This document shows, piece after piece, positions 1 through 64,000 of a stretch of DNA of 64,000 nucleotides. The position numbers and the translations under genes are program-made. The stretch is from Allobosea sp. ASV33 (GTDB lineage: Bacteria > Pseudomonadota > Alphaproteobacteria > Rhizobiales > Beijerinckiaceae), in contig NZ_JAELTI010000012.1 in NCBI RefSeq assembly GCF_016428755.1, positions 1-64,000 of the forward strand. Reading direction: 5' to 3'. Within the stretch, counting starts at the first letter, position 1; every line of letters starts with the position of its first letter. The notes under the pieces are model-generated. The model had not been told where the DNA came from and did not search any database. It saw nothing but the letters and a program-made list of their open reading frames with translations.

Positions 1-1906
1 CGACCGCGGCGTTGAGCGCCAGGAGGTTGGTCTGGAAGGCGATGTCGTCGATCACCCGGATGATGTCGGAGATCTTCTGCGAGGCGGTCTCGATCCTCGC
101 CATGGCGTCGACCGCCTGGCCGGCGATGGCGCCGCCGTTCTCGGCCGCCTGCATCGCCTCGTCGGCGATGCGGGCTGCATCCTTCGAGGCCTGGGCCGAG
201 GCCTTGACCGAGGCTGCGAGCTCCTCGGTCGTGGCGGCGGTCTCCTCCAGCGAGGAAGCCTGTTCCTCGGTGCGCTTCGACAGATCGTCGGCACCCATGT
301 TGATCTCGCGTGCAGCGAGCCCGACATCGGCCGAGGTGGTCTGGATCGTCGCGACCGTGTCGGAGAGGCGATCGACCGTCTCGTTGATCGCGCCCTTGAG
401 ATCGGCGAAGCGGCCGCGATAGGCCGTCTCGACCCGGCTCGTCAGGTCCCCGCCCGCGATCCCCTGCAGGATCTCCGCGAACTCCGTCGTCGCACCGTCG
501 ACAACCGCGTTGATCTCGTTGATGCCCTCGACGAGCTCCTTCAGCGGGCCTTCCATGCCGCCGACCTGAGCCTTGCCCGAGAAATTGCCCTCGCGGGCAT
601 CGGCGACGATATTGGCGACCTCGCCGAGCAGCTTCTGGACATGGGCGGCCTGCTCGGCATCGGCGAGCATGGCAAGTTCGCGGTCGCGCCGGTTCTGTTC
701 GAGCGCGAGCGCGTTCTCGCGATAGATCTCGAGCGCGCCGCTGAGCGAGCCGATCTCGTCCGGCGAGGGAGCGGCGGGGATGGCCCGGGTGAAATCACCC
801 TTCTGCATCTCGTCCAGCGCCGATTTCAGCGAGACCAGCGGCCGCGCGACGCGGCGCTGCACGCCGCGCCAGCTCATCACGCAGATGACCAGCAGGGCCG
901 CCAGCAGCGCGCTGACGATGCCGAGCTTCACCCAGGCGGCGTTGAGCTTCTTGTCCGTCCGAACGACCATGTCGTCGAGCGACTGGGTGACGGCGGAGAC
1001 GATGGCCGTGAACGGCCCGTTGCACTGCTTGGTCCATTCCTCCGCCGCGATGACCGGGCCGGCGCCCTGGCCGAGCTTGCCGATCAGCTCGTCCATCTTG
1101 CGGTTCGCGGCTTCGACCTCGGCCGACATGACGCCGACCTTCTGGACGAGCTCGCTGCCGACGCCCGAGCGCGAGGCGAGCTGCTTCAGCGTGTCGCCGG
1201 CGGCGTTGGAAACGCCGCGCAATTCGCCGAGCTTGCGGATCTGGGTGGCATCCAACGCCTTGCCCGAACCGAAGACCGGGCGCAGCACCGAGCATTGCGT
1301 GCCGTAATTCGAACGGACGTCCCAGCCGGACGACTTGAAGCTCTGCAGGTCGGCGAGGATCGGGTCGGCGAGGCGGGCCGCATTGGAGGTCTCGTCCGAT
1401 GCCTTGACGATCGCGCCTTCGATCGCGCCGATGCCGTTATACCAGGGCATGGTGGCGGCGAGGCTGCGCTGCGCCTTCGGCTTGGCGGCCTCGGCATAGA
1501 GATCGGCTATCCTGGCGTCGGTCTGCTTCTGCTGTTGCTGGATGCCGGCGATCAGCTCCTTGCGGCCGGGCAGGTCGGTCTCGCCGAGCTGCGCGATCGC
1601 CTCGTTGATGCGGCTGCGATTGCTTTCCTCGATCTGCTTCAGCACGGGTGCCGGATCGTCCGCGACCTGGATGCTGGTCTGCGCCTGTCCGCGCGCGGTG
1701 CGGATCGCGTTGCCGGCGAGCAGCAGGGCTTTGTCGGCCTGGACCAACTCGGCCAACTGCATGTTGCTGCGGACTTCCATGATGGACTGCTCCGCCATGT
1801 AGCCGAGCGCGCCGATGCCGGGCACGCACAGGCAGGCCATGGTGGCGACGAGGTAGTTCTGGATCGACGAGGGGAAGAATTTCACGGCGGGACTCGAGCC
1901 TGACAT
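1..1906 (-). CDS. Methyl-accepting chemotaxis protein (C-terminus cut by window edge)
   Basis: This is a chemoreceptor that would sense a ligand and signal to CheA/CheW at the inner membrane. The minus-strand frame is open from an ATG at 1906 to the left edge, giving about 635 visible residues. An N-terminal membrane segment (about residues 17-40) is followed by a sensor region rich in helix-forming residues, a second membrane segment near residues 310-330 and a HAMP linker. A second HAMP-like stretch follows, then the start of the signalling domain. The highly conserved receptor hairpin (IDDIAFQTNLLALNAAV) is read from bases 2-57. The last part of the signalling helix, including the distal methylation region, lies outside the window. 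The gene is divergent from the DUF1499 gene; the AT-rich 1960-1990 region between them is the likely promoter zone. Family assignment is secure; the ligand is unknown. Confidence 0.95.
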   Translation of the reverse strand, partial: MSGSSPAVKFFPSSIQNYLVATMACLCVPGIGALGYMAEQSIMEVRSNMQLAELVQADKALLLAGNAIRTARGQAQTSIQVADDPAPVLKQIEESNRSRINEAIAQLGETDLPGRKELIAGIQQQQKQTDARIADLYAEAAKPKAQRSLAATMPWYNGIGAIEGAIVKASDETSNAARLADPILADLQSFKSSGWDVRSNYGTQCSVLRPVFGSGKALDATQIRKLGELRGVSNAAGDTLKQLASRSGVGSELVQKVGVMSAEVEAANRKMDELIGKLGQGAGPVIAAEEWTKQCNGPFTAIVSAVTQSLDDMVVRTDKKLNAAWVKLGIVSALLAALLVICVMSWRGVQRRVARPLVSLKSALDEMQKGDFTRAIPAAPSPDEIGSLSGALEIYRENALALEQNRRDRELAMLADAEQAAHVQKLLGEVANIVADAREGNFSGKAQVGGMEGPLKELVEGINEINAVVDGATTEFAEILQGIAGGDLTSRVETAYRGRFADLKGAINETVDRLSDTVATIQTTSADVGLAAREINMGADDLSKRTEEQASSLEETAATTEELAASVKASAQASKDAARIADEAMQAAENGGAIAGQAVDAMARIETASQKISDIIRVIDDIAFQTNLLALNAAV

Positions 1907-2047
1907 GCGGCAATAAGGCGGTGGCGAAGGCCGCGAGGCAGGCTGCGGCCAAACCTCGTCATGCCCTTTTATTGCCGATTTAATTAACATTGCGCTTAAC
2001 CCATTCCGCGGCTTGCGTTCCGGCGCGGCGGGAGGCACGAAAGGGCG

Positions 2048-2824
2048 ATGCACCGCCGTCTCGTCTTCGAGGAACCGGTTTCGCGCGCGGCCGTCTGGAG
2101 CCGGCGGCTGGCCTGGTTTTCCTGCGCGGTCCTGCTGCTCTCGCTGCTGCTGGTCCGCTTGCGGGAGCCGAGCATCGAGGGGCTCGCGCCGGTCGCGGGG
2201 GCTTATGTCCTCGTGCTCGCGGCGCTCGGCCTCGCCATCCTCGCCTTCATCCGCATCTGGCAGTCCGGTCATCGCGGCGTCGGCATGGCCGCGGGCGCGA
2301 TGCTGCTCTCGCTCGTCCTGCTCGCACCTGCCGGTTACGTCGCGCTGAAGCTCGTGACTCGGCCGGCGCTCGCCGATGTCTCGACCGATATCGACGATCC
2401 GCCCGCCTTCAGCCGCTCGCAGGCCGCGCTGACCGCCCGTGCCGGACGGGTCCCGCCCGATGTGCCGGCGGAGCGGCGGCGCCTGCAGCGGCAGGCCTAT
2501 CCCAAGGCGGTGCCGATCCTGCTGGAACTGCCGGCGGACGCCGCCTTCGACCTCGCCAGGCGCGCTGCGCTCGGCCTCGGCTGGCAGGTGCTGGAGACGG
2601 CGCGGCCGGGCGGGCGCAGCGGGGCGGGGCGGGTCGAGGCCGTCGCGCGCGGCCGGATCCTGCGCTTTTCCGAGGACATCACCATCCGCGTCCGGCCGCG
2701 CGTCGATGGCAGCCGCATCGACATCCGCTCGGCCTCGCGGCTCGGCAGCCACGATCTCGGCGCCAATGCGGAGCGCGTCGCGGCCTTCGCCGACGAGATC
2801 GAGCTGCTGATGGACAATCGCTGA
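2048..2824 (+). CDS. DUF1499 domain membrane protein
   Basis: A 258-residue protein with three predicted membrane segments in its first 110 residues (about 22-40, 53-72 and 80-100), followed by a soluble DUF1499-type domain. The family is common in proteobacteria and its function is not established. The domain shows the usual alternation of hydrophobic strands, with residues such as YPKAVPILL, an LGWQVLE stretch and an IDIRSASRLGSHDLGANA core near the C-terminus. The ATG at 2048 is preceded by a purine-rich GAAAGGGCG stretch. It is divergent from the chemoreceptor and convergent with the metallo-hydrolase gene, which ends only 9 bases away. Identification is from recognised conserved C-terminal residues. 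Confidence 0.85.
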   Translation: MHRRLVFEEPVSRAAVWSRRLAWFSCAVLLLSLLLVRLREPSIEGLAPVAGAYVLVLAALGLAILAFIRIWQSGHRGVGMAAGAMLLSLVLLAPAGYVALKLVTRPALADVSTDIDDPPAFSRSQAALTARAGRVPPDVPAERRRLQRQAYPKAVPILLELPADAAFDLARRAALGLGWQVLETARPGGRSGAGRVEAVARGRILRFSEDITIRVRPRVDGSRIDIRSASRLGSHDLGANAERVAAFADEIELLMDNR

Positions 2825-2833
2825 CGACGCGCG

Positions 2834-3748
2834 TCAGGCGAGCCTGTAGCGGCTGGCGAGCGCCGGAATGGCGTCGCTGGCCGCGACGGTGCCGCGCAGG
2901 ACGAGGTCTTCGAGCTGGGCCAGCACCGAGAGCGCGGCCGCCCCGTGCAGGGCGGGGGCCAGGCCCTGGTAGATCACCGGCACCATCGCGGCGATCGTCT
3001 CGTCGCCCGCGCCGAGCCGGTTCAGGATCGCGGCCTCGCGCTGGCGGCGATGCTGGACGAGCCCGCGCAGGAAGCGCTGCGGCTCGGTGACCGGCCCGCC
3101 ATGGCCCGGCCAGTAGCGGGCATGCTCCAGCCCGCGCAGCTTCTCGATCGAGGCCATATAGGCGGCCATCGACCCGTCCGGCGGCGCGACCACCGAGGTC
3201 GACCAGGCCATGACATGGTCGCCGGAGAACAGCGTGGCTTCCTCGGCCAGCGTGAAGGCGAGGTGATTGGCGGTATGGCCGGGCGTCTCCACGGCGGCGA
3301 GACTCCAGCCCGGCCCGGAGACGGTATCGCCGTCGCGCATTTCGTGGTCCGGCTTGAAATCGGTATCGGCGGCGGCATCCAGCACACGGCCCTCGCCCGG
3401 CCCGAGCTCCCGCGAGGGGCGGTGCGGCCCGCAGCCCACCACGGTCGCGCCGGTCGCAGCTTTCAGCGCCGGCACGGCCGGGGAATGGTCGCGATGGGTA
3501 TGCGTCACGACGATATGGCTGACGGTCTCGCCGCGGACCGCCGCCAGCAGGCGCTCGACATGGGCGGGATCGTCCGGGCCGGGGTCGATGATCGCGACGG
3601 TGCCGCGGCCGACGATATAGGAGCAGGTGCCGGTGAAGGTCATCGGCCCGCCATTTCCGGCGATGATCCGGCGCACCAGCGGCGACAGCGTCGCGACGAT
3701 GCCAGCCTCGGTCGGCGCGCTTCTGTCGAACTCGATCTCGTCAGCCAT
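2834..3748 (-). CDS. MBL-fold metallo-hydrolase (lactamase B / LACTB2-like)
   Basis: A 304-residue cytoplasmic metallo-beta-lactamase-fold hydrolase. The metal-binding signature THTHRDHS is followed by TPGHTAN, SGDHVMAW and WPGHGGP, which supply the remaining His and Asp ligands of a dinuclear zinc site. The C-terminal 70 residues fit the winged-helix tail of the LACTB2-like subgroup. The frame extends upstream to 3946, but the start at 3748 (MADEIEF) is chosen because the extension is Arg/Ala-rich shadow sequence. The substrate cannot be read from sequence; related proteins include endoribonucleases and glyoxalase-II-like thioesterases. It precedes the small lipoprotein on the same strand. 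Confidence 0.9.
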   Translation of the reverse strand: MADEIEFDRSAPTEAGIVATLSPLVRRIIAGNGGPMTFTGTCSYIVGRGTVAIIDPGPDDPAHVERLLAAVRGETVSHIVVTHTHRDHSPAVPALKAATGATVVGCGPHRPSRELGPGEGRVLDAAADTDFKPDHEMRDGDTVSGPGWSLAAVETPGHTANHLAFTLAEEATLFSGDHVMAWSTSVVAPPDGSMAAYMASIEKLRGLEHARYWPGHGGPVTEPQRFLRGLVQHRRQREAAILNRLGAGDETIAAMVPVIYQGLAPALHGAAALSVLAQLEDLVLRGTVAASDAIPALASRYRLA

Positions 3749-3833
3749 CTCTTGTCTCGGTCGGTCTGCGCCGTTGCCGCGCCCCTTCCACCCACGCGGA
3801 GGTCGCGCCGGCTGGATCTGGCGGCGCCGCGCT

Positions 3834-3965
3834 CTAGTTCGCCGATTTGCCGCCGCAGCTCTTCGTGTCCAGGCCGAAGAGCGGGCCGAAATTGCCGCAT
3901 TTGTCGCAGCCGGACAGGAACACGGCCAATCCGAGGATGCCGGCAAGGAGGGTGATGCGCTTCAT
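3834..3965 (-). CDS. Small lipoprotein, 43 aa
   Basis: A 43-residue product with a short positively charged N-terminus (MKRIT), a hydrophobic segment and a lipobox-like LSGC at residues 17-20, which predicts signal peptidase II cleavage and lipid anchoring. The mature peptide is about 24 residues with four cysteines (CDKC near its start, then the SCGG near its end), so disulfide or metal binding is possible. It lies about 85 bases upstream of the MBL-fold gene on the same strand and could be co-transcribed. Function unknown. Confidence 0.7.
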   Translation of the reverse strand: MKRITLLAGILGLAVFLSGCDKCGNFGPLFGLDTKSCGGKSAN

Positions 3966-4049
3966 GGCCCGACCGTTCGATTCGATGAGGCGGCACTGTA
4001 GTCGCTGATCGAGGCGGATGACAGGGGCAGCCCGGCAGGGGCTCTGCGC

Positions 4050-4148
4050 TCAGAGGCCGAGATCGGCGAGCCAGCCCAAAATACAGATCGCCGAAAGCGC
4101 GATCAGGGCGAGGGTGGCTTTCGCGTCGGTCGGGCAGTCGCGCAGCAT
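4050..4148 (-). CDS. Possible 32-aa single-pass membrane peptide
   Basis: A short open frame with a plausible Shine-Dalgarno (GGAG about 9 bases before the ATG at 4148). The product has a charged start (MLRDCPTDAK) and one hydrophobic segment, consistent with a small inner-membrane peptide. Very short proteins of this kind are frequent in Hyphomicrobiales, but at this length chance cannot be excluded. It lies between the lipoprotein gene and the tRNA-Pro terminator. Confidence 0.4.
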   Translation of the reverse strand: MLRDCPTDAKATLALIALSAICILGWLADLGL

Positions 4149-4263
4149 GGTCGTCTCCGTTGCGGGAGGCGACGCAATAGTCGTGCCGTTTGACGGTTGG
4201 GTGACGATTCCCGCAAGGCGGCTTGGGAAAGAGCGCAGTCGGTCCGCACACAGCCCGAAAACG

Positions 4264-4289
4264 AAAAAAGGCCCGTGAGGGCCGTTTTT
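4264..4289 (-). terminator. Rho-independent terminator, original end of the tRNA-Pro transcript
   Basis: The stem GGCCC/GGGCC with a GTGA loop is flanked by six A on the left and five T on the right, so it can work in either direction. It lies just outside attL. Before phage insertion it would have been immediately downstream of the tRNA-Pro gene, whose 3' end is on the minus strand. Confidence 0.8.
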
Positions 4290-4308
4290 CTAGCTTATTC
4301 GAATAACG

Positions 4309-4365
4309 CGGGAAATTTTGGTCGGAGTGGCAGGATTTGAACCTGCGACCCCCTCGTCCCGAACG
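4309..4365. repeat. attL: 57-bp copy of the tRNA-Pro 3' part
   Basis: It is identical over 57 bases to 48377-48433, with flanks diverging on both sides. The copy covers the tRNA from the anticodon loop to the encoded CCA plus 10 bases beyond. It lacks the 5' half, so it is a tRNA remnant and not a gene. The integrase gene ends 38 bases away, as expected for an att end. The implied element length is 44068 bp (repeat start to repeat start). Confidence 0.95.
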
Positions 4366-4402
4366 CTCGCCGGCTGAAAAAGGGTGCGCGGGATCGCCTT
4401 GT

Positions 4403-5608
4403 TTACTGGGCTTTCGCGGAAGGGCGTTCCTGCTCGGTTCTTCCGTTTCTGTCGGTATCTGTCGGTCGTTCGCGTTTCGGCCTTAGCGCGATGGCCGCCG
4501 CCGCGGCGCGGTTATGGTCCGGGTGATGGTGGCCGTAGACGTTCTGAAGCGTCTCCAGCGTCATGCCGAGCATGCCCGACAGAGCATAGGGATCGGCCCG
4601 GTTCTGCATGCCCCAGGTTGCTGCCGTGTGCCGGAGGATATGCGGCGTCACGTCGGCGCCAAGGCCGGCCGCCTCACGCACTGCCCGAAAGGCCTTGTGG
4701 ACCCGCTCGACGGGCTTGCCGTTCCATTCGACCACGAAGCTCTTCGAAAGGCCCTTGGCTTCCCAGCGGCGCAGATGGGCCAACAGCCGCGCGTCGAGCC
4801 CGACCGGCGGCGTGCGCTTCTTCGTTTCCCGCGTGCCCGGCGGGCGGCGGTAAAACACGCCGCGCTCGGTGTCGACGAAGCCGTGACCAACTGTCGGCCG
4901 GATCGCGGCCGAGCAGACGGCGCCGGCGCGCGTGCCGGTATAGAGCGCGACCAGGATGAAACGGGCGACGTGCCGGGCAGTCCTTCGATCGGTCTCCAGG
5001 GCTGGGCCACTGTTGTCGCCGCGGTGGCGCTTCTGCTTCTCGCGCAGGGTCCAGGCCGCCCAGAGCAGGCGGGCCACCTCGGAGCGCGTCAACCAGCGCT
5101 CGCGGGGAGGGCCGGCTTGCGGCAATTCGACAGGAATCGGATTGGCAAGGATGCGCTCCTTCCAGCCGTGCCGGAGCGCTGCGCGCAGATCCTCGAGCTC
5201 GCGTCGGGCTGCCCCGTCGCCGCGCTCCTTCGCATAGGCCTGGCAAGTACTGGGGCGAACCTCGGAGCAGCGACGCGTACCCCACCATGCCAGCAGCCTG
5301 GCAACGCGGGCGCGCACTTCGGCCGGTCGTTTCTGCTTATCAGCCTTGTGGTCCAGGTAGATCGCGAGGATATCGGCGATCAGCGGATCGTCTGAGCGGG
5401 CCTTGGCGGCAGCTTCGGGATCGCGCTTTTGGACAAGATAATCCCGGAGGGCGTCTTCGGCTGCTGACAGCGCATGAGCGCCGCAGCCAGTGCTAATCTT
5501 GCGTCCTCGGTCTCGGATGACCCAGACGGCTTCATTTCGCATGCCGCGTCGTTCGTCGAATCGCTCGGGCTGGAGCCAGAGGCGCGGACCTTTCGAATGG
5601 CGCGGCAT
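4403..5608 (-). CDS. int: Tyrosine-type phage integrase
   Basis: A 401-residue site-specific recombinase that should catalyse integration into and excision from tRNA-Pro. Catalytic residues are visible: the first Arg in ALYTGTRAG (about residue 227), the box II HILRH (323-327), and the nucleophile Tyr in NVYGHHH (about 358). The N-terminal part (SAAEDALRDYLVQK and following) fits an arm-binding plus core-binding domain. The ATG at 5608 is chosen because it has a GAGGAG ribosome site 11 bases upstream and begins the MPRHSKGPRLWL pattern typical of rhizobial phage integrases. The start lies inside the xis gene in another frame. The 3' end is next to attL, and its last codons contain the CTGTCGGTA/CTGTCGGTC pair. 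Confidence 0.95.
   Translation of the reverse strand: MPRHSKGPRLWLQPERFDERRGMRNEAVWVIRDRGRKISTGCGAHALSAAEDALRDYLVQKRDPEAAAKARSDDPLIADILAIYLDHKADKQKRPAEVRARVARLLAWWGTRRCSEVRPSTCQAYAKERGDGAARRELEDLRAALRHGWKERILANPIPVELPQAGPPRERWLTRSEVARLLWAAWTLREKQKRHRGDNSGPALETDRRTARHVARFILVALYTGTRAGAVCSAAIRPTVGHGFVDTERGVFYRRPPGTRETKKRTPPVGLDARLLAHLRRWEAKGLSKSFVVEWNGKPVERVHKAFRAVREAAGLGADVTPHILRHTAATWGMQNRADPYALSGMLGMTLETLQNVYGHHHPDHNRAAAAAIALRPKRERPTDTDRNGRTEQERPSAKAQ
4449..4467 (+). repeat. Candidate integrase arm sites, left end
   Basis: Two 9-mers, CTGTCGGTA and CTGTCGGTC, start 10 bases apart within the 3' end of int. The same pair in the same orientation is found inside the right end at 48308-48328. Paired short direct repeats flanking both ends of a tyrosine-recombinase element are what arm-type sites look like. 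This is inference from repeat placement. Confidence 0.55.
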
Positions 5609-5820
5609 TTTTCCGTCATCTCCTCGATCGCGGCGAGCGAGGTGTATTCCTTGCCCGCCGTGATCCAAGTTTCAAGGCGTCCAGCGTCCCGCTCCCGACG
5701 AAGCCCCGAAACTTTCATCGAGCCGTCGGGGAAGGCGAGCGCGGCGGCAGCTTCCAGACGAAGCGGCGTGGCCAGCGAGACCTGCGATCTGTCGGGGAGA
5801 CCCAGTCGACGGATTGGCAT
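5380..5820 (-). CDS. xis: Excisionase-like DNA-binding protein
   Basis: A 146-residue product whose first 75 residues match the DNA-binding part seen next to integrases of rhizobial prophages: LRLEAAAALAFPDGSM, then GLRRERDAGRLE and ITAGKEYTSLAAIEEM, a winged-helix type recognition layout. The second half is Ser/Pro/Ala-rich and probably disordered. The ATG at 5820 overlaps the stop of the upstream DUF5131 gene (TAATG), so translation is coupled. The last 229 bases overlap the start of int in a different frame. It probably binds near attL/attR and sets recombination direction; this role is inferred from context and resemblance. Confidence 0.75.
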   Translation of the reverse strand: MPIRRLGLPDRSQVSLATPLRLEAAAALAFPDGSMKVSGLRRERDAGRLETWITAGKEYTSLAAIEEMTEKCRAIRKVRASGSSPSDSTNDAACEMKPSGSSETEDARLALAAALMRCQQPKTPSGIILSKSAIPKLPPRPAQTIR

Positions 5821-6908
5821 TATCGCGAAGCCTTCGGCCAGGCGCGATGCTCGGCGCCATCCAGGAAGTGGCCAGCAGCCTTCTTGCCGACCTTCGCGAA
5901 AGCTTGCCAATCGGGTCCAGCACCGACCCGCTCGATTGAATCGGGGGATGACTGAATCTTCTGAAAGGAATGCCCCGGCCATCTGTTTAGCGCGTGAGTT
6001 CCGCCGTCCCGGCACCACTCCCGCGGCTGCCATTCTCCCCACTGTTTGAAGAAAAAGGCCGTTCCTGAGGCGGCGCACTGATCGCGGATGCTCCGTGCCC
6101 ACTCTGGATGCAAAGGCCGGGCATCCTTCCCGCTCTCGCCGCCGACGATAATCCACTCGAGCGTCGCGCGGCGCTCCGCAATCCATTCTGGCATGCCATC
6201 CTGATCGGCCGGGCCTTCTTCGTAATCGTAGTGCGCTTTGCCCTTTGGACAGGATGGGCAATCGCTGTCGCACCCTTGGCAGCCCCATGACCGGCCGTTT
6301 ACCTCAACGTCGAGGTGCGGCCATGCAAGCCATGGCTCGAAGTCGATCGGTCCGAGCAGCGGCTCTGCGCTGACGCCAACCCACGGAATGCCGAGTGTCG
6401 CCTTAAGGGCGAGAAGTCGCGGAATATCTCGGTCTGCCTCCGCCTGGTTCACAACGGTGACGATTAGCCCGGCGTGCTTTGGCCAAGTCGTGACGCCGAT
6501 GGCCGCGAGGCGTTTCTCGACCGCGCTGATGCGCTTGGTCACGATCTGGATGTCGATCCGATTGCACTGGACGATCTTGCCCCATGCCTCGGCGAACCAT
6601 TCCAGGGGCACCTCGAGGTCGAACAGGTCGGACATCGACTGGATGAAGACGCGGCGGCGCGAATTGGGGTGAAACCTGCCAATCTCTGCGTCGGCCGCCC
6701 ACCACGCATAGTCGTTGTCGAGCCGGTTCAGCAGCTTCGCCGCGCCCTTGATCTTCCGTCGCGGCGTGCCGGTGCCCCAAAGGCCTGGTTGGAATCGGTT
6801 GCTATGCGTCTCGGCATAGCAATGGTCGCAGCCCGGCCCGACCTTCGTGCAGCCCCACCAGAAATTGACAGTCGCGTCCGTCCACTCGATCGCGCTTACC
6901 GCTGCCAT
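5820..6908 (-). CDS. DUF5131 / phage Gp37-Gp68 family protein
   Basis: A 362-residue member of the Gp37/Gp68 (DUF5131) family found in many phages and mobile elements. Its cysteine cluster CTKVGPGCDHCYAE near the N-terminus is a radical-SAM-like or zinc-like motif. Further recognisable family blocks are VFIQSMSDLFD, QIVTKR, VGVSAEPLLG and WIIVGGESG. A second cysteine set (CQGCDSDCPSC) is present mid-protein. The reaction catalysed is not established. The start at 6908 (MAAVSAIEW) is chosen because the 78 upstream in-frame residues are Arg-rich shadow sequence. It sits between the small membrane protein and xis in the leftward operon. Confidence 0.9.
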   Translation of the reverse strand: MAAVSAIEWTDATVNFWWGCTKVGPGCDHCYAETHSNRFQPGLWGTGTPRRKIKGAAKLLNRLDNDYAWWAADAEIGRFHPNSRRRVFIQSMSDLFDLEVPLEWFAEAWGKIVQCNRIDIQIVTKRISAVEKRLAAIGVTTWPKHAGLIVTVVNQAEADRDIPRLLALKATLGIPWVGVSAEPLLGPIDFEPWLAWPHLDVEVNGRSWGCQGCDSDCPSCPKGKAHYDYEEGPADQDGMPEWIAERRATLEWIIVGGESGKDARPLHPEWARSIRDQCAASGTAFFFKQWGEWQPREWCRDGGTHALNRWPGHSFQKIQSSPDSIERVGAGPDWQAFAKVGKKAAGHFLDGAEHRAWPKASR

Positions 6909-6913
6909 CGCGC

Positions 6914-7045
6914 TCACCACCACAGCACGACGGCCGCCGGCAGCGCGAGGCTGGCGACGGCGAGGGCCCAGAGCAAACGGCGGATTCGCCGCTGCTCGGC
7001 CAAGTACTCGGCCCGGCCGGGCCAGTCGGTACGGTGCTGACTCAT
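6914..7045 (-). CDS. Small membrane protein, 43 aa
   Basis: A charged N-terminal half (RAEYLAEQRRIRR) is followed by one hydrophobic segment running to the C-terminus. The ATG overlaps the stop of the ParB-like gene upstream (ATGA), and its stop is 5 bases from the DUF5131 start. The tight coupling supports it as a real gene. Function unknown. Confidence 0.6.
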   Translation of the reverse strand: MSQHRTDWPGRAEYLAEQRRIRRLLWALAVASLALPAAVVLWW

Positions 7046-7878
7046 GCCGCCTCCGCGATCTTGAGCGAGCGGCGCAGATGCAGTTCGAGATCCGTCGACA
7101 GGCGGCGCCAGCGCAGCTCGCCCTTCGCGACGATCGCGCCATTCATTCGCTGGAATGCGGCCGGCAGGTCGAAGCTGTCGAGCGCGTCGAGCAAATCGGG
7201 GTGATCCCGAAACGCCGGCGTGGCTTCGAAGGTCGCGCAATAGGCCTGCAGCACCGCCGCCCGCATCATGCCGACATTGCCGTCGCCGACCTGGACGATC
7301 GCCTCGCAGGCGCGCTGCAGCGTGGCCTCGCCGTAATCCTCCTTCAGCTTGTAGAGGATGGCCACCGCGAACGTGTCGCCGCGCTTCAGCTCCTTCTGGT
7401 GCCGGGGCGTAACGATGCGTGCGCCAGCGGCGGTAAGGACCTGCTCGAGCTCCAGCGCCTTGGGATCGCGCGAGGCGACGCGGGACTTGTGCAGCACCGC
7501 CGGCGTGACGGCGAGCTGCCGCGTGTTGATCTCGGCGAAGGCCTCAGCCTGCTCGACCTCGTCGACCATGGAGATCATGCAGGGCACGGACTTGATGCTG
7601 CGCAGGCGTGCGGCATGGCAGCGGTGCTGCCCGTCGATGACGGCATAGAGCCCGCCCTCGATCGGCGCGACGATCACCGGCGCGAAACGAGACCAGCGGA
7701 AGCGCTCGGCGATGCGGCGGATCTGCATCTTGCCGCGCTTCCCGATCGGCCGCTGATAGCGATCGTCGATGCGCAGGAAGTCGAGCTCGATCCACTGCGT
7801 CTGCGGTGCCGGGCCCGGCTGCGTCGCATAGACGACGTTGGTGAAGTCCTCGACAACGATCGGGCGAAGATGATCCAT
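7042..7878 (-). CDS. ParB-like nuclease-domain protein (short)
   Basis: A 278-residue protein with a ParB/sulfiredoxin-type N-terminal domain. The family block VIDGQHRCHAARLRS corresponds to the DGxHR motif, preceded by a region that could bind nucleotide. It is not a full partition protein because no clear central helix-turn-helix is visible. The ATG at 7878 overlaps the stop of the longer ParB gene (TGATG); a GTG three bases earlier is an alternative start. Two ParB-like genes in tandem are common in rhizobial temperate phages and may act in DNA binding or lysogenic maintenance. That role is inference. Confidence 0.8.
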   Translation of the reverse strand: MDHLRPIVVEDFTNVVYATQPGPAPQTQWIELDFLRIDDRYQRPIGKRGKMQIRRIAERFRWSRFAPVIVAPIEGGLYAVIDGQHRCHAARLRSIKSVPCMISMVDEVEQAEAFAEINTRQLAVTPAVLHKSRVASRDPKALELEQVLTAAGARIVTPRHQKELKRGDTFAVAILYKLKEDYGEATLQRACEAIVQVGDGNVGMMRAAVLQAYCATFEATPAFRDHPDLLDALDSFDLPAAFQRMNGAIVAKGELRWRRLSTDLELHLRRSLKIAEAA

Positions 7879-10025
7879 CACGCGGCCTCCTCGGTCTCGG
7901 CCGGCTGTGCCAGCAGCATCTCGATCATCTGGTTCTTGCTCTTGCCGAAGGGGACCTTGATGCCGCGCGCCGTGAACTCGGCGCGGACGTCGGGCGTTTT
8001 CATCACGCCGAGACGGGCGCGCTCCTGGTCCTGCCAGATGCGCTGCGCGGCCTCGGCCGCGCTCTCGGCCGTCTCGGGCTCGGCCGAGCCTTCATGCTCG
8101 CCAGCTTGCTCGCCCTGGTCCTCGGCCTCCGGCTCTTCCGGCAGAACGGCATCGAAGATTTCGCCGCGGAGCGTGGCCGGAAGCCAGCCGCGGGCGTTGG
8201 CCAGCCGTGCGGCCGTGGCGCCCAAGTCCGCCTTCTTCAGCTTGGCGTATTTCCCGGGGTCGTCGCCGCATTCGGCGATCGCCGTGATGGCTTCCTGCTT
8301 GGGTGCCTTCGAAAAGTAATCGGCAGCGTCGAAGGCCTGAACGAGAGCGGCGCGATGGTCGACCAGCGGGAGCGCCGCGCGCACTGCCTGCGCCGCCTCG
8401 GGCTTCAGGGCGTCCATGCTGTGGTTGACGATCGCCTTGCTGGTGAAGTCCAGCATATGAGCGACGCATTTCGCCGCATGGTGCTGCAGCTCGTCGATCG
8501 ACAGCAGCACCGTGCTCTTGAGCACGTCGACGAACCTCGTCTTCGAATTGTAATCGCGTCCGTTCCAGGGAAGGCCGGGGCCCTCGCTGCGGCCTTCGCT
8601 CTTGAATCGGACAGGGCTCCCGAGGGTGGCGGCCGTGGCGACGAAGAGCGCCAGCGCCAGCCGGGGTTCCGCCGCCACGACATGGGCCGCGGCCCGGGTT
8701 GCCGTCAGCGCGAGCTCGTCCATCAGCGCGGCTGACAGGCGTGTCGGCTCGGGCGCTTCTTCGCCGTCGGCCGAGGGCTTCGGTGCCGGCGCCGGGATCG
8801 CGGTCGGCTTCGGCGCGGGCTTCGGCTTCTGGTCCTTCAGAAAGCCACGGACCACGGACAGGGTGCCGTCGTAATTGTCGATCTTGACGATCGCGACAGC
8901 CTTGGCGCGCTTGCTCTCGGGGAGCACCATCCAGGTCGCCTGCTCGGTCAGCAACTTGAGCTCGCGCTCCAGCAACGGCTGTTCGGCCGCCAAGTCGTCA
9001 TCCTCACGGAGCTGCGCGGTGACCTCGGGCGGCTCCGCGTCCTCGTCCCACTCCAGCCCGTCCAGGGCGTCCTCGATCTCCTGGCGCCGCGCCGCGATCG
9101 CCTGCAGCCGCTGTTCGATCTCGATGGCTCGGGCGGGCTTCTCGGCGTCGGGAAGCGTCGGCTTGGTTATGCGGTCCCAAAGATAGCTTTGGTTCGCAGC
9201 CTCCCCGAACAGGACTTCAGCCCAGCCTTCTGCTTCGCGAATGCGCTGCGCTTCTGCCGCCAGCTTTTCATTCGCGAGCCGCTGGACCAGCGCACCGTCA
9301 GCATAGTCCGGCTCATCGGTGAACAGGTCGAGGATGAAGGCGCCGCCGGCGGCAAGGTACGCCTCCCGTCCGACAAAGCGCGCCTTGTAATTCGACGCTT
9401 CCATGGTGTCGGCCGTGAAGGCCTCGCGGATCGAGCGAGCGTTCAACTGCCATCCGGGCTGCACCTTCGCCAGATACGCCGCCTGGTCCGCAGGGGCCGC
9501 CAGCGTGAAGGCGCGCGCGGCCTCGCCGGTGATCCGCCCCTCGAGCCAGGCGGCGCGGACGTCTTCGTGCAGCCGGCCGAGCGCCAGGCGTTGCTCGACG
9601 GCGCGCAGCGGGATGCCGAAATGATCGGCGATCGCCTGCTTGTCCTTGCCCTTGTCGATCAGGTCGGCAAAGGCCTCGAACTCGCGGACCGGGTGCAGCG
9701 GCTTGCGCAGCACGTTGGCCGCCAGCGAGATCTCGAAGGCGTCGGCCTCAGCCTCGGCCGGGCGCAGCACGACATGGACCCACTCGATGGTGCTGACGTC
9801 GGCGGCATCATCCACTGCGTCGATCAGCTGCATCGCCTTCAGGCGGCGATTGCCGTCGACGATCTCGACCTTGCCATCGCCCCGATCGCGGCCGACGAGC
9901 GGCTGCAGCAGGCCGTGAGCCCGGATCGAGGCGACAAGCTCGGCGACGTCCTCGTCGCGGGGGCGGACGTTGACGCTCTCGCCGGCGACGAGTTCGTTCA
10001 GCCGGTAGGCAATGACTTCGGTCAT
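7878..10025 (-). CDS. Large ParB/RepB/Spo0J-family protein
   Basis: A 715-residue protein. Residues 1-100 form a ParB nuclease-like domain (NVRPRDEDVAELVASIRAHGLLQP and the VDGNRRLKAM signature). A ParB-type helix-turn-helix follows (KDKQAIADHFGIPLRAVEQRLALGRL, about residues 125-155). A long middle section is helical and charged, and includes a Pro/Ala linker around residue 400. The C-terminal third (KTRFVDVLKSTVLLSIDELQHHA) is conserved in phage members. The C-terminal 80 residues end in a small SAP-like fold candidate (LGVMKTPDVRAEFTARGIKVP). It may mediate DNA partition or regulation. No ParA homologue is visible in this prophage, which is odd for a true partition system. Confidence 0.85.
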   Translation of the reverse strand: MTEVIAYRLNELVAGESVNVRPRDEDVAELVASIRAHGLLQPLVGRDRGDGKVEIVDGNRRLKAMQLIDAVDDAADVSTIEWVHVVLRPAEAEADAFEISLAANVLRKPLHPVREFEAFADLIDKGKDKQAIADHFGIPLRAVEQRLALGRLHEDVRAAWLEGRITGEAARAFTLAAPADQAAYLAKVQPGWQLNARSIREAFTADTMEASNYKARFVGREAYLAAGGAFILDLFTDEPDYADGALVQRLANEKLAAEAQRIREAEGWAEVLFGEAANQSYLWDRITKPTLPDAEKPARAIEIEQRLQAIAARRQEIEDALDGLEWDEDAEPPEVTAQLREDDDLAAEQPLLERELKLLTEQATWMVLPESKRAKAVAIVKIDNYDGTLSVVRGFLKDQKPKPAPKPTAIPAPAPKPSADGEEAPEPTRLSAALMDELALTATRAAAHVVAAEPRLALALFVATAATLGSPVRFKSEGRSEGPGLPWNGRDYNSKTRFVDVLKSTVLLSIDELQHHAAKCVAHMLDFTSKAIVNHSMDALKPEAAQAVRAALPLVDHRAALVQAFDAADYFSKAPKQEAITAIAECGDDPGKYAKLKKADLGATAARLANARGWLPATLRGEIFDAVLPEEPEAEDQGEQAGEHEGSAEPETAESAAEAAQRIWQDQERARLGVMKTPDVRAEFTARGIKVPFGKSKNQMIEMLLAQPAETEEAA

Positions 10026-10237
10026 GAATGATCTCCGATGACGATGGACAGGACGGCGGAGGCGGGGAAGCGGAAGACGGTGACCTCGATCGAGGCGCGG
10101 TCCGGCCAGAGCAGATCGGACTGATCGGGAGTGGCGATGCAGGCCTCGCGCAGGACCTGCTGGACGCGGCGCGCGAGGTCCGGATCAGGAATCGCGTCGG
10201 GCACGTCGATCGCAATGACGAGGGTGCGCGGCGTCAT
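10022..10237 (-). CDS. Small hypothetical phage protein, 71 aa
   Basis: A 71-residue soluble protein of alternating strands and helices (TLVIAIDVPDAIPDPDLARRVQQVLREA). It overlaps both neighbours by four bases (ATGA), so it belongs to the leftward translationally coupled operon. No motif was recognised. Confidence 0.65.
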   Translation of the reverse strand: MTPRTLVIAIDVPDAIPDPDLARRVQQVLREACIATPDQSDLLWPDRASIEVTVFRFPASAVLSIVIGDHS

Positions 10238-10968
10238 CGCGCCGCTTCCTGGATGCGCTCGGCGATCGCAGGGAGAGAAAGCTGCGCGCGCTGGGCGTGA
10301 AGCTGCTGGCTCCAGCGTTGAAACCGGGTGAGCCATGCCTCGCTGGCGCGCGCCGGCGAGAGCGGCTTGATCCTCTGCTTCAGCTTGAGATGTGGCAGCC
10401 GCTCGAGGTTTTCGTGCCAGCGCCGCGGCGCCCGGGCGAGCAGGTGTTCGCGCTCGGTCATGAGCAACTGCATGTCGAGCAAATGGACGCGGTCGCGCAC
10501 CTCGGCCGGGAGCGGCCAGGGCAGGCCGGCCTCGGCATGCAGGTATCGGTCGATCGGCTCGGCCAGGCGCTGCTTGATCCGCTTGATCGAGATCCGCGGC
10601 ACGACGTCGGCGCCTACCTCGCGGCGCATGTCGTCGAGGACCTGCTGCATCGCGTCGAGCACGGGCGAGGGGGTATCGGTCAGGATCGCTTCGTGCCCGT
10701 CATGAAGCAGGAAGGCCATGGCGAAGACCGGGTCCTGCGTCTGCGACCAGAGATAGTCAGCGCCGATGCAGCAATGCTGGGCGACCGAATAGATGATGCC
10801 GGACGGCATCTGGTTGGCGAAGCGGCCGGTATTGCCGAGAGGAGCGGCGATATCCCGCGCGACGTCGATCGCGCCGGGTTCGATCGCGCGGCCGAGCGGT
10901 AGCGCCCGGCCGCTGGCGGTCTGTTCCCAGACCGCCTCTTGCGCTGAAACGGTGTCGGCCGGCTTCAT
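10234..10968 (-). CDS. HD-domain phosphohydrolase (YfbR-like)
   Basis: A 244-residue protein with an HD-superfamily metal site: His in VAQHCCIGADYL, the HD pair in FLLHDGHEAILTDTPSP and a distal Asp. The domain runs from about residue 55 to 190 and resembles YfbR-type 5'-nucleotidases found in phages. It probably hydrolyses a nucleotide during infection or lysogeny; the substrate is not readable. It overlaps the neighbouring genes by four bases at each end. The C-terminal 50 residues are basic and helical. Confidence 0.8.
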   Translation of the reverse strand: MKPADTVSAQEAVWEQTASGRALPLGRAIEPGAIDVARDIAAPLGNTGRFANQMPSGIIYSVAQHCCIGADYLWSQTQDPVFAMAFLLHDGHEAILTDTPSPVLDAMQQVLDDMRREVGADVVPRISIKRIKQRLAEPIDRYLHAEAGLPWPLPAEVRDRVHLLDMQLLMTEREHLLARAPRRWHENLERLPHLKLKQRIKPLSPARASEAWLTRFQRWSQQLHAQRAQLSLPAIAERIQEAAR

Positions 10969-11276
10969 GAGCGTGCCTGTCGGCGGCGGCCGAGGCGATA
11001 GGCCATGCCCTCGATGGCGTCGAGGTCCTCGACGTCGTCGGTATCGAAAGCCGCGTCGCCATTCAGGGCTTTGGCGCGATAGAGGGCGTCGATGAAGATG
11101 GCCCGCGTCGTCTTGCGGATGCGCTCTTCGGCGTCGGCGGCTGCCGTCGCGACCGCGGCGGCAGCGCTGGCTTCCTCGGCGCCGCGATCGTCTGCGCGCT
11201 GCAGGGCGGCCGAGAGGCCGCGATCGTCCGGCTTGTCGCGCGGGACGATCCCGTGTGGATCACCGCCGCGGATCAT
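10965..11276 (-). CDS. Hypothetical phage protein, 103 aa
   Basis: A charged, helical product (AALQRADDRGAEEASAAAAVATAAADAEERIRK is its Ala/Glu-rich middle, likely coiled coil). The start at 11276 is chosen because its ATG overlaps the stop of the next gene upstream (ATGA); the frame extends further but as shadow. Function unknown. Confidence 0.6.
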   Translation of the reverse strand: MIRGGDPHGIVPRDKPDDRGLSAALQRADDRGAEEASAAAAVATAAADAEERIRKTTRAIFIDALYRAKALNGDAAFDTDDVEDLDAIEGMAYRLGRRRQARS

Positions 11277-11617
11277 GCCGGCACCGCCTGTCCCGGCCAA
11301 GGCGCGCGGCGCAGCCGGCGGTTGGCCGATTCCAATGTGGTGAGGCGCAGGCGCTGCAGCCCGGGAGAACTGCCGCCCGGGTGTTGATCGGCGATCATGT
11401 CGACGAGCTGCTCCGGCATCAGTCCCGCCTCGGCATGTGCCAGCGCGTATTGCGAGCAAGCCCAGGCTGTGCGGGAAGCGATCGCAAGCTTGCCGAGCGC
11501 AAGGCTGGGCTCGCGGATATTCTCACCCATCCGGCGCGTGACTTCGTGCATCTGGCCGGCAACCGCCTGCAGACGCTCGATCGCGGCATGACGCCGCTCC
11601 ATGGTGGCGGCGTCCAT
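11273..11617 (-). CDS. Hypothetical phage protein, 114 aa
   Basis: A helical, basic N-terminus (MERRHAAIERLQAVAGQM) is followed by a mixed region. The ATG follows directly on the stop of the preceding gene (TAGATG) and its own end overlaps the next start, which supports operon membership. No motif was recognised. Confidence 0.6.
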   Translation of the reverse strand: MDAATMERRHAAIERLQAVAGQMHEVTRRMGENIREPSLALGKLAIASRTAWACSQYALAHAEAGLMPEQLVDMIADQHPGGSSPGLQRLRLTTLESANRRLRRAPWPGQAVPA

Positions 11618-11965
11618 CTAGGCCGCCTCCGTCCGGTCGAGGCCGTAGCGGGCGCCATTCTCGGCGATCTCGCGGGCCATTTCCTTGGCGGCCATCGGGC
11701 CGAGATAGGCCGCGGCCTCCTCGTGGTAGCCGGCGCGCTTCAGGTCGTAGATGTCGGCATAGCCGCGATCGAGGCGGTTCTCGTTGAGGACCCTGACCAT
11801 GTCGGCGATGACGGCGGCCTTCAGGTCTCCGTCGAGCTGGCGGCCGTCGCCGATATCATTGCGGGTGCGGACGGCCTGGGCGCCGCGCATGCGGCGGGTG
11901 AAGATCTCGGCGTTGACCTCCTCGATCGGGGACGGCTGGCCGGGGAGCGGGCGTTCGTGGCGCAT
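11618..11965 (-). CDS. Hypothetical phage protein, 115 aa; first gene of the leftward operon
   Basis: A 115-residue soluble protein, probably helical (DLKAAVIADMVRVLNENRLDRGYADIYDLKRAGYHEEAAAYL). It is the first gene after the operator/promoter region at about 12.0 kb, so it heads the lysogeny/early operon. No homology was recognised by eye. Confidence 0.65.
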   Translation of the reverse strand: MRHERPLPGQPSPIEEVNAEIFTRRMRGAQAVRTRNDIGDGRQLDGDLKAAVIADMVRVLNENRLDRGYADIYDLKRAGYHEEAAAYLGPMAAKEMAREIAENGARYGLDRTEAA

Positions 11966-12005
11966 CGAAATGCCTCCATCGGGTTGCGACGGAGACAGGG
12001 GTACG

Positions 12006-12043
12006 GATAAACACGAAAGCTGTCAACACAAAGCGTGTTTATC
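12006..12043 (-). promoter_or_regulatory. Candidate leftward promoter with inverted-repeat operator
   Basis: Ten-base inverted arms GATAAACACG (12006-12015) and CGTGTTTATC (12034-12043) flank a minus-strand TTGACA (12026-12021) that could be a -35 box, with a weak -10 near 12003-11998. The half-site ACACG recurs at the other side of the repressor gene (12627-12639). This placement fits repressor control of the leftward operon. Confidence 0.5.
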
Positions 12044-12256
12044 AGTGGAGCGCGGCGTCGCTACCGACGTCAGGAGTCAGTAGCCTGTCAGGCCGGCTCG
12101 ATTACGCATTGACGATCTGTTAACGGGCGTGCACCGTGAACGAAGAAAGAACAGTTGTGTAAAGGGGGGGGACATTGAGGCAGGATACGGAGCTTATTGC
12201 CGCTCTTGCAGAACTGCAGGCTCTTGACCCCGAACGTCGCGCCCAGGCGCGCCGCC

Positions 12257-12577
12257 TTACTCGGTTTCTGATAGCCGAAACCGAACGTACTTCATCACTT
12301 CGCCAAGAATCCCGCGGTCGCGAGCCTCGCGCAGAAGCGCCAAATCTTCGCGATCCTCAGCGGACAGCGGAGGGTTCTCACCCGTCAGCAGGTAGGCCGG
12401 TGAAACCCGATACGCTTTAGCGTACTTGGCTGCAGCCTCGGCATCATAGTCGTTCTGGCCGTTCTCATGGGCGCCGTAGGTGGAAACTGGCCAGCCGAAC
12501 TTGAGCGCTGCCGATCGGGCAGACGCATAGCCCGCCTTGGCGCGGGCTTCCTTCAGGCGGTCGGACATATCGCTCAT
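12257..12577 (-). CDS. XRE-family phage repressor (CI-like, short)
   Basis: A 106-residue DNA-binding protein. It opens with a helix-turn-helix of the XRE/Cro-CI type: MSDRLKEARAKAGYASARSA, then a turn and the recognition helix around WPVSTYGAHENG, closing with KYAKAYRVSPAYLLTGE. There is no S24 peptidase tail, so LexA-style self-cleavage is not expected. The C-terminal 35 residues are charged and helical. The start at 12577 is chosen over an in-frame upstream extension to 12685 because that extension crosses the putative operator. An ATG at 12568 is an alternative. It is divergent from the carph-isopro gene and likely holds the lysogenic state. Confidence 0.85.
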   Translation of the reverse strand: MSDMSDRLKEARAKAGYASARSAALKFGWPVSTYGAHENGQNDYDAEAAAKYAKAYRVSPAYLLTGENPPLSAEDREDLALLREARDRGILGEVMKYVRFRLSETE

Positions 12578-12587
12578 CAGCGCATGC

Positions 12588-12642
12588 TCACATATTGTGT
12601 GAACAGAAATCATGTTGACTGAATGAACACGATCCGTGTAAA
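12588..12642 (+). promoter_or_regulatory. Candidate rightward early promoter and operators
   Basis: TTGACT at 12615-12620 and TGTAAA at 12637-12642, with a 16-base spacer, form a plausible promoter for the gene starting at 12651. Two palindromes overlap it: TCACA/TGTGA arms at 12588-12602 and ACACG/CGTGT arms at 12627-12639. The second covers the -10 region. The site lies between the divergent repressor and Cro-position genes. Confidence 0.5.
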
Positions 12643-12650
12643 CGGCGGAC

Positions 12651-12905
12651 ATGGACACGGTCTCTGACATCTTCGATGCGCTCAACGGGCCGGCGGCGAT
12701 CGCGCGGGCCCTCGATGTGAAGCCCTCGACGGCTTCGGAAATGAAGCGCCGCGGCGCAATCCCCGGCGAATATTGGGCACAGCTCGTGGAGCACGCCCGG
12801 AGCGTCGGGTGCGAGGAGATCAGCTACGAGCTGATCGCGCGCATCCACGCGAAAGCCAAGGGCCGTCTGCCGCCGTCGATGATGGCGGAGGAGATGTCGG
12901 CATGA
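12651..12905 (+). CDS. Carph-isopro / Cro-like DNA-binding protein
   Basis: An 84-residue protein in the Cro position, divergent from the repressor. Its helix-turn-helix resembles the carph-isopro type (FDALNGPAAIARALDVKPST, then EMKRRGAIPGEYW). It likely binds the shared operators and favours lytic expression; this role is inferred from position and fold. The leader is very short after the putative -10 box. Confidence 0.75.
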   Translation: MDTVSDIFDALNGPAAIARALDVKPSTASEMKRRGAIPGEYWAQLVEHARSVGCEEISYELIARIHAKAKGRLPPSMMAEEMSA

Positions 12906-12944
12906 TGTCGCTGAGGAAACTCGCCGCAACCATCCGCGAGCTGA

Positions 12945-13181
12945 TCAGCTCCGGCTCGTGTTCGGCGCCTGCCCCATGCGCGCTGCCTGAGCAGCTCGAC
13001 GAAGCGCTTCCGCAAGCTCGTCTGCTGCATCAGCGGTCATTCCGACCGGAAGAGATCGTCTCTCTGTATGAAGCGCGGCTTCCGACGGCACCAACTGGAG
13101 ATCCAGGAGGACATTCTTCCCTGGCAGCGTCGCGAGATTCCAGCCGGCAAGCGGGAAAACGGTGATGTTCTTTTCAGTCAT
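12945..13181 (-). CDS. Small hypothetical phage protein on the opposite strand, 78 aa
   Basis: A 78-residue product with a beta-rich first half and a terminal amphipathic helix (ADAADELAEALRRAAQAARM), typical of small phage proteins. A GAGGGG stretch about 11 bases upstream of the ATG at 13181 can serve as ribosome site. It opposes the rightward operon. A competing plus-strand frame (12902-13165) has less protein-like composition. Function unknown. Confidence 0.5.
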   Translation of the reverse strand: MTEKNITVFPLAGWNLATLPGKNVLLDLQLVPSEAALHTERRSLPVGMTADAADELAEALRRAAQAARMGQAPNTSRS

Positions 13182-13284
13182 CGGCTGCTGCCCCTCGGGT
13201 TTCTCCAGCTTTTCCTAGCCCAGATCGGCCCGCCGCGCTGCCGAGAAAAGCGCGGCCCCATTCTCCCGGTCGAAGAGGCGCGAC

Positions 13285-13764
13285 ATGAGCGAGCAGGATG
13301 CCTGGCATCATCGGATCAAAGCGGCGCAGCGCGACCTGATCGCACGCTGCGGCGGCATCGCGCGGGCGGCCGATATCGGCGAGGTCTCGATCGCGCAGAT
13401 GGGCCGGCTCAATAATCCGAACGAGCCCGACCTCATGTCGGCGCGGGTTAAGGCCCGCCTTGAGGTGGATGCCGGCTTCCCGGTGGTGACGAAGGCCGAG
13501 CTCGAGCTGCAGGGCTGGTCGTTGATGCAGAATGCCGAGAGGCCTGATCGTAAGGTCAATCTGCATGTCGCGACCGCTGCCGTCGTGTCGGAGGCGTCGG
13601 ATGTGATGGGTGTCTTCGCTGAGGCCGTGAAGGACGGCAAGATCACGCCGGCCGAAGCGCATCGCCTGATGGCCGAGTTCAACACGCTGTCGCGGGTCCT
13701 GGACACCGCGCGTCTCGCCGCGGCGCAGCTGCTCGCCCTCGCCGGAGGGCTGAAGCATGACTGA
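13285..13764 (+). CDS. Phage regulatory CII-like protein
   Basis: A 159-residue protein resembling the phage regulatory protein CII family. It has an N-terminal DNA-binding region (IKAAQRDLIARCGGIARAADI, then SIAQMGRLNNP) and a C-terminal helical oligomerisation region (AEAHRLMAEFNTLSRVLDTARLAA). In related phages these proteins influence the lysis/lysogeny decision. The ATG at 13285 has a GAGGCGC ribosome-site candidate. It overlaps the GcrA-like gene by 8 bases. Confidence 0.7.
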   Translation: MSEQDAWHHRIKAAQRDLIARCGGIARAADIGEVSIAQMGRLNNPNEPDLMSARVKARLEVDAGFPVVTKAELELQGWSLMQNAERPDRKVNLHVATAAVVSEASDVMGVFAEAVKDGKITPAEAHRLMAEFNTLSRVLDTARLAAAQLLALAGGLKHD

Positions 13765-14332
13765 GGCGGCGTTTTCCTGGACTGACGAGAATGTCGCGCG
13801 GTTGCGCACGATGGTCGACGAGGGCGGCAGCGCCCAGGCGATCGCCGATGCGATGGGTTGTGGCCGCAATGCCGTGATGGGCAAGGTTCACCGGCTCGGC
13901 CTACAGTTGAAGCTCGCCCCCGGAGGTGGCGGCGTGGCCGCCGCGCGTGAGGCCCGCGCCGGCGTCAGCCGTGCGCCGGCAACACCGAAAGCCCCGCGGC
14001 CGAAACCGGCGCCCGTGGCGAAGCCCGTCCTGCCGCCGGTGACTATGGCGCCCGTGGTCGATCCGACGCCGAAGCGCTGGCCTAAACCGGAAGGCCCCGA
14101 AGCCATCGCCATCGAGGCGCTGTCTTCGCGGACCTGCCGCATGCCGCTCTGGAGCGACTTCCACCGTGGCGGCCTCTATTGCGGCAAGCCGGTCTCGGCG
14201 GAAGGCTCAAGCTGGTGCGCCGCGTGCCGTCAGCTCGTCTATGAGGTCCGGCCGATCCGGGCCCGGGAAGAGGCCGAGGCTCACGCCCTGAAGCAGGTGC
14301 GCCAGCAGGCGCGCAGCGGGGCCTTCGCATGA
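13757..14332 (+). CDS. GcrA family cell-cycle regulator homologue
   Basis: A 191-residue homologue of GcrA, the alphaproteobacterial factor that works with sigma-70 at promoters carrying methylated GANTC sites. The N-terminal DNA-binding block is clear (FSWTDENVARLRTMVDEGGSA and the MGCGRNAVMGKVHRLGL helix). A Pro/Ala-rich linker (about residues 70-115) leads to the Cys-containing C-terminal block (SRTCRMPLW, GLYCGKPV, SSWCAACRQLVY) that in GcrA contacts the sigma factor. A phage copy may redirect host cell-cycle transcription; that is inference. It overlaps the genes on both sides. Confidence 0.9.
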   Translation: MTEAAFSWTDENVARLRTMVDEGGSAQAIADAMGCGRNAVMGKVHRLGLQLKLAPGGGGVAAAREARAGVSRAPATPKAPRPKPAPVAKPVLPPVTMAPVVDPTPKRWPKPEGPEAIAIEALSSRTCRMPLWSDFHRGGLYCGKPVSAEGSSWCAACRQLVYEVRPIRAREEAEAHALKQVRQQARSGAFA

Positions 14333-14595
14333 GCGCGCTCCCGATGACATTCGATGAGATCGCCGCCCGGCTGCGCACGGCCGCGCGTAGCGAAACCTTC
14401 GGCCTCAATCAGCTCGAGCTTATGGTCGCCAAGGCACCAGGCGAAGACCCGGCCCTGCGCGAGCTGACGATCGGCGAGACCCTCCGCCAGGCGCAGGCAT
14501 TGGCCAAGGCCAGCGAGATCGCGCTGGCGTTGGCGAAGCATCCCGAGATCGCGATCGGCCTCGGGCTGCTGCCGCCGGCGGAGGTGCTCTCTTGA
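14329..14595 (+). CDS. Hypothetical phage protein, 88 aa
   Basis: A helical 88-residue product (MTFDEIAARLRTAARS and later GETLRQAQALAKASEIALALAK). The ATG overlaps the gcrA stop (ATGA) and its stop overlaps the TTG start of the next gene. It is part of the coupled early operon. No motif was recognised. Confidence 0.6.
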   Translation: MSALPMTFDEIAARLRTAARSETFGLNQLELMVAKAPGEDPALRELTIGETLRQAQALAKASEIALALAKHPEIAIGLGLLPPAEVLS

Positions 14596-15107
14596 GTACG
14601 ACCTTGACCAGCCGCCGTATCGTCGGCCGGCTCGCGGGCAGGACGCTGGAGATGCTGGCGACTTGGCAACGGCCCATGTCGGTCACCGCCATGCAACGTC
14701 ATCTCGACTGCAACCGAGGCACGCTGAGCCGCGCGATCGAGCATCTCGTCGGCATCGGAGCCGTCGCGGTCCATCCCCAATCGAAGCTGGTCATGCTGCT
14801 CGATCGCGAGGTGAAGATCGAGGTTCCGCCCGAGCCCCTTCCGGCCACGGGCGCCCAGGCTCTGCCGGAGATGGACGAGCGCCTGGTGCATGCTGCGATC
14901 CTGCGCCGGGCCGAGGCCTGCGTCCGGTCCGGTAACCTGCCCGGCGCCGTCAACCTGCTCAACAAGGCAGCCGAGCGTTGCCGACCCGAGGTCGCGATCA
15001 ACTTCCTCGCGCTCGGCGATCTCTTCGGAGCCGGTCACCGCGCCTATCCGACCATCACCCGGGCCGAGGCCTGGACCCTGCAGGCCGCGGCAGGAGTCGA
15101 CGATTGA
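14592..15107 (+). CDS. Winged-helix DNA-binding protein, 171 aa
   Basis: A product with an N-terminal winged helix-turn-helix (LAGRTLEMLATWQRPMSVTA, then LDCNRGTLSRAIEHLVGIGAV), like MarR/ArsR-type readers, and a helical C-terminal half. The start is a TTG whose last two bases are shared with the preceding TGA (TTGA), an arrangement used repeatedly in this phage. Probably a replication-associated or regulatory factor; the precise role is unknown. Confidence 0.65.
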   Translation: MSTTLTSRRIVGRLAGRTLEMLATWQRPMSVTAMQRHLDCNRGTLSRAIEHLVGIGAVAVHPQSKLVMLLDREVKIEVPPEPLPATGAQALPEMDERLVHAAILRRAEACVRSGNLPGAVNLLNKAAERCRPEVAINFLALGDLFGAGHRAYPTITRAEAWTLQAAAGVDD

Positions 15108-16417
15108 CCGAGCGCGCGCCCGATCCTGCCTTCGACGCCTGGGTCGAAAAGGCCAGGGCGATCTCGGTCCTGACCGTGGCGCTGAAGTTCGGCTTCCAGC
15201 CCCGCAATGGCGGGACGAAGCTGGGCGGGGCGCGCGCGACGGGCGAGCTCGTCGGGCCGTGTCCGCGCTGCGGGGGGCATGACCGGTTCTCGGTCAATCC
15301 GAGCAAGGGCGCCTGGAACTGCCGCGGGGCCGGCAAGGGCGGATATGGGGCGATCGGTCTCGCCAGCTACCTGATGCGCGACGCGTCCTTCCTCGAGGCG
15401 GTCGAGGCGCTGACCGGCGAAGCGAAGCCGCACAGCAAGCCCGAGACGGATGCCGAGCGCCAGGCGCGCGAGGCGCTGGCCGCCAAGCGCAAGGCCGATG
15501 ACGAGGCGGCGCAGGCGAAGCAGCAGCGCGAGCACAATCAGTTTCGCGAGGACGAGCGCCGGCGGCTGCATGCGCTCTGGCGCGATGCCCAGCCCGCGCC
15601 TGGCTCGATGGTCGAGCTCTATCTGCGCCATCGGGGCATTCCCGACGTGCCGCCTGGCGCCCGCCTGCGCTTCCATCCGCGCATGCATCTGCGCGAGCCT
15701 TCGGGCCCGAACGGCAAGATCATCTGGACCGGGCCGGCGATGGTCGCGCCGATCATCCGGGAAGACCAATTCGCCGGGCTGCACATGACCTGGCTCGATC
15801 CGCGCCTCGCGAGCGGCGCCGTTCCCGCCGATCAGAAGGGCAAGCTGCTGATCACGACCGACGGCGAGCTGCTGGAGCGCTCATCGCCCGGGGCTCAGCT
15901 GATCGACGTGAAGCGCTCGCGCGGCTCGAAGCAGGGCGGTCATCTGCTGCTGGTGCCGGCGCGCGCCGGGCATATCCGCCGCCTTGTCATGGGCGAAGGC
16001 ATCGAGACGACGCTCTCGGTCTGGGCCTCCATGGTCGAGGCCGGCGAGGACCTGGACGATACCGCGTTCTGGTCGGCGATCGACATGGGCAATCTCGGCG
16101 GCAAGGCCGCGGCCTCGATCCGCCATCCGACCTTGCGGAAGACAGACAAGGCCGGGCGTTCGATGCCCGTCAACATCCCGGGCCCGGTGCCGGACATGAG
16201 CGACCCGCTCCGCGCGATCGCGATACCCGACAGCGTCCAGGAGCTGCTTCTGCTCGCCGATGGCGACAGCGATCGCATCGTCGTCGAGTGCACGATCGCC
16301 CGCGGCGCCACGCGCTGGACCAAGCCGGGCCGAACGATCCGGGACGTGTGGCCCGAAGAGGGCGGCGACTTCAACGACATGCGGATGCGCCTGGTGCGCG
16401 AAAGGGAGGCAGCATGA
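15104..16417 (+). CDS. Phage DNA primase (zinc finger plus Toprim)
   Basis: A 437-residue primase. A CHC2-type zinc ribbon begins at residue 53 (CPRCGGHDRF, then GAWNCRGAGKGG). A charged helical linker follows (about 110-165). The Toprim domain carries the catalytic Glu in VMGEGIETTLSVW (about residue 297) and the acidic ADGDSD motif (about 386). It should synthesise RNA primers for phage replication together with the helicase downstream. The TTG start at 15104 overlaps the preceding stop (TTGA). Length and order match primases of rhizobial phages that have a separate D5-type helicase. Confidence 0.85.
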   Translation: MTERAPDPAFDAWVEKARAISVLTVALKFGFQPRNGGTKLGGARATGELVGPCPRCGGHDRFSVNPSKGAWNCRGAGKGGYGAIGLASYLMRDASFLEAVEALTGEAKPHSKPETDAERQAREALAAKRKADDEAAQAKQQREHNQFREDERRRLHALWRDAQPAPGSMVELYLRHRGIPDVPPGARLRFHPRMHLREPSGPNGKIIWTGPAMVAPIIREDQFAGLHMTWLDPRLASGAVPADQKGKLLITTDGELLERSSPGAQLIDVKRSRGSKQGGHLLLVPARAGHIRRLVMGEGIETTLSVWASMVEAGEDLDDTAFWSAIDMGNLGGKAAASIRHPTLRKTDKAGRSMPVNIPGPVPDMSDPLRAIAIPDSVQELLLLADGDSDRIVVECTIARGATRWTKPGRTIRDVWPEEGGDFNDMRMRLVREREAA

Positions 16418-16872
16418 GCGACGGATGGATTCCCGAACCGTATTTCGACGAGGTCGTGCCCGAGCCCAAGGCTTCCCCGACCGACTGGATTGGCGCGCTC
16501 GATGATGGAGCGCCCGCCCTGCTCGATTTCGACGGCAAGGTGGCGGAGCGAGCGTTACAAGACGGCGAGCGCCTGGATTTCTACGAGGTCCGAGCTTTCG
16601 GCGGCGCCACGCTGACATTCGCGGCGGATGGCACCTGGTCGGTCGATCGCGACCTGCCCGAAGGTGCCAACCACATCTACTGCCCCGACAACGAGATGGC
16701 CGGCAGCAGCGTCGCGGCGCTCGTGGCAGAGTCCAAGGAATGCTTCCGCGGGCACGATTCCGGGGATTTTGAGGCGGGCGAGGGCTACTGGATCACCTAC
16801 TGGTATTGGTCCGATCGCACGCCGTTCCGGTTCGACGCTGCCACCCGAAGCTTCGTGCAGGTGGCGTCATGA
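16414..16872 (+). CDS. Hypothetical phage protein, 152 aa
   Basis: An acidic 152-residue protein rich in Asp, Glu and aromatic residues (GYWITYWYWSDRTPF near the C-terminus), beta-rich in appearance. The ATG overlaps the primase stop (ATGA) and its end overlaps the next gene. Function unknown; it lies in the replication module. Confidence 0.6.
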   Translation: MSDGWIPEPYFDEVVPEPKASPTDWIGALDDGAPALLDFDGKVAERALQDGERLDFYEVRAFGGATLTFAADGTWSVDRDLPEGANHIYCPDNEMAGSSVAALVAESKECFRGHDSGDFEAGEGYWITYWYWSDRTPFRFDAATRSFVQVAS

Positions 16873-17273
16873 AGGTCACGCTCGATCTGCGCATTGGGAT
16901 CATCGCGCACACAAAGGCGGCAGCCGAGACGTTCGCGCGCGTGGCCGGCATCCCGCGAGCCGGGTGGTTTTACGCCTATCCGGACACGATGCGCGGCGCG
17001 TCGAACGTCATCTTCATGAAGGCCGTTGGCTGGGAGAAACGTCGCGACGCCGCCGAGATCGATCGCATGTTGGCCGGTTGCTACATCGCGTTCGAGTGGC
17101 GGGTGATCGCAGCGATGCAAGCGGCCGCCACGGTGGAGATGGGCGGCGTCACGACAGCCATGATCGACGCGGCAATGGTTGAGATGAAGAACCTCCACCC
17201 GCCGATGCGGCGTTCCGAGTGCGAGCGGTTTCTCCGCGCCGCCCTAGCGCCCGCGACCGAGGCGGCGTCATGA
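16869..17273 (+). CDS. Hypothetical phage protein, 134 aa
   Basis: A 134-residue product with mixed alpha/beta character (VAGIPRAGWFYAYPDTMRGA, later AAEIDRMLAGCYIAFEWRVI). Four-base overlaps on both sides place it in the replication operon. No recognised domain. Confidence 0.55.
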   Translation: MKVTLDLRIGIIAHTKAAAETFARVAGIPRAGWFYAYPDTMRGASNVIFMKAVGWEKRRDAAEIDRMLAGCYIAFEWRVIAAMQAAATVEMGGVTTAMIDAAMVEMKNLHPPMRRSECERFLRAALAPATEAAS

Positions 17274-17488
17274 CGATGGCCTGGGTCCGCAAGAGCTATC
17301 GCGTGCCGGCGAAACGCGGCGGCCGGGTTGAATATACCGGCGAAGGCCGGCCCGAGTTCGGAACGATCCGCAGCGCGCGCGGCGGCCGGCTGATGATTCA
17401 GCTCGACGGCATTCCGCACAGCATGCCGTTCCATCCGACCTGGAGCTTGCGCTACCTCGATCCGGCTGTGTCGGAGATCCCGCTCTGA
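17270..17488 (+). CDS. Hypothetical phage protein, 72 aa
   Basis: A basic, probably beta-barrel-like small protein (VRKSYRVPAKRGGRVEYTG; GTIRSARGGRLMIQLDGI) that resembles a small SH3-like fold. Its stop TGA at 17486-17488 overlaps the proposed CTG start of the helicase. A GGAG at 17473-17476 inside this gene is the likely ribosome site for the helicase. Confidence 0.55.
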   Translation: MTMAWVRKSYRVPAKRGGRVEYTGEGRPEFGTIRSARGGRLMIQLDGIPHSMPFHPTWSLRYLDPAVSEIPL

Positions 17489-19275
17489 CACCCTCGAACG
17501 ACGATACGCCTCCGGACGATCCGATCCTTGGCGCCGTCCATGCCGCCCAGCCGGTTCCCACCCCTCCTGCCGCAGAACCCGACGATGACGGGATCGATGA
17601 TGGCGAGGGCGACCGGCCGGAGCTGACGCCATCCGAATGGAAGCTGATCCGCGAGGCCGTCCAGCATGGCTGCCACGATATCGGCAACTCGCGCCGGTTC
17701 CGGCTGCGCTGCGGCACGGCCGTGATCCATATCCAGAATGTCGGCTGGCACGTCTATGACGGGCAGCGCTGGATCGAGGATATCGACGGCGTCCATGTTT
17801 CCCCGCTGACGCATGCGACTGTCGAGGCGATCGCGCTCGAGGCGTATCTGATCGAGCCGACCGAGCAGGAGGCGGCCCGGATCGAGATCGGAGAGGCGGC
17901 CGAGGTCGAGAAGGATTCGATCGACTGGTCGAAGGCGTCGGACGAGCAGAAGAGCAAGCTGCCCGAGCTCAACCGCGCGATCGCCGCGGCCAGCCGCGCC
18001 CGGAAGGCCGTGGCCAACCGCAAGGCTCAGCGCCGGCGCTTCGCCAACTCGTCCTGCAATACCGGCAAGATCGACGGCATGCTGAAGCAGGCGGTCGGGT
18101 TCCTGTCGAAGGCCCTGGCCGATTTCGACACGGACCCGCTGGTGCTCAACCTCGAGAACGGCACGCTGCGGATATCCAAGGCCACGGTCGAGGACGAGGA
18201 ATCGGACCCGGCCGAACCGCGCTTCCGCACGACGGTGACGATCAAGCTCGACAAGCATCGGCGCGAGGACTGGATCTGCAAGCTCGCGCCCGTCGCCTAT
18301 GATCCGAAGGCGACGTGCCCGATCTTCGACGCCTTCCTCGAGCGCATCCTGCCGCACCCGCAGATCCGCGCCTATGTGCTGCGCTATTTCGGCTATGCCC
18401 TGACCGCGCTGACGACCGAGCAGGTCTTCGTGCTGCTGCATGGCGAGGGCTCGAACGGCAAGTCGACGCTCGTCGACGTGATCTCGCGATTGATGGGCGA
18501 TTACGCGACGTCGCTGCCGATCGCGACGCTGACGGGCGAGGACCGGCGCAAGGGTGCCGAGGCCACGCCCGACCTGGTTCGGACGCCCGGCGCGCGCCTG
18601 GTGCGCTCGGCCGAGCCGAAGGAGGGCATGCCCTTCGACGAGAGCCTCATTAAGTCGCTGACCTCGGGCGAGCCCATCCTGGTGCGCCGGCTGAACCACG
18701 AGTTCAACGAGGTCTATCCCAAGTTCAAGCTGGCCATCTCCGCGAACCGCAAGCCGGTCATCAAGGGCAATGACGACGGCATCTGGCGCCGCGTCGTGCT
18801 GGTGCCGTTCGAGGTCCAGATCGCCGAAGAGCACAAGGACAAGAGCCTGCCCGAGAAGCTCTGGGCCGAACGCGCCGGCATCCTCAACCGGCTCCTGGAA
18901 GGGCTCGAGGACTTCCTGATGCTGGGTTCCCTCTCCCCTCCCGGCGAGATCAAGGCGGCGAGCCAGGAGTATCGCGACGAGAGCGACCAGATGGGCGCCT
19001 TCGTCCGCGACGCGCTGATCGTGACGCGCGAGCCATCCGACAGCGTGAAGGCCGGCGATCTGTTCCGCGCCTTCGAGCTCTGGTGCAAGCAGGCCGCGCG
19101 CACGCCGTTCAAGCCGACCACCTTCACGCGCCGGCTGCCGAAGACCGCGCATGATTTCGGGTTCGAGAAGGGGAAGTCCTCGGACTCGATCTACATCGGC
19201 GTCCAGATCAAGCCCGAATTCCAGCCGCCGGCCGAGACTGAGCGCTGGCCCTCTCGCACCCGCGACGACGATTGA
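17485..19275 (+). CDS. D5-type phage helicase (SF3-like), proposed CTG start
   Basis: With the CTG start the product is 596 residues. Residues 1-50 are an acidic Pro/Asp-rich leader, then SEWKLIREAVQHGCHDIGNS. The AAA+ D5-type helicase core includes a D5_N-like region (about 270-310), Walker A GEGSNGKST (320-328) and later SANRKPVI and IWRRVVLVPF typical of the family. It should unwind DNA for phage replication. The first conventional start in frame is GTG at 17722 (517 residues). However, 79 upstream codons are open and protein-like, the frame begins exactly where CTG shares bases with the preceding TGA, and GGAG lies 8 bases before it. The start choice is inference; the family is secure. 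Confidence 0.85.
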   Translation: MTPSNDDTPPDDPILGAVHAAQPVPTPPAAEPDDDGIDDGEGDRPELTPSEWKLIREAVQHGCHDIGNSRRFRLRCGTAVIHIQNVGWHVYDGQRWIEDIDGVHVSPLTHATVEAIALEAYLIEPTEQEAARIEIGEAAEVEKDSIDWSKASDEQKSKLPELNRAIAAASRARKAVANRKAQRRRFANSSCNTGKIDGMLKQAVGFLSKALADFDTDPLVLNLENGTLRISKATVEDEESDPAEPRFRTTVTIKLDKHRREDWICKLAPVAYDPKATCPIFDAFLERILPHPQIRAYVLRYFGYALTALTTEQVFVLLHGEGSNGKSTLVDVISRLMGDYATSLPIATLTGEDRRKGAEATPDLVRTPGARLVRSAEPKEGMPFDESLIKSLTSGEPILVRRLNHEFNEVYPKFKLAISANRKPVIKGNDDGIWRRVVLVPFEVQIAEEHKDKSLPEKLWAERAGILNRLLEGLEDFLMLGSLSPPGEIKAASQEYRDESDQMGAFVRDALIVTREPSDSVKAGDLFRAFELWCKQAARTPFKPTTFTRRLPKTAHDFGFEKGKSSDSIYIGVQIKPEFQPPAETERWPSRTRDDD

Positions 19276-19276
19276 C

Positions 19277-19620
19277 GGGAGGCTAGGGAGGGTAGCGGGT
19301 CGCTCTCTCGCTAGCCTCCCGCAAAGGGGTGCGGGGAAACCGCGTATTTTCAAAGGGTTGCAGATGGCGCGGGAGCGTAGGGAGGCTAGGGAGGCTAGGC
19401 GTGCATGCCCGCACGCGCGTGTGTGCGGGGGTATTAGGGGGAGTGGCGCGGCGACGGTGGCAACGGGAAATCGTCTCTAGGCCTCATAGCCATCTACCTT
19501 CCCTATCCTCCCTACACTCCCAAACGAGTGAAGAAGCTTAAAGAATACAAAGAGATAGAGGGTTTGAGGTTTTGGGAGGCAAGCGATTTCCGGTTTTGCT
19601 TGCCTCCCTAGCCTCCCAAA
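19277..19620. repeat. Repeat-rich non-coding region, possible replication origin
   Basis: The 358-bp gap between helicase and the next gene holds GGGAGGCTAG at 19277-19286, 19380-19389 and 19389-19398 and its complement CTAGCCTCCC at 19311-19320, so 19277-19320 can fold into a 10-bp stem. A CCCGCAC/GTGCGGG hairpin lies at 19408-19429. GGGAGGCAAGC/GCTTGCCTCCC forms an 11-bp stem at 19574-19608, with a competing arm at 19611-19620. Iteron-like repeats beside primase and helicase genes suggest a phage origin. A regulatory or terminator role is the alternative. Confidence 0.55.
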
Positions 19621-19633
19621 TTCAGGGTTTTGG

Positions 19634-20446
19634 ATGAAAACGATCGGGATCGAGGCCTTCCTGTCCTGGGCCTATTGCGAGGAACTGCCGAAGGCGGAGG
19701 CCACGACCGTCGAGATCGGCTCGGCCGTCATGGGCAGCAGCTGGGATGCCGTCTCGCGGCAGGGCGAGCTGATGGCCGAAATGGTCAGCGATGGCCGCCT
19801 CAACAGCTATGGCGTGGTGCCGCTCTCGGCTTCCTATGGCGCGCCGCCGCACCCGGACGCCTTCGTGCTGCATGACCATGTGCATCAGCTCGCCGGGATG
19901 GACCTTGATTTGCCCGACGGTTGGTCGCCCCTGGACGGGCTCGCGCTGTCCGAGGAAGAACAGGCCGATGCGGTGGCCCGCGCCATGCCGCGCCTGTCCA
20001 CGCTGCAGGGCGATCGGCTGCGGCTGCGCTTCAAGCCCGTCGAGCTGCTCCGGCGCTTCGCCATCCTGCGCTCGGCGCCGTCATGGGAGTTCGAGCGGCC
20101 CAAGGCCCGGTTCGTGATGCTGCATGGAAAGCCGGCCTGGTTCCGCAAGGTGCCGGTCGAAGGCGCCTTCGGCCAACTCTATGAGCAGGAGGTCGATGGC
20201 TATAACCCCAAGGCCAAGCGGCCCTATGTCGGCGCCTATCGCAAGACGGAGCTCGATCCCGATCCGGCCCTCGCCGTGATCGACCGTGCCGAGTACGAGG
20301 TCTGGCATGCGGCGCTCGGCCTGCTGGTCGAGTCGCTCCGGTCTTCCGGTGAACTGAGCGCCCATGAGGTGCGCCCGACGAACCGGCCGGCACGCCCTTG
20401 GATGCCGGCTCAAACAGTGCTTGCGTGCGGCAGTCGCTTGACATAA
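19634..20446 (+). CDS. Hypothetical phage protein, 270 aa
   Basis: A 270-residue soluble protein between the repeat region and the packaging module. The N-terminus (GIEAFLSWAYCEELPKA) and the later block FERPKARFVMLHGKPAWF with KKRPYVGAYRKTE-like spacing are typical of an uncharacterised family in alphaproteobacterial phages. It has no signal peptide or membrane segment. The ATG at 19634 follows a GGGTTTTGG stretch. Function unknown; it could regulate or accompany replication. Confidence 0.7.
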   Translation: MKTIGIEAFLSWAYCEELPKAEATTVEIGSAVMGSSWDAVSRQGELMAEMVSDGRLNSYGVVPLSASYGAPPHPDAFVLHDHVHQLAGMDLDLPDGWSPLDGLALSEEEQADAVARAMPRLSTLQGDRLRLRFKPVELLRRFAILRSAPSWEFERPKARFVMLHGKPAWFRKVPVEGAFGQLYEQEVDGYNPKAKRPYVGAYRKTELDPDPALAVIDRAEYEVWHAALGLLVESLRSSGELSAHEVRPTNRPARPWMPAQTVLACGSRLT

Positions 20447-20464
20447 CCCTTGCCACGGTAATTC
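20438..20464 (+). promoter_or_regulatory. Candidate late promoter before the packaging genes
   Basis: TTGACA at 20438-20443 is followed 15 bases later by TAATTC (20459-20464), a plausible sigma-70 type promoter that overlaps the end of the preceding gene. A strong hairpin with a T-rich tail follows immediately (20475-20510), so transcription may be attenuated or antiterminated. Confidence 0.4.
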
Positions 20465-20474
20465 AGGTATCCCG

Positions 20475-20510
20475 ACGCCGCCCGGTCCCAACCGAGGCGG
20501 CGTTTGCTTT
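20475..20510 (+). terminator. Hairpin with T-rich tail before the HNH/terminase genes
   Basis: ACGCCGCC (20475-20482) pairs with GGCGGCGT (20496-20503). The inner CGGT/ACCG pair around a CCCA loop extends the stem with one bulged A. The sequence then continues TTGCTTTT. This fits an intrinsic terminator for the early operon or an attenuator. Confidence 0.6.
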
Positions 20511-20519
20511 TGGAGCAGC

Positions 20520-20870
20520 GTGGCGGCCCGCATTCCCTATTTCCGCACCCGGTCTGAGCGTGCGGCTGCGGACCAGGCCAAGCGGGAATACGAGCAGCGG
20601 CGGACGGTCGAGAGCGAAACCCGCAGGCTCTATTGGACTGCGCGCTGGCGCGCCATCGCCAAGGATCAGCTCGCACGCGAGCCGCTCTGCGCCACCTGCT
20701 TGGTCGAGGACAGGGTTACGCCCGCCACGGTCTGCGACCACGTCGAGCCGCACCGAGGCGACGTGGTGGCCTTTTGGACCAATGCACGGCAATCGCTCTG
20801 CACCTCGTGCCATTCGAGCGCGAAGCAGGCGGAAGAGGCCGCCGATCGGGCCGGGCGGGGGGGTGGGTGA
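20520..20870 (+). CDS. Phage HNH endonuclease
   Basis: A 116-residue HNH nuclease upstream of the terminase genes. The zinc-binding CATC, the DHVEPHRGD active-site block, the Asn in FWTNARQSL and a closing CTSCHSS are all visible. In HK97-like phages such a nuclease partners the terminase in DNA packaging, typically at cos ends. The GTG start at 20520 is used, with GGAG 7 bases upstream. The C-terminus is Gly-rich. Confidence 0.9.
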   Translation: MAARIPYFRTRSERAAADQAKREYEQRRTVESETRRLYWTARWRAIAKDQLAREPLCATCLVEDRVTPATVCDHVEPHRGDVVAFWTNARQSLCTSCHSSAKQAEEAADRAGRGGG

Positions 20871-20962
20871 AAGTTTGGGCCCGATGGACCCTGCACCGGT
20901 CGGGGAAACGGGCGTTTTGCTGCGCGAAATTTTCGCTGCAGGTTTTTTTTTGGAGGATCGAG

Positions 20963-21604
20963 GTGGGTCGTAGAAAGGACGCACCCGCCTTGCAGGCAGC
21001 CAAGGGCTTTCCGGGCAAACGGCGGAAGCAGGTGATGAAGGCCGCGGCCGATCTCGCCGAGAAAGCGCAGCCGGCGGCTGACCAGGTCGCCACCGCTCGC
21101 GACCCGTTCGCAGCGCCGTCGATGTTCCGGAGCGCGCCGGCGTACTATGCCCGGGCCCTTGAGGTCTGGTCCGATACGATCCGCGGCCTTCGGATCATGG
21201 GCCGCCTCGATTCCCGCTACTCGCCCTCGATCGCGATCTACTGCGTCGCCGTTCAGGAGTGGGAAGCGGCCTGCAAGCATATCCGGCAGAACGGCTTCAC
21301 GATGAAGGTGAAGCGTACGACCGGCGACACCTGGCTGCGGCCGAACCCGATGCTGGACGTTCGATCCGCGGCGGAATCGACGATCAGGGACAAGGCTCGA
21401 GAGTTCGGCCTGTCGCCGCTCTTCGATCAGGACCTGTTGCGCGTCCAGTCGTTCAATCGGTCGCAGCAGCAGGGCGATCTGTTCCAGGAGGAGCCGGGCG
21501 CGCCGTCGGAATCGGGTGCCGAGGCACCGCCGCGGCCAGCGATGGAAGACCCGATGGACCTGATGAACAGGGCCGACTCGGCGCCGCCCGGGAAACTGAA
21601 CTAG
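20963..21604 (+). CDS. terS: Terminase small subunit (P27 family)
   Basis: A 213-residue DNA-recognition subunit of the packaging motor. It begins GRRKDAPALQAAKGFPGKRR and carries P27-family blocks such as YYARALEVWSDTIRGLRIMG, YCVAVQEWEAACKHI and the DTWLRPNPMLDVRSAAES region. The GTG at 20963 is chosen because GGAGGATCGAG lies just before it; the upstream in-frame extension overlaps the HNH gene. The C-terminal 40 residues are Pro/Glu-rich and probably flexible, contacting the large subunit. Confidence 0.85.
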   Translation: MGRRKDAPALQAAKGFPGKRRKQVMKAAADLAEKAQPAADQVATARDPFAAPSMFRSAPAYYARALEVWSDTIRGLRIMGRLDSRYSPSIAIYCVAVQEWEAACKHIRQNGFTMKVKRTTGDTWLRPNPMLDVRSAAESTIRDKAREFGLSPLFDQDLLRVQSFNRSQQQGDLFQEEPGAPSESGAEAPPRPAMEDPMDLMNRADSAPPGKLN

Positions 21605-21607
21605 GCC

Positions 21608-23419
21608 GTGGAAGCCGCCGCCTCGGCCGCCGCGATCGCCGTCGGCGCTCCGGAGGCCCTGCATCCTCTTCCCGATTGGCTTCTCGCCGTCGCGGACGAT
21701 CCGGCCTATCGCTGGGCCATCTCGGGATGGCGAAGGGCTGCCTCGGTACCGGGGGCCTGGTTCGACGCAGCAAAGGCCGACAAGATTGTCGCCGCTTGGC
21801 CGACAATCTTCCGGCTGACGGAAGACCGCTTCCACGGCAAGCCGTTCAACCTGCTCAAGTGGCAGGCCATCACGGTCCGGCTGCTGGTCGGCTGGAAGAA
21901 GCCGGTCGAGATCCTGGACGAGACGACGGCCGAGCCGCGGCTTGCCTGGGTCCGCATCTTTCGGCGGCTCGATCTCTGGATTCCCCGCAAGAACGGGAAA
22001 TCCGAGTTCCTGGCCGGCCTGGGCGTCCTGTTCTTCGTGCTCGAGAAGGTGCACGGGGCGCAGGCCTTCGTCTTCGGACGCGACGAGAATCAGGGTCGCG
22101 TCCCGTTCAAGAAGATGAAGAACATGATCGAGGTCTCGCGCGGCGTGATGGTCGGCGCGGACGGTTCGCGCCGGGTCATCAACCAGGCGAAGTCGATCTT
22201 CGTGCCCGAGACCGGCGGCCTCTGCGAGCTGCTCTCGGGCAAGCCGGACGGCAAGCATGGCCGCTCGCCGACCGTGATCCTCGGCGACGAGATCCACGAA
22301 TGGATTTCGCGCGATCTCGCCGACACGCTGCGCGAAGGCACAGGCACCCGCCTGCAGCCGATCGAGCTTTACGCGTCGACCGCCGGCGTGAAGAGCGCCA
22401 AGGTCGGCTACGACTGGTTCGAGGAGAGCATGGAAATCCTCGACGGCGTGAAGGACGATCCTTACGCGCTGATCGTGTTCTTCGGCGCCGATCCGGAGGA
22501 CGACTGGCAGCAGGAGGCGACCTGGCGCAAGGCCAATCCCTCGCTCGGCATGACGCCGACGCTGGATTACATGCGGATCGAGGCGGCGAAGGCGAGGGGC
22601 AAGCCGCATCTCGAGGCGAAGTTCAAGTGCTACCACCTCAACCAGTGGGTGGATCACATCTCGAGCTGGATCTCCGCGAAGGTCTGGCGCGCCTGCGCTC
22701 CCGATCGGGATGCCTGGCGAAAAGGTGCTGAGCGCTTCCGCGGCCGGCGCTGCGTCGGCGCGATCGACGTCTCGTCGGTACGGGACTTGAGCTCGCTGGT
22801 CTGGCTGTTCGAGCCGCTCGTCGAGGGCGGCGCCTATGAGCTGTTGCCGCTCTTCTGGATTCCCGAGGACACCCTCGCGGAGCGCCAGGAGCAGGACCGG
22901 CGTGTCAATTGGAAATCGTGGGTCGAGCAGAGCGCGCTTCGGACGATTCCGGGCGCTGTCATCGACCTACGCTATATCGCCGACGCCGTGCTCGAGGGCA
23001 TGGCGATGTTCGATGTCACGCGCCTGGCCTTCGACGCCTGGGGCGTCAACCAGCTGCAGATCATGCTGCAGGAGGATGGCGTCCCGGTCGAGATCGATGG
23101 CGAGCCGTTCCTGGTGAACCTGCGACAGGGACACCGGACGCTCGGCGAGCCAACCAAGGAATTCGAGCGGCGCGTCTATCAGAAGCTGCTCGACCATGGC
23201 GGCCACCCGGTCCTGGACTGGATGGTGCGCCATTGCGGCATCCGCTTCGACGCGAACCTGAATTATGTCCCGGACAAGGACGGGTCGAAGGACAAGATCG
23301 ACGGCGTGATCGCCTCCGTCATGGCGACATACCTCACGATGGAAGAGCCTGGCGAGGGCCCGTCCGTCTACGAGGATCGCGGAATCGTTGAAATCGAGGT
23401 CGAGGACTATGCGCCATGA
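21608..23419 (+). CDS. terL: Terminase large subunit
   Basis: A 603-residue ATPase/nuclease that drives DNA into the prohead. The ATPase half shows the Walker-A-like PRKNGKSEF (about residues 127-135) and Walker B VILGDEIHEW (about 225-234). The nuclease half shows acidic residues in AIDVSSVRDLSS, LAFDAWG and KIDGVIASVMATY, as in RNase-H-like terminase nucleases. The GTG start is three bases after the terS stop, and it overlaps the portal gene by four bases. Length matches HK97-type large subunits with P27 small subunits. Confidence 0.95.
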   Translation: MEAAASAAAIAVGAPEALHPLPDWLLAVADDPAYRWAISGWRRAASVPGAWFDAAKADKIVAAWPTIFRLTEDRFHGKPFNLLKWQAITVRLLVGWKKPVEILDETTAEPRLAWVRIFRRLDLWIPRKNGKSEFLAGLGVLFFVLEKVHGAQAFVFGRDENQGRVPFKKMKNMIEVSRGVMVGADGSRRVINQAKSIFVPETGGLCELLSGKPDGKHGRSPTVILGDEIHEWISRDLADTLREGTGTRLQPIELYASTAGVKSAKVGYDWFEESMEILDGVKDDPYALIVFFGADPEDDWQQEATWRKANPSLGMTPTLDYMRIEAAKARGKPHLEAKFKCYHLNQWVDHISSWISAKVWRACAPDRDAWRKGAERFRGRRCVGAIDVSSVRDLSSLVWLFEPLVEGGAYELLPLFWIPEDTLAERQEQDRRVNWKSWVEQSALRTIPGAVIDLRYIADAVLEGMAMFDVTRLAFDAWGVNQLQIMLQEDGVPVEIDGEPFLVNLRQGHRTLGEPTKEFERRVYQKLLDHGGHPVLDWMVRHCGIRFDANLNYVPDKDGSKDKIDGVIASVMATYLTMEEPGEGPSVYEDRGIVEIEVEDYAP

Positions 23420-24801
23420 CTGAAGCCGGCCTGTCCCGCTGGCAGCATCTGCGCGCGGCGATCGGCCTGGGCTCGGGGCTGTCGGCCGCATCCGATCGCT
23501 ACGGCCCGGCCGATGAAGTCAGCCGGGGGGACGGCTGGTTCGTCCGCATGCTCGGCGCGAAGACGAAGGCCGGCGTCACCGTTTCGGAGCTGACGGCGCT
23601 TCATCTGCCGGTGGTCTACGCCTGCGTCAATCGTATCGCGAACCCGATCGCGCATGTGCCCGTCGGCATATTCCGGAAGGGGGAGGATGGGGAGGCGATC
23701 CCGGTCGACGATCATCCGCTCTCGCATCGCATCCGGTTGCGGCCCAACGACTTGATGTCGTCGCGCACGCTGCGGAAGACCCTGCAAGGCCACGCGCTGC
23801 TCTGGGGTAACGGCTATGCCGAGATCGAGCGCAATGGCCGCGGCCAGGCAGTCAATATCTGGCCGCTGATGCCGAACATGACGACGCCGCGGCGATCCGG
23901 CGGCTCGCTGGTCTACGACACGACGATCAACGGCCGCCGCTACGAGCTGCCGCACGACAACGTCATCCACCTGATGGACCTTTCGCAGGACGGGTATCGT
24001 GGCCATTCGCAGATCGCGCTGGCGCGGCAGGCTGTCGGCATGGGTTTGGCCATGGAGGAATTCGGCGCGAAATTCTTCGCAAACGACGCCAAATCAGGCG
24101 GCTTCCTGATGCATCCGGGCCGGCTGTCGTCAAATGCCCAAGGCAATCTGGCGGCCCGGAAGGGCAGTGTGCCGAACGTGCCCGCCGGCGGCTCGGATCG
24201 CCGGAGCGATGCCGGCGCGACGCTGGAAAAGCAGGGCGGACTGGAGAACGCGCACAGGGTCAAGGTCCTCGAGGAGGGGATGAAATACGTCTCGACGACG
24301 ATCCCGCCGGAGGATGCCCAGTTCCTCGGCTCGCGCGAGTTCCAGATCGCCGAACTTGCGCGCATCTACGACGTGCCGCTCGTCCTGCTGCAGAGCCATG
24401 AGAAGTCCACCAGCTGGGGGACTGGCGTCGAGCAGCTGATGATCGGCTTCGTTCAGCAGACAATCCATCCCTGGATCGATTGCTGGGAGCAGGAGCTCAA
24501 CTGGAAGCTCTTCACCGAGGAAGAGCTCGGCCAGGGCTACTACGTCAAGTTCAACCTGAACGCCCTGCTGCGCGGCGACATGGCCGCGCGCGCTGCCTTT
24601 TACAAGGCGATTTTCGAGCTCGGCGCGATCAACCCGAACGGCATCGCCAAGCTCGAGGACATGCCCGGCATCGGACCGGCTGGCGACACCTATTTCGTCT
24701 CGAACAACGTCCAGTCGATCGAGCGCGCGATCAACCCGCCCGATCCGCCGCCGGCTGCGCCGCCGCCGCTGGATGTCCCGCCAAAGGAGGCCGCGCAATG
24801 A
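23416..24801 (+). CDS. Phage portal protein (HK97 family)
   Basis: A 461-residue portal protein forming the DNA-entry ring of the capsid. Family blocks include VVYACVNRIANPIAHVPVGI, the HALLWGNGYAEIERN core, HLMDLSQDGYRGHS and the C-terminal INPNGIAKLEDMPGI region. The C-terminus ends in a Pro-rich tail (PPDPPPAAPPPLDVPP). ATGA overlaps join it to the large terminase and the protease. Confidence 0.95.
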   Translation: MTEAGLSRWQHLRAAIGLGSGLSAASDRYGPADEVSRGDGWFVRMLGAKTKAGVTVSELTALHLPVVYACVNRIANPIAHVPVGIFRKGEDGEAIPVDDHPLSHRIRLRPNDLMSSRTLRKTLQGHALLWGNGYAEIERNGRGQAVNIWPLMPNMTTPRRSGGSLVYDTTINGRRYELPHDNVIHLMDLSQDGYRGHSQIALARQAVGMGLAMEEFGAKFFANDAKSGGFLMHPGRLSSNAQGNLAARKGSVPNVPAGGSDRRSDAGATLEKQGGLENAHRVKVLEEGMKYVSTTIPPEDAQFLGSREFQIAELARIYDVPLVLLQSHEKSTSWGTGVEQLMIGFVQQTIHPWIDCWEQELNWKLFTEEELGQGYYVKFNLNALLRGDMAARAAFYKAIFELGAINPNGIAKLEDMPGIGPAGDTYFVSNNVQSIERAINPPDPPPAAPPPLDVPPKEAAQ

Positions 24802-25712
24802 GATACGCTCATATTCTGATGGCGGTCTGGGAAGAGCGCTGGGCTTTGCAGGAAGCCAAGCTCCAGGCGATCCTCGATTTCCTGGCGCGGCAAGCCGCCG
24901 GCGAGAAATTCTCCGTCGACGAGGTCGCGGCGCGCATTCCGGTCAAGGCCGAACGCGAGGTTGCCCGCAAGGTCGGCCGCGTCGCGCTGATCCCGGTCCG
25001 CGGCGTCATCGCCAACCGCATGAGCCTGATGGGTGATATCTCCGGCGGCGTCTCGAACGAGGCGCTGGCCTCGTCGTTCCAGGCCGCGATGCGCGATCCG
25101 GATGTGAAGGCGGTCGTCTTCGACGTCGATTCGCCCGGCGGGATGGTCAGCGGCACGGACGAGCTGTCGAGCATGATCCACGCCGCCCGCGGCATCAAAC
25201 CGATCGTCGCGCACGTCAACGCCACAGCGGCGAGCGCGGCCTACTGGTCGATTTCTTCGGCTGACGAGATCGTGGTGACGCCGTCGGGCTCCGTCGGCTC
25301 GATCGGTATCCTCGGCGTCCACGACGATGTCAGTGCCGCTATGGAGAAGGCGGGCGTGAAGAAGACGCTGATCTCGGCCGGCAAATTCAAGACGGCGGCC
25401 AGCCCTTATGGGCCGCTCGATGATGATGCCCGGGCTCGCATCCAAGCCAAGGTGGACGCGTCCTACGATCGCTTCGTCGCGGCAGTCGGCCGCAACCGCA
25501 ACGTCAGCGCCAAGCGCGTCCGCGATGGCTTCGGCCAGGGCGACATGGTCGATGCCGAGGCGGCCGTCGCCGAGGGCATGGCCGATCGCATTGGCACGCT
25601 CGAGGAAACCCTGCAGCGCTTCGGCGCCTCGCTCTATGGCGTCGAGAAGCCGCCGGCGCCGTCCGGGCGCTCGGCCCTGCAGCAGCGCAAGCGCGCGCTC
25701 GCCACTTCGTAA
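24798..25712 (+). CDS. S49 family peptidase (prohead protease)
   Basis: A 304-residue SppA/ClpP-fold serine protease in the position of the HK97 prohead protease. The oxyanion/substrate loop FDVDSPGGMVSG, the nucleophile Ser in NATAASAAYW and the Lys region AGKFKT are visible. It likely cleaves capsid protein N-termini and scaffold during assembly; the capsid gene next door has a long helical delta-like N-terminus. The ATG at 24798 overlaps the portal stop. Confidence 0.9.
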   Translation: MRYAHILMAVWEERWALQEAKLQAILDFLARQAAGEKFSVDEVAARIPVKAEREVARKVGRVALIPVRGVIANRMSLMGDISGGVSNEALASSFQAAMRDPDVKAVVFDVDSPGGMVSGTDELSSMIHAARGIKPIVAHVNATAASAAYWSISSADEIVVTPSGSVGSIGILGVHDDVSAAMEKAGVKKTLISAGKFKTAASPYGPLDDDARARIQAKVDASYDRFVAAVGRNRNVSAKRVRDGFGQGDMVDAEAAVAEGMADRIGTLEETLQRFGASLYGVEKPPAPSGRSALQQRKRALATS

Positions 25713-25800
25713 TACCCGCCGACCGGCGGTCACGGCTCTGTTCGCGTGCCGGCGCGGGCGGGGCCTTTTTGTGTCCGGTATTCAGCACCAGGAGCTAACC

Positions 25801-27102
25801 ATGCTGAAGGCACTGCGCGGCAAGCGCAACCAGCTGGTCGCGGACATGCGCGCGATCATCGAGACGGCGGAGAATGAGGATCGCGATCTCACCGCCGCGG
25901 AGCAGGAGAAATTCGACGCTTTCGAGGCGGAGAAGAAGGCGCTCGACGCGCGGATCGACCGGCTCGCTGGTCTCGAGGAGACCGAAACCGCGCTCGAGGC
26001 CGTCATTCCGGCCGCCGCCCGCGGCAATGTCGTGCAGCCGCCGGCGCGCCGGCCGAACGAAGCGAAGAAGGAATTCGAGAGCTTCGGCGAGTTCATGGCC
26101 TCCGTCCGGTTCAACCGCGACGACCAGCGCCTGACCTTCGTCCAGGGGGTCGGCGCCGAGCATGACGACAACGGCATGCTGCGCGCCGAGATGCGCATGG
26201 ACAACGACACGCAGGGCGGCTTCATGGTGCCCCGCCAGTTCCGCGACCAGATCATGCGCGTCGCGCCGCAGGATGCGCTGGTGCGCCCGCGCGCCCAGGT
26301 CATCCCGGCCGGCAGCCCGCCCGATGCGTCCGTCACCCTGCCGGCGCTCGATCAATCCGGCGCCAATCCGTCGAACATGTTCGGCGGCGTCGAGGTCAAA
26401 TGGATCGGCGAGGGTGACGATAAGCCGGAGACTGATGCCAAGCTCAGCGAGATCACGCTGACGCCGCACGAGGTCGCGGGCTTCGTCACCGTCACCGACA
26501 AGCTGCTGCGCAACTGGCAGGCTTCCGACACCTTCATCCGCAACCTGCTTTCCGGCGCGGTCGACGCCGCCGAGGACTGGGCTTTCCTGCGCGGCACCGG
26601 CGTCAATCAGCCGCTGGGCGCGATCAACTCCGGCGCGATGAAGTTCATCAACCGGGCAAATGCCAACACCGTCACCTATGCCGACCTGCTCAACATGGTG
26701 TCAGTGTTGCTGATGCGTGGTGGCACGCCGGTCTGGTCGATCCCGCAAGGCGCTCTGCCCAAACTGGCGACGATGACCGATCCCGAGGGCCACTACATCT
26801 GGAAGCCCGGGGCGGTCGACGGCTTCGCCGGCACGCTCCTCGGCTATCCGGTGCGCTGGAACAACCGGGCCCCGCTGCTCGGCATCAAGGGCGACATCAT
26901 CCTCGTCGACTGGACCTACTACCTGATCAAGGACGGCGCCGGCCCCTTCGTCGCGGCCTCGGAGCACGTCAAGTTCACCTCGAACAAGACGGTCATCAAG
27001 ATCTTCTGGAACGTCGACGGCGCGCCCTGGATGAAGGCGCCGATCAAGGAAGAGAACGGCTACGAGGTCTCGCCCTTCGTCGGCCTCGATATCCCGGCCT
27101 GA
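25801..27102 (+). CDS. Major capsid protein (HK97 fold)
   Basis: A 433-residue capsid protein. Residues 1-70 form a charged coiled coil (RNQLVADMRAIIETAENEDR), the delta/scaffold domain expected to be cleaved by the protease. The body contains TQGGFMVPRQFRDQIM, LTPHEVAGFVTVTDKLLRN, DWAFLRGTGVNQPLG and LLGYPVRWNN, which are HK97-type E-loop and A-domain signatures. The ATG at 25801 has AGGAG 9 bases upstream. It is 88 bases after the protease gene. Confidence 0.95.
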   Translation: MLKALRGKRNQLVADMRAIIETAENEDRDLTAAEQEKFDAFEAEKKALDARIDRLAGLEETETALEAVIPAAARGNVVQPPARRPNEAKKEFESFGEFMASVRFNRDDQRLTFVQGVGAEHDDNGMLRAEMRMDNDTQGGFMVPRQFRDQIMRVAPQDALVRPRAQVIPAGSPPDASVTLPALDQSGANPSNMFGGVEVKWIGEGDDKPETDAKLSEITLTPHEVAGFVTVTDKLLRNWQASDTFIRNLLSGAVDAAEDWAFLRGTGVNQPLGAINSGAMKFINRANANTVTYADLLNMVSVLLMRGGTPVWSIPQGALPKLATMTDPEGHYIWKPGAVDGFAGTLLGYPVRWNNRAPLLGIKGDIILVDWTYYLIKDGAGPFVAASEHVKFTSNKTVIKIFWNVDGAPWMKAPIKEENGYEVSPFVGLDIPA

Positions 27103-27193
27103 TCGGCCGGCGCCCGCGCTTTCGCCGCGCCTGGCGCCGGGCCCGCCCGGCGTCCCTGCCTTTCCCGCAATCTCGATCGAGGAGGAAGAGCCG

Positions 27194-27619
27194 ATGCGCT
27201 CTCTCGCCAACAACGTCCACCTGAAGCGGGCGATCAGCCCGGCCGCGGCGATCGCCGACAATACGCCGATCGTTTCGCAGATCATCGACCGGCTCGGCTA
27301 CGAGCAGCTGATGTTCGCCATCCTGCTCGGCCAGCTGGTCGACGCGGACGCCACCTTCGCCGTGCTCGTCCAGCATGGCGACCAGGCCAACCTGTCGGAT
27401 GCCGCCGACGTGCCGGACGCGCAGCTCACCGGCACCGAGGCGCTGGCGGGCTTCAAGTTCGACGATGACGATAAGGTCCGCAAGATCGGCTATGTCGGGC
27501 CGAAGCGCTACGTCCGCCTGACGATCACGCCGGCCAACAACACCGGCAATGCCTTCGTCTCGGCCGTCGCCATCCTCGCCAGCGCCCGCTACGCGCCGAC
27601 GCCCAATCCGCCGGTCTGA
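27194..27619 (+). CDS. Structural hypothetical protein after capsid, 141 aa
   Basis: A 141-residue protein of a type commonly found right after HK97-type capsid genes (blocks FAILLGQLVDADATFAVLVQ, KRYVRLTITPANNTGNAFVS). A capsid decoration or head-completion role is likely from position only. The ribosome site GGAGGAAGAG precedes its ATG. Confidence 0.7.
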   Translation: MRSLANNVHLKRAISPAAAIADNTPIVSQIIDRLGYEQLMFAILLGQLVDADATFAVLVQHGDQANLSDAADVPDAQLTGTEALAGFKFDDDDKVRKIGYVGPKRYVRLTITPANNTGNAFVSAVAILASARYAPTPNPPV

Positions 27620-27677
27620 GCCCCGTCCGCAGCATCAGCGCGCCGGCTGCGCCGGCGCCTCTCACGAGGATTCTTCC

Positions 27678-28205
27678 ATGACGAAACATGTGGTGATTTC
27701 CCCCTGCCGGGCCACGGTCGGGGGCGCTGCGCTGGCGCGTGGCGAATATTTCCCGGGCGACGACCAGGCGCAGATCGAGCGTCTGACGAAGGCCAACTGC
27801 CTGCTGCCCGAAGGCACCTGGGAGGCCAAGAAGGCCCGGGCGGAGTACGAAGCCGCCCAGGCCGGCGCGCGGGCGGTCGTGAAGGCTGAAGAGCGCCAGC
27901 GAGCCGAAGCCGCCCGGGTCGAAGCCGAGCGGGCCCGCGTCATCTCGGACGAGATCGCCGCGGCCGAGAAGCGGCGGGACGAGGCCCTTGCCACGGCCGA
28001 GGAGCTCGAGGCGAAGCACACCGCGCGGCTGGCCGAGATGCAAGCGGATTTGCAGGCTATCGCCGGCGAGATTGCAGCGGCCGCGGCGCGAGAGGGCGAA
28101 GCCAATGCCAAGGCTGCCGATGCTGAGGCGAAGCTGCAGGACCTCGAGCAGCAGATCGCCGCGGCCGAGGCCGAGCTCGCGAAGAGGCCGGCGAAGAAGG
28201 CCTGA
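27678..28205 (+). CDS. Coiled-coil hypothetical protein, 175 aa
   Basis: After a short N-terminal beta-like section (VVISPCRATVGGAAL), the protein from residue 50 onward is an Ala/Glu/Lys-rich heptad-like coiled coil (EERQRAEAARVEAERARV and similar stretches). It lies between head and connector genes. It may help head assembly; no function is established. Confidence 0.65.
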   Translation: MTKHVVISPCRATVGGAALARGEYFPGDDQAQIERLTKANCLLPEGTWEAKKARAEYEAAQAGARAVVKAEERQRAEAARVEAERARVISDEIAAAEKRRDEALATAEELEAKHTARLAEMQADLQAIAGEIAAAAAREGEANAKAADAEAKLQDLEQQIAAAEAELAKRPAKKA

Positions 28206-28208
28206 TCG

Positions 28209-28826
28209 ATGCCCAGGACTATCGTCGTCGAGCGGCCGGAGCCGGTCCTGACTTTGGAGGAGGCCAAACGCCACCTCATCATCTCCGGAGCCGGCCGCGA
28301 CGACGATATCAAGGGACTGATCGCGGCGGTGACGGCGCAGATTGACGGGCCGGACGGCTGGCTCGGGCTTTCGCTCGGCCAGCAGGTCCTGGAATGGCAA
28401 GGGAACGCTTTTCCAGACGGCTGGCCCATTGAGCTGCTGTGCGGTCCGGTCTCGGAGGTGCAGAGCATCAACTATCTCGATGCCTCCGGAGTTTCAGCTT
28501 CGGTCAGCCTCGCCGATGTCGAGCTGCATGAGACGTCGCTCTATCCTCGTGAAGGTTTCCATTGGCCGCGATCGGCCTGTCGACCAGGCGCGGTCCGCAT
28601 TCGGTACAAAGCGGGCCACGCGGCCGAGGACCTGCCTCCCCAAGTGGTCCCAGCGCTGAAGCTGATGCTGGGTGATCTCTGGAGCGCTGCCCGGGCTGGT
28701 ACCGGAATCCGGAAGGAGGTCGTCGAAGGCATCGGGTCGACCGAATGGGAAGCTTCGACCGCTTTCAATGATCGCTCGAACCGGGCGGTGACGGCGCTGC
28801 TTCTGCCGCTTCGAGTGTATCCGTGA
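28209..28826 (+). CDS. Head-tail connector protein (gp6-like)
   Basis: A 205-residue protein of the gp6-like head-tail connector type. It has the characteristic opening LTLEEAKRHLIISGAGRDDDIKGLI and later AVRIRYKAGHAAEDLPPQVV, followed by LKLMLGDLWSAAR. It likely forms the ring beneath the portal. The ATG is at 28209, three bases after the previous stop. It overlaps the next gene. Confidence 0.8.
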   Translation: MPRTIVVERPEPVLTLEEAKRHLIISGAGRDDDIKGLIAAVTAQIDGPDGWLGLSLGQQVLEWQGNAFPDGWPIELLCGPVSEVQSINYLDASGVSASVSLADVELHETSLYPREGFHWPRSACRPGAVRIRYKAGHAAEDLPPQVVPALKLMLGDLWSAARAGTGIRKEVVEGIGSTEWEASTAFNDRSNRAVTALLLPLRVYP

Positions 28827-29155
28827 CACCGGAGGAGGCTATTGCCGCCCTCGATCGGCAGCTCGCGCAGCACGGCCGGACGATGCGCCTCGTGCGCGCC
28901 GGCGGCGGTCTCGCCGATGGCGTCGGCCGAGGCTTCGCCCGCGACTTCAAGCCGGAGGAACTGGTCGGCTCGATCCAGCAGGGCGATCGGCTCGCGATCC
29001 TGTCACCGACCTGGCTTGGCCCGATCGGCTGGCTCGCCGTCAAGGCGGGCGACCGCGTCAATTTCGGCCAGCGCTGGTACCGCGTGCAGGCGCCGGACCT
29101 GATCGAGCTCAACGATACCGTCGTGCGCGTCGAGCTGCACCTGCGGGGCATGTGA
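28823..29155 (+). CDS. Head closure / head-tail joining protein
   Basis: A 110-residue protein in the position of the head closure protein. Its second half (LVGSIQQGDRLAILSPTW, AGDRVNFGQRWYRVQAPDLI) is beta-rich as expected for stopper-like proteins. The start is the GTG whose bases overlap the preceding TGA. The assignment rests on position and general character. Confidence 0.6.
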   Translation: MTPEEAIAALDRQLAQHGRTMRLVRAGGGLADGVGRGFARDFKPEELVGSIQQGDRLAILSPTWLGPIGWLAVKAGDRVNFGQRWYRVQAPDLIELNDTVVRVELHLRGM

Positions 29156-29760
29156 TGGCGCGCATTCGCTCCGTAAGCGTCGAGTTTGGCGCCGAGATCG
29201 TGCGCGCGGTCGCGGCCACCTCCGCAGACCTTGCGGCCTTTGCCCGGCGCGAGCACGCCAGGGTCATGCGGGACGAGCCGCGCCCGTCGAGCTTCCGTCG
29301 CTTCGTCGACGGCAAGGAAGGCGCGCCGGAAGATGCGGTGAAGCCCTTCGGCGTCATCGAATACCACTATCAGCGCTTGGCCGAGGTCGTGCAGTTCGCG
29401 ATGGAATCGCTCTTTGCGTTCTCGCCTGTGCTCTCCGGCGAATACCGCCTCTCGCACACGCTCTTCGTCGACGGCGCGCCGGTCCGGGATCTCCGGACCT
29501 GGCAGCCGTCCGATGGTGAGGTCGTGATCCTCAACCCCCTGCCCTATGCGCGGAAGATCGAGATGGGAAAGCAGAAGATGCGCTTGCCCGGCTCGGACAA
29601 GGTCTACCAGCAGGCCGAGCAGGTCGTGCGGCGCCGCTTCGGCAATGTCGCTTCCATCAAGTTCACCTATCGCCCTGTCGCGGGAGCTTCGGTGAAGGTC
29701 TCGAAGCGCGCCGCGGCCTCCGACATGCGCCGGCCGGCGCTGGTCATCCGAGCTTACTGA
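29155..29760 (+). CDS. Tail-completion type protein, 201 aa
   Basis: A 201-residue protein in the HK97 gp10-like position between head closure and tail terminator. It has a helical N-terminus and a C-terminal block (NPLPYARKIEMGKQKMRLPG) typical of such neck proteins. The ATG at 29155 forms TGATG with the previous stop; a GTG three bases upstream is an alternative. Confidence 0.6.
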   Translation: MARIRSVSVEFGAEIVRAVAATSADLAAFARREHARVMRDEPRPSSFRRFVDGKEGAPEDAVKPFGVIEYHYQRLAEVVQFAMESLFAFSPVLSGEYRLSHTLFVDGAPVRDLRTWQPSDGEVVILNPLPYARKIEMGKQKMRLPGSDKVYQQAEQVVRRRFGNVASIKFTYRPVAGASVKVSKRAAASDMRRPALVIRAY

Positions 29761-29761
29761 C

Positions 29762-30208
29762 ATGGCGAATTTTGCCGGTGCTGTCGCCGCGATCCGGTCG
29801 CGGGTTGCGGCCATGCGCCCCGTTGAACTGCCGATCGGCTGGCCGAACGAGGCCCGGCCCGACGTCATCGGCGTCGGCGGCAACCCGGCGCCCTGGGCTT
29901 ATGCCGAGGTGTCCTCGACCGGCGCCGAAATTCGAGGTGTCGGTGTTCCCGGCGATCATGTCGTGGTCGAGGAGGGCATCATCATGATGACCGTCTTCGT
30001 GCCGGACGGCGAAGGCACGGCGACGGCCTACAGCCTCGCCGGGCAGCTCGGCGAGATCTTCCGCGTCCAGCAGTTCTACGACGCCGAGCCCGGCGTCTGC
30101 ATCCGCACCTGGACCCCGCGCATCTCGGGCGGGGATTCCAGCAGCGACGACGGCATGTGGTTCGCCGTCACCGTCTCGATCCCGTTCCAATTCTGGCGCC
30201 GCGCCTGA
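29762..30208 (+). CDS. Tail terminator-like protein
   Basis: A 148-residue protein with blocks IGWPNEARPDVIGVG and RVQQFYDAEPGVCIRTWTP, ending in VTVSIPFQFWRR. This pattern is common to tail-terminator (DUF4128-like) proteins before the tail-tube gene. It probably caps the tail tube and stops polymerisation. The assignment is from gene order and shape. Confidence 0.6.
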   Translation: MANFAGAVAAIRSRVAAMRPVELPIGWPNEARPDVIGVGGNPAPWAYAEVSSTGAEIRGVGVPGDHVVVEEGIIMMTVFVPDGEGTATAYSLAGQLGEIFRVQQFYDAEPGVCIRTWTPRISGGDSSSDDGMWFAVTVSIPFQFWRRA

Positions 30209-30227
30209 ACCTCAGAGGAGATTTCCC

Positions 30228-31418
30228 ATGGCCTATCAGTCCGGCCGCAATATCCTTGTGGCCTATAAGCCGGAGACGAACTTCGGGGTGCTTCCCGATG
30301 GCGCTTCCGGTTCCAAGGTGTTCCGCCCCAACAGCGGCGGCATCAACCTGACGAAGGAGCCGATCCGCTCCAACGAGGTCCGGCGGGACGGCCAGATCAC
30401 ACGCGGGCGTCATGGCTCGCGCTCGGTCGCCGGCCAATATGTCGCGGACCTCTCCCTCGGGAGCTATGACGACTTTATCGAAGCGGCTTTTCGCGGCACC
30501 TTCGATGCCCCGCTTGCGTTGGCCGGGCTCAGTGTCGCTGCCGACTCGGCCGGCAAGACCTTCACGCGCAGCACTGGTTCGTGGATCACGGATGGCGTCC
30601 GGATCGGCGATGTCGGACGTTTCGGCGGTTTCACCGCGGGCGGCGTCGACAATAACGGCCGCAACGTTCGTGTCGTCGGCCTCACAGCCACGGTGATGAC
30701 TGTCGCCGATGCTGTCACCACCGTCGCGCAGCAGACCAACATCACCTTCGCGCGGCCGAAGAAGCTGATCATGGGCACGACGCCGCGCTCCTTCGCGATC
30801 GAGGAGCGCGAGATCGATATCGACGGCTCCGAGGTCTTCCTCGGCAACCGGGTCGGCTCGATGCAGCTGCAGATGAGCCCGAACGGCATGGCGCAGCTCA
30901 CCTTCGGCATCGTCGGGCGCGACATGCAGGCGATGACGGGAGCGCAGTCGCCCTATTTCACCGCGCCGGTCGCGACGACGTCGATCGGCATGACCGCGGT
31001 CGAGGCGCTGATCCGCCTGGGCTCCGAGGACATCCTCGAAGTGACCTCCCTCAACCTCAACATCAACCTGAACGCCGCCGGCGTGCCGGTCGTCGGCTCG
31101 GTGGTGACGCCGGACGTCTTCACCAATCAGGCGACGGTCGAGGGCTCGATCACGGCCCTGAAGAAAGACATCAGCCGCGTGCAGCAGTTCCTGAACGAGG
31201 ATCAGCTCTCGCTGCATCTGCTCTTCACCGAGAACGAGGGCGAGCCGAAGGACTTCTGCTCCTTCTTCGTCGGCAACCTGACGCTCGCCAGCATGGCGAA
31301 ATCGGAGCTCGGCGCCGATGGCGGCCGGACGCAGCAGATCAACCTGCTGATCGGCAAGGATGAGCGCGGCGGCGCCTATTCCGACTCGACGGTCGTCTAC
31401 CAGACCTCCGCGGCCTGA
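30228..31418 (+). CDS. Major tail tube protein
   Basis: A 396-residue tail tube protein of the Phage_tail_2/TTP-like group. It has the opening SGRNILVAYKPETNFGVLPD, a central IERREIDIDG-like beta region, then TTSIGMTAVEALIRLG and a C-terminal QQINLLIGKDERGGAY. The size and the position before the tail chaperones and tape measure support this. It has an AGAGGAG ribosome site before the ATG. Confidence 0.8.
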   Translation: MAYQSGRNILVAYKPETNFGVLPDGASGSKVFRPNSGGINLTKEPIRSNEVRRDGQITRGRHGSRSVAGQYVADLSLGSYDDFIEAAFRGTFDAPLALAGLSVAADSAGKTFTRSTGSWITDGVRIGDVGRFGGFTAGGVDNNGRNVRVVGLTATVMTVADAVTTVAQQTNITFARPKKLIMGTTPRSFAIEEREIDIDGSEVFLGNRVGSMQLQMSPNGMAQLTFGIVGRDMQAMTGAQSPYFTAPVATTSIGMTAVEALIRLGSEDILEVTSLNLNINLNAAGVPVVGSVVTPDVFTNQATVEGSITALKKDISRVQQFLNEDQLSLHLLFTENEGEPKDFCSFFVGNLTLASMAKSELGADGGRTQQINLLIGKDERGGAYSDSTVVYQTSAA

Positions 31419-31447
31419 TCGCTGCACAACCCGAAGGAGAGCTTTGC

Positions 31448-31696
31448 ATGACCAACCACGAAGAGAACGTGCGGGGCGCTGCAACGCGCCTGCACGAGGC
31501 CGTCGTCGCTGCGCGGCAGAACGGCCTCGCGGTCACTTGGCCGTCGCGTGTCGACGACCTTCCGGCCATCGCCATCAGCGAGACCGGCCGCCCGAAGATC
31601 GATGTCACGGTCTCGGCGGACGTCGATCCGTCGACCGCCGCCCGCGCCTCCGCGGCGGCGCAGAAGGCTGCCGAAAAGGTCGTCGACAAGGCCTGA
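31448..31696 (+). CDS. Small hypothetical tail-region protein, 82 aa
   Basis: An 82-residue soluble protein with helical ends (RGAATRLHEAVVAARQ; ARASAAAQKAAEKVVDKA) and a short central beta region. AAGGAGA precedes the ATG. It lies between the tail tube and tail chaperone genes. Function unknown. Confidence 0.6.
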   Translation: MTNHEENVRGAATRLHEAVVAARQNGLAVTWPSRVDDLPAIAISETGRPKIDVTVSADVDPSTAARASAAAQKAAEKVVDKA

Positions 31697-31813
31697 TCGC
31701 CCCCTTGGCGCCTATCCCGCCCGACAGCGGCCAAGCTCGCCCCGGCGAGTGTCGCGCGACAGGCGGGCGGTGTGTCGGCGCCGCCCCGCCATCCTCCGAC
31801 AAGGATCACGACC

Positions 31814-32281
31814 ATGACCACCAAGGAACCCGGCGCCGCGGCGCCCGTCGCCCTTTCGGCTTTCATCCCAGCCGATACGGCCGTGCTCGATATCCTCGCT
31901 CCCGGTTCGGCGACGCCGATCGGCTGGCGCATCACTTTCGCCGGCCCTGGCCACCCGAAGACGATCGCCTTCAACGAGGCGAAGAACCGCGAGACGCTGC
32001 ATCGCAATCGCCAGATCGAAATGGCCCAGATCAACGGGCGGAAATACAAGCCCGAGGAACGCTCCGTCGACGAAGCGCGACGCGAGAACGTGCAATGGGT
32101 CGCGGCGCGTATCGTCGACTGGACACCTGTCACGCTGAAGCCCGGCGAGGCGCCGATCGCCTATAGCGAAAAGGCCGCGATCGACATCTTCGTCGATCCC
32201 GATCTCGGCTGGGTCTACGCGCAGTGCCTCGATTTTCTGGTCTCTGAGCAGAGTTTTACGCGGACCTCCGCCAAGGCCTGA
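31814..32281 (+). CDS. Tail assembly chaperone, first frame (gpG-like)
   Basis: A 155-residue protein between tail tube and tape measure genes, the lambda gpG position. It carries the block WRITFAGPGHPKTIAFNEA and KYKPEERSVDEARRENVQWVAARIVDW typical of alphaproteobacterial phage tail chaperones. Near its end (TTTT at 32254-32257) ribosomes can slip -1 into the next frame to make a longer gpGT-like product. The stop is at 32279-32281. Confidence 0.75.
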   Translation: MTTKEPGAAAPVALSAFIPADTAVLDILAPGSATPIGWRITFAGPGHPKTIAFNEAKNRETLHRNRQIEMAQINGRKYKPEERSVDEARRENVQWVAARIVDWTPVTLKPGEAPIAYSEKAAIDIFVDPDLGWVYAQCLDFLVSEQSFTRTSAKA

Positions 32282-32652
32282 CGGCCTTCGCGGAGGCGAC
32301 CTTCCGCCTCGATGTTCGCGACAAGGAAGGCGTTTCCGAGCGCGAGCATCTTGAGGGATTGCTCGCGCGGGCGCGCACGGCAGAGCGGCGGCGCCAGATC
32401 GAGGACGATCTCGCGGTTCCGGAGCTGCCGCCGGAGGGGCTCTATCTGTGGTCGGCATTCCGGCGCCTGTCGGGCCGTCGCGGCTCCTCCGGTTTCGGGC
32501 CCCTCGCCATCAGCTGGCCGGAGATCGACGCCTTTCAGCGTCTGACCCGCGCCGGCCTCGCTCCGTGGGAGATCGAGATCCTTGAGATGCTTGATCACCT
32601 GTTCCTGAAGACCATGGCCAACCCCAACCCCGAAAGCGACCCCTCGGCATGA
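32248..32652 (+). CDS. Tail assembly chaperone, -1 frame extension (gpT-like)
   Basis: This frame opens right after a stop at 32245-32247 and has no ATG or GTG near its beginning, yet reads as protein from there: AEFYADLRQGLTAFAEATFR, followed by HLEGLLARARTAERRRQ and a WEIEILEMLDHLFLK end. The first frame ends 34 bases into it. A -1 slip on the UUUU at 32254-32257 would fuse them into a product of about 279 residues, the arrangement known for lambda G/GT. An independent TTG start at 32359 (97 residues) is the alternative. Its end overlaps the tape measure start (ATGA). Confidence 0.7.
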   Translation, partial: AEFYADLRQGLTAFAEATFRLDVRDKEGVSEREHLEGLLARARTAERRRQIEDDLAVPELPPEGLYLWSAFRRLSGRRGSSGFGPLAISWPEIDAFQRLTRAGLAPWEIEILEMLDHLFLKTMANPNPESDPSA

Positions 32653-35600
32653 GCCAGGTTGTTTCCCTCCTGACGATCGACGCACGCGGAGCCGAAGCCG
32701 GCTCTGCGGTCTATGTGCGCTCGATGCAGGCGGCGCAGGCTGCCGTCGACCGGATTCGGGATGCCGAAGACCGTGCGACCGCGGCGCGCGAGCGCAGCCT
32801 CGGGATCATGACGACGCAGCAGGACGGGATGTCGAAGACGGCGCGTGCATGGGAGAAGCTGCGCGCCTCGACCGATCCCGTCATCGCTCAACAGAAAGAG
32901 ATCGAGCGCGCTACCCTGGCTGCCGATGCCGCGTTCCGTCGCGGGTTGGCGACGCAGGAGGAAGCGGCGCGCGTCGTCGACCTGGTCAAGGCGCGCTATC
33001 AGACCGCAGCGAACGCGAACGACAATTTCGCGACCTCCGCCGCGAACGTGAACAAGCAGACCGGCCTTGCCCGGCACGAGCTCATCAATCTCGGCCGGCA
33101 GGTTCAGGACATTGGCACGCAGCTCGCCATGGGCCAGGCGCCCATGCAGGTCTTCGCGGCTCAGGCCGCGCAAGTCGCCGATATCTTCATGTCGACGGAA
33201 GGCTCGATCGGCGGCTTCCTGCGCCAGGTTGGCGGCGGCGCGCTGCGCTTCGCCTTGTCGGGTGCTGGCGTGGCGACGGCCGGGGCGGCGATCGGCGCCG
33301 GTGCGGCCTATGCCGCCTATTCCTATGCCGAATCCCAGAAGGAAGTGCAGAAGGCCCTCCTCGGAGTGGGCGCGGCCTCTGGCGCCACGGTTGCGGGCAT
33401 CAACCGTGTAGCCGATGCGGAGGCCGCTGCCGCGAAGGTCAGCGTCGCCAGTGCGCGCGAGATGCTCTCAGCCTATGCTGCGACCGGCAAGGTTGATCCG
33501 ACGCGCCTGCCCGGGCTGACGGACTTCTCCCGCCAATACGCGGCCTTTCAGGGGATCGGCAACGCTGATGCGGCGAAGGAGCTGGCCGCTGCCTTTTCTG
33601 ACCCCGCGCGCGGCGCCGAAACGCTCGCAGGCAAGCTCGGTGGGCTGTCGGAATCCTCCCGTCGCTGGATCGCGGACCAGCAGGCGGCGGGCAACATGCT
33701 CGGCGCGCAGACGGCGCTGTTGCGCACCTTCGCGCCACAGGTCGAGGGTGCGACTGAGCGCACCAATCTTTTCGCCCGCGCTTTTGATGCGGTGACGCGG
33801 AGCGCCTCGAATGCCGCGGGGGCGGTCGGGCGTGCCTTGAACGGCCCGACCGACGCGGAGCGGCTCGCCTCCCTGCAGCAGCAGCGCGACCGCCTGCAGG
33901 CTTCGACCGGCCTCGGCGTCAACAATCAGCTGCGACTGCTGGAGCAGCAGATCCGGCCCCTCGAGGCGATCGTCGAGCTTGAGCGTCAACGCAGCGAGAT
34001 CATTTTGCGTCGCGCGAAGGCGGATAGCGCCTCGCTGGCGGCCGGGCTGATCGTCGAAGGCCTCGACCCGTACCTGAAGACGATGCGCGAGATCGTGGCA
34101 CAGCGGGCGAAGCTCGACGAGGCAATCAAGCTCAATCCGGGCGTGCAGGATCTCGACGAATGGCGCCAGTGGTCGAAGCTGCTCGAAGACGCCAGCAAGA
34201 CGATGCTGACGACGGGCGAGCGCCAGCGCCAGACCAATGATCTGACCGTGCGCGCGATCGGCGCTCGCACGCTCGCGGAGCGGACTGCGGTCGAGATCGC
34301 CCGCATCAACCTCGATGTCGCCGGCGACGCCGTGAAGATGAAGGAGCGCGAGCTGCTCATCGTCGGCAAGATCAACGAGATGCAGGCGCAGGCCAATCGA
34401 GAGGCCCGCGACGCCCTTCGCTCGTCTCAGGATCAGGTCGCCCTTGCCGGACTGCGGCCCTACCAGCGCGAGCGCCTTGAGGCTCAGTTCCGCTATCGCG
34501 ACAATCTGGAGCGGTTCGGCGGCTCGGTCTCCATTCCGACTGCCGGCACGATGGCAAACGGCTTGCGCGCGCAGCGCGAGACGGTCGACGCCAGTCAGAG
34601 GAGCTTCACGAAGGAAGAGTTCCTCGCGGCTGTGCGCCTCTACGAGAGCAACAACCAGAACGTCTATCAGCGCGCGGTCGGGCCGAACGGCGGCTATAAT
34701 CCTTCGACCGGCACGATAACCGGCCCGTCGACCGCACAGGGCTATTACCAGATCACGAATTCGACCTGGCGCGATATCGCGGCGGCCGCCGGGATCGATC
34801 TCAAGCAGTATCCGAACGCGATGTCCGCGCCGCGCGAGGTGCAGGACCGGGCAGCCTCGGCGCTCTATGATCAGCGCGGCGCATCGCCGTGGGCGCCTTA
34901 CAACGCCAACCTCCGAAGCTGGATGGGCGGATTTGGCGGCCAGGGGGCCGGCAATTCCTCCGCCGCATCGATCCTCGCGAACGATAATCAGATCGCGACG
35001 ACCAAGGCCTATAACGAGATCATCCTCACGGCGAATGACAGCCTCGCGGCCCAGCAAAAGCAGCTGGAGGCGACCCGCGACACGCTGTTCATGTCGACCG
35101 AGGAGATCGCGCGGGCGCAGAAGTTTCAGGAGCTCTACAATCAGGCTGTTCAGCAAGGCGGCACTGCTCTGGCGTCCGAATTGCTGCCTTCGATCCAGAG
35201 GACAGCGGCCGGCTATGGCGATCTCGCCCGCCAGCAGGAGCTGCTGAAGAATAGTCAGGACGCGCTGAGGTCAATCGGCGATATCGGCAAGGATGCCCTC
35301 AAGGGGTTCATCTCTGATCTGCGCGCCGGCAAATCGGCCGGTGAGGCTTTCCAGAGCACGCTGAATCGGATCGCCGACAAGCTGATCGACATGGCGATCA
35401 ATGATCTCTTCGGAAAAGCGTTCGGCGGCACCGGCGGCGGCTTCGGCACTGGCATCTTTGGCCTGCTCGGGAGGGCTCTCGGCATCGGCGGCGGAGGCGT
35501 GACTTCGACCATCTCATCAGGAACTGGCGGCCTTTACGCTGATGGCGGCTATACAGGCCATGGTGGCAAGTATGATCCGGCCGGCATCGTGCACCGGGGG

Positions 35601-35960
35601 GAATACGTCTTCGATGCCGCCGCGACCAGTCGGATCGGCGTGCATGCGCTGGAGAGCATCCGCCGCGGCCTGCCGGGCTATGCGGGCGGAGGCTACGTGC
35701 CGCCCCAGTCCTACCTGCCCCCGAGTGCCAACAGCAACGCGCCCGCGCAGCGCCCGGCGCCGATCGTCAACAATGTGCAGGTGGTGGCGCCGCCTGGGTC
35801 TCAGGTCCGGCAGGAAGAGCGCAAGAACGAAAGCGGCGGCAAGGATCTCCTCGTGATGATCGACGAGGCCGTCGCGGATCGGTTGGCCACGCCAGGCACC
35901 AGTTCTAACCGCGCGGCCCGCACCACGTTCGGCATGCAGCCGGCTCTCACGAGGCGGTGA
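32649..35960 (+). CDS. Tail tape measure protein with lysozyme-like domain
   Basis: A 1103-residue tape measure protein that sets tail length and helps DNA entry. It is largely helical. A conserved N-terminal block (RHELINLGRQVQDIGTQLAM, about residue 140) marks the lambda-H-like family, and hydrophobic stretches lie near residues 185-235. Around residues 655-755 a segment (FTKEEFLAAVRLYESNNQN, then TAQGYYQITNSTWRDIA and SPWAPYN) resembles a transglycosylase/lysozyme fold that could open the peptidoglycan. The C-terminus contains the HRGEYVFDAAAT block common to these proteins. ATGA overlaps the chaperone extension. Confidence 0.92.
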   Translation: MSQVVSLLTIDARGAEAGSAVYVRSMQAAQAAVDRIRDAEDRATAARERSLGIMTTQQDGMSKTARAWEKLRASTDPVIAQQKEIERATLAADAAFRRGLATQEEAARVVDLVKARYQTAANANDNFATSAANVNKQTGLARHELINLGRQVQDIGTQLAMGQAPMQVFAAQAAQVADIFMSTEGSIGGFLRQVGGGALRFALSGAGVATAGAAIGAGAAYAAYSYAESQKEVQKALLGVGAASGATVAGINRVADAEAAAAKVSVASAREMLSAYAATGKVDPTRLPGLTDFSRQYAAFQGIGNADAAKELAAAFSDPARGAETLAGKLGGLSESSRRWIADQQAAGNMLGAQTALLRTFAPQVEGATERTNLFARAFDAVTRSASNAAGAVGRALNGPTDAERLASLQQQRDRLQASTGLGVNNQLRLLEQQIRPLEAIVELERQRSEIILRRAKADSASLAAGLIVEGLDPYLKTMREIVAQRAKLDEAIKLNPGVQDLDEWRQWSKLLEDASKTMLTTGERQRQTNDLTVRAIGARTLAERTAVEIARINLDVAGDAVKMKERELLIVGKINEMQAQANREARDALRSSQDQVALAGLRPYQRERLEAQFRYRDNLERFGGSVSIPTAGTMANGLRAQRETVDASQRSFTKEEFLAAVRLYESNNQNVYQRAVGPNGGYNPSTGTITGPSTAQGYYQITNSTWRDIAAAAGIDLKQYPNAMSAPREVQDRAASALYDQRGASPWAPYNANLRSWMGGFGGQGAGNSSAASILANDNQIATTKAYNEIILTANDSLAAQQKQLEATRDTLFMSTEEIARAQKFQELYNQAVQQGGTALASELLPSIQRTAAGYGDLARQQELLKNSQDALRSIGDIGKDALKGFISDLRAGKSAGEAFQSTLNRIADKLIDMAINDLFGKAFGGTGGGFGTGIFGLLGRALGIGGGGVTSTISSGTGGLYADGGYTGHGGKYDPAGIVHRGEYVFDAAATSRIGVHALESIRRGLPGYAGGGYVPPQSYLPPSANSNAPAQRPAPIVNNVQVVAPPGSQVRQEERKNESGGKDLLVMIDEAVADRLATPGTSSNRAARTTFGMQPALTRR

Positions 35961-35965
35961 CTATG

Positions 35966-36364
35966 TCAGCGGATGCGCTTTGCCTCGGCGTTTGCCCGGG
36001 CTCCAGCCGAAGCCCGAAATCTTTTGGCGGTCTCTTCGGCTTGCGATTTGGGGACATAGACATAACCCTTTTGGGCCATGCATCCCTGAATTACTTGTTC
36101 CAGTGCTTCGCCGCGTTGGGCCTCGATGCGATTCGCTTCGATCGCGCCGGCGACGCCTTGATAGTAAATCGGCGCCATGCCTACGGCTGTCTTCTGCGTC
36201 TCGCCGAGGCAAACCGTCTTGTCGATTTCGAACTGCTGCGCGAGCGCCGGCACTTCCGAGCCCTTCTGGCCATCGGTTCTAACCCAGACACGTTCCTCGC
36301 GTGGAGGCGTGCTCACGCATCCGGCCAGTACGATTCCAACAAAACATGCAGCGCAGATTTTCAT
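35966..36364 (-). CDS. Lipoprotein on the opposite strand, possible moron
   Basis: A 132-residue lipoprotein transcribed against the tail operon. It has a signal sequence with lipobox LAGC (about residues 13-16), then a charged periplasmic domain with the block EIDKTVCLGETQKTAVGMAP and a conserved-looking IQGCMAQKGYVYVPK. Position and orientation suggest a lysogenic conversion gene expressed from its own promoter, for example for superinfection exclusion or envelope change. Function is inference; the lipoprotein nature is directly visible. Confidence 0.8.
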   Translation of the reverse strand: MKICAACFVGIVLAGCVSTPPREERVWVRTDGQKGSEVPALAQQFEIDKTVCLGETQKTAVGMAPIYYQGVAGAIEANRIEAQRGEALEQVIQGCMAQKGYVYVPKSQAEETAKRFRASAGARANAEAKRIR

Positions 36365-36435
36365 GATGATGCCCAGGCTCCTCGGAATTCAATCTGCCTA
36401 GACGGGCCTCTTTTGGCTAGTGGAGCGTTCGTCTG

Positions 36436-36792
36436 ATGTACGCAGTCTGGCCTGCTTCCCTGCCGGCGCGCTTCAATGCCGGCAGCTACAAGCGTACGCC
36501 CGGCGATGGCCGGCTGCGCTCGCGAAACGATACCGGCCCGGCGAAGGTGCGGCGTCGTTCGGCAGCGGTGCCGTCGAAGCTTTCCGGCGCGATCACCATG
36601 AGGACCGGCCAGGCGCTCGTGTTCCGCGACTTCGTCGAGCTGACGCTGATGAATGGCGTCCTGCCGTTCTATTTCCCCGACCCCCAGACCGAGACTCCCA
36701 TCCTCGTGCGCTTCGGCGACAATCTGCCTGACGAGGGCGACTACGGTTTCGACACCTGGACGATCATGCTCAGCCTGGAGGTCATGCCGTAA
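36436..36792 (+). CDS. Minor tail protein, 118 aa
   Basis: A 118-residue protein with blocks FNAGSYKRTPGDGRLRS and GVLPFYFPDPQTETPILVRF, typical of the small minor tail protein upstream of DUF1833 in rhizobial siphophages. Its last base is shared with the next start. The role in the tail tip is inferred from order. Confidence 0.7.
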   Translation: MYAVWPASLPARFNAGSYKRTPGDGRLRSRNDTGPAKVRRRSAAVPSKLSGAITMRTGQALVFRDFVELTLMNGVLPFYFPDPQTETPILVRFGDNLPDEGDYGFDTWTIMLSLEVMP

Positions 36793-37295
36793 TGGCACGC
36801 ACCGTCTCGCTCAAATTCTTGCGGGCCATCAACGCTCAGGAAACCGACGAGCTGCCGGTCGTGCTGTTGACGATCACGCATCCCGATCTGGAAGACGGCC
36901 CGGCCCGGCTGTGCAGCAGCGGCTATCGCATCCAGCAGGAGCCGCTGGTCTACGGGATGATGAGCCGTGGCCTGCGCTATGTCGCCCTGCCGTTCACGAC
37001 CGTGCTGCCCGACGACAAGGAAGATGCCGCGCCCGTCGCCAAGCTCTCGATCGACAATGTCGATCGAGAGCTCGTGGCCTTGCTGCGGTCGACGACGACG
37101 CCGGCGGAAGTCGCGATGGAGATCGTCCTCGCGTCGTCGCCGGATGACGTCGAAATCGAGTTCCCGCCCTTCGACCTCGTCAATGCCGAGTATGACGACG
37201 TGGCGGTCACGATCAGCCTGGCGATCGACGCGCTCGCGACCGAGCCGTATCCGTCCGGCACCTTCGACCCCGCGAGCTTCCCGGGCCTATTCTGA
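36792..37295 (+). CDS. DUF1833 family tail protein
   Basis: A 167-residue protein recognisable as DUF1833: LKFLRAINAQETDELPVVLL, then VALPFTTVLPDDKED, LSIDNVDRELVALLR and a FDLVNAEYDDVAVTIS end. This family sits between tape measure and NlpC/P60 genes and is thought to be a distal tail component. One-base overlaps join it to both neighbours. Confidence 0.85.
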   Translation: MARTVSLKFLRAINAQETDELPVVLLTITHPDLEDGPARLCSSGYRIQQEPLVYGMMSRGLRYVALPFTTVLPDDKEDAAPVAKLSIDNVDRELVALLRSTTTPAEVAMEIVLASSPDDVEIEFPPFDLVNAEYDDVAVTISLAIDALATEPYPSGTFDPASFPGLF

Positions 37296-37702
37296 TGGAC
37301 CTCTCGGAATTCGTCGGATTGCCGTGGGCCGATAAGGGCCGCGGCCCGCAGGGCTATGACTGCTGGGGCTTGCTGGCGCTGGTCTATCGCCAGCGCCTTA
37401 CGATCGAGCTGCCGGGCTTCAGCGAGGCCTACGTCACCGCGGCAGACAGGGTCGCCATAGCGGAACTGATCGACGGCCGGCTCGGGCCATCGCCCTGGCG
37501 GGAAGTCGCGCAGAGCGAGGCCTGCACGCTCGACGGCGTGCTGATGTTGGAAGGCGGCGTGCCTTGTCATATCGGCTTGGTCGCCGCGCCGGGTTTCGTC
37601 CTACACATGGTTCCGGAGCGCGAGTCGGTGATCGAGCCCTTCACGACCGGCAAGCTCCGGCGGCGCATTGCTGGCTTCTTCCGGCACGAGGCCTGCGCGT
37701 GA
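37295..37702 (+). CDS. NlpC/P60-type tail tip peptidase
   Basis: A 135-residue NlpC/P60-like protein. The catalytic Cys lies in GYDCWGLLALVYR (about residue 27) and the catalytic His probably in CHIGLVAAPGFVLHM. It likely cleaves peptide crosslinks at the tail tip during DNA entry. It overlaps the tail-tip protein gene by four bases (GTGA). Confidence 0.85.
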   Translation: MDLSEFVGLPWADKGRGPQGYDCWGLLALVYRQRLTIELPGFSEAYVTAADRVAIAELIDGRLGPSPWREVAQSEACTLDGVLMLEGGVPCHIGLVAAPGFVLHMVPERESVIEPFTTGKLRRRIAGFFRHEACA

Positions 37703-40700
37703 GTCACATCATCACCGGCCCGCTGCATGGCGAAGTGCTTGGCGATGCCGATAGCGTTCGTGTCGTCGCGGCACTGCATCCGCTGCGTTCTACCCGCGTC
37801 GAGGTGCGGATGCCCGCCGGGCTCTCGATCGCGGAGATGATCGCGGCCCTGCCGGTTCAGCGACTGCCGCACCGCCTGCACGTCACCATCGACGGCGATT
37901 TGATCCCGCCGGAGTTGCACGGCCGGGTGCGGCCCAAGGCCGGCCATACCGTGACGCTGGTCGCCGTACCGCAAGGCGGCAAAGGCGGCCTTGGTCAGAT
38001 CCTGATGATCGCCGTTGCGGTTCTGGCTCTTGTCGTGACCGCAGGCTGGGCCGCGCCAATCCTGGGGTCGGCCTTTGCTGCCGGCACGCTGGGCGCGTCC
38101 CTGTTGGGAGCCGCGATTTCGGTCGGCGGCGCGCTTCTTGTGCAGGCACTCTTTCCGCCGCCGAAGCCGAAGAAAGAGGTCGAGCCGGAGCAGCGTTACT
38201 CGATCGGTGGCGGGCGCAATGGAGCGAGCCCCTATGGCACCGTGCCGGCGACGCTTGGCTTCCACCGCATGCAGCCGCTCTATGCGGCGAAGCCGTACAC
38301 TGAGATCATCGGCGACGATCAGTATCTGCGCATGCTGTTCGTCTGGGGCTATGGCCCGGTCGATATTTCCGATCTCAAGATCGGCTCGACGCCGCTGAGC
38401 CAATATAACGGCGTCGAGATCGAGACCCGCCTCGGCTATCCCGGCGATGCCGGCATCACGCTGATGCCGCAGGAGGCTTTCGAGGAAGCCCTCAACGTCG
38501 AGCTCGAATACGGCAAACCGGTTACGCGGACGAGCGCGGCCGATGTCGACGAGCTCAGCTGGGACGTAACCTTTCCGGGCGGCCTCTACGCCACCTACAA
38601 CAAGAATGGCGCGCAGCTGCCGATGGCGGTGAGCTATCGCTTCTCTTTTCGGCCTGTCGGGTCGGGAAGCTGGATCGTCGCGCTCGATACGCAGGCCTAT
38701 GAGAACCGCAAGGATGCTTTCCGCCGCGGATTTCGATTGCCGGTCGCACGCGGCCAGTACGAGATGATGGCCGAACGAACCTCGGCGAAAGGGCTGAACG
38801 TCAATTCCAGCGCCGTCGAAACGCTGTTGATCACAGCGATGCGTTCGAGCCGGAACGAGTACCCGCTCCGCTTCAGCAAGCCGATCGCCGTCACGGCCAT
38901 CCGGATTCTCGCGTCGTCGCAGCTTAACGGCGCCATCGATACCTTGAACGGCCTGGTGCGTAGCTATGTGACGAGTTGGAATGGCGCGGCTTGGGTTGGC
39001 AACACCTTGTCAAACAATCCGGCCGATCTCTTTCGGCATGTGCTGCAAAGCGCGCCGAATGCGCGGCCTGTATCCGATAGCCGGATCGACCTGGCCGCGC
39101 TGCAGAGCTGGGCGACATACTGCCGGGCCAAGGGCTTCGCCTATAACAAGGTGATCGAGCAGGCGGCCTCGGTGACCTCGCTGCTCGACGAAATCTGCGC
39201 GGCAGGACGCGCCGTTCGGGTGTTCACGGACGGAAAATGGTCCGTGATCTGGGATCGCGACGACCTGCCGATCGTCCAGCATTTCTCGCCGCGCAACTCG
39301 CGGGATTTCTCGGGCAGTCGTCAGTACCGGCGGATGCCGCACGGCTTTCGGGTCAAGTTCCTGAACGAGACCAAGAACTTCGAGCAGGACGAGCGCGTCG
39401 TCTATGACGATGGTTACACCAAGGCTAATGCGACGCTGTTCGAAGCAATCGAGTTTCCGGGCATCACCAATCCAGACCTGATCTGGAAACACGGTCGATT
39501 TCACATCGCGCAGGTTCGCCTGCGGCCGGAACTCTACAAGCTCACCGTCGATTTCGAGAATCTGGTCTGCACGCGGGGCGATCGTGTGCGCGTCACCCAT
39601 GACATCCCGCTCTGGGGACAGATCAGCGCCCGGGTCACAGCCGTTCATGGCTTCGAGGTGACGCTCGACGAATGGGTCGCGATGGAAGGCGACAAGAACT
39701 ATGTCGCCCGCTTTCGTCTGGCGGATGGCAGCAGTGTCCTGCACAACGTCGCCCATATTCCCGGTGAGCATCAGACCATCCTGCTCTCGGCGGACGCGGT
39801 TTTGCCCGCCGTCGGCGATCTTATGGTCGGGTTCGGCGAGATCGGCCGCGAAAGCGTGGTGCTTCGTATCCTACGGATCGAGCCCGGCGCGGACATGACG
39901 GCTACGGTGACGATGGTCGACGACGCCCCGGAAATCGGGCAGGCCGACACCGGCACCATCCCGATCTTCGACAGCCAGATCAGCGCGCCCGTCGATGTGC
40001 AGGCGTTGGCCCCATCAGACCTCGTCGTATCCGAGGAGCTGTTCACGACCGGCGCCGATATCCGCGCTCAGGCGCGCGTCAGCTGGCGGGTCCAGCGCAC
40101 CGGCTTCGCGACCAGCTACGAGGTCCAGATCCGCGACGACAGCGTCGCTCATTCCGATTGGCGACCGCTGCGCACCGTGCCGGTGCCGCAGGCTGCGACG
40201 GACACCGGTGAGCTAGCGCCGGGCACCTACAGCTTCCGTGTCCGCGCGCTGTTCGTCAGCCTGCCGCCCTCGGCATGGCAGCAGCGCTTGAACGTGGTGT
40301 TTCAGGGACTGAATGCTCCGCCGCCGGACGTGACGGGTTTCCGGATCTCATCGCTGGCGGACCTTGCGACATTGATCTGGGATCAGGTCACGCAGCTTAA
40401 TCTCAGTCATTTCGAGATCCGCTTTTCGCCTCTCCTCGATGGCGTGACCTGGGGCTCGGCCGGGACGATCGTGCCGCGCGCCAGCGGTACGCAGGTGCAG
40501 ATACCCAACCGGGTCGGCACCTATCTGATCAAGGCCGTGACCCGGCAGGATCAGTTCTCGGCGACGCCGGCGATCATCACTTCGACGATCGCGCAGCTGG
40601 CATCGGTGAACGAGGTCGAGGTTATCACCGAATCGCCCGGCTTCGCCGGCGCGAAATCCGGCGTCGAAGCGTCGGGCAGCTTCCTGCAACTCGCCGCGCC

Positions 40701-41316
40701 CGGCGGCGCCATGGTCGAAAGCGGCACCTATACCTTCGCCGGCAGCGTCGATCTCGGCGCCGTCTACACTTCGCGGCTGACGCCGACGGTCGATGCCTTC
40801 GGTGCATCGCTCGACGACGTCATGGCGTCCTGGGCGACGCTCGTCGAGGTCGAGGCGCTGGCGAGCGCGGACCCGTCACAATGGGCCGTCCGCGTCGAGT
40901 ACCGGATGACCAACGACAACCCCGCGCTCGGGAACTGGTCGGCTTGGGAAACCTTGGTCATCACCGATCTGACGGCCCGCGCCTTCGAGTTCCGGGCCGT
41001 GCTGACCGGAACGATCACTCACGCAATCACGCCGGTCGTACGCGGGCTCTCCGTCGATGTCGACATGCCGGACAGGGTCGAGGCCGGCAACGATCTGCTG
41101 GTGACGACGAGCGGGCTCAGGATCGACTTCACGCCGCCGTTCAAGAGCCTGCGGGGCGTCGCGCTGGCGGTGCAGGACCGGGCGTCGGGGGACCGGGAAG
41201 AGATCACCGACAAAGACGAGACCGGATTCACCCTGCGCTTCTTCAATGCGGCGGGCGGTGCGGTGGCGCGCACGGTCGACTTCGTCGCGAAAGGCTATGG
41301 AAGGGTCGAGGAATGA
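37699..41316 (+). CDS. Tail tip / host specificity protein (gpJ-like)
   Basis: A 1205-residue protein in the lambda gpJ/central fibre position. The N-terminus has a hydrophobic double segment (about residues 95-155), then the QRYSIGGGRNGASPYGTVPA block that marks phage tail-tip proteins. Later regions contain fibronectin-III-like beta sections and a long beta-rich C-terminus likely to contact the host receptor. The GTG at 37699 overlaps the NlpC/P60 stop; the frame extends upstream only as shadow of that gene. Confidence 0.85.
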   Translation: MSHIITGPLHGEVLGDADSVRVVAALHPLRSTRVEVRMPAGLSIAEMIAALPVQRLPHRLHVTIDGDLIPPELHGRVRPKAGHTVTLVAVPQGGKGGLGQILMIAVAVLALVVTAGWAAPILGSAFAAGTLGASLLGAAISVGGALLVQALFPPPKPKKEVEPEQRYSIGGGRNGASPYGTVPATLGFHRMQPLYAAKPYTEIIGDDQYLRMLFVWGYGPVDISDLKIGSTPLSQYNGVEIETRLGYPGDAGITLMPQEAFEEALNVELEYGKPVTRTSAADVDELSWDVTFPGGLYATYNKNGAQLPMAVSYRFSFRPVGSGSWIVALDTQAYENRKDAFRRGFRLPVARGQYEMMAERTSAKGLNVNSSAVETLLITAMRSSRNEYPLRFSKPIAVTAIRILASSQLNGAIDTLNGLVRSYVTSWNGAAWVGNTLSNNPADLFRHVLQSAPNARPVSDSRIDLAALQSWATYCRAKGFAYNKVIEQAASVTSLLDEICAAGRAVRVFTDGKWSVIWDRDDLPIVQHFSPRNSRDFSGSRQYRRMPHGFRVKFLNETKNFEQDERVVYDDGYTKANATLFEAIEFPGITNPDLIWKHGRFHIAQVRLRPELYKLTVDFENLVCTRGDRVRVTHDIPLWGQISARVTAVHGFEVTLDEWVAMEGDKNYVARFRLADGSSVLHNVAHIPGEHQTILLSADAVLPAVGDLMVGFGEIGRESVVLRILRIEPGADMTATVTMVDDAPEIGQADTGTIPIFDSQISAPVDVQALAPSDLVVSEELFTTGADIRAQARVSWRVQRTGFATSYEVQIRDDSVAHSDWRPLRTVPVPQAATDTGELAPGTYSFRVRALFVSLPPSAWQQRLNVVFQGLNAPPPDVTGFRISSLADLATLIWDQVTQLNLSHFEIRFSPLLDGVTWGSAGTIVPRASGTQVQIPNRVGTYLIKAVTRQDQFSATPAIITSTIAQLASVNEVEVITESPGFAGAKSGVEASGSFLQLAAPGGAMVESGTYTFAGSVDLGAVYTSRLTPTVDAFGASLDDVMASWATLVEVEALASADPSQWAVRVEYRMTNDNPALGNWSAWETLVITDLTARAFEFRAVLTGTITHAITPVVRGLSVDVDMPDRVEAGNDLLVTTSGLRIDFTPPFKSLRGVALAVQDRASGDREEITDKDETGFTLRFFNAAGGAVARTVDFVAKGYGRVEE

Positions 41317-42227
41317 GTCAATTCGATTTCGGGACGATCGTCCCGGAGCTGACATCCGGCACGCAGCTCGCCGACCGCCTGAACCAGTTTCGCACTGCGC
41401 AGAACACGAACCATTCCGGCCCCGGTCGGCCGGTCTATGTGCAGGCCGGCATGATCTGGCTCGATACCTCGTCGGAGCCCTGGCGGCTGAAGCTTTATGA
41501 CGGTGCCGACGATATCGTCTTCATGCAGTTCGATCCGGCCGGGAATGCGCCGATCATGGGATTGGGGGGCGAGATCGATGCGGCTTCGGCCCCGTCAATC
41601 AACCTCGCGCAGGTCAGGTCCAACTCGGTCCGCATCACCGGCACGGCCGATATCGGCAGCTTCGGCACCGCTACGGCGGGGACGCTTCGCTTCCTGCAAT
41701 TCACTGGCGCGCTCACTCTTGTCCAGAGCGCCGATATCGATCTGCCCGGAGGCGCCAACCTACCGACGGCGACCGGAGATCGCGCGGTCGCCGTCGCGCT
41801 CGGCGGCAGCGCCTGGCGCGTCATTTCCTATACGCGAGCGAACGGATCGACGCCGGTCAACCGCGATGCGAGCGTCGCAGAATATCGCGGCAAGGCCGCG
41901 AAGCTGGTCAAGGCGGATGCCGCTTTCGCCGCTGCGGCCTATGTTCCGCTGGTCGCGAACTACGCGATTGCGCCCGATCTCGCTCTCGGCTTCAATTTCA
42001 AGGTTCAGTTGACGGGGGCTCACGTTCTCGCCTTCCCGGCAAACTTCTCGGTCGGTCAGACCGGGCGAATCCGTGTCTTTCAGCCGGGCGGCTGCTCTCT
42101 CGCCTATGCCGGCGGCTATTACTTCTCGAACGGCGTCGCCCCTTCGCTTTCGGCTTATGCCGGTTGGTGGTTCATCGACTATTTCTGCGACGAGGGCTTC
42201 GTACACCTCATGGCGTCGCATCTGTGA
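41313..42227 (+). CDS. Tail fibre-region protein, 304 aa
   Basis: A 304-residue beta-rich protein (VYVQAGMIWLDTSSEPWRLK; TGTADIGSFGTATAGTLRFL) like the receptor-proximal fibre proteins that follow gpJ. The first 60 residues (FGTIVPELTSGTQLADRLNQF) look like an attachment domain. ATGA overlaps with the tail-tip gene. Confidence 0.7.
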   Translation: MSQFDFGTIVPELTSGTQLADRLNQFRTAQNTNHSGPGRPVYVQAGMIWLDTSSEPWRLKLYDGADDIVFMQFDPAGNAPIMGLGGEIDAASAPSINLAQVRSNSVRITGTADIGSFGTATAGTLRFLQFTGALTLVQSADIDLPGGANLPTATGDRAVAVALGGSAWRVISYTRANGSTPVNRDASVAEYRGKAAKLVKADAAFAAAAYVPLVANYAIAPDLALGFNFKVQLTGAHVLAFPANFSVGQTGRIRVFQPGGCSLAYAGGYYFSNGVAPSLSAYAGWWFIDYFCDEGFVHLMASHL

Positions 42228-42877
42228 TGATCGCGAAACCAGCAGTCATCCGGCGGCGCGAGGTTTTCCTGCCGCCGTCGCGTCGTATCGTCCATCCGGT
42301 CCGGTGCAATATGCCCGGCACGCGCGGCGTGCGACCGACGAAGAACGTCGTTCCGCAGACCCTGAGTTTCGGGCCGGGCAGCTACAGCTTCACCTGGCCG
42401 GAATTCAACCAGATCGTGTTCGACCTCTCCGCCGCAGGTGGCGGTGGCGGCGGAGCGGTCACGCAGGATTATCAGGGGCATTCGTTCCCCGGCACTGACG
42501 GCAATCAGGGCGGCAACAGCTATATCGACCTGTCGGGCTTCACGCTGATGGCGACGGGCGGCGGCGGCGGCGGTGCCAACAATTATTCGGGCGGCACACA
42601 AGGCGTGCACGGCACTGGCCTCAACGGTGACAGCAATATCACGGCTGGCGGCGCGCCCGGCGGGGTCGGCGGTTCTCCGCAATTTTTTCAGGGCGGCTAT
42701 GGCGGCTATGGCGGCCGCGTCATCCGCACGGTTTTGGACGGCGCGATCGGCTCCCGGCTCTTCGGCCAGGTCTCGACCGTCGTCGTCGGATACGGCGGTT
42801 CCGGCGGCCAGAACGGCGGCATCTTCGGCTCGGCCGGGGCCGGCTCGGCCGGCTGGGCCACGATCACAATCTCTTAG
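42227..42877 (+). CDS. Glycine-rich tail adhesin candidate
   Basis: A 216-residue protein whose middle and end are glycine-rich (runs in AAGGGGGGGAV, TGGGGGGGANN, GGYGGYGGR). Such glycine-rich motifs occur in tail-tip adhesins of the gp38 type and in Gly-rich phage fibres. The ATG at 42227 forms TGATG with the preceding stop. Host binding is inferred from composition and position. Confidence 0.6.
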   Translation: MIAKPAVIRRREVFLPPSRRIVHPVRCNMPGTRGVRPTKNVVPQTLSFGPGSYSFTWPEFNQIVFDLSAAGGGGGGAVTQDYQGHSFPGTDGNQGGNSYIDLSGFTLMATGGGGGGANNYSGGTQGVHGTGLNGDSNITAGGAPGGVGGSPQFFQGGYGGYGGRVIRTVLDGAIGSRLFGQVSTVVVGYGGSGGQNGGIFGSAGAGSAGWATITIS

Positions 42878-42888
42878 GACAAATCATC

Positions 42889-43353
42889 ATGCGCGGGATC
42901 ACGAAGACCGTCGGCGGCACCGAAGTGCTGCGGGCGCGCGAGGGTACGCAATTCGTCTGGGACAAGGTGACGTATCCGTCTGACTTCATCGCCTTGCATA
43001 GCGACGAAGATCTGCGGGCGCTGGGCTTCTCCGTCGTCGACCTGCCCGAAGAGCGCAATATCGACCTGGCGCCGATCGCGGTTTCGCGACTTCAGTTCTT
43101 CAGGGCGCTCTGGTTGCGAGGCCTGATCACGCAACCCGAAGCTCTCGCGGCCGTGACCTTCACCGCGATCCCGCAGCGCCTTGCGGACCTGCTCGCCGAG
43201 CTTCCCGGCCCGCAAAGGGAGGAAGCCGAGATCATCGTAGCCGGCGCGGCCGAATTCTCGCTTGCTCAGCCGCTGACCATGGAGATCGGCACGAAGCTGA
43301 TGAGCGCGGCCGAGATCATTTCATTCTTCACCTTCGCGAAAGGACTGACCTGA
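42889..43353 (+). CDS. Hypothetical tail-region protein, 154 aa
   Basis: A 154-residue protein with two apparent sections: a beta-like N-terminus (VGGTEVLRAREGTQFVWDKV) and a helical C-terminus (FFRALWLRGLITQPEALAAV). The C-terminal part resembles the fibre-chaperone-like or base proteins of phage tails, but no family is assigned. Confidence 0.6.
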   Translation: MRGITKTVGGTEVLRAREGTQFVWDKVTYPSDFIALHSDEDLRALGFSVVDLPEERNIDLAPIAVSRLQFFRALWLRGLITQPEALAAVTFTAIPQRLADLLAELPGPQREEAEIIVAGAAEFSLAQPLTMEIGTKLMSAAEIISFFTFAKGLT

Positions 43354-43355
43354 CC

Positions 43356-43712
43356 ATGACGAAATTCATCGAGAACTGGCCGGACGGCTCCAACCGCGCC
43401 GCCTTCGCTCCGCCGGTCTGCGACTATGTCGAGGATATCGTCCTAGCCGCCGATGTCATCCGCCGGGTGCCGATCCCCGCCGGCAAGCGCTTCGCCGTGT
43501 TTTGCTTCGACGGCGATTTCCGTATGAAGATCGGCACGAATGTAACCGACCTCGTACTGCCGACCGCCTCCACCATCGATGGCAGCGGCTCTACGCTCAA
43601 CCCGGCGGCGCGACGCATTCCGCCCATGCTCCCCGACAACGTGACGCCGCCGACGCATTTCGTCCTGCGTGCACCGGCCATCTGCCGGGGCTCGATCGAG
43701 TTCTACGAGTAG
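43356..43712 (+). CDS. Hypothetical tail-region protein, 118 aa
   Basis: A 118-residue beta-rich protein (RVPIPAGKRFAVFCFDGDFR) two bases after the previous stop. It lies in the fibre cluster. Function unknown. Confidence 0.6.
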   Translation: MTKFIENWPDGSNRAAFAPPVCDYVEDIVLAADVIRRVPIPAGKRFAVFCFDGDFRMKIGTNVTDLVLPTASTIDGSGSTLNPAARRIPPMLPDNVTPPTHFVLRAPAICRGSIEFYE

Positions 43713-43720
43713 GCCGCTCG

Positions 43721-43924
43721 ATGCGGATCTTCTCGAAACCCGGGCCTGTCCAGGGGCGCGGCGTCTTCAGCACGCCCGGAGCGCTGAACGGGGGCCGTCA
43801 GGGCAGAACTGTGCCGGGCGGCTATGTCGCGCTGCGCACGAAGACCACCAACGGACCCTACATCATCCTGAGCGGCCTGAACCCGGATGGCTCCCGCTCC
43901 AATCTCATTGGAAAGGCCTCCTGA
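43721..43924 (+). CDS. Small hypothetical tail-region protein, 67 aa
   Basis: A 67-residue basic, Gly-rich protein (GPVQGRGVFSTPGALNGGRQ). Its stop shares one base with the ATG of the SGNH hydrolase (TGATG). Real by coupling and composition; function unknown. Confidence 0.5.
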   Translation: MRIFSKPGPVQGRGVFSTPGALNGGRQGRTVPGGYVALRTKTTNGPYIILSGLNPDGSRSNLIGKAS

Positions 43925-45099
43925 TGGCTGGCGAAATCGAACTGCTGCCCACGCGCGATCTCACATATCGGCTGGGCCATGACGTCGACGGCTTTGCGGC
44001 GCGCTCGCCCGTTGACGTGTATTTCCGCAAGCCTGGCAATCTGCGCAAATGGCAGGCTGCGCTGGCGAAGGTACGCGCCGGCTTGGGCCGAGCCAGAGTG
44101 GTCTTCATCGGGGACAGCAAGACTGTGGGCAATGGCGCTGGCACGAGTTCGGCCAATACGTGGTCCACTGCGGCGGAGCCTCGGTCCAAGATCGCTCACG
44201 TCGTCAGGCAGCTCAACGCAGCGGGTATTCCGGCCAATCGTCAGGCGTGGTTCGGCACGAACGCCTTCGCCAGTCCGGCGATCAAGATCGCGTATGATCC
44301 GCGCTTGTCTGGCCTAGCGAACTGGACAGGGGGCAATGCGACGCTCGGCGGCAACTTCTTCGCAACCAACCTGACAAACTCCCTCACGTTCACGCCAGAG
44401 GGGCAATGCGACACGCTGGAAACCTATTACAAGCAGCGGTCGGGCGACGGCACCTTTACGATCAACGCTGATGGCGGAGCAACTCTGGCCACGCTGAGCG
44501 GCAATTCGCCGACTGATGGCTACCTGAAGAATACGGTCACTGTGGCGAAGGGCGCCCATGCCTTTAACATCCAGCGCACTGGGGGGAGCTTCGTTTCGAT
44601 CGGCGGCATGCTGACCTATGACAGCGCCGTCCCTGCGATCGACGTTATAAACGGGGGCGCCTTTGGCACGGTCTCTTCGTTCCATACATCCGGTAACGGT
44701 TCCTGGGCAGCGGCCAATGTCCTGCTGGTCATCCTGCCCGATCTTGTCATCATCCAGCTCGGCTCTAACGACCTCAACACCAATGTCGATGTCGCGACCT
44801 ATACCGCCAACATCCTCGACATCATCACGAAGGCGAAGGCCGCGGGCGCCGATGTGGTGCTGGAAATCGCCACCTTCGCCAACGTGGGCGGTTACGGCAC
44901 GGATGAGCAGCGCGAGGCTTACCGCCAAGCACTTATCAGGCTTGGATCGACGTATGGATGTGTCGTCGTCGACCACGCGGCGCGTTTCGTCAGCTTCTCG
45001 AACGCCAATGCGATCGGACTGATGCGCGACGCTATCCACGAGACCGAACCCGGCTATGCCGACGAGGCGCAGGCGCTCGTGAGTGCGCTGCTGTTTTGA
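43924..45099 (+). CDS. SGNH/GDSL-family hydrolase in the tail cluster
   Basis: A 391-residue SGNH hydrolase. Block I is VVFIGDSKTVGNG with the nucleophile at about residue 65. A Gly/Asn oxyanion region follows (TSSANTWST), block III is IIQLGSNDLNTN, and the terminal Asp/His pair is in RDAIHETEPGYADEA. An insert between blocks I and III is beta-rich (about residues 130-250). It could deacylate host surface polysaccharide during adsorption, as tail-associated esterases do. That function is inferred from family and location. The ATG forms TGATG with the previous stop. Confidence 0.85.
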   Translation: MAGEIELLPTRDLTYRLGHDVDGFAARSPVDVYFRKPGNLRKWQAALAKVRAGLGRARVVFIGDSKTVGNGAGTSSANTWSTAAEPRSKIAHVVRQLNAAGIPANRQAWFGTNAFASPAIKIAYDPRLSGLANWTGGNATLGGNFFATNLTNSLTFTPEGQCDTLETYYKQRSGDGTFTINADGGATLATLSGNSPTDGYLKNTVTVAKGAHAFNIQRTGGSFVSIGGMLTYDSAVPAIDVINGGAFGTVSSFHTSGNGSWAAANVLLVILPDLVIIQLGSNDLNTNVDVATYTANILDIITKAKAAGADVVLEIATFANVGGYGTDEQREAYRQALIRLGSTYGCVVVDHAARFVSFSNANAIGLMRDAIHETEPGYADEAQALVSALLF

Positions 45100-45179
45100 T
45101 TATCTGGCTTGGCATCGTCTGGCTCGCCTGCGCGGCGGCCTTCCTCGATATGGCGGAAAACGCCCCCATTATCGACTGA
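45096..45179 (+). CDS. 27-aa hydrophobic peptide coupled to the hydrolase gene
   Basis: The TTG at 45096 shares bases with the preceding TGA (TTGA), the same coupling used elsewhere in this phage. The product is a single hydrophobic segment (IIWLGIVWLACAAAFLDMA) with an acidic tail, consistent with a small membrane peptide. A strong terminator follows immediately. It is short, so it is uncertain. Confidence 0.4.
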   Translation: MIIWLGIVWLACAAAFLDMAENAPIID

Positions 45180-45182
45180 CCC

Positions 45183-45205
45183 GCCCGCCTCGAGCGGGCT
45201 TTTTT
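45183..45205 (+). terminator. Rho-independent terminator after the tail genes
   Basis: GCCCGC (45183-45188) pairs with GCGGGC (45194-45199) around a CTCGA loop, followed by six T. It ends the structural operon before the lysis genes. Confidence 0.85.
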
Positions 45206-45222
45206 GTGCCCGGAGTATCCTC

Positions 45223-45870
45223 ATGTTTGCATTGACCCCGGCCGATGAGCAGAAGCTCGTCGGTGTTCACCCGCGCCTGGTCGCAGTCGTTCGTCGCGCG
45301 GCGCAGGCCTCGCCGATGCGGTTCCGCGTCGTTGAGGGCTTGCGCTCGATCGAGCGACAGCGCGAGCTCGTCGCCAGCGGCGCCTCGACGACGATGAACA
45401 GCCGGCACCTGACCGGCCATGCCGTCGATATCGCGCCGGCGGACGAGAACGGCAAGATCTCCTGGGACTGGCCGCTCTATCGCAAGCTCGCGCCGATTAT
45501 GAAGGCGGCGGCCAAGGCCGAGGGCGTGCCGATCGAGTGGGGCGGAGATTGGAAGTCGTTCAAGGACGGTCCGCATTGGCAGTTGCCCTTCTCGCAGTTC
45601 CCAAAGGCGCAGCGTTTCGCTGCCGATGTCGAATCGGCACCGCCCTACACGCTCGAAACGGAATCGGCCGCCGCGACCAAGTCCGTCACCACGGCCGCCG
45701 GCGGCTCGGCGATCGGCGCCGCCTTGGCTCTCGAACCGCTCGGCAAGGCGGTCGACACGCTGACCTCGCAGCAGGCCGAGCTGACGAGCGGCGACGTCGT
45801 CCGGATTGCGCTGGCGCTCGCGATCATCGGCCTGACCGGGTGGATCGCCTGGCGCAAGGCCAAGTCATGA
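45223..45870 (+). CDS. M15-family peptidase endolysin with C-terminal membrane anchor
   Basis: A 215-residue cell-wall peptidase of the D-Ala-D-Ala/VanY-like M15 group. The metal ligands lie in SRHLTGHAVDIAP (His/Asp) and DGPHWQL (distal His), with the Glu in VPIEWGGDW. After a linker (about residues 135-185), a single hydrophobic segment (IALALAIIGLTGWIAW) lies at the C-terminus. This suggests membrane tethering instead of a free endolysin. It is first in the lysis cassette, after the terminator. Confidence 0.85.
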   Translation: MFALTPADEQKLVGVHPRLVAVVRRAAQASPMRFRVVEGLRSIERQRELVASGASTTMNSRHLTGHAVDIAPADENGKISWDWPLYRKLAPIMKAAAKAEGVPIEWGGDWKSFKDGPHWQLPFSQFPKAQRFAADVESAPPYTLETESAAATKSVTTAAGGSAIGAALALEPLGKAVDTLTSQQAELTSGDVVRIALALAIIGLTGWIAWRKAKS

Positions 45871-46109
45871 ACCTGCTCTCGTCGCTCTGGGCCCGTCTCG
45901 CCGGCGTCGCCGCGGCGATCGGCGCCGGCCTGGTCGTCGCGCTCGGCATCTACGTCAAGGGCCGCGGCGATCAGAAATCGAAATCCGAAACCGAGGACCT
46001 GCGCAATGCCATCGATATCCGTTCGAAAGGCGAGGGTGCCCGCCGCGCTGCTGATGCTGGCCATGCTGCCGGCAAACTGCGCGACGACGACGGGTGGCGG
46101 CGAGACTAG
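45867..46109 (+). CDS. Inner-membrane spanin candidate (Rz-like)
   Basis: An 80-residue protein with an N-terminal membrane segment (LAGVAAAIGAGLVVALGIYV) and a charged helical periplasmic part (RGDQKSKSETEDLRNAID). The second, lipoprotein-like gene starts inside it in another frame, the classical Rz/Rz1 arrangement. The ATG overlaps the endolysin stop. Confidence 0.65.
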   Translation: MNLLSSLWARLAGVAAAIGAGLVVALGIYVKGRGDQKSKSETEDLRNAIDIRSKGEGARRAADAGHAAGKLRDDDGWRRD

Positions 46110-46236
46110 GGCCGCCCTATGCGATCAGTTCCGGCCGGTACGTTGGTCGATCAAGGATACCGACGAGACGATCGCACAGAACAAGGCCAACAACGCGGTG
46201 GGGGTGGCCGTCTGCGACTGGAGGCCGGGCGCTTGA
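46006..46236 (+). CDS. Outer-membrane spanin candidate (Rz1-like), nested
   Basis: A 76-residue product starting inside the Rz-like gene in the +1 frame, with a GAGGAC ribosome site before the ATG. It has a basic start, a hydrophobic signal segment (AALLMLAML) and Cys at about residue 25. The residues before the Cys (LPAN) are not a canonical lipobox, so lipidation is uncertain. The gene extends beyond the Rz stop. Confidence 0.55.
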   Translation: MPSISVRKARVPAALLMLAMLPANCATTTGGGETRAALCDQFRPVRWSIKDTDETIAQNKANNAVGVAVCDWRPGA

Positions 46237-46670
46237 TCGCGCCCGCCCGGCCGTCGGCCGGCCCCTACAGCTCGAACCGCCTATTCGAATGGATCATGGC
46301 GGGCGGCCTGCTGCTGATGGCTTTCACGCTAGCGCTCCCCGGCGATTCGCTCGACCGGGGGACGCTTCGCCTCCTCGCGGAGAATGGTGCCAGTGAGGAA
46401 GCCATGGCGGTGACGCTCGCCTGTATCGGTTCGATGCGCGCGATCGCGCTCTTCGCCAACGGAAAGCTGCCCGTCTATGGGCCGCTAATGCGCTATGCCG
46501 GCTCCTTCGTCGGGGCCTTCGCCTGGGCAATGCTGATGGTCCCGCTGGTCTGGGACAGCATGCTCTCGGGCAAGGTTTCGATCTTCGTGCCGCTCCTAGG
46601 AATGCTGACACTCGGAGAGCTGATCTCCGTTTACCGGGCGGTGAGAGATGGCGGATTTCGCAGGCGCTGA
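46233..46670 (+). CDS. Holin-like membrane protein, 145 aa
   Basis: A 145-residue protein with about four hydrophobic segments (around residues 20-35, 55-70, 85-105 and 110-130) in the lysis cassette. The TTG start overlaps the preceding stop (TTGA). Position and topology suggest a holin; no family motif was recognised. Confidence 0.6.
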   Translation: MIAPARPSAGPYSSNRLFEWIMAGGLLLMAFTLALPGDSLDRGTLRLLAENGASEEAMAVTLACIGSMRAIALFANGKLPVYGPLMRYAGSFVGAFAWAMLMVPLVWDSMLSGKVSIFVPLLGMLTLGELISVYRAVRDGGFRRR

Positions 46671-47016
46671 GATACTGAAACCCTTCCCGCTACTGCAGCT
46701 GGCCGCCGGCGTCGTCGTCATCATCCTGGCGATCTTTATGACGCTGAGGGCGGCGAAGGACAACAAGAAGGACGGGCACATTGCGCCGCAGGGGCATGAC
46801 CCGCTCGGCCTGACGATCCAGGCCAATCAAATCGTCGGCATGCTTGGTACGGCCTGCGAACTGCTGCGGCAGGTCCTCGGCGAGCTCCGCGATATCAACA
46901 CGGAGCAGGTGAAGACCAACTCCCGCCTCGGCGAGCTGAAGGACGCCAACGGCTCCGAGCTCGAGCATGTCCGCGAGGCGATCGAGCGCTGTGCGCCGCG
47001 GCGGCGTTCCTCCTAG
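46648..47016 (+). CDS. Single-pass membrane protein of the lysis cassette, 122 aa
   Basis: One hydrophobic segment (LQLAAGVVVIILAIFMTL) follows a short N-terminus. A charged helical C-terminal domain comes next (LLRQVLGELRDINTEQVKTN). It overlaps the holin candidate by 23 bases. It could be an antiholin or spanin-related protein; this is unresolved. Confidence 0.6.
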   Translation: MADFAGAEILKPFPLLQLAAGVVVIILAIFMTLRAAKDNKKDGHIAPQGHDPLGLTIQANQIVGMLGTACELLRQVLGELRDINTEQVKTNSRLGELKDANGSELEHVREAIERCAPRRRSS

Positions 47017-47026
47017 CGAGTTCGCC

Positions 47027-47251
47027 TCAAAGTGTCCCGAATGGCTTTCCGTCGCGAGTATGCCACGCGGGACGGCTCGCAGGATTGCGGCGTCCGCATT
47101 TCGTGCAGCGATATCCGTTGCCGAGCTGCGGGATCTCTAGGGTCTCGTCCCACCCATCCACACAGATATCGACATGGTGATTACACGGGGCTGAGCACCA
47201 CAGCGAAATCGAACGCACGCGGTGCGTACGCATATTGGCAATGGTCATCAT
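47027..47251 (-). CDS. Small zinc-ribbon-like protein on the opposite strand, 74 aa
   Basis: A 74-residue product with CSAPC and RCTKCGRR motifs, i.e. a CxxxC/CxxC pair that can bind zinc, and a conserved-looking ISLWC and SRPAWH. The cysteine spacing makes it more credible than the plus-strand alternatives. It opposes the lysis genes and lies beside the methylase gene. Function unknown. Confidence 0.65.
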   Translation of the reverse strand: MMTIANMRTHRVRSISLWCSAPCNHHVDICVDGWDETLEIPQLGNGYRCTKCGRRNPASRPAWHTRDGKPFGTL

Positions 47252-47432
47252 GACCGGGCCAAAGCCTCTTTTCTCCGCCGGCCTTGCCGGCGGGGCTCAT
47301 CGGCCACAAGGCCGACTTGCCGCGGGCTCGACCTGGCAGAAGGTCCCGCGATGCCTGACCACTTCCGTGAAGGCAACCCGCCGTGCGCGCCGGCGCGCAC
47401 GCAGACGGTTGCATGTTCCCGGATCGTTCTCA

Positions 47433-48275
47433 ATGCCTCCCGATGAGTTCCGCACCGTTATGCCGGTGCGCCCGCCCGCCGCCTATATCGGCGGGAAGAA
47501 GCAGCTCGCCGCGCGCATCGTCGCGCTGATCGAGCGCATCCCGCATCAGAGCTATGCCGAGCCGTTCGTCGGCATGGGCGGAGTGTTCCTCCGCCGCGGC
47601 GCCGTGCCGAAGGCCGAGATCATCAACGACGTCTCGGCCGATGTCACAACGCTCTTCCGCATCCTGCAGCGCCACTATGTGGCCTTCATGGATACACTGC
47701 GTTTCCAGCTCACCAGCCGCCGGGATTTCGAGCGGCTGCTCTCGGTCGACCCGTCGACCTTGACCGATCTTGAGCGCTCAGCGCGGTTCCTCTACCTGCA
47801 GCGCCTTGCCTTCGGCGGCAAGGTCGTCGGTCGCAGCTTCGGCGTCTCGCCGGGACTGCCCGGGCGCTTCGACGTCACGAAGCTCGCGCCCCTCCTGGCC
47901 GATATCGCCGAGCGGCTCGCCGGCGTCATCATCGAGAATCTTCCCTTCGAGACCTTCATCGATCGCTATGACGGGCCTGGCGTCCTGTTCTACCTCGACC
48001 CGCCGTATCACGGCTGCGAGGGAGACTATGGCGCCGGCGTTTTCGACCGCGCCTCCTTTCGCCGGCTGGCGAATCGGCTTGCCCGGCTGAAAGGGGCCTT
48101 CGTTCTATCGATCAACGACACGCCGGACATCCGCGAGATCTTCGCGGCGTTCGCGCTCGAGGAAGTCAGCCTCACCTACACGATCACGGATGGCGCTGCG
48201 ACCGAGGCCCGGGAGCTGATCATCATGCCAGCCGGTCTGCAGCTCCGTCCCGATCGACAGCCTTCCTTGCTCTGA
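47433..48275 (+). CDS. D12-class DNA adenine methylase
   Basis: A 280-residue N6-adenine methyltransferase. The SAM-binding motif appears as AAYIGGKKQLA and AEPFVGMGGVF, and the catalytic DPPY is in FYLDPPYHG (about residue 190). This is the Dam-like D12 group, whose usual target is GATC, but the target here is not provable by eye. It is the last phage gene before attR and may protect phage DNA or mark lysogen DNA. The ATG at 47433 begins MPPDEF; the upstream frame is shadow. Confidence 0.9.
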   Translation: MPPDEFRTVMPVRPPAAYIGGKKQLAARIVALIERIPHQSYAEPFVGMGGVFLRRGAVPKAEIINDVSADVTTLFRILQRHYVAFMDTLRFQLTSRRDFERLLSVDPSTLTDLERSARFLYLQRLAFGGKVVGRSFGVSPGLPGRFDVTKLAPLLADIAERLAGVIIENLPFETFIDRYDGPGVLFYLDPPYHGCEGDYGAGVFDRASFRRLANRLARLKGAFVLSINDTPDIREIFAAFALEEVSLTYTITDGAATEARELIIMPAGLQLRPDRQPSLL

Positions 48276-48307
48276 GGCTGATGGGGACGGCCGATCTGAT
48301 TCCGAAA

Positions 48308-48328
48308 CTGTCGGTATTTCTGTCGGTC
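48308..48328 (+). repeat. Candidate integrase arm sites, right end
   Basis: CTGTCGGTA and CTGTCGGTC start 12 bases apart, in the same order and orientation as the pair at 4449-4467 in the int gene. The distance to attR is 49 bases. The matching pairs at both ends suggest arm-type sites for Int. Confidence 0.55.
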
Positions 48329-48331
48329 AAA

Positions 48332-48351
48332 GAAAAAGGCCCCGAAGGGCC
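48332..48351 (-). terminator. Phage-supplied terminator for tRNA-Pro
   Basis: On the minus strand GGCCC-TTCG-GGGCC is followed by TTTTTCTTT, a canonical UUCG-loop terminator. It lies just downstream of the restored tRNA-Pro and replaces the original terminator, now 44 kb away at 4264-4289. Confidence 0.8.
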
Positions 48352-48376
48352 ATTGTCTCAAATACTTGAAATGTAC

Positions 48377-48433
48377 CGGGAAATTTTGGTCGGAGTGGCA
48401 GGATTTGAACCTGCGACCCCCTCGTCCCGAACG
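48377..48433. repeat. attR: 57-bp repeat within tRNA-Pro
   Basis: It is identical to 4309-4365. This copy completes the functional tRNA-Pro, so the phage brought the 3' part of the tRNA with it. The tRNA gene is intact after integration. Confidence 0.95.
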
Positions 48434-48463
48434 AGGTGCTCTACCAGGCTGAGCCACACTCCG
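48387..48463 (-). tRNA. tRNA-Pro (CGG anticodon)
   Basis: A 77-base cloverleaf including encoded CCA. Acceptor CGGAGTG pairs with CACTCCG; the anticodon arm is CCTCG-TTCGGGA-CGAGG with anticodon CGG; the T arm is GCAGG-TTCAAAT-CCTGC. It serves as the phage attachment target. Confidence 0.97.
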
Positions 48464-48611
48464 ATCCGCTGGTGGCCGGCTTATAGCCAGCACGCGGCCC
48501 GGGCGCAACAGGCTCTTTGCAGGTTGTGGAGGAAATCTTGCGGCGCAGGCGAGGGCGAGGCGGCTTGACGGTTGCGTGCCGCGCCGCCGCGTTCTAGAAG
48601 GCGCCCCACAT

Positions 48612-48686
48612 TGGGGCGTCGCCAAGCGGTAAGGCAGCGGTTTTTGGTACCGCCATGCGGAGGTTCGAATCCTCCCGCCCCAGCCA
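48612..48686 (+). tRNA. tRNA-Gln (TTG anticodon)
   Basis: A 75-base cloverleaf with encoded CCA. Acceptor TGGGGCG pairs with CGCCCCA; the anticodon arm is GCGGT-TTTTGGT-ACCGC with anticodon TTG; the T arm is GGAGG-TTCGAAT-CCTCC. A tyrosine recombinase gene follows directly, so its 3' end is the likely attachment site of the second element. Confidence 0.97.
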
Positions 48687-48780
48687 GTTTCTCTTAAAGC
48701 ACTGTCATCGCAGCGGTTTCTCTGCCCTTTCCGGGGCGGCAACGCGATTTGCCCACCCGGTTGCTACAAAGGGCACCGCT

Positions 48781-50490
48781 TTGGCGCATCTCCTTCGCAA
48801 CGTCGTCCAGCGCAACAGAATCTTCCATTTTCGCCGCGTAATCCCGCTCGATCTGCGCCCGCGCTTTGGGCGGCGCGAGATTACCTGCTCGCTGCGGACC
48901 TCGGAATTGCACCTCGCCGGGATCAGGGCGCGCCGTCTATATCTAGCGGCGGAATCGCTCTTCGAGGAAAGCCGCGACAACCCGATGCTGACAGACGACC
49001 AACTCGCGGCAATCGTGCAGGATTTCTATGCTCATGTGCTGGCCGAAGAGAACAAGTTGCGCTTAAGGCTCGGAAGGATTCCTGAAGAGGTACGCACAAG
49101 CCGCGCCGAGCACTTCGGGCAGATCGCCGCCCAGGCTAGAGCCGATCTCGGCGCCAACGAATTTGGCAGCGTCTCCTTCATAACCCAGGCGATGATGCGC
49201 AAGCACAAGCTCGAAGGTCAGCTGGACGAGACGCAAACCCGGCAGCTGGCACAATCGCTGATGCGTGGGGGCATCGATCTCGCCGAAGCGGTCCAGGCCC
49301 GATATGCGGGCGACTTCAATTTCGAGCCGCGCGACAAGCTGCTCGCGCGCAAGGTCGAGGCCGTATTCAATCCGCCGCCGCTACCGCCGAAAGAGACGAC
49401 GACCGCCGATGGTCAGCCTCTTTTCGGTGTCGTCGCAGCGGCCTTCGTGACGAAGCAGAAGCAGCTGCGTCGTTGGGAGAACCAGACTGCCGGGCAGAAC
49501 GAGAAAAGCTACGAGCTGTTCAAGGCGATTTGCGGGGATCGGCCGTTGAGCGCCTATCAGCGCAAGGACGCCGCCCGGTTCAAGGATCAATTGGAACGGC
49601 TGCCCGCGGACTATGGCAAGGCAGCGATTTACGCCAGGAAGTCTCCAGCGGAAATCCTTGAGATCGATGCCGCCAGCGGCGGGAAAGCGGAAAGGCTGTC
49701 GATCCGCACGGTCAAACGCCATGTCTCGGCGTTATCCTCGCTTTGGGATGAGAGTATTCCTCAGGGCGCCGCGACCGACAAGATTTTCGCGGGCTTCAAA
49801 TTCCCCGCCCAGCAAAGAGCTCAGGACCAGCGGCCTATGTGGCGCCGCAGCGATTTGGCAAAGCTCTTCAGGACGCCTGTCTGGAGCGGTTGCAAATCCG
49901 AGGGACGCCGCTCCACGGCCGGCGGCCTCGTCATTCGCGACGAGAAATTCTGGCTGCCGTTGATCGCGGTGTTCTCAGGTGCTCGCCAGGAAGAAATCTG
50001 CCAACTCCATGTCGAGGATATTCGGCAGGAACAGGGCATCTGGCTCTTCGACATCAACATGAAGCCGCCGCGAAAGCTCAAGAACAAATCTGCGGTGCGT
50101 CTTGTACCCATCCATCCCGAACTCATTCGGCTGGGGCTGCTCGGCTATGTCGAGCAACAGCGTAAGGCTGGCCAAGTCCGCATCTTCCCCAATCTCCATC
50201 CCGGCGGAGCCGATGGCCGGCTCGGCCACGGGTTCACCAAATGGTTCACGCGCTATCGGCGCGATGTCGAAGTTTATGAAGAGGGGCGTGACTTCCACTC
50301 CTTCCGCCACAGCGCGACGACCTTCCTGCACCAGGGTCGCGTAGCGGACTCCATTGTAGATCGTCTCACGGGACATACGACGCCCGGCGAGACGGCGCGC
50401 TACACGAAAGAAACCGACCTCGGGCAGCTGAAGGCCGCGATTGATACGATCGATATCGAAGTCGACTTCGGAGCGCTCTACGAAACTTGA
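48781..50490 (+). CDS. Tyrosine recombinase of the tRNA-Gln element (DUF6538-type)
   Basis: A site-specific recombinase unrelated in layout to the prophage integrase. The N-terminus (RNRIFHFRRVIPLDLRPRFG) matches the DUF6538/min-Tn arm-binding-like domain. Catalytic residues are the Arg in FSGARQEEICQL, HSFRH and the Tyr in TARYTKETD. The open frame reaches back to 48655, inside tRNA-Gln, so the real start must be later. A TTG at 48781 just before the conserved block is chosen (569 residues). A GTG or ATG start was not found there, so the exact start is uncertain. Its position beside tRNA-Gln indicates it inserts there. Confidence 0.88.
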   Translation: MAHLLRNVVQRNRIFHFRRVIPLDLRPRFGRREITCSLRTSELHLAGIRARRLYLAAESLFEESRDNPMLTDDQLAAIVQDFYAHVLAEENKLRLRLGRIPEEVRTSRAEHFGQIAAQARADLGANEFGSVSFITQAMMRKHKLEGQLDETQTRQLAQSLMRGGIDLAEAVQARYAGDFNFEPRDKLLARKVEAVFNPPPLPPKETTTADGQPLFGVVAAAFVTKQKQLRRWENQTAGQNEKSYELFKAICGDRPLSAYQRKDAARFKDQLERLPADYGKAAIYARKSPAEILEIDAASGGKAERLSIRTVKRHVSALSSLWDESIPQGAATDKIFAGFKFPAQQRAQDQRPMWRRSDLAKLFRTPVWSGCKSEGRRSTAGGLVIRDEKFWLPLIAVFSGARQEEICQLHVEDIRQEQGIWLFDINMKPPRKLKNKSAVRLVPIHPELIRLGLLGYVEQQRKAGQVRIFPNLHPGGADGRLGHGFTKWFTRYRRDVEVYEEGRDFHSFRHSATTFLHQGRVADSIVDRLTGHTTPGETARYTKETDLGQLKAAIDTIDIEVDFGALYET

Positions 50491-50572
50491 TCCGCCCGAG
50501 GCGCTCGCCCTTATTCGATAAACGCTCTGTGAGTGCGGCTTCAATAGGCGCCGGATCGCTGTGAGACGGCTA

Positions 50573-50790
50573 CGCTCGACGCCATATTCCGTATACCCCC
50601 CTTCCAATACACCATCTCCATCCGCACACTCCCCTACAACAGCCGGTGACCTCCACCGGCACTCCTCCCTCCTCTGCCATCTCCGGCAGTGCCACACTGC
50701 CGGCAGACACTCCTTCCCTACCTCCAATCCCATCCAATACCCCTTCCATCACCGGCAAGGCACTCCACCCTCGACACCTCCGTTCAGGGC
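50573..50790. other. C-rich, G-poor tract with small hairpins
   Basis: Over about 200 bases the plus strand is dominated by C, A and T with very few G. It carries short stems such as CCGGCAGTG/CACTGCCGG and CCGGTG/CACCGG. No convincing gene is present here. It lies downstream of the Rep-like gene. A strand-biased region of this kind can mark a single-strand origin or transfer site. The 50491-51075 stretch otherwise holds only the partial rep-like repeat. Confidence 0.5.
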
Positions 50791-50911
50791 TTCATGTGTC
50801 GGATTGTTCTCAACGCGCTGGCCCTCTTCGGTGACAAGGCATGCCGCCCCAATCGGCAGTCCCGGAAGCCCTTCCTATCTCCCTGGCTTCGTTAGCCTTC
50901 CTGCGACCAGC

Positions 50912-50973
50912 TTCCAGATCGGCACGCCTCGGCCTCCAGAACTGCAGTTCCAGATCGGCAAGCGCCTCGGCCT
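50912..50973 (+). repeat. Imperfect tandem repeat near the rep fragment
   Basis: TTCCAGATCGGCA followed by CGCCTCGGCCT occurs at 50912-50935 and again at 50948-50973, with two extra bases between the halves in the second copy. The second copy runs into the inverted repeat shared with the Rep-like gene. Confidence 0.6.
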
Positions 50974-51034
50974 GCACACCCACGAACTGGCCTTCATCCC
51001 GCCCGCGAAGAGGCAGGCGTTCGAGGCGTGGGCG
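50968..51034 (+). repeat. Inverted partial copy of the Rep-like gene (67 bp)
   Basis: This segment matches the reverse complement of 51514-51580 over 67 bases with a single mismatch (51028 versus 51520). It encodes the HTHELAFIPP motif region of the Rep-like protein in the opposite direction. It is a displaced fragment of a rep paralogue, or a foldback repeat. Confidence 0.8.
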
Positions 51035-51075
51035 CCGGCCAGCCACCATCGACCACACCGGCGCCCCGCCGTTCG

Positions 51076-52116
51076 TCACAGGTTCAAGGTAGCAAGCCCC
51101 CGGATGGACTCCGCCCGCTTCGCGTCCTCAACCGCCTGCATATGTGCCCAGCGATGTTCGTCCATTTCGGCGCCGTCGTAGATATCGATGACATCGGGCT
51201 GATAGAGCCGCGCCACGAACCCGGCCCGGACCTGGGCCTGGGTCCAGATGTTCCGGGAGCCGGAGGCCAGCTGGTCACAGTTGACCATGGCCCCTTCATA
51301 GAACGCCTTCGGGTGGAAGAGCGCCCTGACCACGACCGGCGACCCATCCGCGCGTCGAATGCGGTACTCCGGGTCGAGCGTCTTCGTGATGTAGCGGAAC
51401 CATTTCCAGCAGAGCCAGACGCGTTCGTACTCGTCGGCCCGGACCCGGCCCGTGATCTTCAGGGCCGGCGCCGGGATATACTTCCGCCCGCACAGCCGAG
51501 CCAGGCAAGCCTCCGCCCATGCCTCGAACGCCTGCCTCTTCGCGGGCGGGATGAAGGCCAGTTCGTGGGTGTGCAGGCCGTAGCGCCGGCCCCATTCATG
51601 GACATAGACGTAGAAGTGCTCGGAGCTCTCGGCACTGGCGCGCTGACCGAACCGCCGCTTCTGCACGCCCTCGACATAGCCGACCTTCAGCCACTTGGTG
51701 GCTTCGTGATTGAAGCGCGTCAACATCCAAGCCGCCTGCTCGCCGTCGGACACGCCGAGATAACCCCAGGCGATCGTCAGATGCGTGTTCAGGACAACGC
51801 CATGATACCGCATGGCGAAGGCGATGGCCTGGTAGATCTTGAAGACCTCCTTCCGAAGCACCGGACGCTTCATCGGCTTCTCCGGCACGGGCTCGAAGTG
51901 ATGCTTGTCGATCCACGCCACCACGCGCGGATGGCGCGGAGCGGGCGGTCCGACATAGGGAGGGTCGATCGACAGATGTGGCCAGTTTGGGTGAGCGCCA
52001 GGGCGGCGCATCGGCGCGGTCAGCGCCAAGCCCTCCGCTTGCTCTGCCGCTGACAGCGTACGGTAGGTGGGAAGAAGGATGGAAGTCGGCTTCTTCGACG
52101 AACTCTGGTCAGTCAT
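51076..52116 (-). CDS. Replication-initiator-like protein (possible HUH type)
   Basis: A 346-residue protein I cannot place firmly. It has a His-x-His motif in GLHTHELAFIPPAKRQ (about residues 177-192), which resembles the HUH metal site of rolling-circle initiators and relaxases. A preceding block is VVLNTHLTIAWGYLGVSD. The C-terminal region contains VWLCWKWFRYITKTLDPEYR and Tyr residues that could act as nucleophile. A plasmid- or ICE-type replication role is suggested by the element context. A fragment of the same motif lies inverted 500 bases downstream. The ATG at 52116 is the first in the frame. Confidence 0.45.
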   Translation of the reverse strand: MTDQSSSKKPTSILLPTYRTLSAAEQAEGLALTAPMRRPGAHPNWPHLSIDPPYVGPPAPRHPRVVAWIDKHHFEPVPEKPMKRPVLRKEVFKIYQAIAFAMRYHGVVLNTHLTIAWGYLGVSDGEQAAWMLTRFNHEATKWLKVGYVEGVQKRRFGQRASAESSEHFYVYVHEWGRRYGLHTHELAFIPPAKRQAFEAWAEACLARLCGRKYIPAPALKITGRVRADEYERVWLCWKWFRYITKTLDPEYRIRRADGSPVVVRALFHPKAFYEGAMVNCDQLASGSRNIWTQAQVRAGFVARLYQPDVIDIYDGAEMDEHRWAHMQAVEDAKRAESIRGLATLNL

Positions 52117-52197
52117 AGGGTGTCCTCGGAAATGGGCGTGACGACGGGCGCGGCACCCAGGTGAGCGCCGGCCTTCGTCGGCTGGATGGACGGGGGA

Positions 52198-52620
52198 TCA
52201 GTCGTCCGAGGGGAACGGATCGAAGAGGCTTGCCAGCCGAGGCTGTTTAGGCCTCGTCTTCGCCTTCCGGCGCCGTTCCCGATGCTTTCCCACGTGGGTC
52301 TTCGGCGCGAGGTGTGCCGCCAGGATACCGCCCTGGTAAGACTTCTCGGTGCTGGCGATCAGCGCCCTGATCTCCGGGCAGCTCAGATCGAGCTTGTCGA
52401 GGAAGCTGAGCAGGGACAGCGCCAGTTCATCGGGGTCCGTCAGATGGGCGAAGGTGCTGGCCGGCGTGGAAGGTGGCCGGGGCGGCTGGGTCAGCTCGCG
52501 CACCTCGTCGAAGGTCAACTCACGTTCAGGGCTCGGTGGCGACGCAGATGGGTCGCCGGGTTGCGGCTTGGCCGTGTCTTCGGGAGGAGTAAGGGGGAAC
52601 TTGAGAAGGAACTCAAACAT
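52198..52620 (-). CDS. Hypothetical protein, 140 aa
   Basis: A 140-residue protein with Pro/Ser-rich N-terminal third (PPEDTAKPQPGDPSASPPSP), a short helical core (ELALSLLSFLDKLDLSCPEI) and a basic C-terminus (KHRERRRKAKTRPKQPR) fit for nucleic-acid contact. GGAG lies 9 bases upstream of the ATG, within the loop of a hairpin. It precedes the Rep-like gene in the same direction and could be a replication accessory or regulator. Not recognised. Confidence 0.55.
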   Translation of the reverse strand: MFEFLLKFPLTPPEDTAKPQPGDPSASPPSPERELTFDEVRELTQPPRPPSTPASTFAHLTDPDELALSLLSFLDKLDLSCPEIRALIASTEKSYQGGILAAHLAPKTHVGKHRERRRKAKTRPKQPRLASLFDPFPSDD

Positions 52621-52670
52621 GCGTATGTCTCCATACGCAAATGGTCTGCCCGGCGGGCAGATTTGACCAT
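52621..52670. promoter_or_regulatory. Two adjacent palindromes upstream of the 140-aa gene
   Basis: GCGTATG/CATACGC arms (52621-52638) surround a 4-base loop that holds the ribosome-site bases of the gene. Next, TCTGCCC/GGGCAGA (52645-52661) is nested within ATGGTC/GACCAT (52641-52670). These are candidate operators or an RNA hairpin controlling the rep operon. Confidence 0.5.
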
Positions 52671-52851
52671 CTGCCTACCAATATAGAGATTTAGGGGGTC
52701 CGAACCGCACGAGTTTCGTGAAGGTTCTTTTTGTGTTGCAACTCAGCAACATTCGTTAGGTCGACTGCAAATTGGCTTAATCCACTGATCTATCAACAAA
52801 ATATGCCGTTCGGCGAACCTCCCGGCGTCCAATCCCGCTCTTGGAGGCTTC

Positions 52852-53925
52852 GTGACATCCGATTTCCCCGACACCTTCGCCCACGTTCCGCTGCTGCCCG
52901 AGGCACTCCTTCGTCAGCACCATATTTTCGAGCCGCTGGACCACCGCTTCCGCTCGGCCGCTCGTCTCCTCCAGAGCATCTGGCGGCAAGATCGCGAATT
53001 GCCGATCGGCAGCTACAAGGTCGGCACGAAGCGCAAAAAGCTCGGCTCCCGGATCAGTCCCACCGCCGCGCGAGCCGGCGCCAACTTCATGCTGCCGGCC
53101 ATCGCCTGGCTCGTGCGCCGTGAACTCGCCTATCGCGAGCCCGCCGCAATGATCGACGAGCCGCGGCTCTACGGCAATCTGCTCAGCTCGATGCCCCTGG
53201 CCTTCAACGTCTTCGGCCTGCTCAAGCTCGACCTGTCCTTTGCCTGCCGCGTTCTCGGCGAACTCTTCCCCGATCTCGCGGGCGCCAAGGTTCAGGCCGT
53301 GCTGTTCGAACACTCGCCTGGACGCGGCGACCCGGCGCTGACCGGAGACCGCAGCGCCTTCGACGTGTTTCTCCGCTATGAGACGTCAGCCGGCAGCAGG
53401 GGCTTCGTCGCGATCGAGATGAAGTACTCGGAATCCTGCCAGGAGCCGGTGGCGGCGATCCGGCCGCGCTATGACGACCTCGCCGACGTCTCCGGGCTGT
53501 TCGTCGATGCACGGAAGCCGACGCTGAAGGCTAATCCGTGCCAGCAGCTGTATCGCGAGCACCTGCTCGCCCAAGCCATGCTGATGCGCGGCGACTACGA
53601 CGAGGGCCGATTCGTCGTCATCGCGCCACAGCTCAACACACTCGTTGCGAGCGCCGTGGCCAGCTACAAGGCCGAACTCAACGCGGCTGGTGAGGATCAG
53701 GTCGGCTTCGCCAGCATCACGCTGGAGGACACCATCATCGCCATCGCGATGGCCGGCGAGGAGGAGTACGCGACCCGGCTCTATCGGCGGTATTGCGACT
53801 TCCAGTTGGTCGACGGCGAACTCAACCTGTTCTGGGCTGGCGACGGCCCGATCGGGGCAGCCAGCGAGCCCACCGCCGTGACCGCTGGCGGTCCGCTCAA
53901 ACTCCTGCCGGGAGGGCGTGCGTGA
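52852..53925 (+). CDS. Putative restriction endonuclease (PGN_0703 family, PD-(D/E)XK)
   Basis: A 357-residue protein resembling the PGN_0703 family of putative restriction endonucleases. The nuclease core is seen as DRSAFDVFLRYETSAGS, with the catalytic Asp, followed by FVAIEMKYSE with the Glu-x-Lys pair. Flanking helical segments (NPCQQLYREHLLAQAMLMRG) are typical of the group. No paired DNA methylase is present nearby in this element, so it may act alone or depend on a host modification. The ATG at 52852 is used. Its stop overlaps the GTG start of the DUF2958 gene. Confidence 0.75.
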   Translation: MTSDFPDTFAHVPLLPEALLRQHHIFEPLDHRFRSAARLLQSIWRQDRELPIGSYKVGTKRKKLGSRISPTAARAGANFMLPAIAWLVRRELAYREPAAMIDEPRLYGNLLSSMPLAFNVFGLLKLDLSFACRVLGELFPDLAGAKVQAVLFEHSPGRGDPALTGDRSAFDVFLRYETSAGSRGFVAIEMKYSESCQEPVAAIRPRYDDLADVSGLFVDARKPTLKANPCQQLYREHLLAQAMLMRGDYDEGRFVVIAPQLNTLVASAVASYKAELNAAGEDQVGFASITLEDTIIAIAMAGEEEYATRLYRRYCDFQLVDGELNLFWAGDGPIGAASEPTAVTAGGPLKLLPGGRA

Positions 53926-54272
53926 GCGCGCCCTTCATGCTCCCGGCCGAACGCGAGCGCCTTCTCGCCAACGGCCGGGCTAGCGCGGCGGGCGAGGACG
54001 TCGATCCGATGCCCGTCGTGAAGCTCTTCACGCCCGATGCCAACGCGACCTGGCTCCTGACCGAGCTCGACCCGGACGATCCCGGCATCGCCTTCGGCCT
54101 CTGCGATCTCGGGCTCGGCGCACCGGAGATCGGCTACATCGCCTTTGCCGAGCTTGCCGGGGTTCGCGGGTTCCTCGGCCTGTCGATCGAGCGAGACGAG
54201 CATTTCCGGCCGGACAAGCCGCTCTCGGCCTATGCCGCAGCGGCACGCGCTCTGGGCAGGATCATCGCTTGA
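53922..54272 (+). CDS. DUF2958 domain protein
   Basis: A 116-residue DUF2958 protein: FMLPAERERLLANGRASA, VKLFTPDANATWLLTELDPD, then IAFGLCDLGLGAPEIGYI and the C-terminal LSIERDEHFRPDKPLSAYAA. The family is common on plasmids and integrative elements of proteobacteria, with unknown function. The GTG at 53922 overlaps the nuclease stop, and its TGA overlaps the next TTG start. Confidence 0.88.
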   Translation: MSAPFMLPAERERLLANGRASAAGEDVDPMPVVKLFTPDANATWLLTELDPDDPGIAFGLCDLGLGAPEIGYIAFAELAGVRGFLGLSIERDEHFRPDKPLSAYAAAARALGRIIA

Positions 54273-54727
54273 GCCCGCTCGCGATCGAGGACGACCATTG
54301 GCTCGACCGGGTTCGTGGCGGCGACTTCGCCGCGATCCCGCACGAGCTGACCTGGCTGCAATCGGCCCGGCTCGCCCATCTCCTCGATGGCTATGACACC
54401 TCCCGTGCGCTCGGCCTCGGCGATCTCCATGCCTGGGCGAACGAGCGCGCGGAGGAAGCCGCACAGTCCGGTTCATGGGGCGGCACCGCCATCGAGCTCT
54501 GGCTGTGCCTGTTCTACGAGCATCGGCGCTGGCGGCATTTCGACTGCGAGCCGATGGGCGGGGAGCGCGTCCGTCTCGACCGGCTCTGCCGACAGCTTCG
54601 TCAGGGGCTCACGGTAGCCGGCGAGCACGAGTGCATCATCATCCTGCGGCAGATCGCTGGCAATACGGTCGCAACCAGGTCAGTCCTCAGCGGAGCTCAA
54701 ATCGCCAGTACCAAAGATACTCGCTAA
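54269..54727 (+). CDS. Hypothetical protein coupled to DUF2958, 152 aa
   Basis: A 152-residue acidic, helical protein (IEDDHWLDRVRGGDFAAIPH; IELWLCLFYEHRRWRHFD). The TTG start at 54269 overlaps the DUF2958 stop (TTGA). Genes of this size commonly accompany DUF2958 on mobile elements. Function unknown. The 54728-55053 gap that follows holds no convincing gene; it probably carries the promoter of the HNH gene. Confidence 0.6.
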   Translation: MSPLAIEDDHWLDRVRGGDFAAIPHELTWLQSARLAHLLDGYDTSRALGLGDLHAWANERAEEAAQSGSWGGTAIELWLCLFYEHRRWRHFDCEPMGGERVRLDRLCRQLRQGLTVAGEHECIIILRQIAGNTVATRSVLSGAQIASTKDTR

Positions 54728-55053
54728 GCTGCTGGGGCCGCTCATACTTTTAAGGTGGATTTCCAGAGAACCTTTGTTACGCTTCCATAATCCAAATTCG
54801 GGCCGCCTATCCTATCCTCGCCATTCAAAATGGCCGCGAGGAACGGTAAAAGGGCGTTGCATACCGACAACAAGAAGCAAGGCTTGGGACGCGGTGAAGT
54901 TGCGCATTGCCAGAAAGGGAACCCCTTGGCATCATCGTCGGCAACTGGGTGAGCCCGTTCTCTTGCTCCAATTTCGGATGTATACCACGGTGCATTGATC
55001 GTGATTTTGCGAGACCTCTTCGTGATCGCCTATAGCCTCTCGTTTCAGCTTTC

Positions 55054-56586
55054 ATGAAGGCTTCTACCCCCTCCACAACCGCCCCAGGGCACGGCGAGCT
55101 CGATGAGTTTCAGGCAGCGTCGCTTGTTGGAATGTCGCCTAAGTTGCTTCGTTGGTTCACGAGCTATGCGCCGAAGCAAGACTCCGACCGCAAGCTGAAA
55201 GCGCGAAAGGAGGAGGAGCAGATTTACTTCGAGCGGACCGAGCTCGAGGGCTTCAATGACTGGCTGAAACTTCCATGGCCCTCGAAGGACGGCGCCCGGC
55301 CGCCAGTGCCTGAAGGCATTAAGCGGGAGATCAAGGACGAAGCCGGCGGCGAATGCGCCATCTGCCACGCCCACTCGGACTCCTGCGAAGCTGCCCACAT
55401 TGTCCCGGTGGCAGCGACGAAGAACAATCACCCCGAGAACCTGATATGGCTTTGCGCCAATCACCACACAAAATTCGATAAGCACACCTACGGCCCCAAA
55501 GCCGAAAGCGCCGAATTCGTCGCTAGCTTCAAACACGCGCTGACGCATTACCGGCGGGCGCTATGGCAAATGCAAGCCAAAGCGACGGGGCAGCTCTTCA
55601 CCATGCTGAAGGCTTGCGAGAGCCTGAATTCGCAGTTGGCGACCGCCAAGACTCCAGACGAAGTCTCCACCGTGATCAGGCTAGCGAAGGAGGCCTTGGC
55701 CCAGGTGCCGAAAATGGCGCCTACCTCCAAGGAGGACTCGCACTTTGCTGCTTTCGAGTCCATGTCGGCAGAGTTCAAAGCCCTCGCCAACAGCTCGACT
55801 GAACTGCAGGATATCGGGGCAACCCTGCATCTTGCCACAGCGGTAAAGGCCGAATTCGCTCAGCGGGCGGGCTATGTGAATTGTCCCCTTTGCGCGGGTA
55901 GCGGTCATTACAAGGGTGAGGACTGCCCAGCCTGCGGAGGCGAAGCAGAGTTGACGGAGAGCGAAGCGAATGCCGTAGACCTCGCCCGCTACACGCTGGT
56001 TGAATGTCCTCTCTGCGACGGAAAGCGAACCTTCAAGGGGCGTGACTGCCCCGCCTGCGGCGGCGATGGTGATCTGGAACGACGCTACGCCGAACAAATC
56101 GACACCCGCGAGTGGGAGGAGATCGACTGCCCGGTTTGCGATGGCTCAGGAAAGCTGCGTGGTCAGGACTGCCAAGCCTGTGGAGGTGAAGGCAAACTTG
56201 AGCGTCAACAGAGCGACAGGATTGACGTACGGGACTATGCGCTCGTCGATTGTCCCGTTTGTGAAGGCAAAGGACGATTTCGGGGGGAGCAATGCCCCGC
56301 CTGCGATGGCGAGCGCGAGATGGATCAGCGCTATACCGATCAGATCGATTTGCGAGATTACAAGCGCGTTGAATGCCCCGTTTGCGAGGGCGCCCGCGAC
56401 TGGTGTGGCCGCCCATGCCCCGCCTGCGATGGAGAAGGCGAGCTCGATCAACGTTACATTGATCGGATCGACATGCGGGATTTTCAGATGGTCGAATGCC
56501 CCGCCTGCGGAGGGCAGACCGGCAACTACTGCAAGACCTGCGACGACGAACGCAAGATCCCGCGCTTCATTGCCGAGCAGCTCTAG
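55054..56586 (+). CDS. HNH nuclease with helix-turn-helix and six 41-residue zinc-knuckle repeats
   Basis: A 510-residue multidomain protein. Residues 15-72 look like a MerR/excisionase-type DNA-binding helix-turn-helix (FQAASLVGMSPKLLRWF, later RTELEGFNDWL). Residues 99-145 form an HNH nuclease: CAIC zinc pair, AHIVP with the catalytic His, NLIWLCANHH. A helical spacer (about 155-270) follows. Residues 277-496 are six repeats with exact 41-residue period; each has CPxC, ten residues, then CPAC (CPLC277, CPLC318, CPVC359, CPVC400, CPVC441, CPAC482). These resemble DnaJ-type cysteine-rich knuckles and should bind two zinc sites per repeat or per pair. The function is probably nucleic-acid targeting or cleavage in defence; this is inference. 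Confidence 0.88.
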   Translation: MKASTPSTTAPGHGELDEFQAASLVGMSPKLLRWFTSYAPKQDSDRKLKARKEEEQIYFERTELEGFNDWLKLPWPSKDGARPPVPEGIKREIKDEAGGECAICHAHSDSCEAAHIVPVAATKNNHPENLIWLCANHHTKFDKHTYGPKAESAEFVASFKHALTHYRRALWQMQAKATGQLFTMLKACESLNSQLATAKTPDEVSTVIRLAKEALAQVPKMAPTSKEDSHFAAFESMSAEFKALANSSTELQDIGATLHLATAVKAEFAQRAGYVNCPLCAGSGHYKGEDCPACGGEAELTESEANAVDLARYTLVECPLCDGKRTFKGRDCPACGGDGDLERRYAEQIDTREWEEIDCPVCDGSGKLRGQDCQACGGEGKLERQQSDRIDVRDYALVDCPVCEGKGRFRGEQCPACDGEREMDQRYTDQIDLRDYKRVECPVCEGARDWCGRPCPACDGEGELDQRYIDRIDMRDFQMVECPACGGQTGNYCKTCDDERKIPRFIAEQL

Positions 56587-56738
56587 CAGAGCTTTATTCA
56601 GGGCATTCAGATGCCGTGGGCGCTTACGCTCGGTGCTCTCGCCTGTATCGCGTTGACGCGCGTCACCCTCTCCGGCCAGACCTCGTACGGTCGGGCCGGA
56701 TCATTCGCAGGGTGCGCACGAAAATCGGAGCATCAGAG

Positions 56739-56852
56739 ATGGTTACAGAAGTGGCGGAACAATTGCTTGCGACCTTGACTGAACCCCGACGCCGAAGTTC
56801 GAGGCGGCCCGACGCCAAAGCATCCGTGAGTTCCAGTAGCGATATTAGCTAG
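56739..56852 (+). CDS. Possible 37-aa ORF in the 56587-56896 gap
   Basis: A 37-residue frame begins with ATG at 56739 (MVTEVAEQLLATLTEP) and ends Ser-rich. The ribosome site is weak and the composition unremarkable. The gap otherwise shows nothing I can support, apart from serving as promoter space for the DUF4238 gene. Confidence 0.2.
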   Translation: MVTEVAEQLLATLTEPRRRSSRRPDAKASVSSSSDIS

Positions 56853-56902
56853 ATGCCGGAGAGGCATCGGCACGATCGATTTCTGGTATTGCAAGAGTGG
56901 CG

Positions 56903-59350
56903 ATGTCCAAGACAAGAAACAACCATTACGTCCCGCAATGGTACCAGGAAGGGTTCTTCGAACCAGGCCGCTCGTCCCTTGCCTTTGTGGATATGGCGCC
57001 GGACCGCAAGATCCTGCCGGATGGGCGCGTAATCACCCAAAACGGTGCGTGGAACGATACGCCGACTTCAAAGGCGTTCGTTCAAAGGGACCTGTATTCG
57101 ACGTTCTTTGGAACGTCGGTCAACGACGAGATCGAGCGGCGCCTTTTCGGTGACATCGACGGTAGGGGCTCTCAGGCGATTCGAGCATTTACTGGCACCA
57201 ACGTGGGCGAGTGGCACAAGCATTTTCAGACGTTTTTCGAGTACCTCGATATCCAGAAAATCCGAACGCCAAAGGGCCTGGATTGGCTGAAAGCTCAGTA
57301 TCCCAAGCTCTCGCAGAACGAGTTGATGTACGAGATGCAGGGTATCCGCATGATGCACTGCACGATTTGGGTCGGCGGCGTGCGCGAAATTGTCTCCGCT
57401 GAAAACTCCGACGTGAAGTTCATCTTCAGCGACCACCCGGTGACGATCTACAACCATGCCATTCCCCCAACGCACGCGATGGGCGCGTATCCGCTCGATC
57501 CCGGCATTGCACTGAGGGCGTCTCAAACGATTTTCCCGCTGAACCGCGACCTGTGCCTGATCCTATCGAACTTGGAGTACGCAAAGGATCCGAGCACTGG
57601 CCCACTCGAAAAGCGGACCTTCGCGCGAAATTACCGGCAGTCTATGACCCGGATCGACGCGTTCATTCGCACCAGGAAGCTGACCGCGGAGGAGGTCACG
57701 CAGTTCAACTTTGTTCTGAAGTCGCGTGCGCGGCGCTACATCGGCGGCGGCCGCAAGGATTGGTTGTACCCAGAAAAGGCGATCTCGCAGCCTTGGGCCG
57801 AACTAAGGAAAACGTTTCTGCCCCCAAAGAACGAGCTTTTCCACTTCGGTGGCGAGATGTTCGCGAAGTACGAGAGTGGACATGTCCAATATCAGGATGA
57901 ATTTGGCAGGACCGAGAAGCCGCGTGACTTCCTGATCAAGGCAGCGCCGAAGCAGCAGCTGCGCCCGGGAGACGTCTGCGGGTGCGGATCGGGAAATTTC
58001 TTCAAGGCGTGTTGTCAGGCCAAACCCCAAGTGCTGCGCCCCTCTTGGAATGAGCGCAGCATCCGGGAGCGGAACATCATGCTGCAAAACGGGATCGTAC
58101 GGATCCTGGGGCTCGGCGGGGAGAAGGACTGGATTCAAATCCGGCGCGAACTCACCGATGAGAAGATCAAGAACATTTATTTCCTTTACGAGGCCCTTTG
58201 GCCGCTGGAGACCGATTTGCTCGCGCTGTTACCGAAGCCGGACGGCGTCCCTCGCGCGGTCTACACGGGCTCAATCCACCCTTCATCAATCGTCGACTTC
58301 GCGTTGGCGGCTCCGCTATATTTCGGCGAGATGATTGTCGCGCACCCGTTCATCCACTCGGGAGTCATAGCGAAGAAGTACCGACCTACCGATAATCCGA
58401 GGAGCTATAGGCAGGACTTTCTGAAAAGCGTCATGTTCTTCATGACGATCATGCCGCTCGTGCAACTCGGCTTGGTCAATCTCATCCCCGATCCTTGTGA
58501 TTTCGATTTTCATCTCCGCGAGCAAATGTTGAGCATGGCGGGAGCGCGAGCGACCCTTATGCGGTTGGATCCGGATAAAGAGCCACGGCTGAAGAAGCAC
58601 ATGGAGGCGGATGCCCTGCGCAGCATGATGCTGATGCCCCCGGATGCGCTGCGCAGGCAACTCCGCAAACTCAATCCTGGAATGAGCGACGACGAAGTTG
58701 AGGCCACAATGCGCTTCGCCGAGCGCAAGCGAGAGCTCGACCCTCTGGCTGTGCTTCAGGACGGTTCATTGGAGGGCGAAGAAGGCGGGCAGATGAGCAT
58801 GTTCAAGCTCGCGCCAAATTTCGAGATAACCATGTACCTGGCCCAGGCGACAGGTGCCTGCATCGTTACCGACAGCCCTTTCCGCTGGAGTGAAGTGAAG
58901 AGCGCCATCCGCAGCCGGGGGGTAACTGCGACGCCCGGACTTGCCCGGTTTTCGGAACAGATGGAGGCTACAAAATTCGCGTTCCCGCAGGACGTCATGG
59001 ATGTCGCCGACCACGCATTGACGAAGACCTGCGGGGGATATCCGGATTTGTTCCGGGACCTATTTGGCTATCTGTCTCACCTGGAGGAACGTGGACAAAA
59101 GCCAAACCGGGAAGCGCAGTTTGCTGGCCGGTTCCCCAAGATACATGCGGCAGCCCAAGCCGTTATTAAGAAGTCAGGCGTCGTCGCAAAAGAGGGCCGC
59201 GTATCCTGCGTTTTGCCGCCCGGAGGCATTCAGGACAACACGATCAACCGCCTGCTTTTGATGTCGAGCTCGGAACGGCACCTTTCGAGCGTGCCGATGG
59301 CGTTCTTCATTGAAGATTGCGGGACTGGCAAATGCTCAATACTCGCTTGA
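56903..59350 (+). CDS. DUF4238 protein with internal SEC-C zinc motif
   Basis: An 815-residue protein. The N-terminus RNNHYVPQWYQEGFFEPG is the hallmark of DUF4238 (consensus NHYVPQFYLK), and this domain runs to about residue 280. A SEC-C type zinc motif lies around residues 353-373 (RPGDVCGCGSGNFFKACC). The C-terminal 430 residues (e.g. DAIL-like helices, VTDSPFRWSEVKSAI) are not recognised. The DUF4238 segment near FSDHPVTIYN and the later TDSPF are similar short blocks, suggesting two related halves. ATG at 56903 is preferred; GTG at 56897 is an alternative. It may be a defence or DNA/RNA-processing protein, inferred from neighbours. Confidence 0.8.
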   Translation: MSKTRNNHYVPQWYQEGFFEPGRSSLAFVDMAPDRKILPDGRVITQNGAWNDTPTSKAFVQRDLYSTFFGTSVNDEIERRLFGDIDGRGSQAIRAFTGTNVGEWHKHFQTFFEYLDIQKIRTPKGLDWLKAQYPKLSQNELMYEMQGIRMMHCTIWVGGVREIVSAENSDVKFIFSDHPVTIYNHAIPPTHAMGAYPLDPGIALRASQTIFPLNRDLCLILSNLEYAKDPSTGPLEKRTFARNYRQSMTRIDAFIRTRKLTAEEVTQFNFVLKSRARRYIGGGRKDWLYPEKAISQPWAELRKTFLPPKNELFHFGGEMFAKYESGHVQYQDEFGRTEKPRDFLIKAAPKQQLRPGDVCGCGSGNFFKACCQAKPQVLRPSWNERSIRERNIMLQNGIVRILGLGGEKDWIQIRRELTDEKIKNIYFLYEALWPLETDLLALLPKPDGVPRAVYTGSIHPSSIVDFALAAPLYFGEMIVAHPFIHSGVIAKKYRPTDNPRSYRQDFLKSVMFFMTIMPLVQLGLVNLIPDPCDFDFHLREQMLSMAGARATLMRLDPDKEPRLKKHMEADALRSMMLMPPDALRRQLRKLNPGMSDDEVEATMRFAERKRELDPLAVLQDGSLEGEEGGQMSMFKLAPNFEITMYLAQATGACIVTDSPFRWSEVKSAIRSRGVTATPGLARFSEQMEATKFAFPQDVMDVADHALTKTCGGYPDLFRDLFGYLSHLEERGQKPNREAQFAGRFPKIHAAAQAVIKKSGVVAKEGRVSCVLPPGGIQDNTINRLLLMSSSERHLSSVPMAFFIEDCGTGKCSILA

Positions 59351-59514
59351 TGACGACCCTGAATCGGCTATCGAGCCGCCTCTAGTCATTCGGCAGGCCA
59401 ATGCTCGAGGCCGCGGCGCGCCACGGGTAGACTCTCGGTGCCCGCTGACCTGATATCGTCTCTGCGAGAAGCCATAGCTGCCTGACTCGATGAGCAAGGC
59501 ACCTACAGACAGGA

Positions 59515-62500
59515 TCAGCGGAAACGAATGGTTCGCTGTTCGAGCGACTGATAGCGGCGATCGACCTCAATTTCGGGATCTGCGGCCACGAGGCGATCCA
59601 AAATATTGCCCAGGTCGTAGTTGATGCCGCTGGTGGGGCCGAAAATCAGCCAGAGGAGATCGAGCACATGGTGCGGGTACGCCTCAGGGGCCTTGCTCTG
59701 CTTAATCGGATAAACGCTGGCTCGCTCGCGAGCATAGGGACTGAAATAGGGTCGCAGCTTCGCCAGAGCGTCTGGGAAGTGCTTCCCCGAGCTGACCGCA
59801 AGCGCCATTAGGTTGTGGTTAAGCGCGTCATCAACATAGCGGCGTTCCTTTGGCCATACTCGGTCGAAGAAGGGCGCGACCATTCTCTCCCAAGCCTCCT
59901 CGGCGCCAGCATCATCGTTGTGCATCCAGCGAACCAAGACATCGAGCGTTCCGGTACGAATCTTGAGCGGGGCCTCGCGTAGGGCGCGGCTAACATCGGC
60001 TTCGCCGATGCCCCACCGGTCGGGATGGTCGCCGCACACCGAGGCGAGCGCTGGTCGCAAAATACCGGATGCGATCTGCGCGGCAGAACCCGAACCAGTC
60101 CGAGCCTCGACAATGCCGCGCAGCACAGCTTTGGGCGCCACCTTAGTGACTTCAGGCGTAATGTTGCTGTTCGAGACAAGAACCGAGCGCAATTCTCGCG
60201 CCTCGTCCGTCTCCGCAATCAAGCGCGGTAGGAGATGCGTCTCGACCAGCTGGGCATCGACAAGGAGCAAAAAGGCGAAGTCGTGGATGAGCACCGCGCG
60301 CGCGATGATGCCGGCTTGGCTGTCGTCGGCCGCGACCAGGGCGAGGCGGGCGCGCTGGCGCGCCTCGTGCGGCCCCGCGGTCTTGCGCGTGTGATCGAGC
60401 TCCTGGAGCTGGACTTGGGCGAACCGGCCGGCGGCGCGGTTGATCGCGGCCTCGTAGAGGTTTTTCTCGAAATGGATCTCATAGTCGGCGAGCCGGATCG
60501 CCGACCACAGCCGGTCGAACCAGTCTTCGAGTTTGGTGATACGGCGCCGCGGACCGAACATTAGCAGGTCGACCACTCTAGCTGCGATCGGCTCCAATGC
60601 CTTAGTATTCAGCGCTTCGAGATGTGCAAGTGCGTCGACCGTGAGTTGGTCGCGCAAAGGCGTTTCCTTTTCATCGTTGCGGAACGCTAGTGCGGCCAAG
60701 AGATCGCCCCACAAAGCGATGTTGGGTACGGTCAGCTCGGCAGCGGCTAGCGCTTGGAGCGCCCCCTTGGGATCCGAGCGGCAATAGCTGCTCCACCCCA
60801 TCTGCTGGTCAATGTTCGAACTCTGGCGGAGCTCTTCGGCGATCTTGAGGCGATCATCGGGAGCGGCCTCGACGATTGGGGTACTGTCGCCGACGACAGA
60901 GCGCACGCCATAGCTATAGGACCCGAAGAAGTCGCGATCCTCGACTGCGCGGTCCAGATGGGACCTGCGCGCCACGATCGCATCGAGCTCGTCGCGCCCC
61001 ACCTTTGAAAGGACCCCGGCGGCTTCGAGCATCTTGAGGCGCAGCCAGACCACGCTGTCGCGGGCGTGGGCGCGCCAGTCGACCTGGCCCTCCTCCAGGG
61101 GATAACGCGCATAATAGGCGTTGCCGCTGGTCCGGATCCGGATCTCAACCGCCTCAAGCAGCTCGGGCGTGGCCTGCGAAGCCCGATCGCGCAGCACCAA
61201 TGCGAACTCGCGACGGATGATCCAGAAATCGGCCTCCTCAAGGTCGAGCAGCAGCTGTAGCGCTTCGTTCGCCGAGAAGGTTGCGAAGTCGCGCATGGCA
61301 TGGAGGAGCAATCGTGCGCCCATTCGCCCGGGCCATGTCCGCCACTGCGCGGCGTGCGCACGGACCCGGTCGCGATCGATGGCGACCGCCTTGGCAAAGG
61401 CGTTCACGATCGTGCGCACCAGGAAGAGCACGCCGTTATGATGCTCGTTCTGGCTGTGATCCTCGACCGAGGGGACGCTGAAGTCGCTCGTGTCGTAATC
61501 GTCTACGATCATTCCGAGGTCGACTGATTGCTGAAGCGAGGAGCGCAGCGCCTCGTTGCCGAGCTCGAAGATACGCACGGCGTGGCCATCGAGCGCATTC
61601 AGCGCCTCGATGATCTCGGTCGCGCTATATTCATCAACCACATGGAGATCGAGCGTGGTGAGGCTCGAAAGGCGCGGTTCGGCAGCCTCCGGCTCGGCCA
61701 CCTCGTCCTCCTCACCCTCGACATCTAGACGCCGCGGCGGACGCGCAATCAGTACCGGCGCCACCAGCGCCACCGCCTGGGCGAGCTCACCATCGAGGAT
61801 TAGGCCGGATTCGAGCTTCTGCTTGAGGGCGTAGGCATTCTCGTCAAACTCACCAGCTCCGGCGCGCTCGCCCAAACTGGTAGAGAGCAGGATACGCCAA
61901 GCCTTGAGCCAGAAAGGCGATGCGGGTGGGCTTTGGCGTAACCGCTGGTCGAGACGCGAGAGGAAGTCGCGGCCGAGAATCGCGTGCCATTCGACCGCGG
62001 TCAAGAAGCGCTGGCGATCCTCGAAGTTGCGCGCGATCCAGGCCGGGATCACCCAAGAGGCATCCTGCGTCGACCAGAGCTTATTGTCCTGGAGTATGCG
62101 GAACCAGCGCGGATTGGTGATGACGTCGACCGCGACCGGCCAGAGATCACTGTGATCGGTGAATAGCCAGGAGAGTTCGCGCAGCTGCTGAGCGGTGAGC
62201 GCACTGCTGTTGCCGGCGAAGATCTGCCGAGCTCGGTCCTCGCGCGACCGTTTGGGACGCTCGATGACGTCGGCGAGCTGATGAAGGTCGCCCCATAGTG
62301 GTGAGTGATCGGGAACCCCTGTCGTCGAATTGTACTTGCAATAAGCGAGCGGCGTGACCGCCAACGTGCCCCAGCCAGCCTCGGCCTCAATCGGATCACG
62401 CTCATACGCGTCGAAGGCATAGACCGGGCGGAGGTCTGGAAAGCGTGCGCGATCAGATTCCAGCACATTGAGGAAGTAGCGCACCGGCGCGTCATTGGCG

Positions 62501-63150
62501 CTGTAGCCGATGAGGATGATGGTCTTGCAGCGGGCGAGGTCGAATAGGAAGCGCGAGGCCCAGCCCGAACGCATGTAGGCGTCGCCATAGTCGGCGCTAG
62601 TAAGTACGAGCGGCGTCGCATCAAGGTCGAGCGTCGGATCGAGCAGCCGCCCATGGATATGGATGATGCCTGCGAAACCCGCGCCGCCCGGTGTAGGCAG
62701 CGATTGGCCGGCGAAGCTCTGCGGCCGGACCAACTCAGCCGGCTGCCCCAGTGCTCGCTCGAGCAGCGTGTCGAAATTCGTGGTGACGGCGAGGACGCGG
62801 TTGCTGATGTCGCGCGAGAGCCGTAGCACCGTTCGATGTTGGTCTAGGCGGGGCGCGGCGGGCACCGCGAGCAGCTTGGAGGCAACGCGGACCATTGCCG
62901 CGGGGTCGGCGAGGCGGCGGCCAAGGGCGCCCAGCACTTCCTCGAAACGCTGACCGGCATAGGAGCGCTGCTCGGAGGCATCCATGTCGACGCCTAGTCG
63001 CGCATAGGTTTGGTCTACCAGCGATTTGAAGTCGGGAAGCTGCGGCGCGCTAATGCCGGTACCGCACAGAAATACGACTTCGCCGGCTATCAGTGCGTCG
63101 ACGAGCGCAGAAGGGAATTCCGGGCCATGATCCGAGAAGCGCAAGGACAA
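59515..63150 (-). CDS. SIR2-domain antiphage protein candidate (Dsr1-like)
   Basis: A 1211-residue protein with an N-terminal SIR2-type NAD-binding domain: VVFLCGTGISAPQLPDF (about residues 25-41), AVTTNFDTLLE (121-131), IIHIHGRLLD (162-171) and IILIGYSANDAPVRYFL (211-227). The remaining 950 residues are helical and repetitive in feel (DUF4020-like). A single large SIR2 protein of this type matches the Dsr-type antiphage NADases, in which phage sensing triggers NAD depletion. Which phage protein triggers it is unknown. It is convergent with the DUF4238 gene; the 59351-59514 gap holds no gene. Confidence 0.85.
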   Translation of the reverse strand: MSLRFSDHGPEFPSALVDALIAGEVVFLCGTGISAPQLPDFKSLVDQTYARLGVDMDASEQRSYAGQRFEEVLGALGRRLADPAAMVRVASKLLAVPAAPRLDQHRTVLRLSRDISNRVLAVTTNFDTLLERALGQPAELVRPQSFAGQSLPTPGGAGFAGIIHIHGRLLDPTLDLDATPLVLTSADYGDAYMRSGWASRFLFDLARCKTIILIGYSANDAPVRYFLNVLESDRARFPDLRPVYAFDAYERDPIEAEAGWGTLAVTPLAYCKYNSTTGVPDHSPLWGDLHQLADVIERPKRSREDRARQIFAGNSSALTAQQLRELSWLFTDHSDLWPVAVDVITNPRWFRILQDNKLWSTQDASWVIPAWIARNFEDRQRFLTAVEWHAILGRDFLSRLDQRLRQSPPASPFWLKAWRILLSTSLGERAGAGEFDENAYALKQKLESGLILDGELAQAVALVAPVLIARPPRRLDVEGEEDEVAEPEAAEPRLSSLTTLDLHVVDEYSATEIIEALNALDGHAVRIFELGNEALRSSLQQSVDLGMIVDDYDTSDFSVPSVEDHSQNEHHNGVLFLVRTIVNAFAKAVAIDRDRVRAHAAQWRTWPGRMGARLLLHAMRDFATFSANEALQLLLDLEEADFWIIRREFALVLRDRASQATPELLEAVEIRIRTSGNAYYARYPLEEGQVDWRAHARDSVVWLRLKMLEAAGVLSKVGRDELDAIVARRSHLDRAVEDRDFFGSYSYGVRSVVGDSTPIVEAAPDDRLKIAEELRQSSNIDQQMGWSSYCRSDPKGALQALAAAELTVPNIALWGDLLAALAFRNDEKETPLRDQLTVDALAHLEALNTKALEPIAARVVDLLMFGPRRRITKLEDWFDRLWSAIRLADYEIHFEKNLYEAAINRAAGRFAQVQLQELDHTRKTAGPHEARQRARLALVAADDSQAGIIARAVLIHDFAFLLLVDAQLVETHLLPRLIAETDEARELRSVLVSNSNITPEVTKVAPKAVLRGIVEARTGSGSAAQIASGILRPALASVCGDHPDRWGIGEADVSRALREAPLKIRTGTLDVLVRWMHNDDAGAEEAWERMVAPFFDRVWPKERRYVDDALNHNLMALAVSSGKHFPDALAKLRPYFSPYARERASVYPIKQSKAPEAYPHHVLDLLWLIFGPTSGINYDLGNILDRLVAADPEIEVDRRYQSLEQRTIRFR

Positions 63151-63311
63151 GGCAGAGAACTTTCAAATAGGGACGACTTAGAAGCGAGCAAACGCCACCG
63201 ACTTTTAGTAGCACCGCAACGTGAACGCGTTGTTTCTGAGGGGGCATTGCAACAGCTTGGGCTCAAGCCTTGATAGAGAAGCTCGGCTAATTCCGGCTTG
63301 GCCAGCATTTC

Positions 63312-64000
63312 CTATCGTCCCTCAATCCGAAGCTTCGCACTGAGATCCTCGGAGAGGCCGTCCCGGTCATAGGATTTTGCAAGCTCGTGGAGCGTAGCGG
63401 CCAGTTGCGGATGCGTCGCTTCGAGCGCGAGTGCGTGGGTGCGAAAATAGCCGGCGAGCTTCCGCTCCTGGTCGCCGCCCTCATAGGCGCCCCGCGAGGA
63501 CATTCCCCGCTTATTGATGCTGCCAGTATAGAAGCCGCTCAGCATTTCCTCCGACGAAAAGCCCTCTAGCAACGACCGCGCACTCTCCCCGGGCCAGATC
63601 CCATCCGCACCGTCCGGCGCATAAGCAAGAACTTCACCGAGCGTGATATCGCAAACCGTTAGCCGATCGTGCTCCGTTGCCAGGCGCCGAGCCTCCTCCA
63701 CAAAGCGGGTTGCCTGATCGGCATCGATGGGTCCATTCGGAGTTGTCCCCGGCTGCCGCCGACAGGCATGCAGAATGTGCCAGGCGTTCTCAGCGGCGCC
63801 TTTGTGCGCCTCATCGACCTCGCGAGGCGGCCCGTTGCGAGGCTTGTAGACGAGGCACAGCAGTTCGACGAAGATCTCAGGCTTCGCCATCAGGACACGA
63901 TAAAGGGTTCTGGCGTGATGCTCGCCTTCGAAACCGAACGCTCTGATAAGCGCGAACTCGAGCCGCACGAGTCGCAGTTCGTCGATGGTTCCGGCCTCCT
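63312..64000 (-). CDS. C-terminal part of a large unrecognised protein (cut by window edge)
   Basis: The frame is open from the right edge to a TAG at 63312-63314, with at least 228 codons visible. It contains ALIRAFGFEGEHHARTLYRV, EIFVELLCLVYKPRNGPPRE, an Asp/Glu-rich middle (DADQATRFVEEARRLATEHD) and SRGAYEGGDQERKLAGYF. The style is that of the C-terminal end of very large defence-island proteins, but no family is assigned. The gap 63151-63311 before the SIR2 gene likely holds its promoter. Confidence 0.7.
   Translation of the reverse strand, partial: EAGTIDELRLVRLEFALIRAFGFEGEHHARTLYRVLMAKPEIFVELLCLVYKPRNGPPREVDEAHKGAAENAWHILHACRRQPGTTPNGPIDADQATRFVEEARRLATEHDRLTVCDITLGEVLAYAPDGADGIWPGESARSLLEGFSSEEMLSGFYTGSINKRGMSSRGAYEGGDQERKLAGYFRTHALALEATHPQLAATLHELAKSYDRDGLSEDLSAKLRIEGR

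Follow-up and report, generated by a model that had tools for sequence, protein, structure and literature searches.

What would a nuclease do with six evenly spaced zinc modules? The question is raised by a gene in a 64,000-nucleotide stretch of genomic DNA (hereafter the window), whose 510-residue product comprises, from the N-terminus, a winged helix-turn-helix, an HNH nuclease, a helical stalk and the six modules (Table 1). A preliminary description made from the sequence had recognised the nuclease, the helix-turn-helix and the array, held that nothing known was like the array, and suggested that it might read a repeated nucleic-acid or protein partner or serve as a molecular ruler for cutting.

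Table 1. Features of the nuclease gene and its surroundings, in window coordinates
Feature	Position	Strand	Basis
tRNA-Gln (ttg), one island end	48612..48686	+	
Island integrase	48655..50490	+	Pfam Phage_integrase 4.9e-10; phrog_1 3.3e-32
PDDEXK_13 protein, island cargo	52852..53925	+	Pfam 3.5e-102
Gene for winged-HTH / HNH / zinc-ribbon-array protein	55054..56586	+	ATG start, 510 aa
Winged helix-turn-helix, excisionase/MerR type, residues 15-71	55096..55266	+	Predicted structure and weak Foldseek matches
HNH nuclease core, residues 101-144 (C101xxC104, H115, N129, C134, H137, H138)	55354..55485	+	Pfam HNH_2 2.1e-9
Helical stalk, residues 153-272	55510..55869	+	Predicted structure
Zinc-ribbon unit 1, from C277	55882..56004	+	
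Zinc-ribbon unit 2, from C318	56005..56127	+	
Zinc-ribbon unit 3, from C359	56128..56250	+	
Zinc-ribbon unit 4, from C400	56251..56373	+	
Zinc-ribbon unit 5, from C441	56374..56496	+	
Zinc-ribbon unit 6, shortened, C482 to C496, loop of 7	56497..56541	+	
DUF4238 protein, next gene downstream of the nuclease gene, 817-aa frame	56897..59350	+	Pfam DUF4238 1.6e-13
Dsr1-like SIR2 protein, defence-type neighbour	59515..63150	-	PADLOC Dsr1 9.1e-85

Architecture of the nuclease

The presence of an N-terminal helix-turn-helix is supported, as a predicted winged domain, by a model of the head (residues 1-152; mean pLDDT 86, pTM 0.78). In Foldseek searches of the PDB it resembles the winged helices of the RdfS excisionase, RacA, BldC and Xis (probabilities of 0.99 for 8dgl, 0.96 for 5i44 and 0.87 for 6ama), although these resemblances are weak, with every E value above 0.001, and Pfam gave no match to this domain at E ≤ 1. 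The nuclease core that follows scores 37.5 bits against the Pfam HNH_2 cut-off of 21, which places it in the HNH superfamily, as the preliminary description had it. The HNH fold is of the beta-beta-alpha metal type and includes conserved His, Asn and His residues as well as Cys zinc ligands; against this general background, some of the core residues in Table 1 would bind metal. The head model predicts such a fold, with strands at residues 112-115 and 130-133 and a helix at 135-142. The core residues are invariant in all eight rows of the alignment; the copy from Methylobacterium aquaticum, which stands outside those rows, has Gly in the column of N129. Overall, the head model resembles the HNH domains of EcoKMcrA, Gme HNH, Cas9 and Cap5, again with every E value above 0.001. 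Neither the head model against the PDB nor the full model against the PDB and BFVD gave a Foldseek match below E 0.001, and residues 14-152 found no solved structure by phmmer at E ≤ 1.

The stalk is weakly conserved across the alignment. For the whole protein, AlphaFold2 with the eight rows gave a mean pLDDT of 81 (76-91 for the array blocks) and a pTM of 0.41; the domains are thus predicted fairly confidently, their mutual arrangement is not. Comparison with the relative in Rhizobium lentis yields a dN/dS of ~0.10 overall, a rough value since dS is 2.3 (and saturated in the array), which at the sequence level indicates a gene under purifying selection.

Within the array, the first CxxC motifs of the six copies follow one another in five steps of exactly 41 residues, so that the period originally described, with starts from 277 to 482, is confirmed. 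The spacing of ten residues that had been given for all copies between the two CxxC motifs holds in copies 1-5 and is seven in copy 6; likewise, the second motif is CPAC as described in copies 1, 2, 4 and 5, whereas copy 3 has CQAC and copy 6 CKTC. When residues 273-510 were shuffled, none of 20,000 sequences contained two in-register full units, compared with five in the real sequence.

A rare and patchily distributed family

Relatives with the same architecture were found at 67-28% identity, giving a family of nine uninterrupted members, the window protein included, and one broken copy. The domain order and the uninterrupted array are therefore conserved, and the outcome named beforehand as speaking against the array, its absence from every homologue, was not seen. 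Full-length relatives on genome contigs include those of R. lentis (L003, 66%) and a Stenotrophomonas species (L004, 40%), and the plasmid search gave one, on a plasmid of Methylobacterium aquaticum (L024, 38%). Of the 199 genomes sampled from the window's own taxonomic family, 159 gave a match at E ≤ 0.001, yet besides the window the sole strong match is in G071 (52%, 5e-119); the remaining matches listed (E from 2.7e-9 upward) fall nearly all on the array and in a few cases on the HNH part, and the proteins matched on the array are, by their length, probably DnaJ-like.

A profile of the N-terminal part, searched at E ≤ 1e-12, matched 1 of 385 genomes sampled from the class, 3 of 398 from the phylum, 3 of 397 from the order and 1 of 61 from the genus, where the samples overlap and the window's genome is counted in each. 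This profile newly identified the members in G919, which belongs to another class, and G956, as well as the broken copy in G834; in the order of G919 it matched 1 of 244 genomes, G919 itself. In the broken copy (L034:8500-10612), a stop and changes of frame disrupt the gene. Viral contigs contributed two members (L030 and L035), and three further viral loci match only the part around the HNH domain. Against phage records, the whole protein gave no match (tblastn, 1e-5) and the array alone one weak match (1e-2). In the material searched, members are few and unevenly spread.

A tRNA-Gln island carries the window copy

The window copy is located on an island of ~21 kb that extends from the tRNA-Gln gene to contig position 69843 and is bounded by 18-base direct repeats, the last 18 bases of the tRNA gene recurring exactly at contig positions 69826-69843, beyond the window (BLAST E 2e-4). 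G+C content, in 4-kb steps, is 0.64-0.70 before the island, 0.58-0.63 inside and 0.68-0.71 after it. The frame of the island integrase begins inside the tRNA gene, and its true start is probably later. At 52852-54272 of the window the PDDEXK_13 / REase-ARP protein is followed by a DUF2958 protein.

Downstream of the nuclease gene, the DUF4238 protein carries a weak SEC-C-type stretch in its middle (NCBIfam, best E 0.17), and the nine remaining loci of the family lack a relative of it. The Dsr1-like protein matches Dsr1 in NCBIfam at 7e-109, scoring 365 bits where the cut-off is 1400. Beside it, on the same strand, lies the gene for a 1261-residue protein (window 63312-64000 to contig position 67097, minus strand; L040:6313-10098) that gave no Pfam or PADLOC match at 0.001, and the two genes may form a pair.

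Mobile elements and defence genes near many members of the family

Mobile elements and defence genes keep company with the nuclease gene at many loci. At L025, GajA and GajB are found ~2.3 kb to one side and a pAgo gene ~2.2 kb to the other. In R. lentis, PDC-S06 and AbiEii flank the gene, and Zorya A (ZorA) is found further upstream; the upstream PDC-S06 gene, which is of ATPase type, has no relative at other loci. At L033, pAgo, SIR2-PNTD, PD-T7-1 and a Lit-like gene (1.3e-13) are near the nuclease gene; we note that SIR2-PNTD adjoins pAgo there (L033:2649-5974), ~2.5 kb from the HNH-array gene. TniB and TniQ genes are ~3.6 kb away at L032, with RES and metallo-beta-lactamase genes between, and the Stenotrophomonas copy is beside a transposase. 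The M. aquaticum copy sits on a plasmid that carries no gene annotation. Of the two viral-contig copies, L030 adjoins a regulator gene in a phage region where tail, tape-measure and origin-nicking genes were recognised, presumably P2-like judging from these genes, and L035 is near a minor tail protein gene.

The defence association was counted with PADLOC at E ≤ 1e-30 among neighbours of at least 180 residues within ~6 kb at eight loci, a set that omits L024 and L035, includes the broken copy and contains a Stenotrophomonas locus only 6.9 kb long. At least 10 of 51 neighbour proteins had defence matches, in at least four of the eight loci: L025 (GajA, GajB, pAgo), L033 (pAgo, SIR2-PNTD, PD-T7-1), L003 (ZorA, PDC-S06, AbiEii) and the window (Dsr1). 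At the other four, no PADLOC match at 1e-30 was identified among the matches listed. A control of eight stretches, drawn from four of the same contigs, gave six families with one member each (three RtcR-type, MzaA, RT_UG29 and RTasDnaG-like), that is, at most 6 of 61 proteins, in a small control whose matches are not assigned to single proteins or loci; some of these may be cross-matches, and RT_UG29, which carries a defence name, may be real. The direction of the difference is clear, the sample small.

A comparison of all open stretches of 50 residues or more showed no neighbour recurring at more than two of the ten loci, so that the nuclease gene is probably a one-gene unit. The shared neighbours are two pairs, the DUF2958 protein (window and L033, where the relative at 16805-17185 is 46% identical over 92 residues) and pAgo (L025 and L033).

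Location on mobile elements, taken alone, would also fit a selfish nuclease. Such a mobile-element maintenance endonuclease would use the HNH domain to cut a target in a way that favours spread or retention of its carrier, and the zinc arm would be its DNA-binding part. The integrase island, the phage regions of L030 and L035, the plasmid, the transposase and the TniB/TniQ genes agree with this explanation, as do the excisionase-like winged helix, the patchy distribution and the broken copy. We nevertheless consider it unlikely, because the carriers are of differing kinds and share so few neighbours, no intron or intein stood out in the data at hand, the array is acidic, and defence genes are neighbours at no fewer than four of the eight loci scanned.

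Array rules and a proposed protein-sensing arm

The nine uninterrupted members, in which copy number was tabulated as the preliminary description had proposed, contain 51 units, four to seven per protein: seven in G071, six in the window, L003, L004, L024 and G919, five in L030 and G956, and four in L035. Inner units have a loop of 10 residues in six proteins, of 11 in L030 and of 12 in G956 and L035, and no protein mixes lengths among its inner units; in last units the loop is 7, 10, 12 or 15. The linker between modules is 23 residues long in 41 of 42 cases, which argues for a fixed pitch, and the 41 linkers of this length carry Asp at position 15 in 38 cases and Val at position 22 in 37. Accordingly, the pitch is 41, 42 or 43 residues depending on the protein and uniform within each, the one exception being the first step in G919, which is 39. 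With linkers included, and counting Lys, Arg, Asp and Glu only, the net charge of the array is negative in all nine members.

The closest solved counterpart of the unit is anti-TRAP (RtpA). As a sequence query against solved structures, the array matched the DnaJ zinc domain at 5.1e-5 and anti-TRAP at 3.5e-4. Anti-TRAP is a CPxC-x10-CPxC zinc ribbon, with the same spacing and the same strand order, a two-stranded sheet plus a hairpin, as the predicted unit. AlphaFold2 places the strands of unit 1 at residues 274-276, 285-286, 289-290 and 299-301, with a short helix after them (302-307), and PMC11255114 gives anti-TRAP strands at 9-11, 20-21, 24-25 and 34-36 and a helix at 38-50; the strands thus coincide after addition of 265, whereas the anti-TRAP helix is longer. 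Anti-TRAP is described as a 53-residue protein with one ribbon per chain that forms a trimer via its C-terminal helix and docks on protein (PMC11255114). Unlike the window protein, anti-TRAP has no nuclease. Foldseek gives a probability of 0.99 for the anti-TRAP structures 3ld0 and 2bx9, at an E value of 0.37, and the cut-offs of the anti-TRAP families are missed (59.3 against 65 in NCBIfam, 27.3 against 32 in Pfam).

Multi-finger arrays that read nucleic acid are a known design, and the exact pitch with its near-constant linker would suit an array that reads phage DNA or RNA module by module, with the HNH domain cutting at a distance set by the array. We regard this as quite improbable, as array and linkers are net acidic throughout the family, a copy number of four to seven argues against one fixed array length, and the closest solved module docks on protein (PMC11255114). 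Of the two partners originally envisaged, nucleic acid is consequently weakened by the acidic array, and a protein is favoured by that charge together with the likeness to anti-TRAP. A DnaJ-related co-chaperone or protein-quality factor that gained an HNH domain is highly improbable, despite the Pfam DnaJ_CXXCXGXG match to four stretches of the C-terminal part (1.5e-16) and the match to the solved DnaJ zinc domain, since searches of Pfam and NCBIfam gave no match to a J-domain (HPD motif) family, the top-scoring full-length DnaJ model of NCBIfam reaches 63.4 bits against a cut-off of 377.2, and the units have the ten-residue spacing of anti-TRAP.

The homology of the array to the central zinc domain of DnaJ, with its CxxCxGxG motifs, is detectable. 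DnaJ, however, has two unequal zinc sites lying between its other domains, in contrast to the regular array of the window protein. A DnaJ-type chaperone was rejected on the lack of a J-domain match and the regular spacing. Nor did the homologues prove to be a well-characterised DnaJ-like or HNH family with a known non-defence function, the second finding that had been named as adverse.

The reading that we favour, with a probability of roughly 0.6, is that of a horizontally mobile anti-phage nuclease that works as a single gene and senses a protein through its acidic arm; a role in defence is likely, given the association with defence genes. The winged helix-turn-helix and the HNH domain would together form a DNA-binding and cutting head, and the stalk would hold an arm of four to seven anti-TRAP-like ribbons at the constant pitch set by the 23-residue linkers. 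The arm's likeness to anti-TRAP and its acidic charge lead us to propose, as its ligand, a protein that is produced or exposed upon infection. Binding would free or concentrate the HNH head and thereby lead to cutting of the phage's DNA, or of the cell's own in abortive infection; alternatively, the arm may be held against the head until an infection protein displaces it. As a speculative and rather improbable extension, the arm of this anti-phage nuclease might act as a multivalent molecular comb, whose constant pitch would grip the repeated subunits of a phage polymer, such as a tail tube, a capsid lattice or a protein filament on replicating DNA; binding tight enough to switch on the HNH domain would then require the repeating phage structure in its assembled form.

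Comparison with other HNH proteins of defence systems

Cap5 of CBASS and EcoKMcrA are HNH nucleases with a sensing domain, which is SAVED in the former and a modified-base reader in the latter. Their HNH heads resemble the head model (Foldseek probability 0.97-0.98, E 0.2 and 0.013), and the window protein differs in having a winged helix-turn-helix and a zinc-ribbon array instead. The Retron Ec78 effector complex and Septu PtuB likewise involve an HNH nuclease of a defence complex (probability 0.80-0.84); they work with PtuA and are not known to carry a zinc array.

The closest defence candidate is PDC-M01B, the PADLOC model for the partner gene of PDC-M01, which matches the array at 2.6e-21 with the best stretch at 294-364 of its 366 positions. 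A frame in G633 (L039), HNH by eye and located behind an ATPase-like frame, is matched by the middle of the model (89-275); from these matches, the model appears to combine an HNH part with CxxCxGxG motifs at its C-terminal end. The defence candidates thus probably already include an HNH protein that ends in a short CxxCxGxG tail, and the statement that nothing known is like the window protein was too strong. The likeness has its limits: by length, the zinc part of PDC-M01B has room for about two modules compared with six in the window array, and the best match of the window gene is to this zinc part only. Both are found in a defence context. Two reports (PMC11811056, PMC11758030) present PDC-M01 as a candidate made up of two genes, whose detection overlaps with that of Septu; Septu and PDC-M01 feature a PtuA-type ATPase next to the HNH gene, and the window family differs in that no ATPase neighbour recurs. 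A long, even array combined with a winged helix-turn-helix in a one-gene setting was not found among the literature matches listed, from titles and abstract openings with few subscription papers.

If the protein is a defence nuclease, its arm of tandem zinc ribbons, even in pitch and variable in copy number, would be a sensing module for which our searches turned up no description, and the small regulator anti-TRAP would be connected with immune sensing. The number of units can be changed one at a time, and the number of weak contacts that make a trigger would thereby become directly measurable.

Duplication history of the units

At the DNA level, four copies of the window array are seen in 123-base steps with 60-76% identity to a reference copy over 95 bases, which points to a long-established protein repeat, not a recent duplication. 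Among eight proteins, position-by-position kinship of units is clear only for the window and R. lentis pair, where units at the same place are 62% alike and those at other places 43%. The mean likeness of units within one protein is 68% in G956 compared with 45% in the window, which suggests that homogenisation by duplication explains some members. In L035 (478-1809), the units are so alike by eye that the linker recurs nearly letter for letter, a sign of recent unit duplication.
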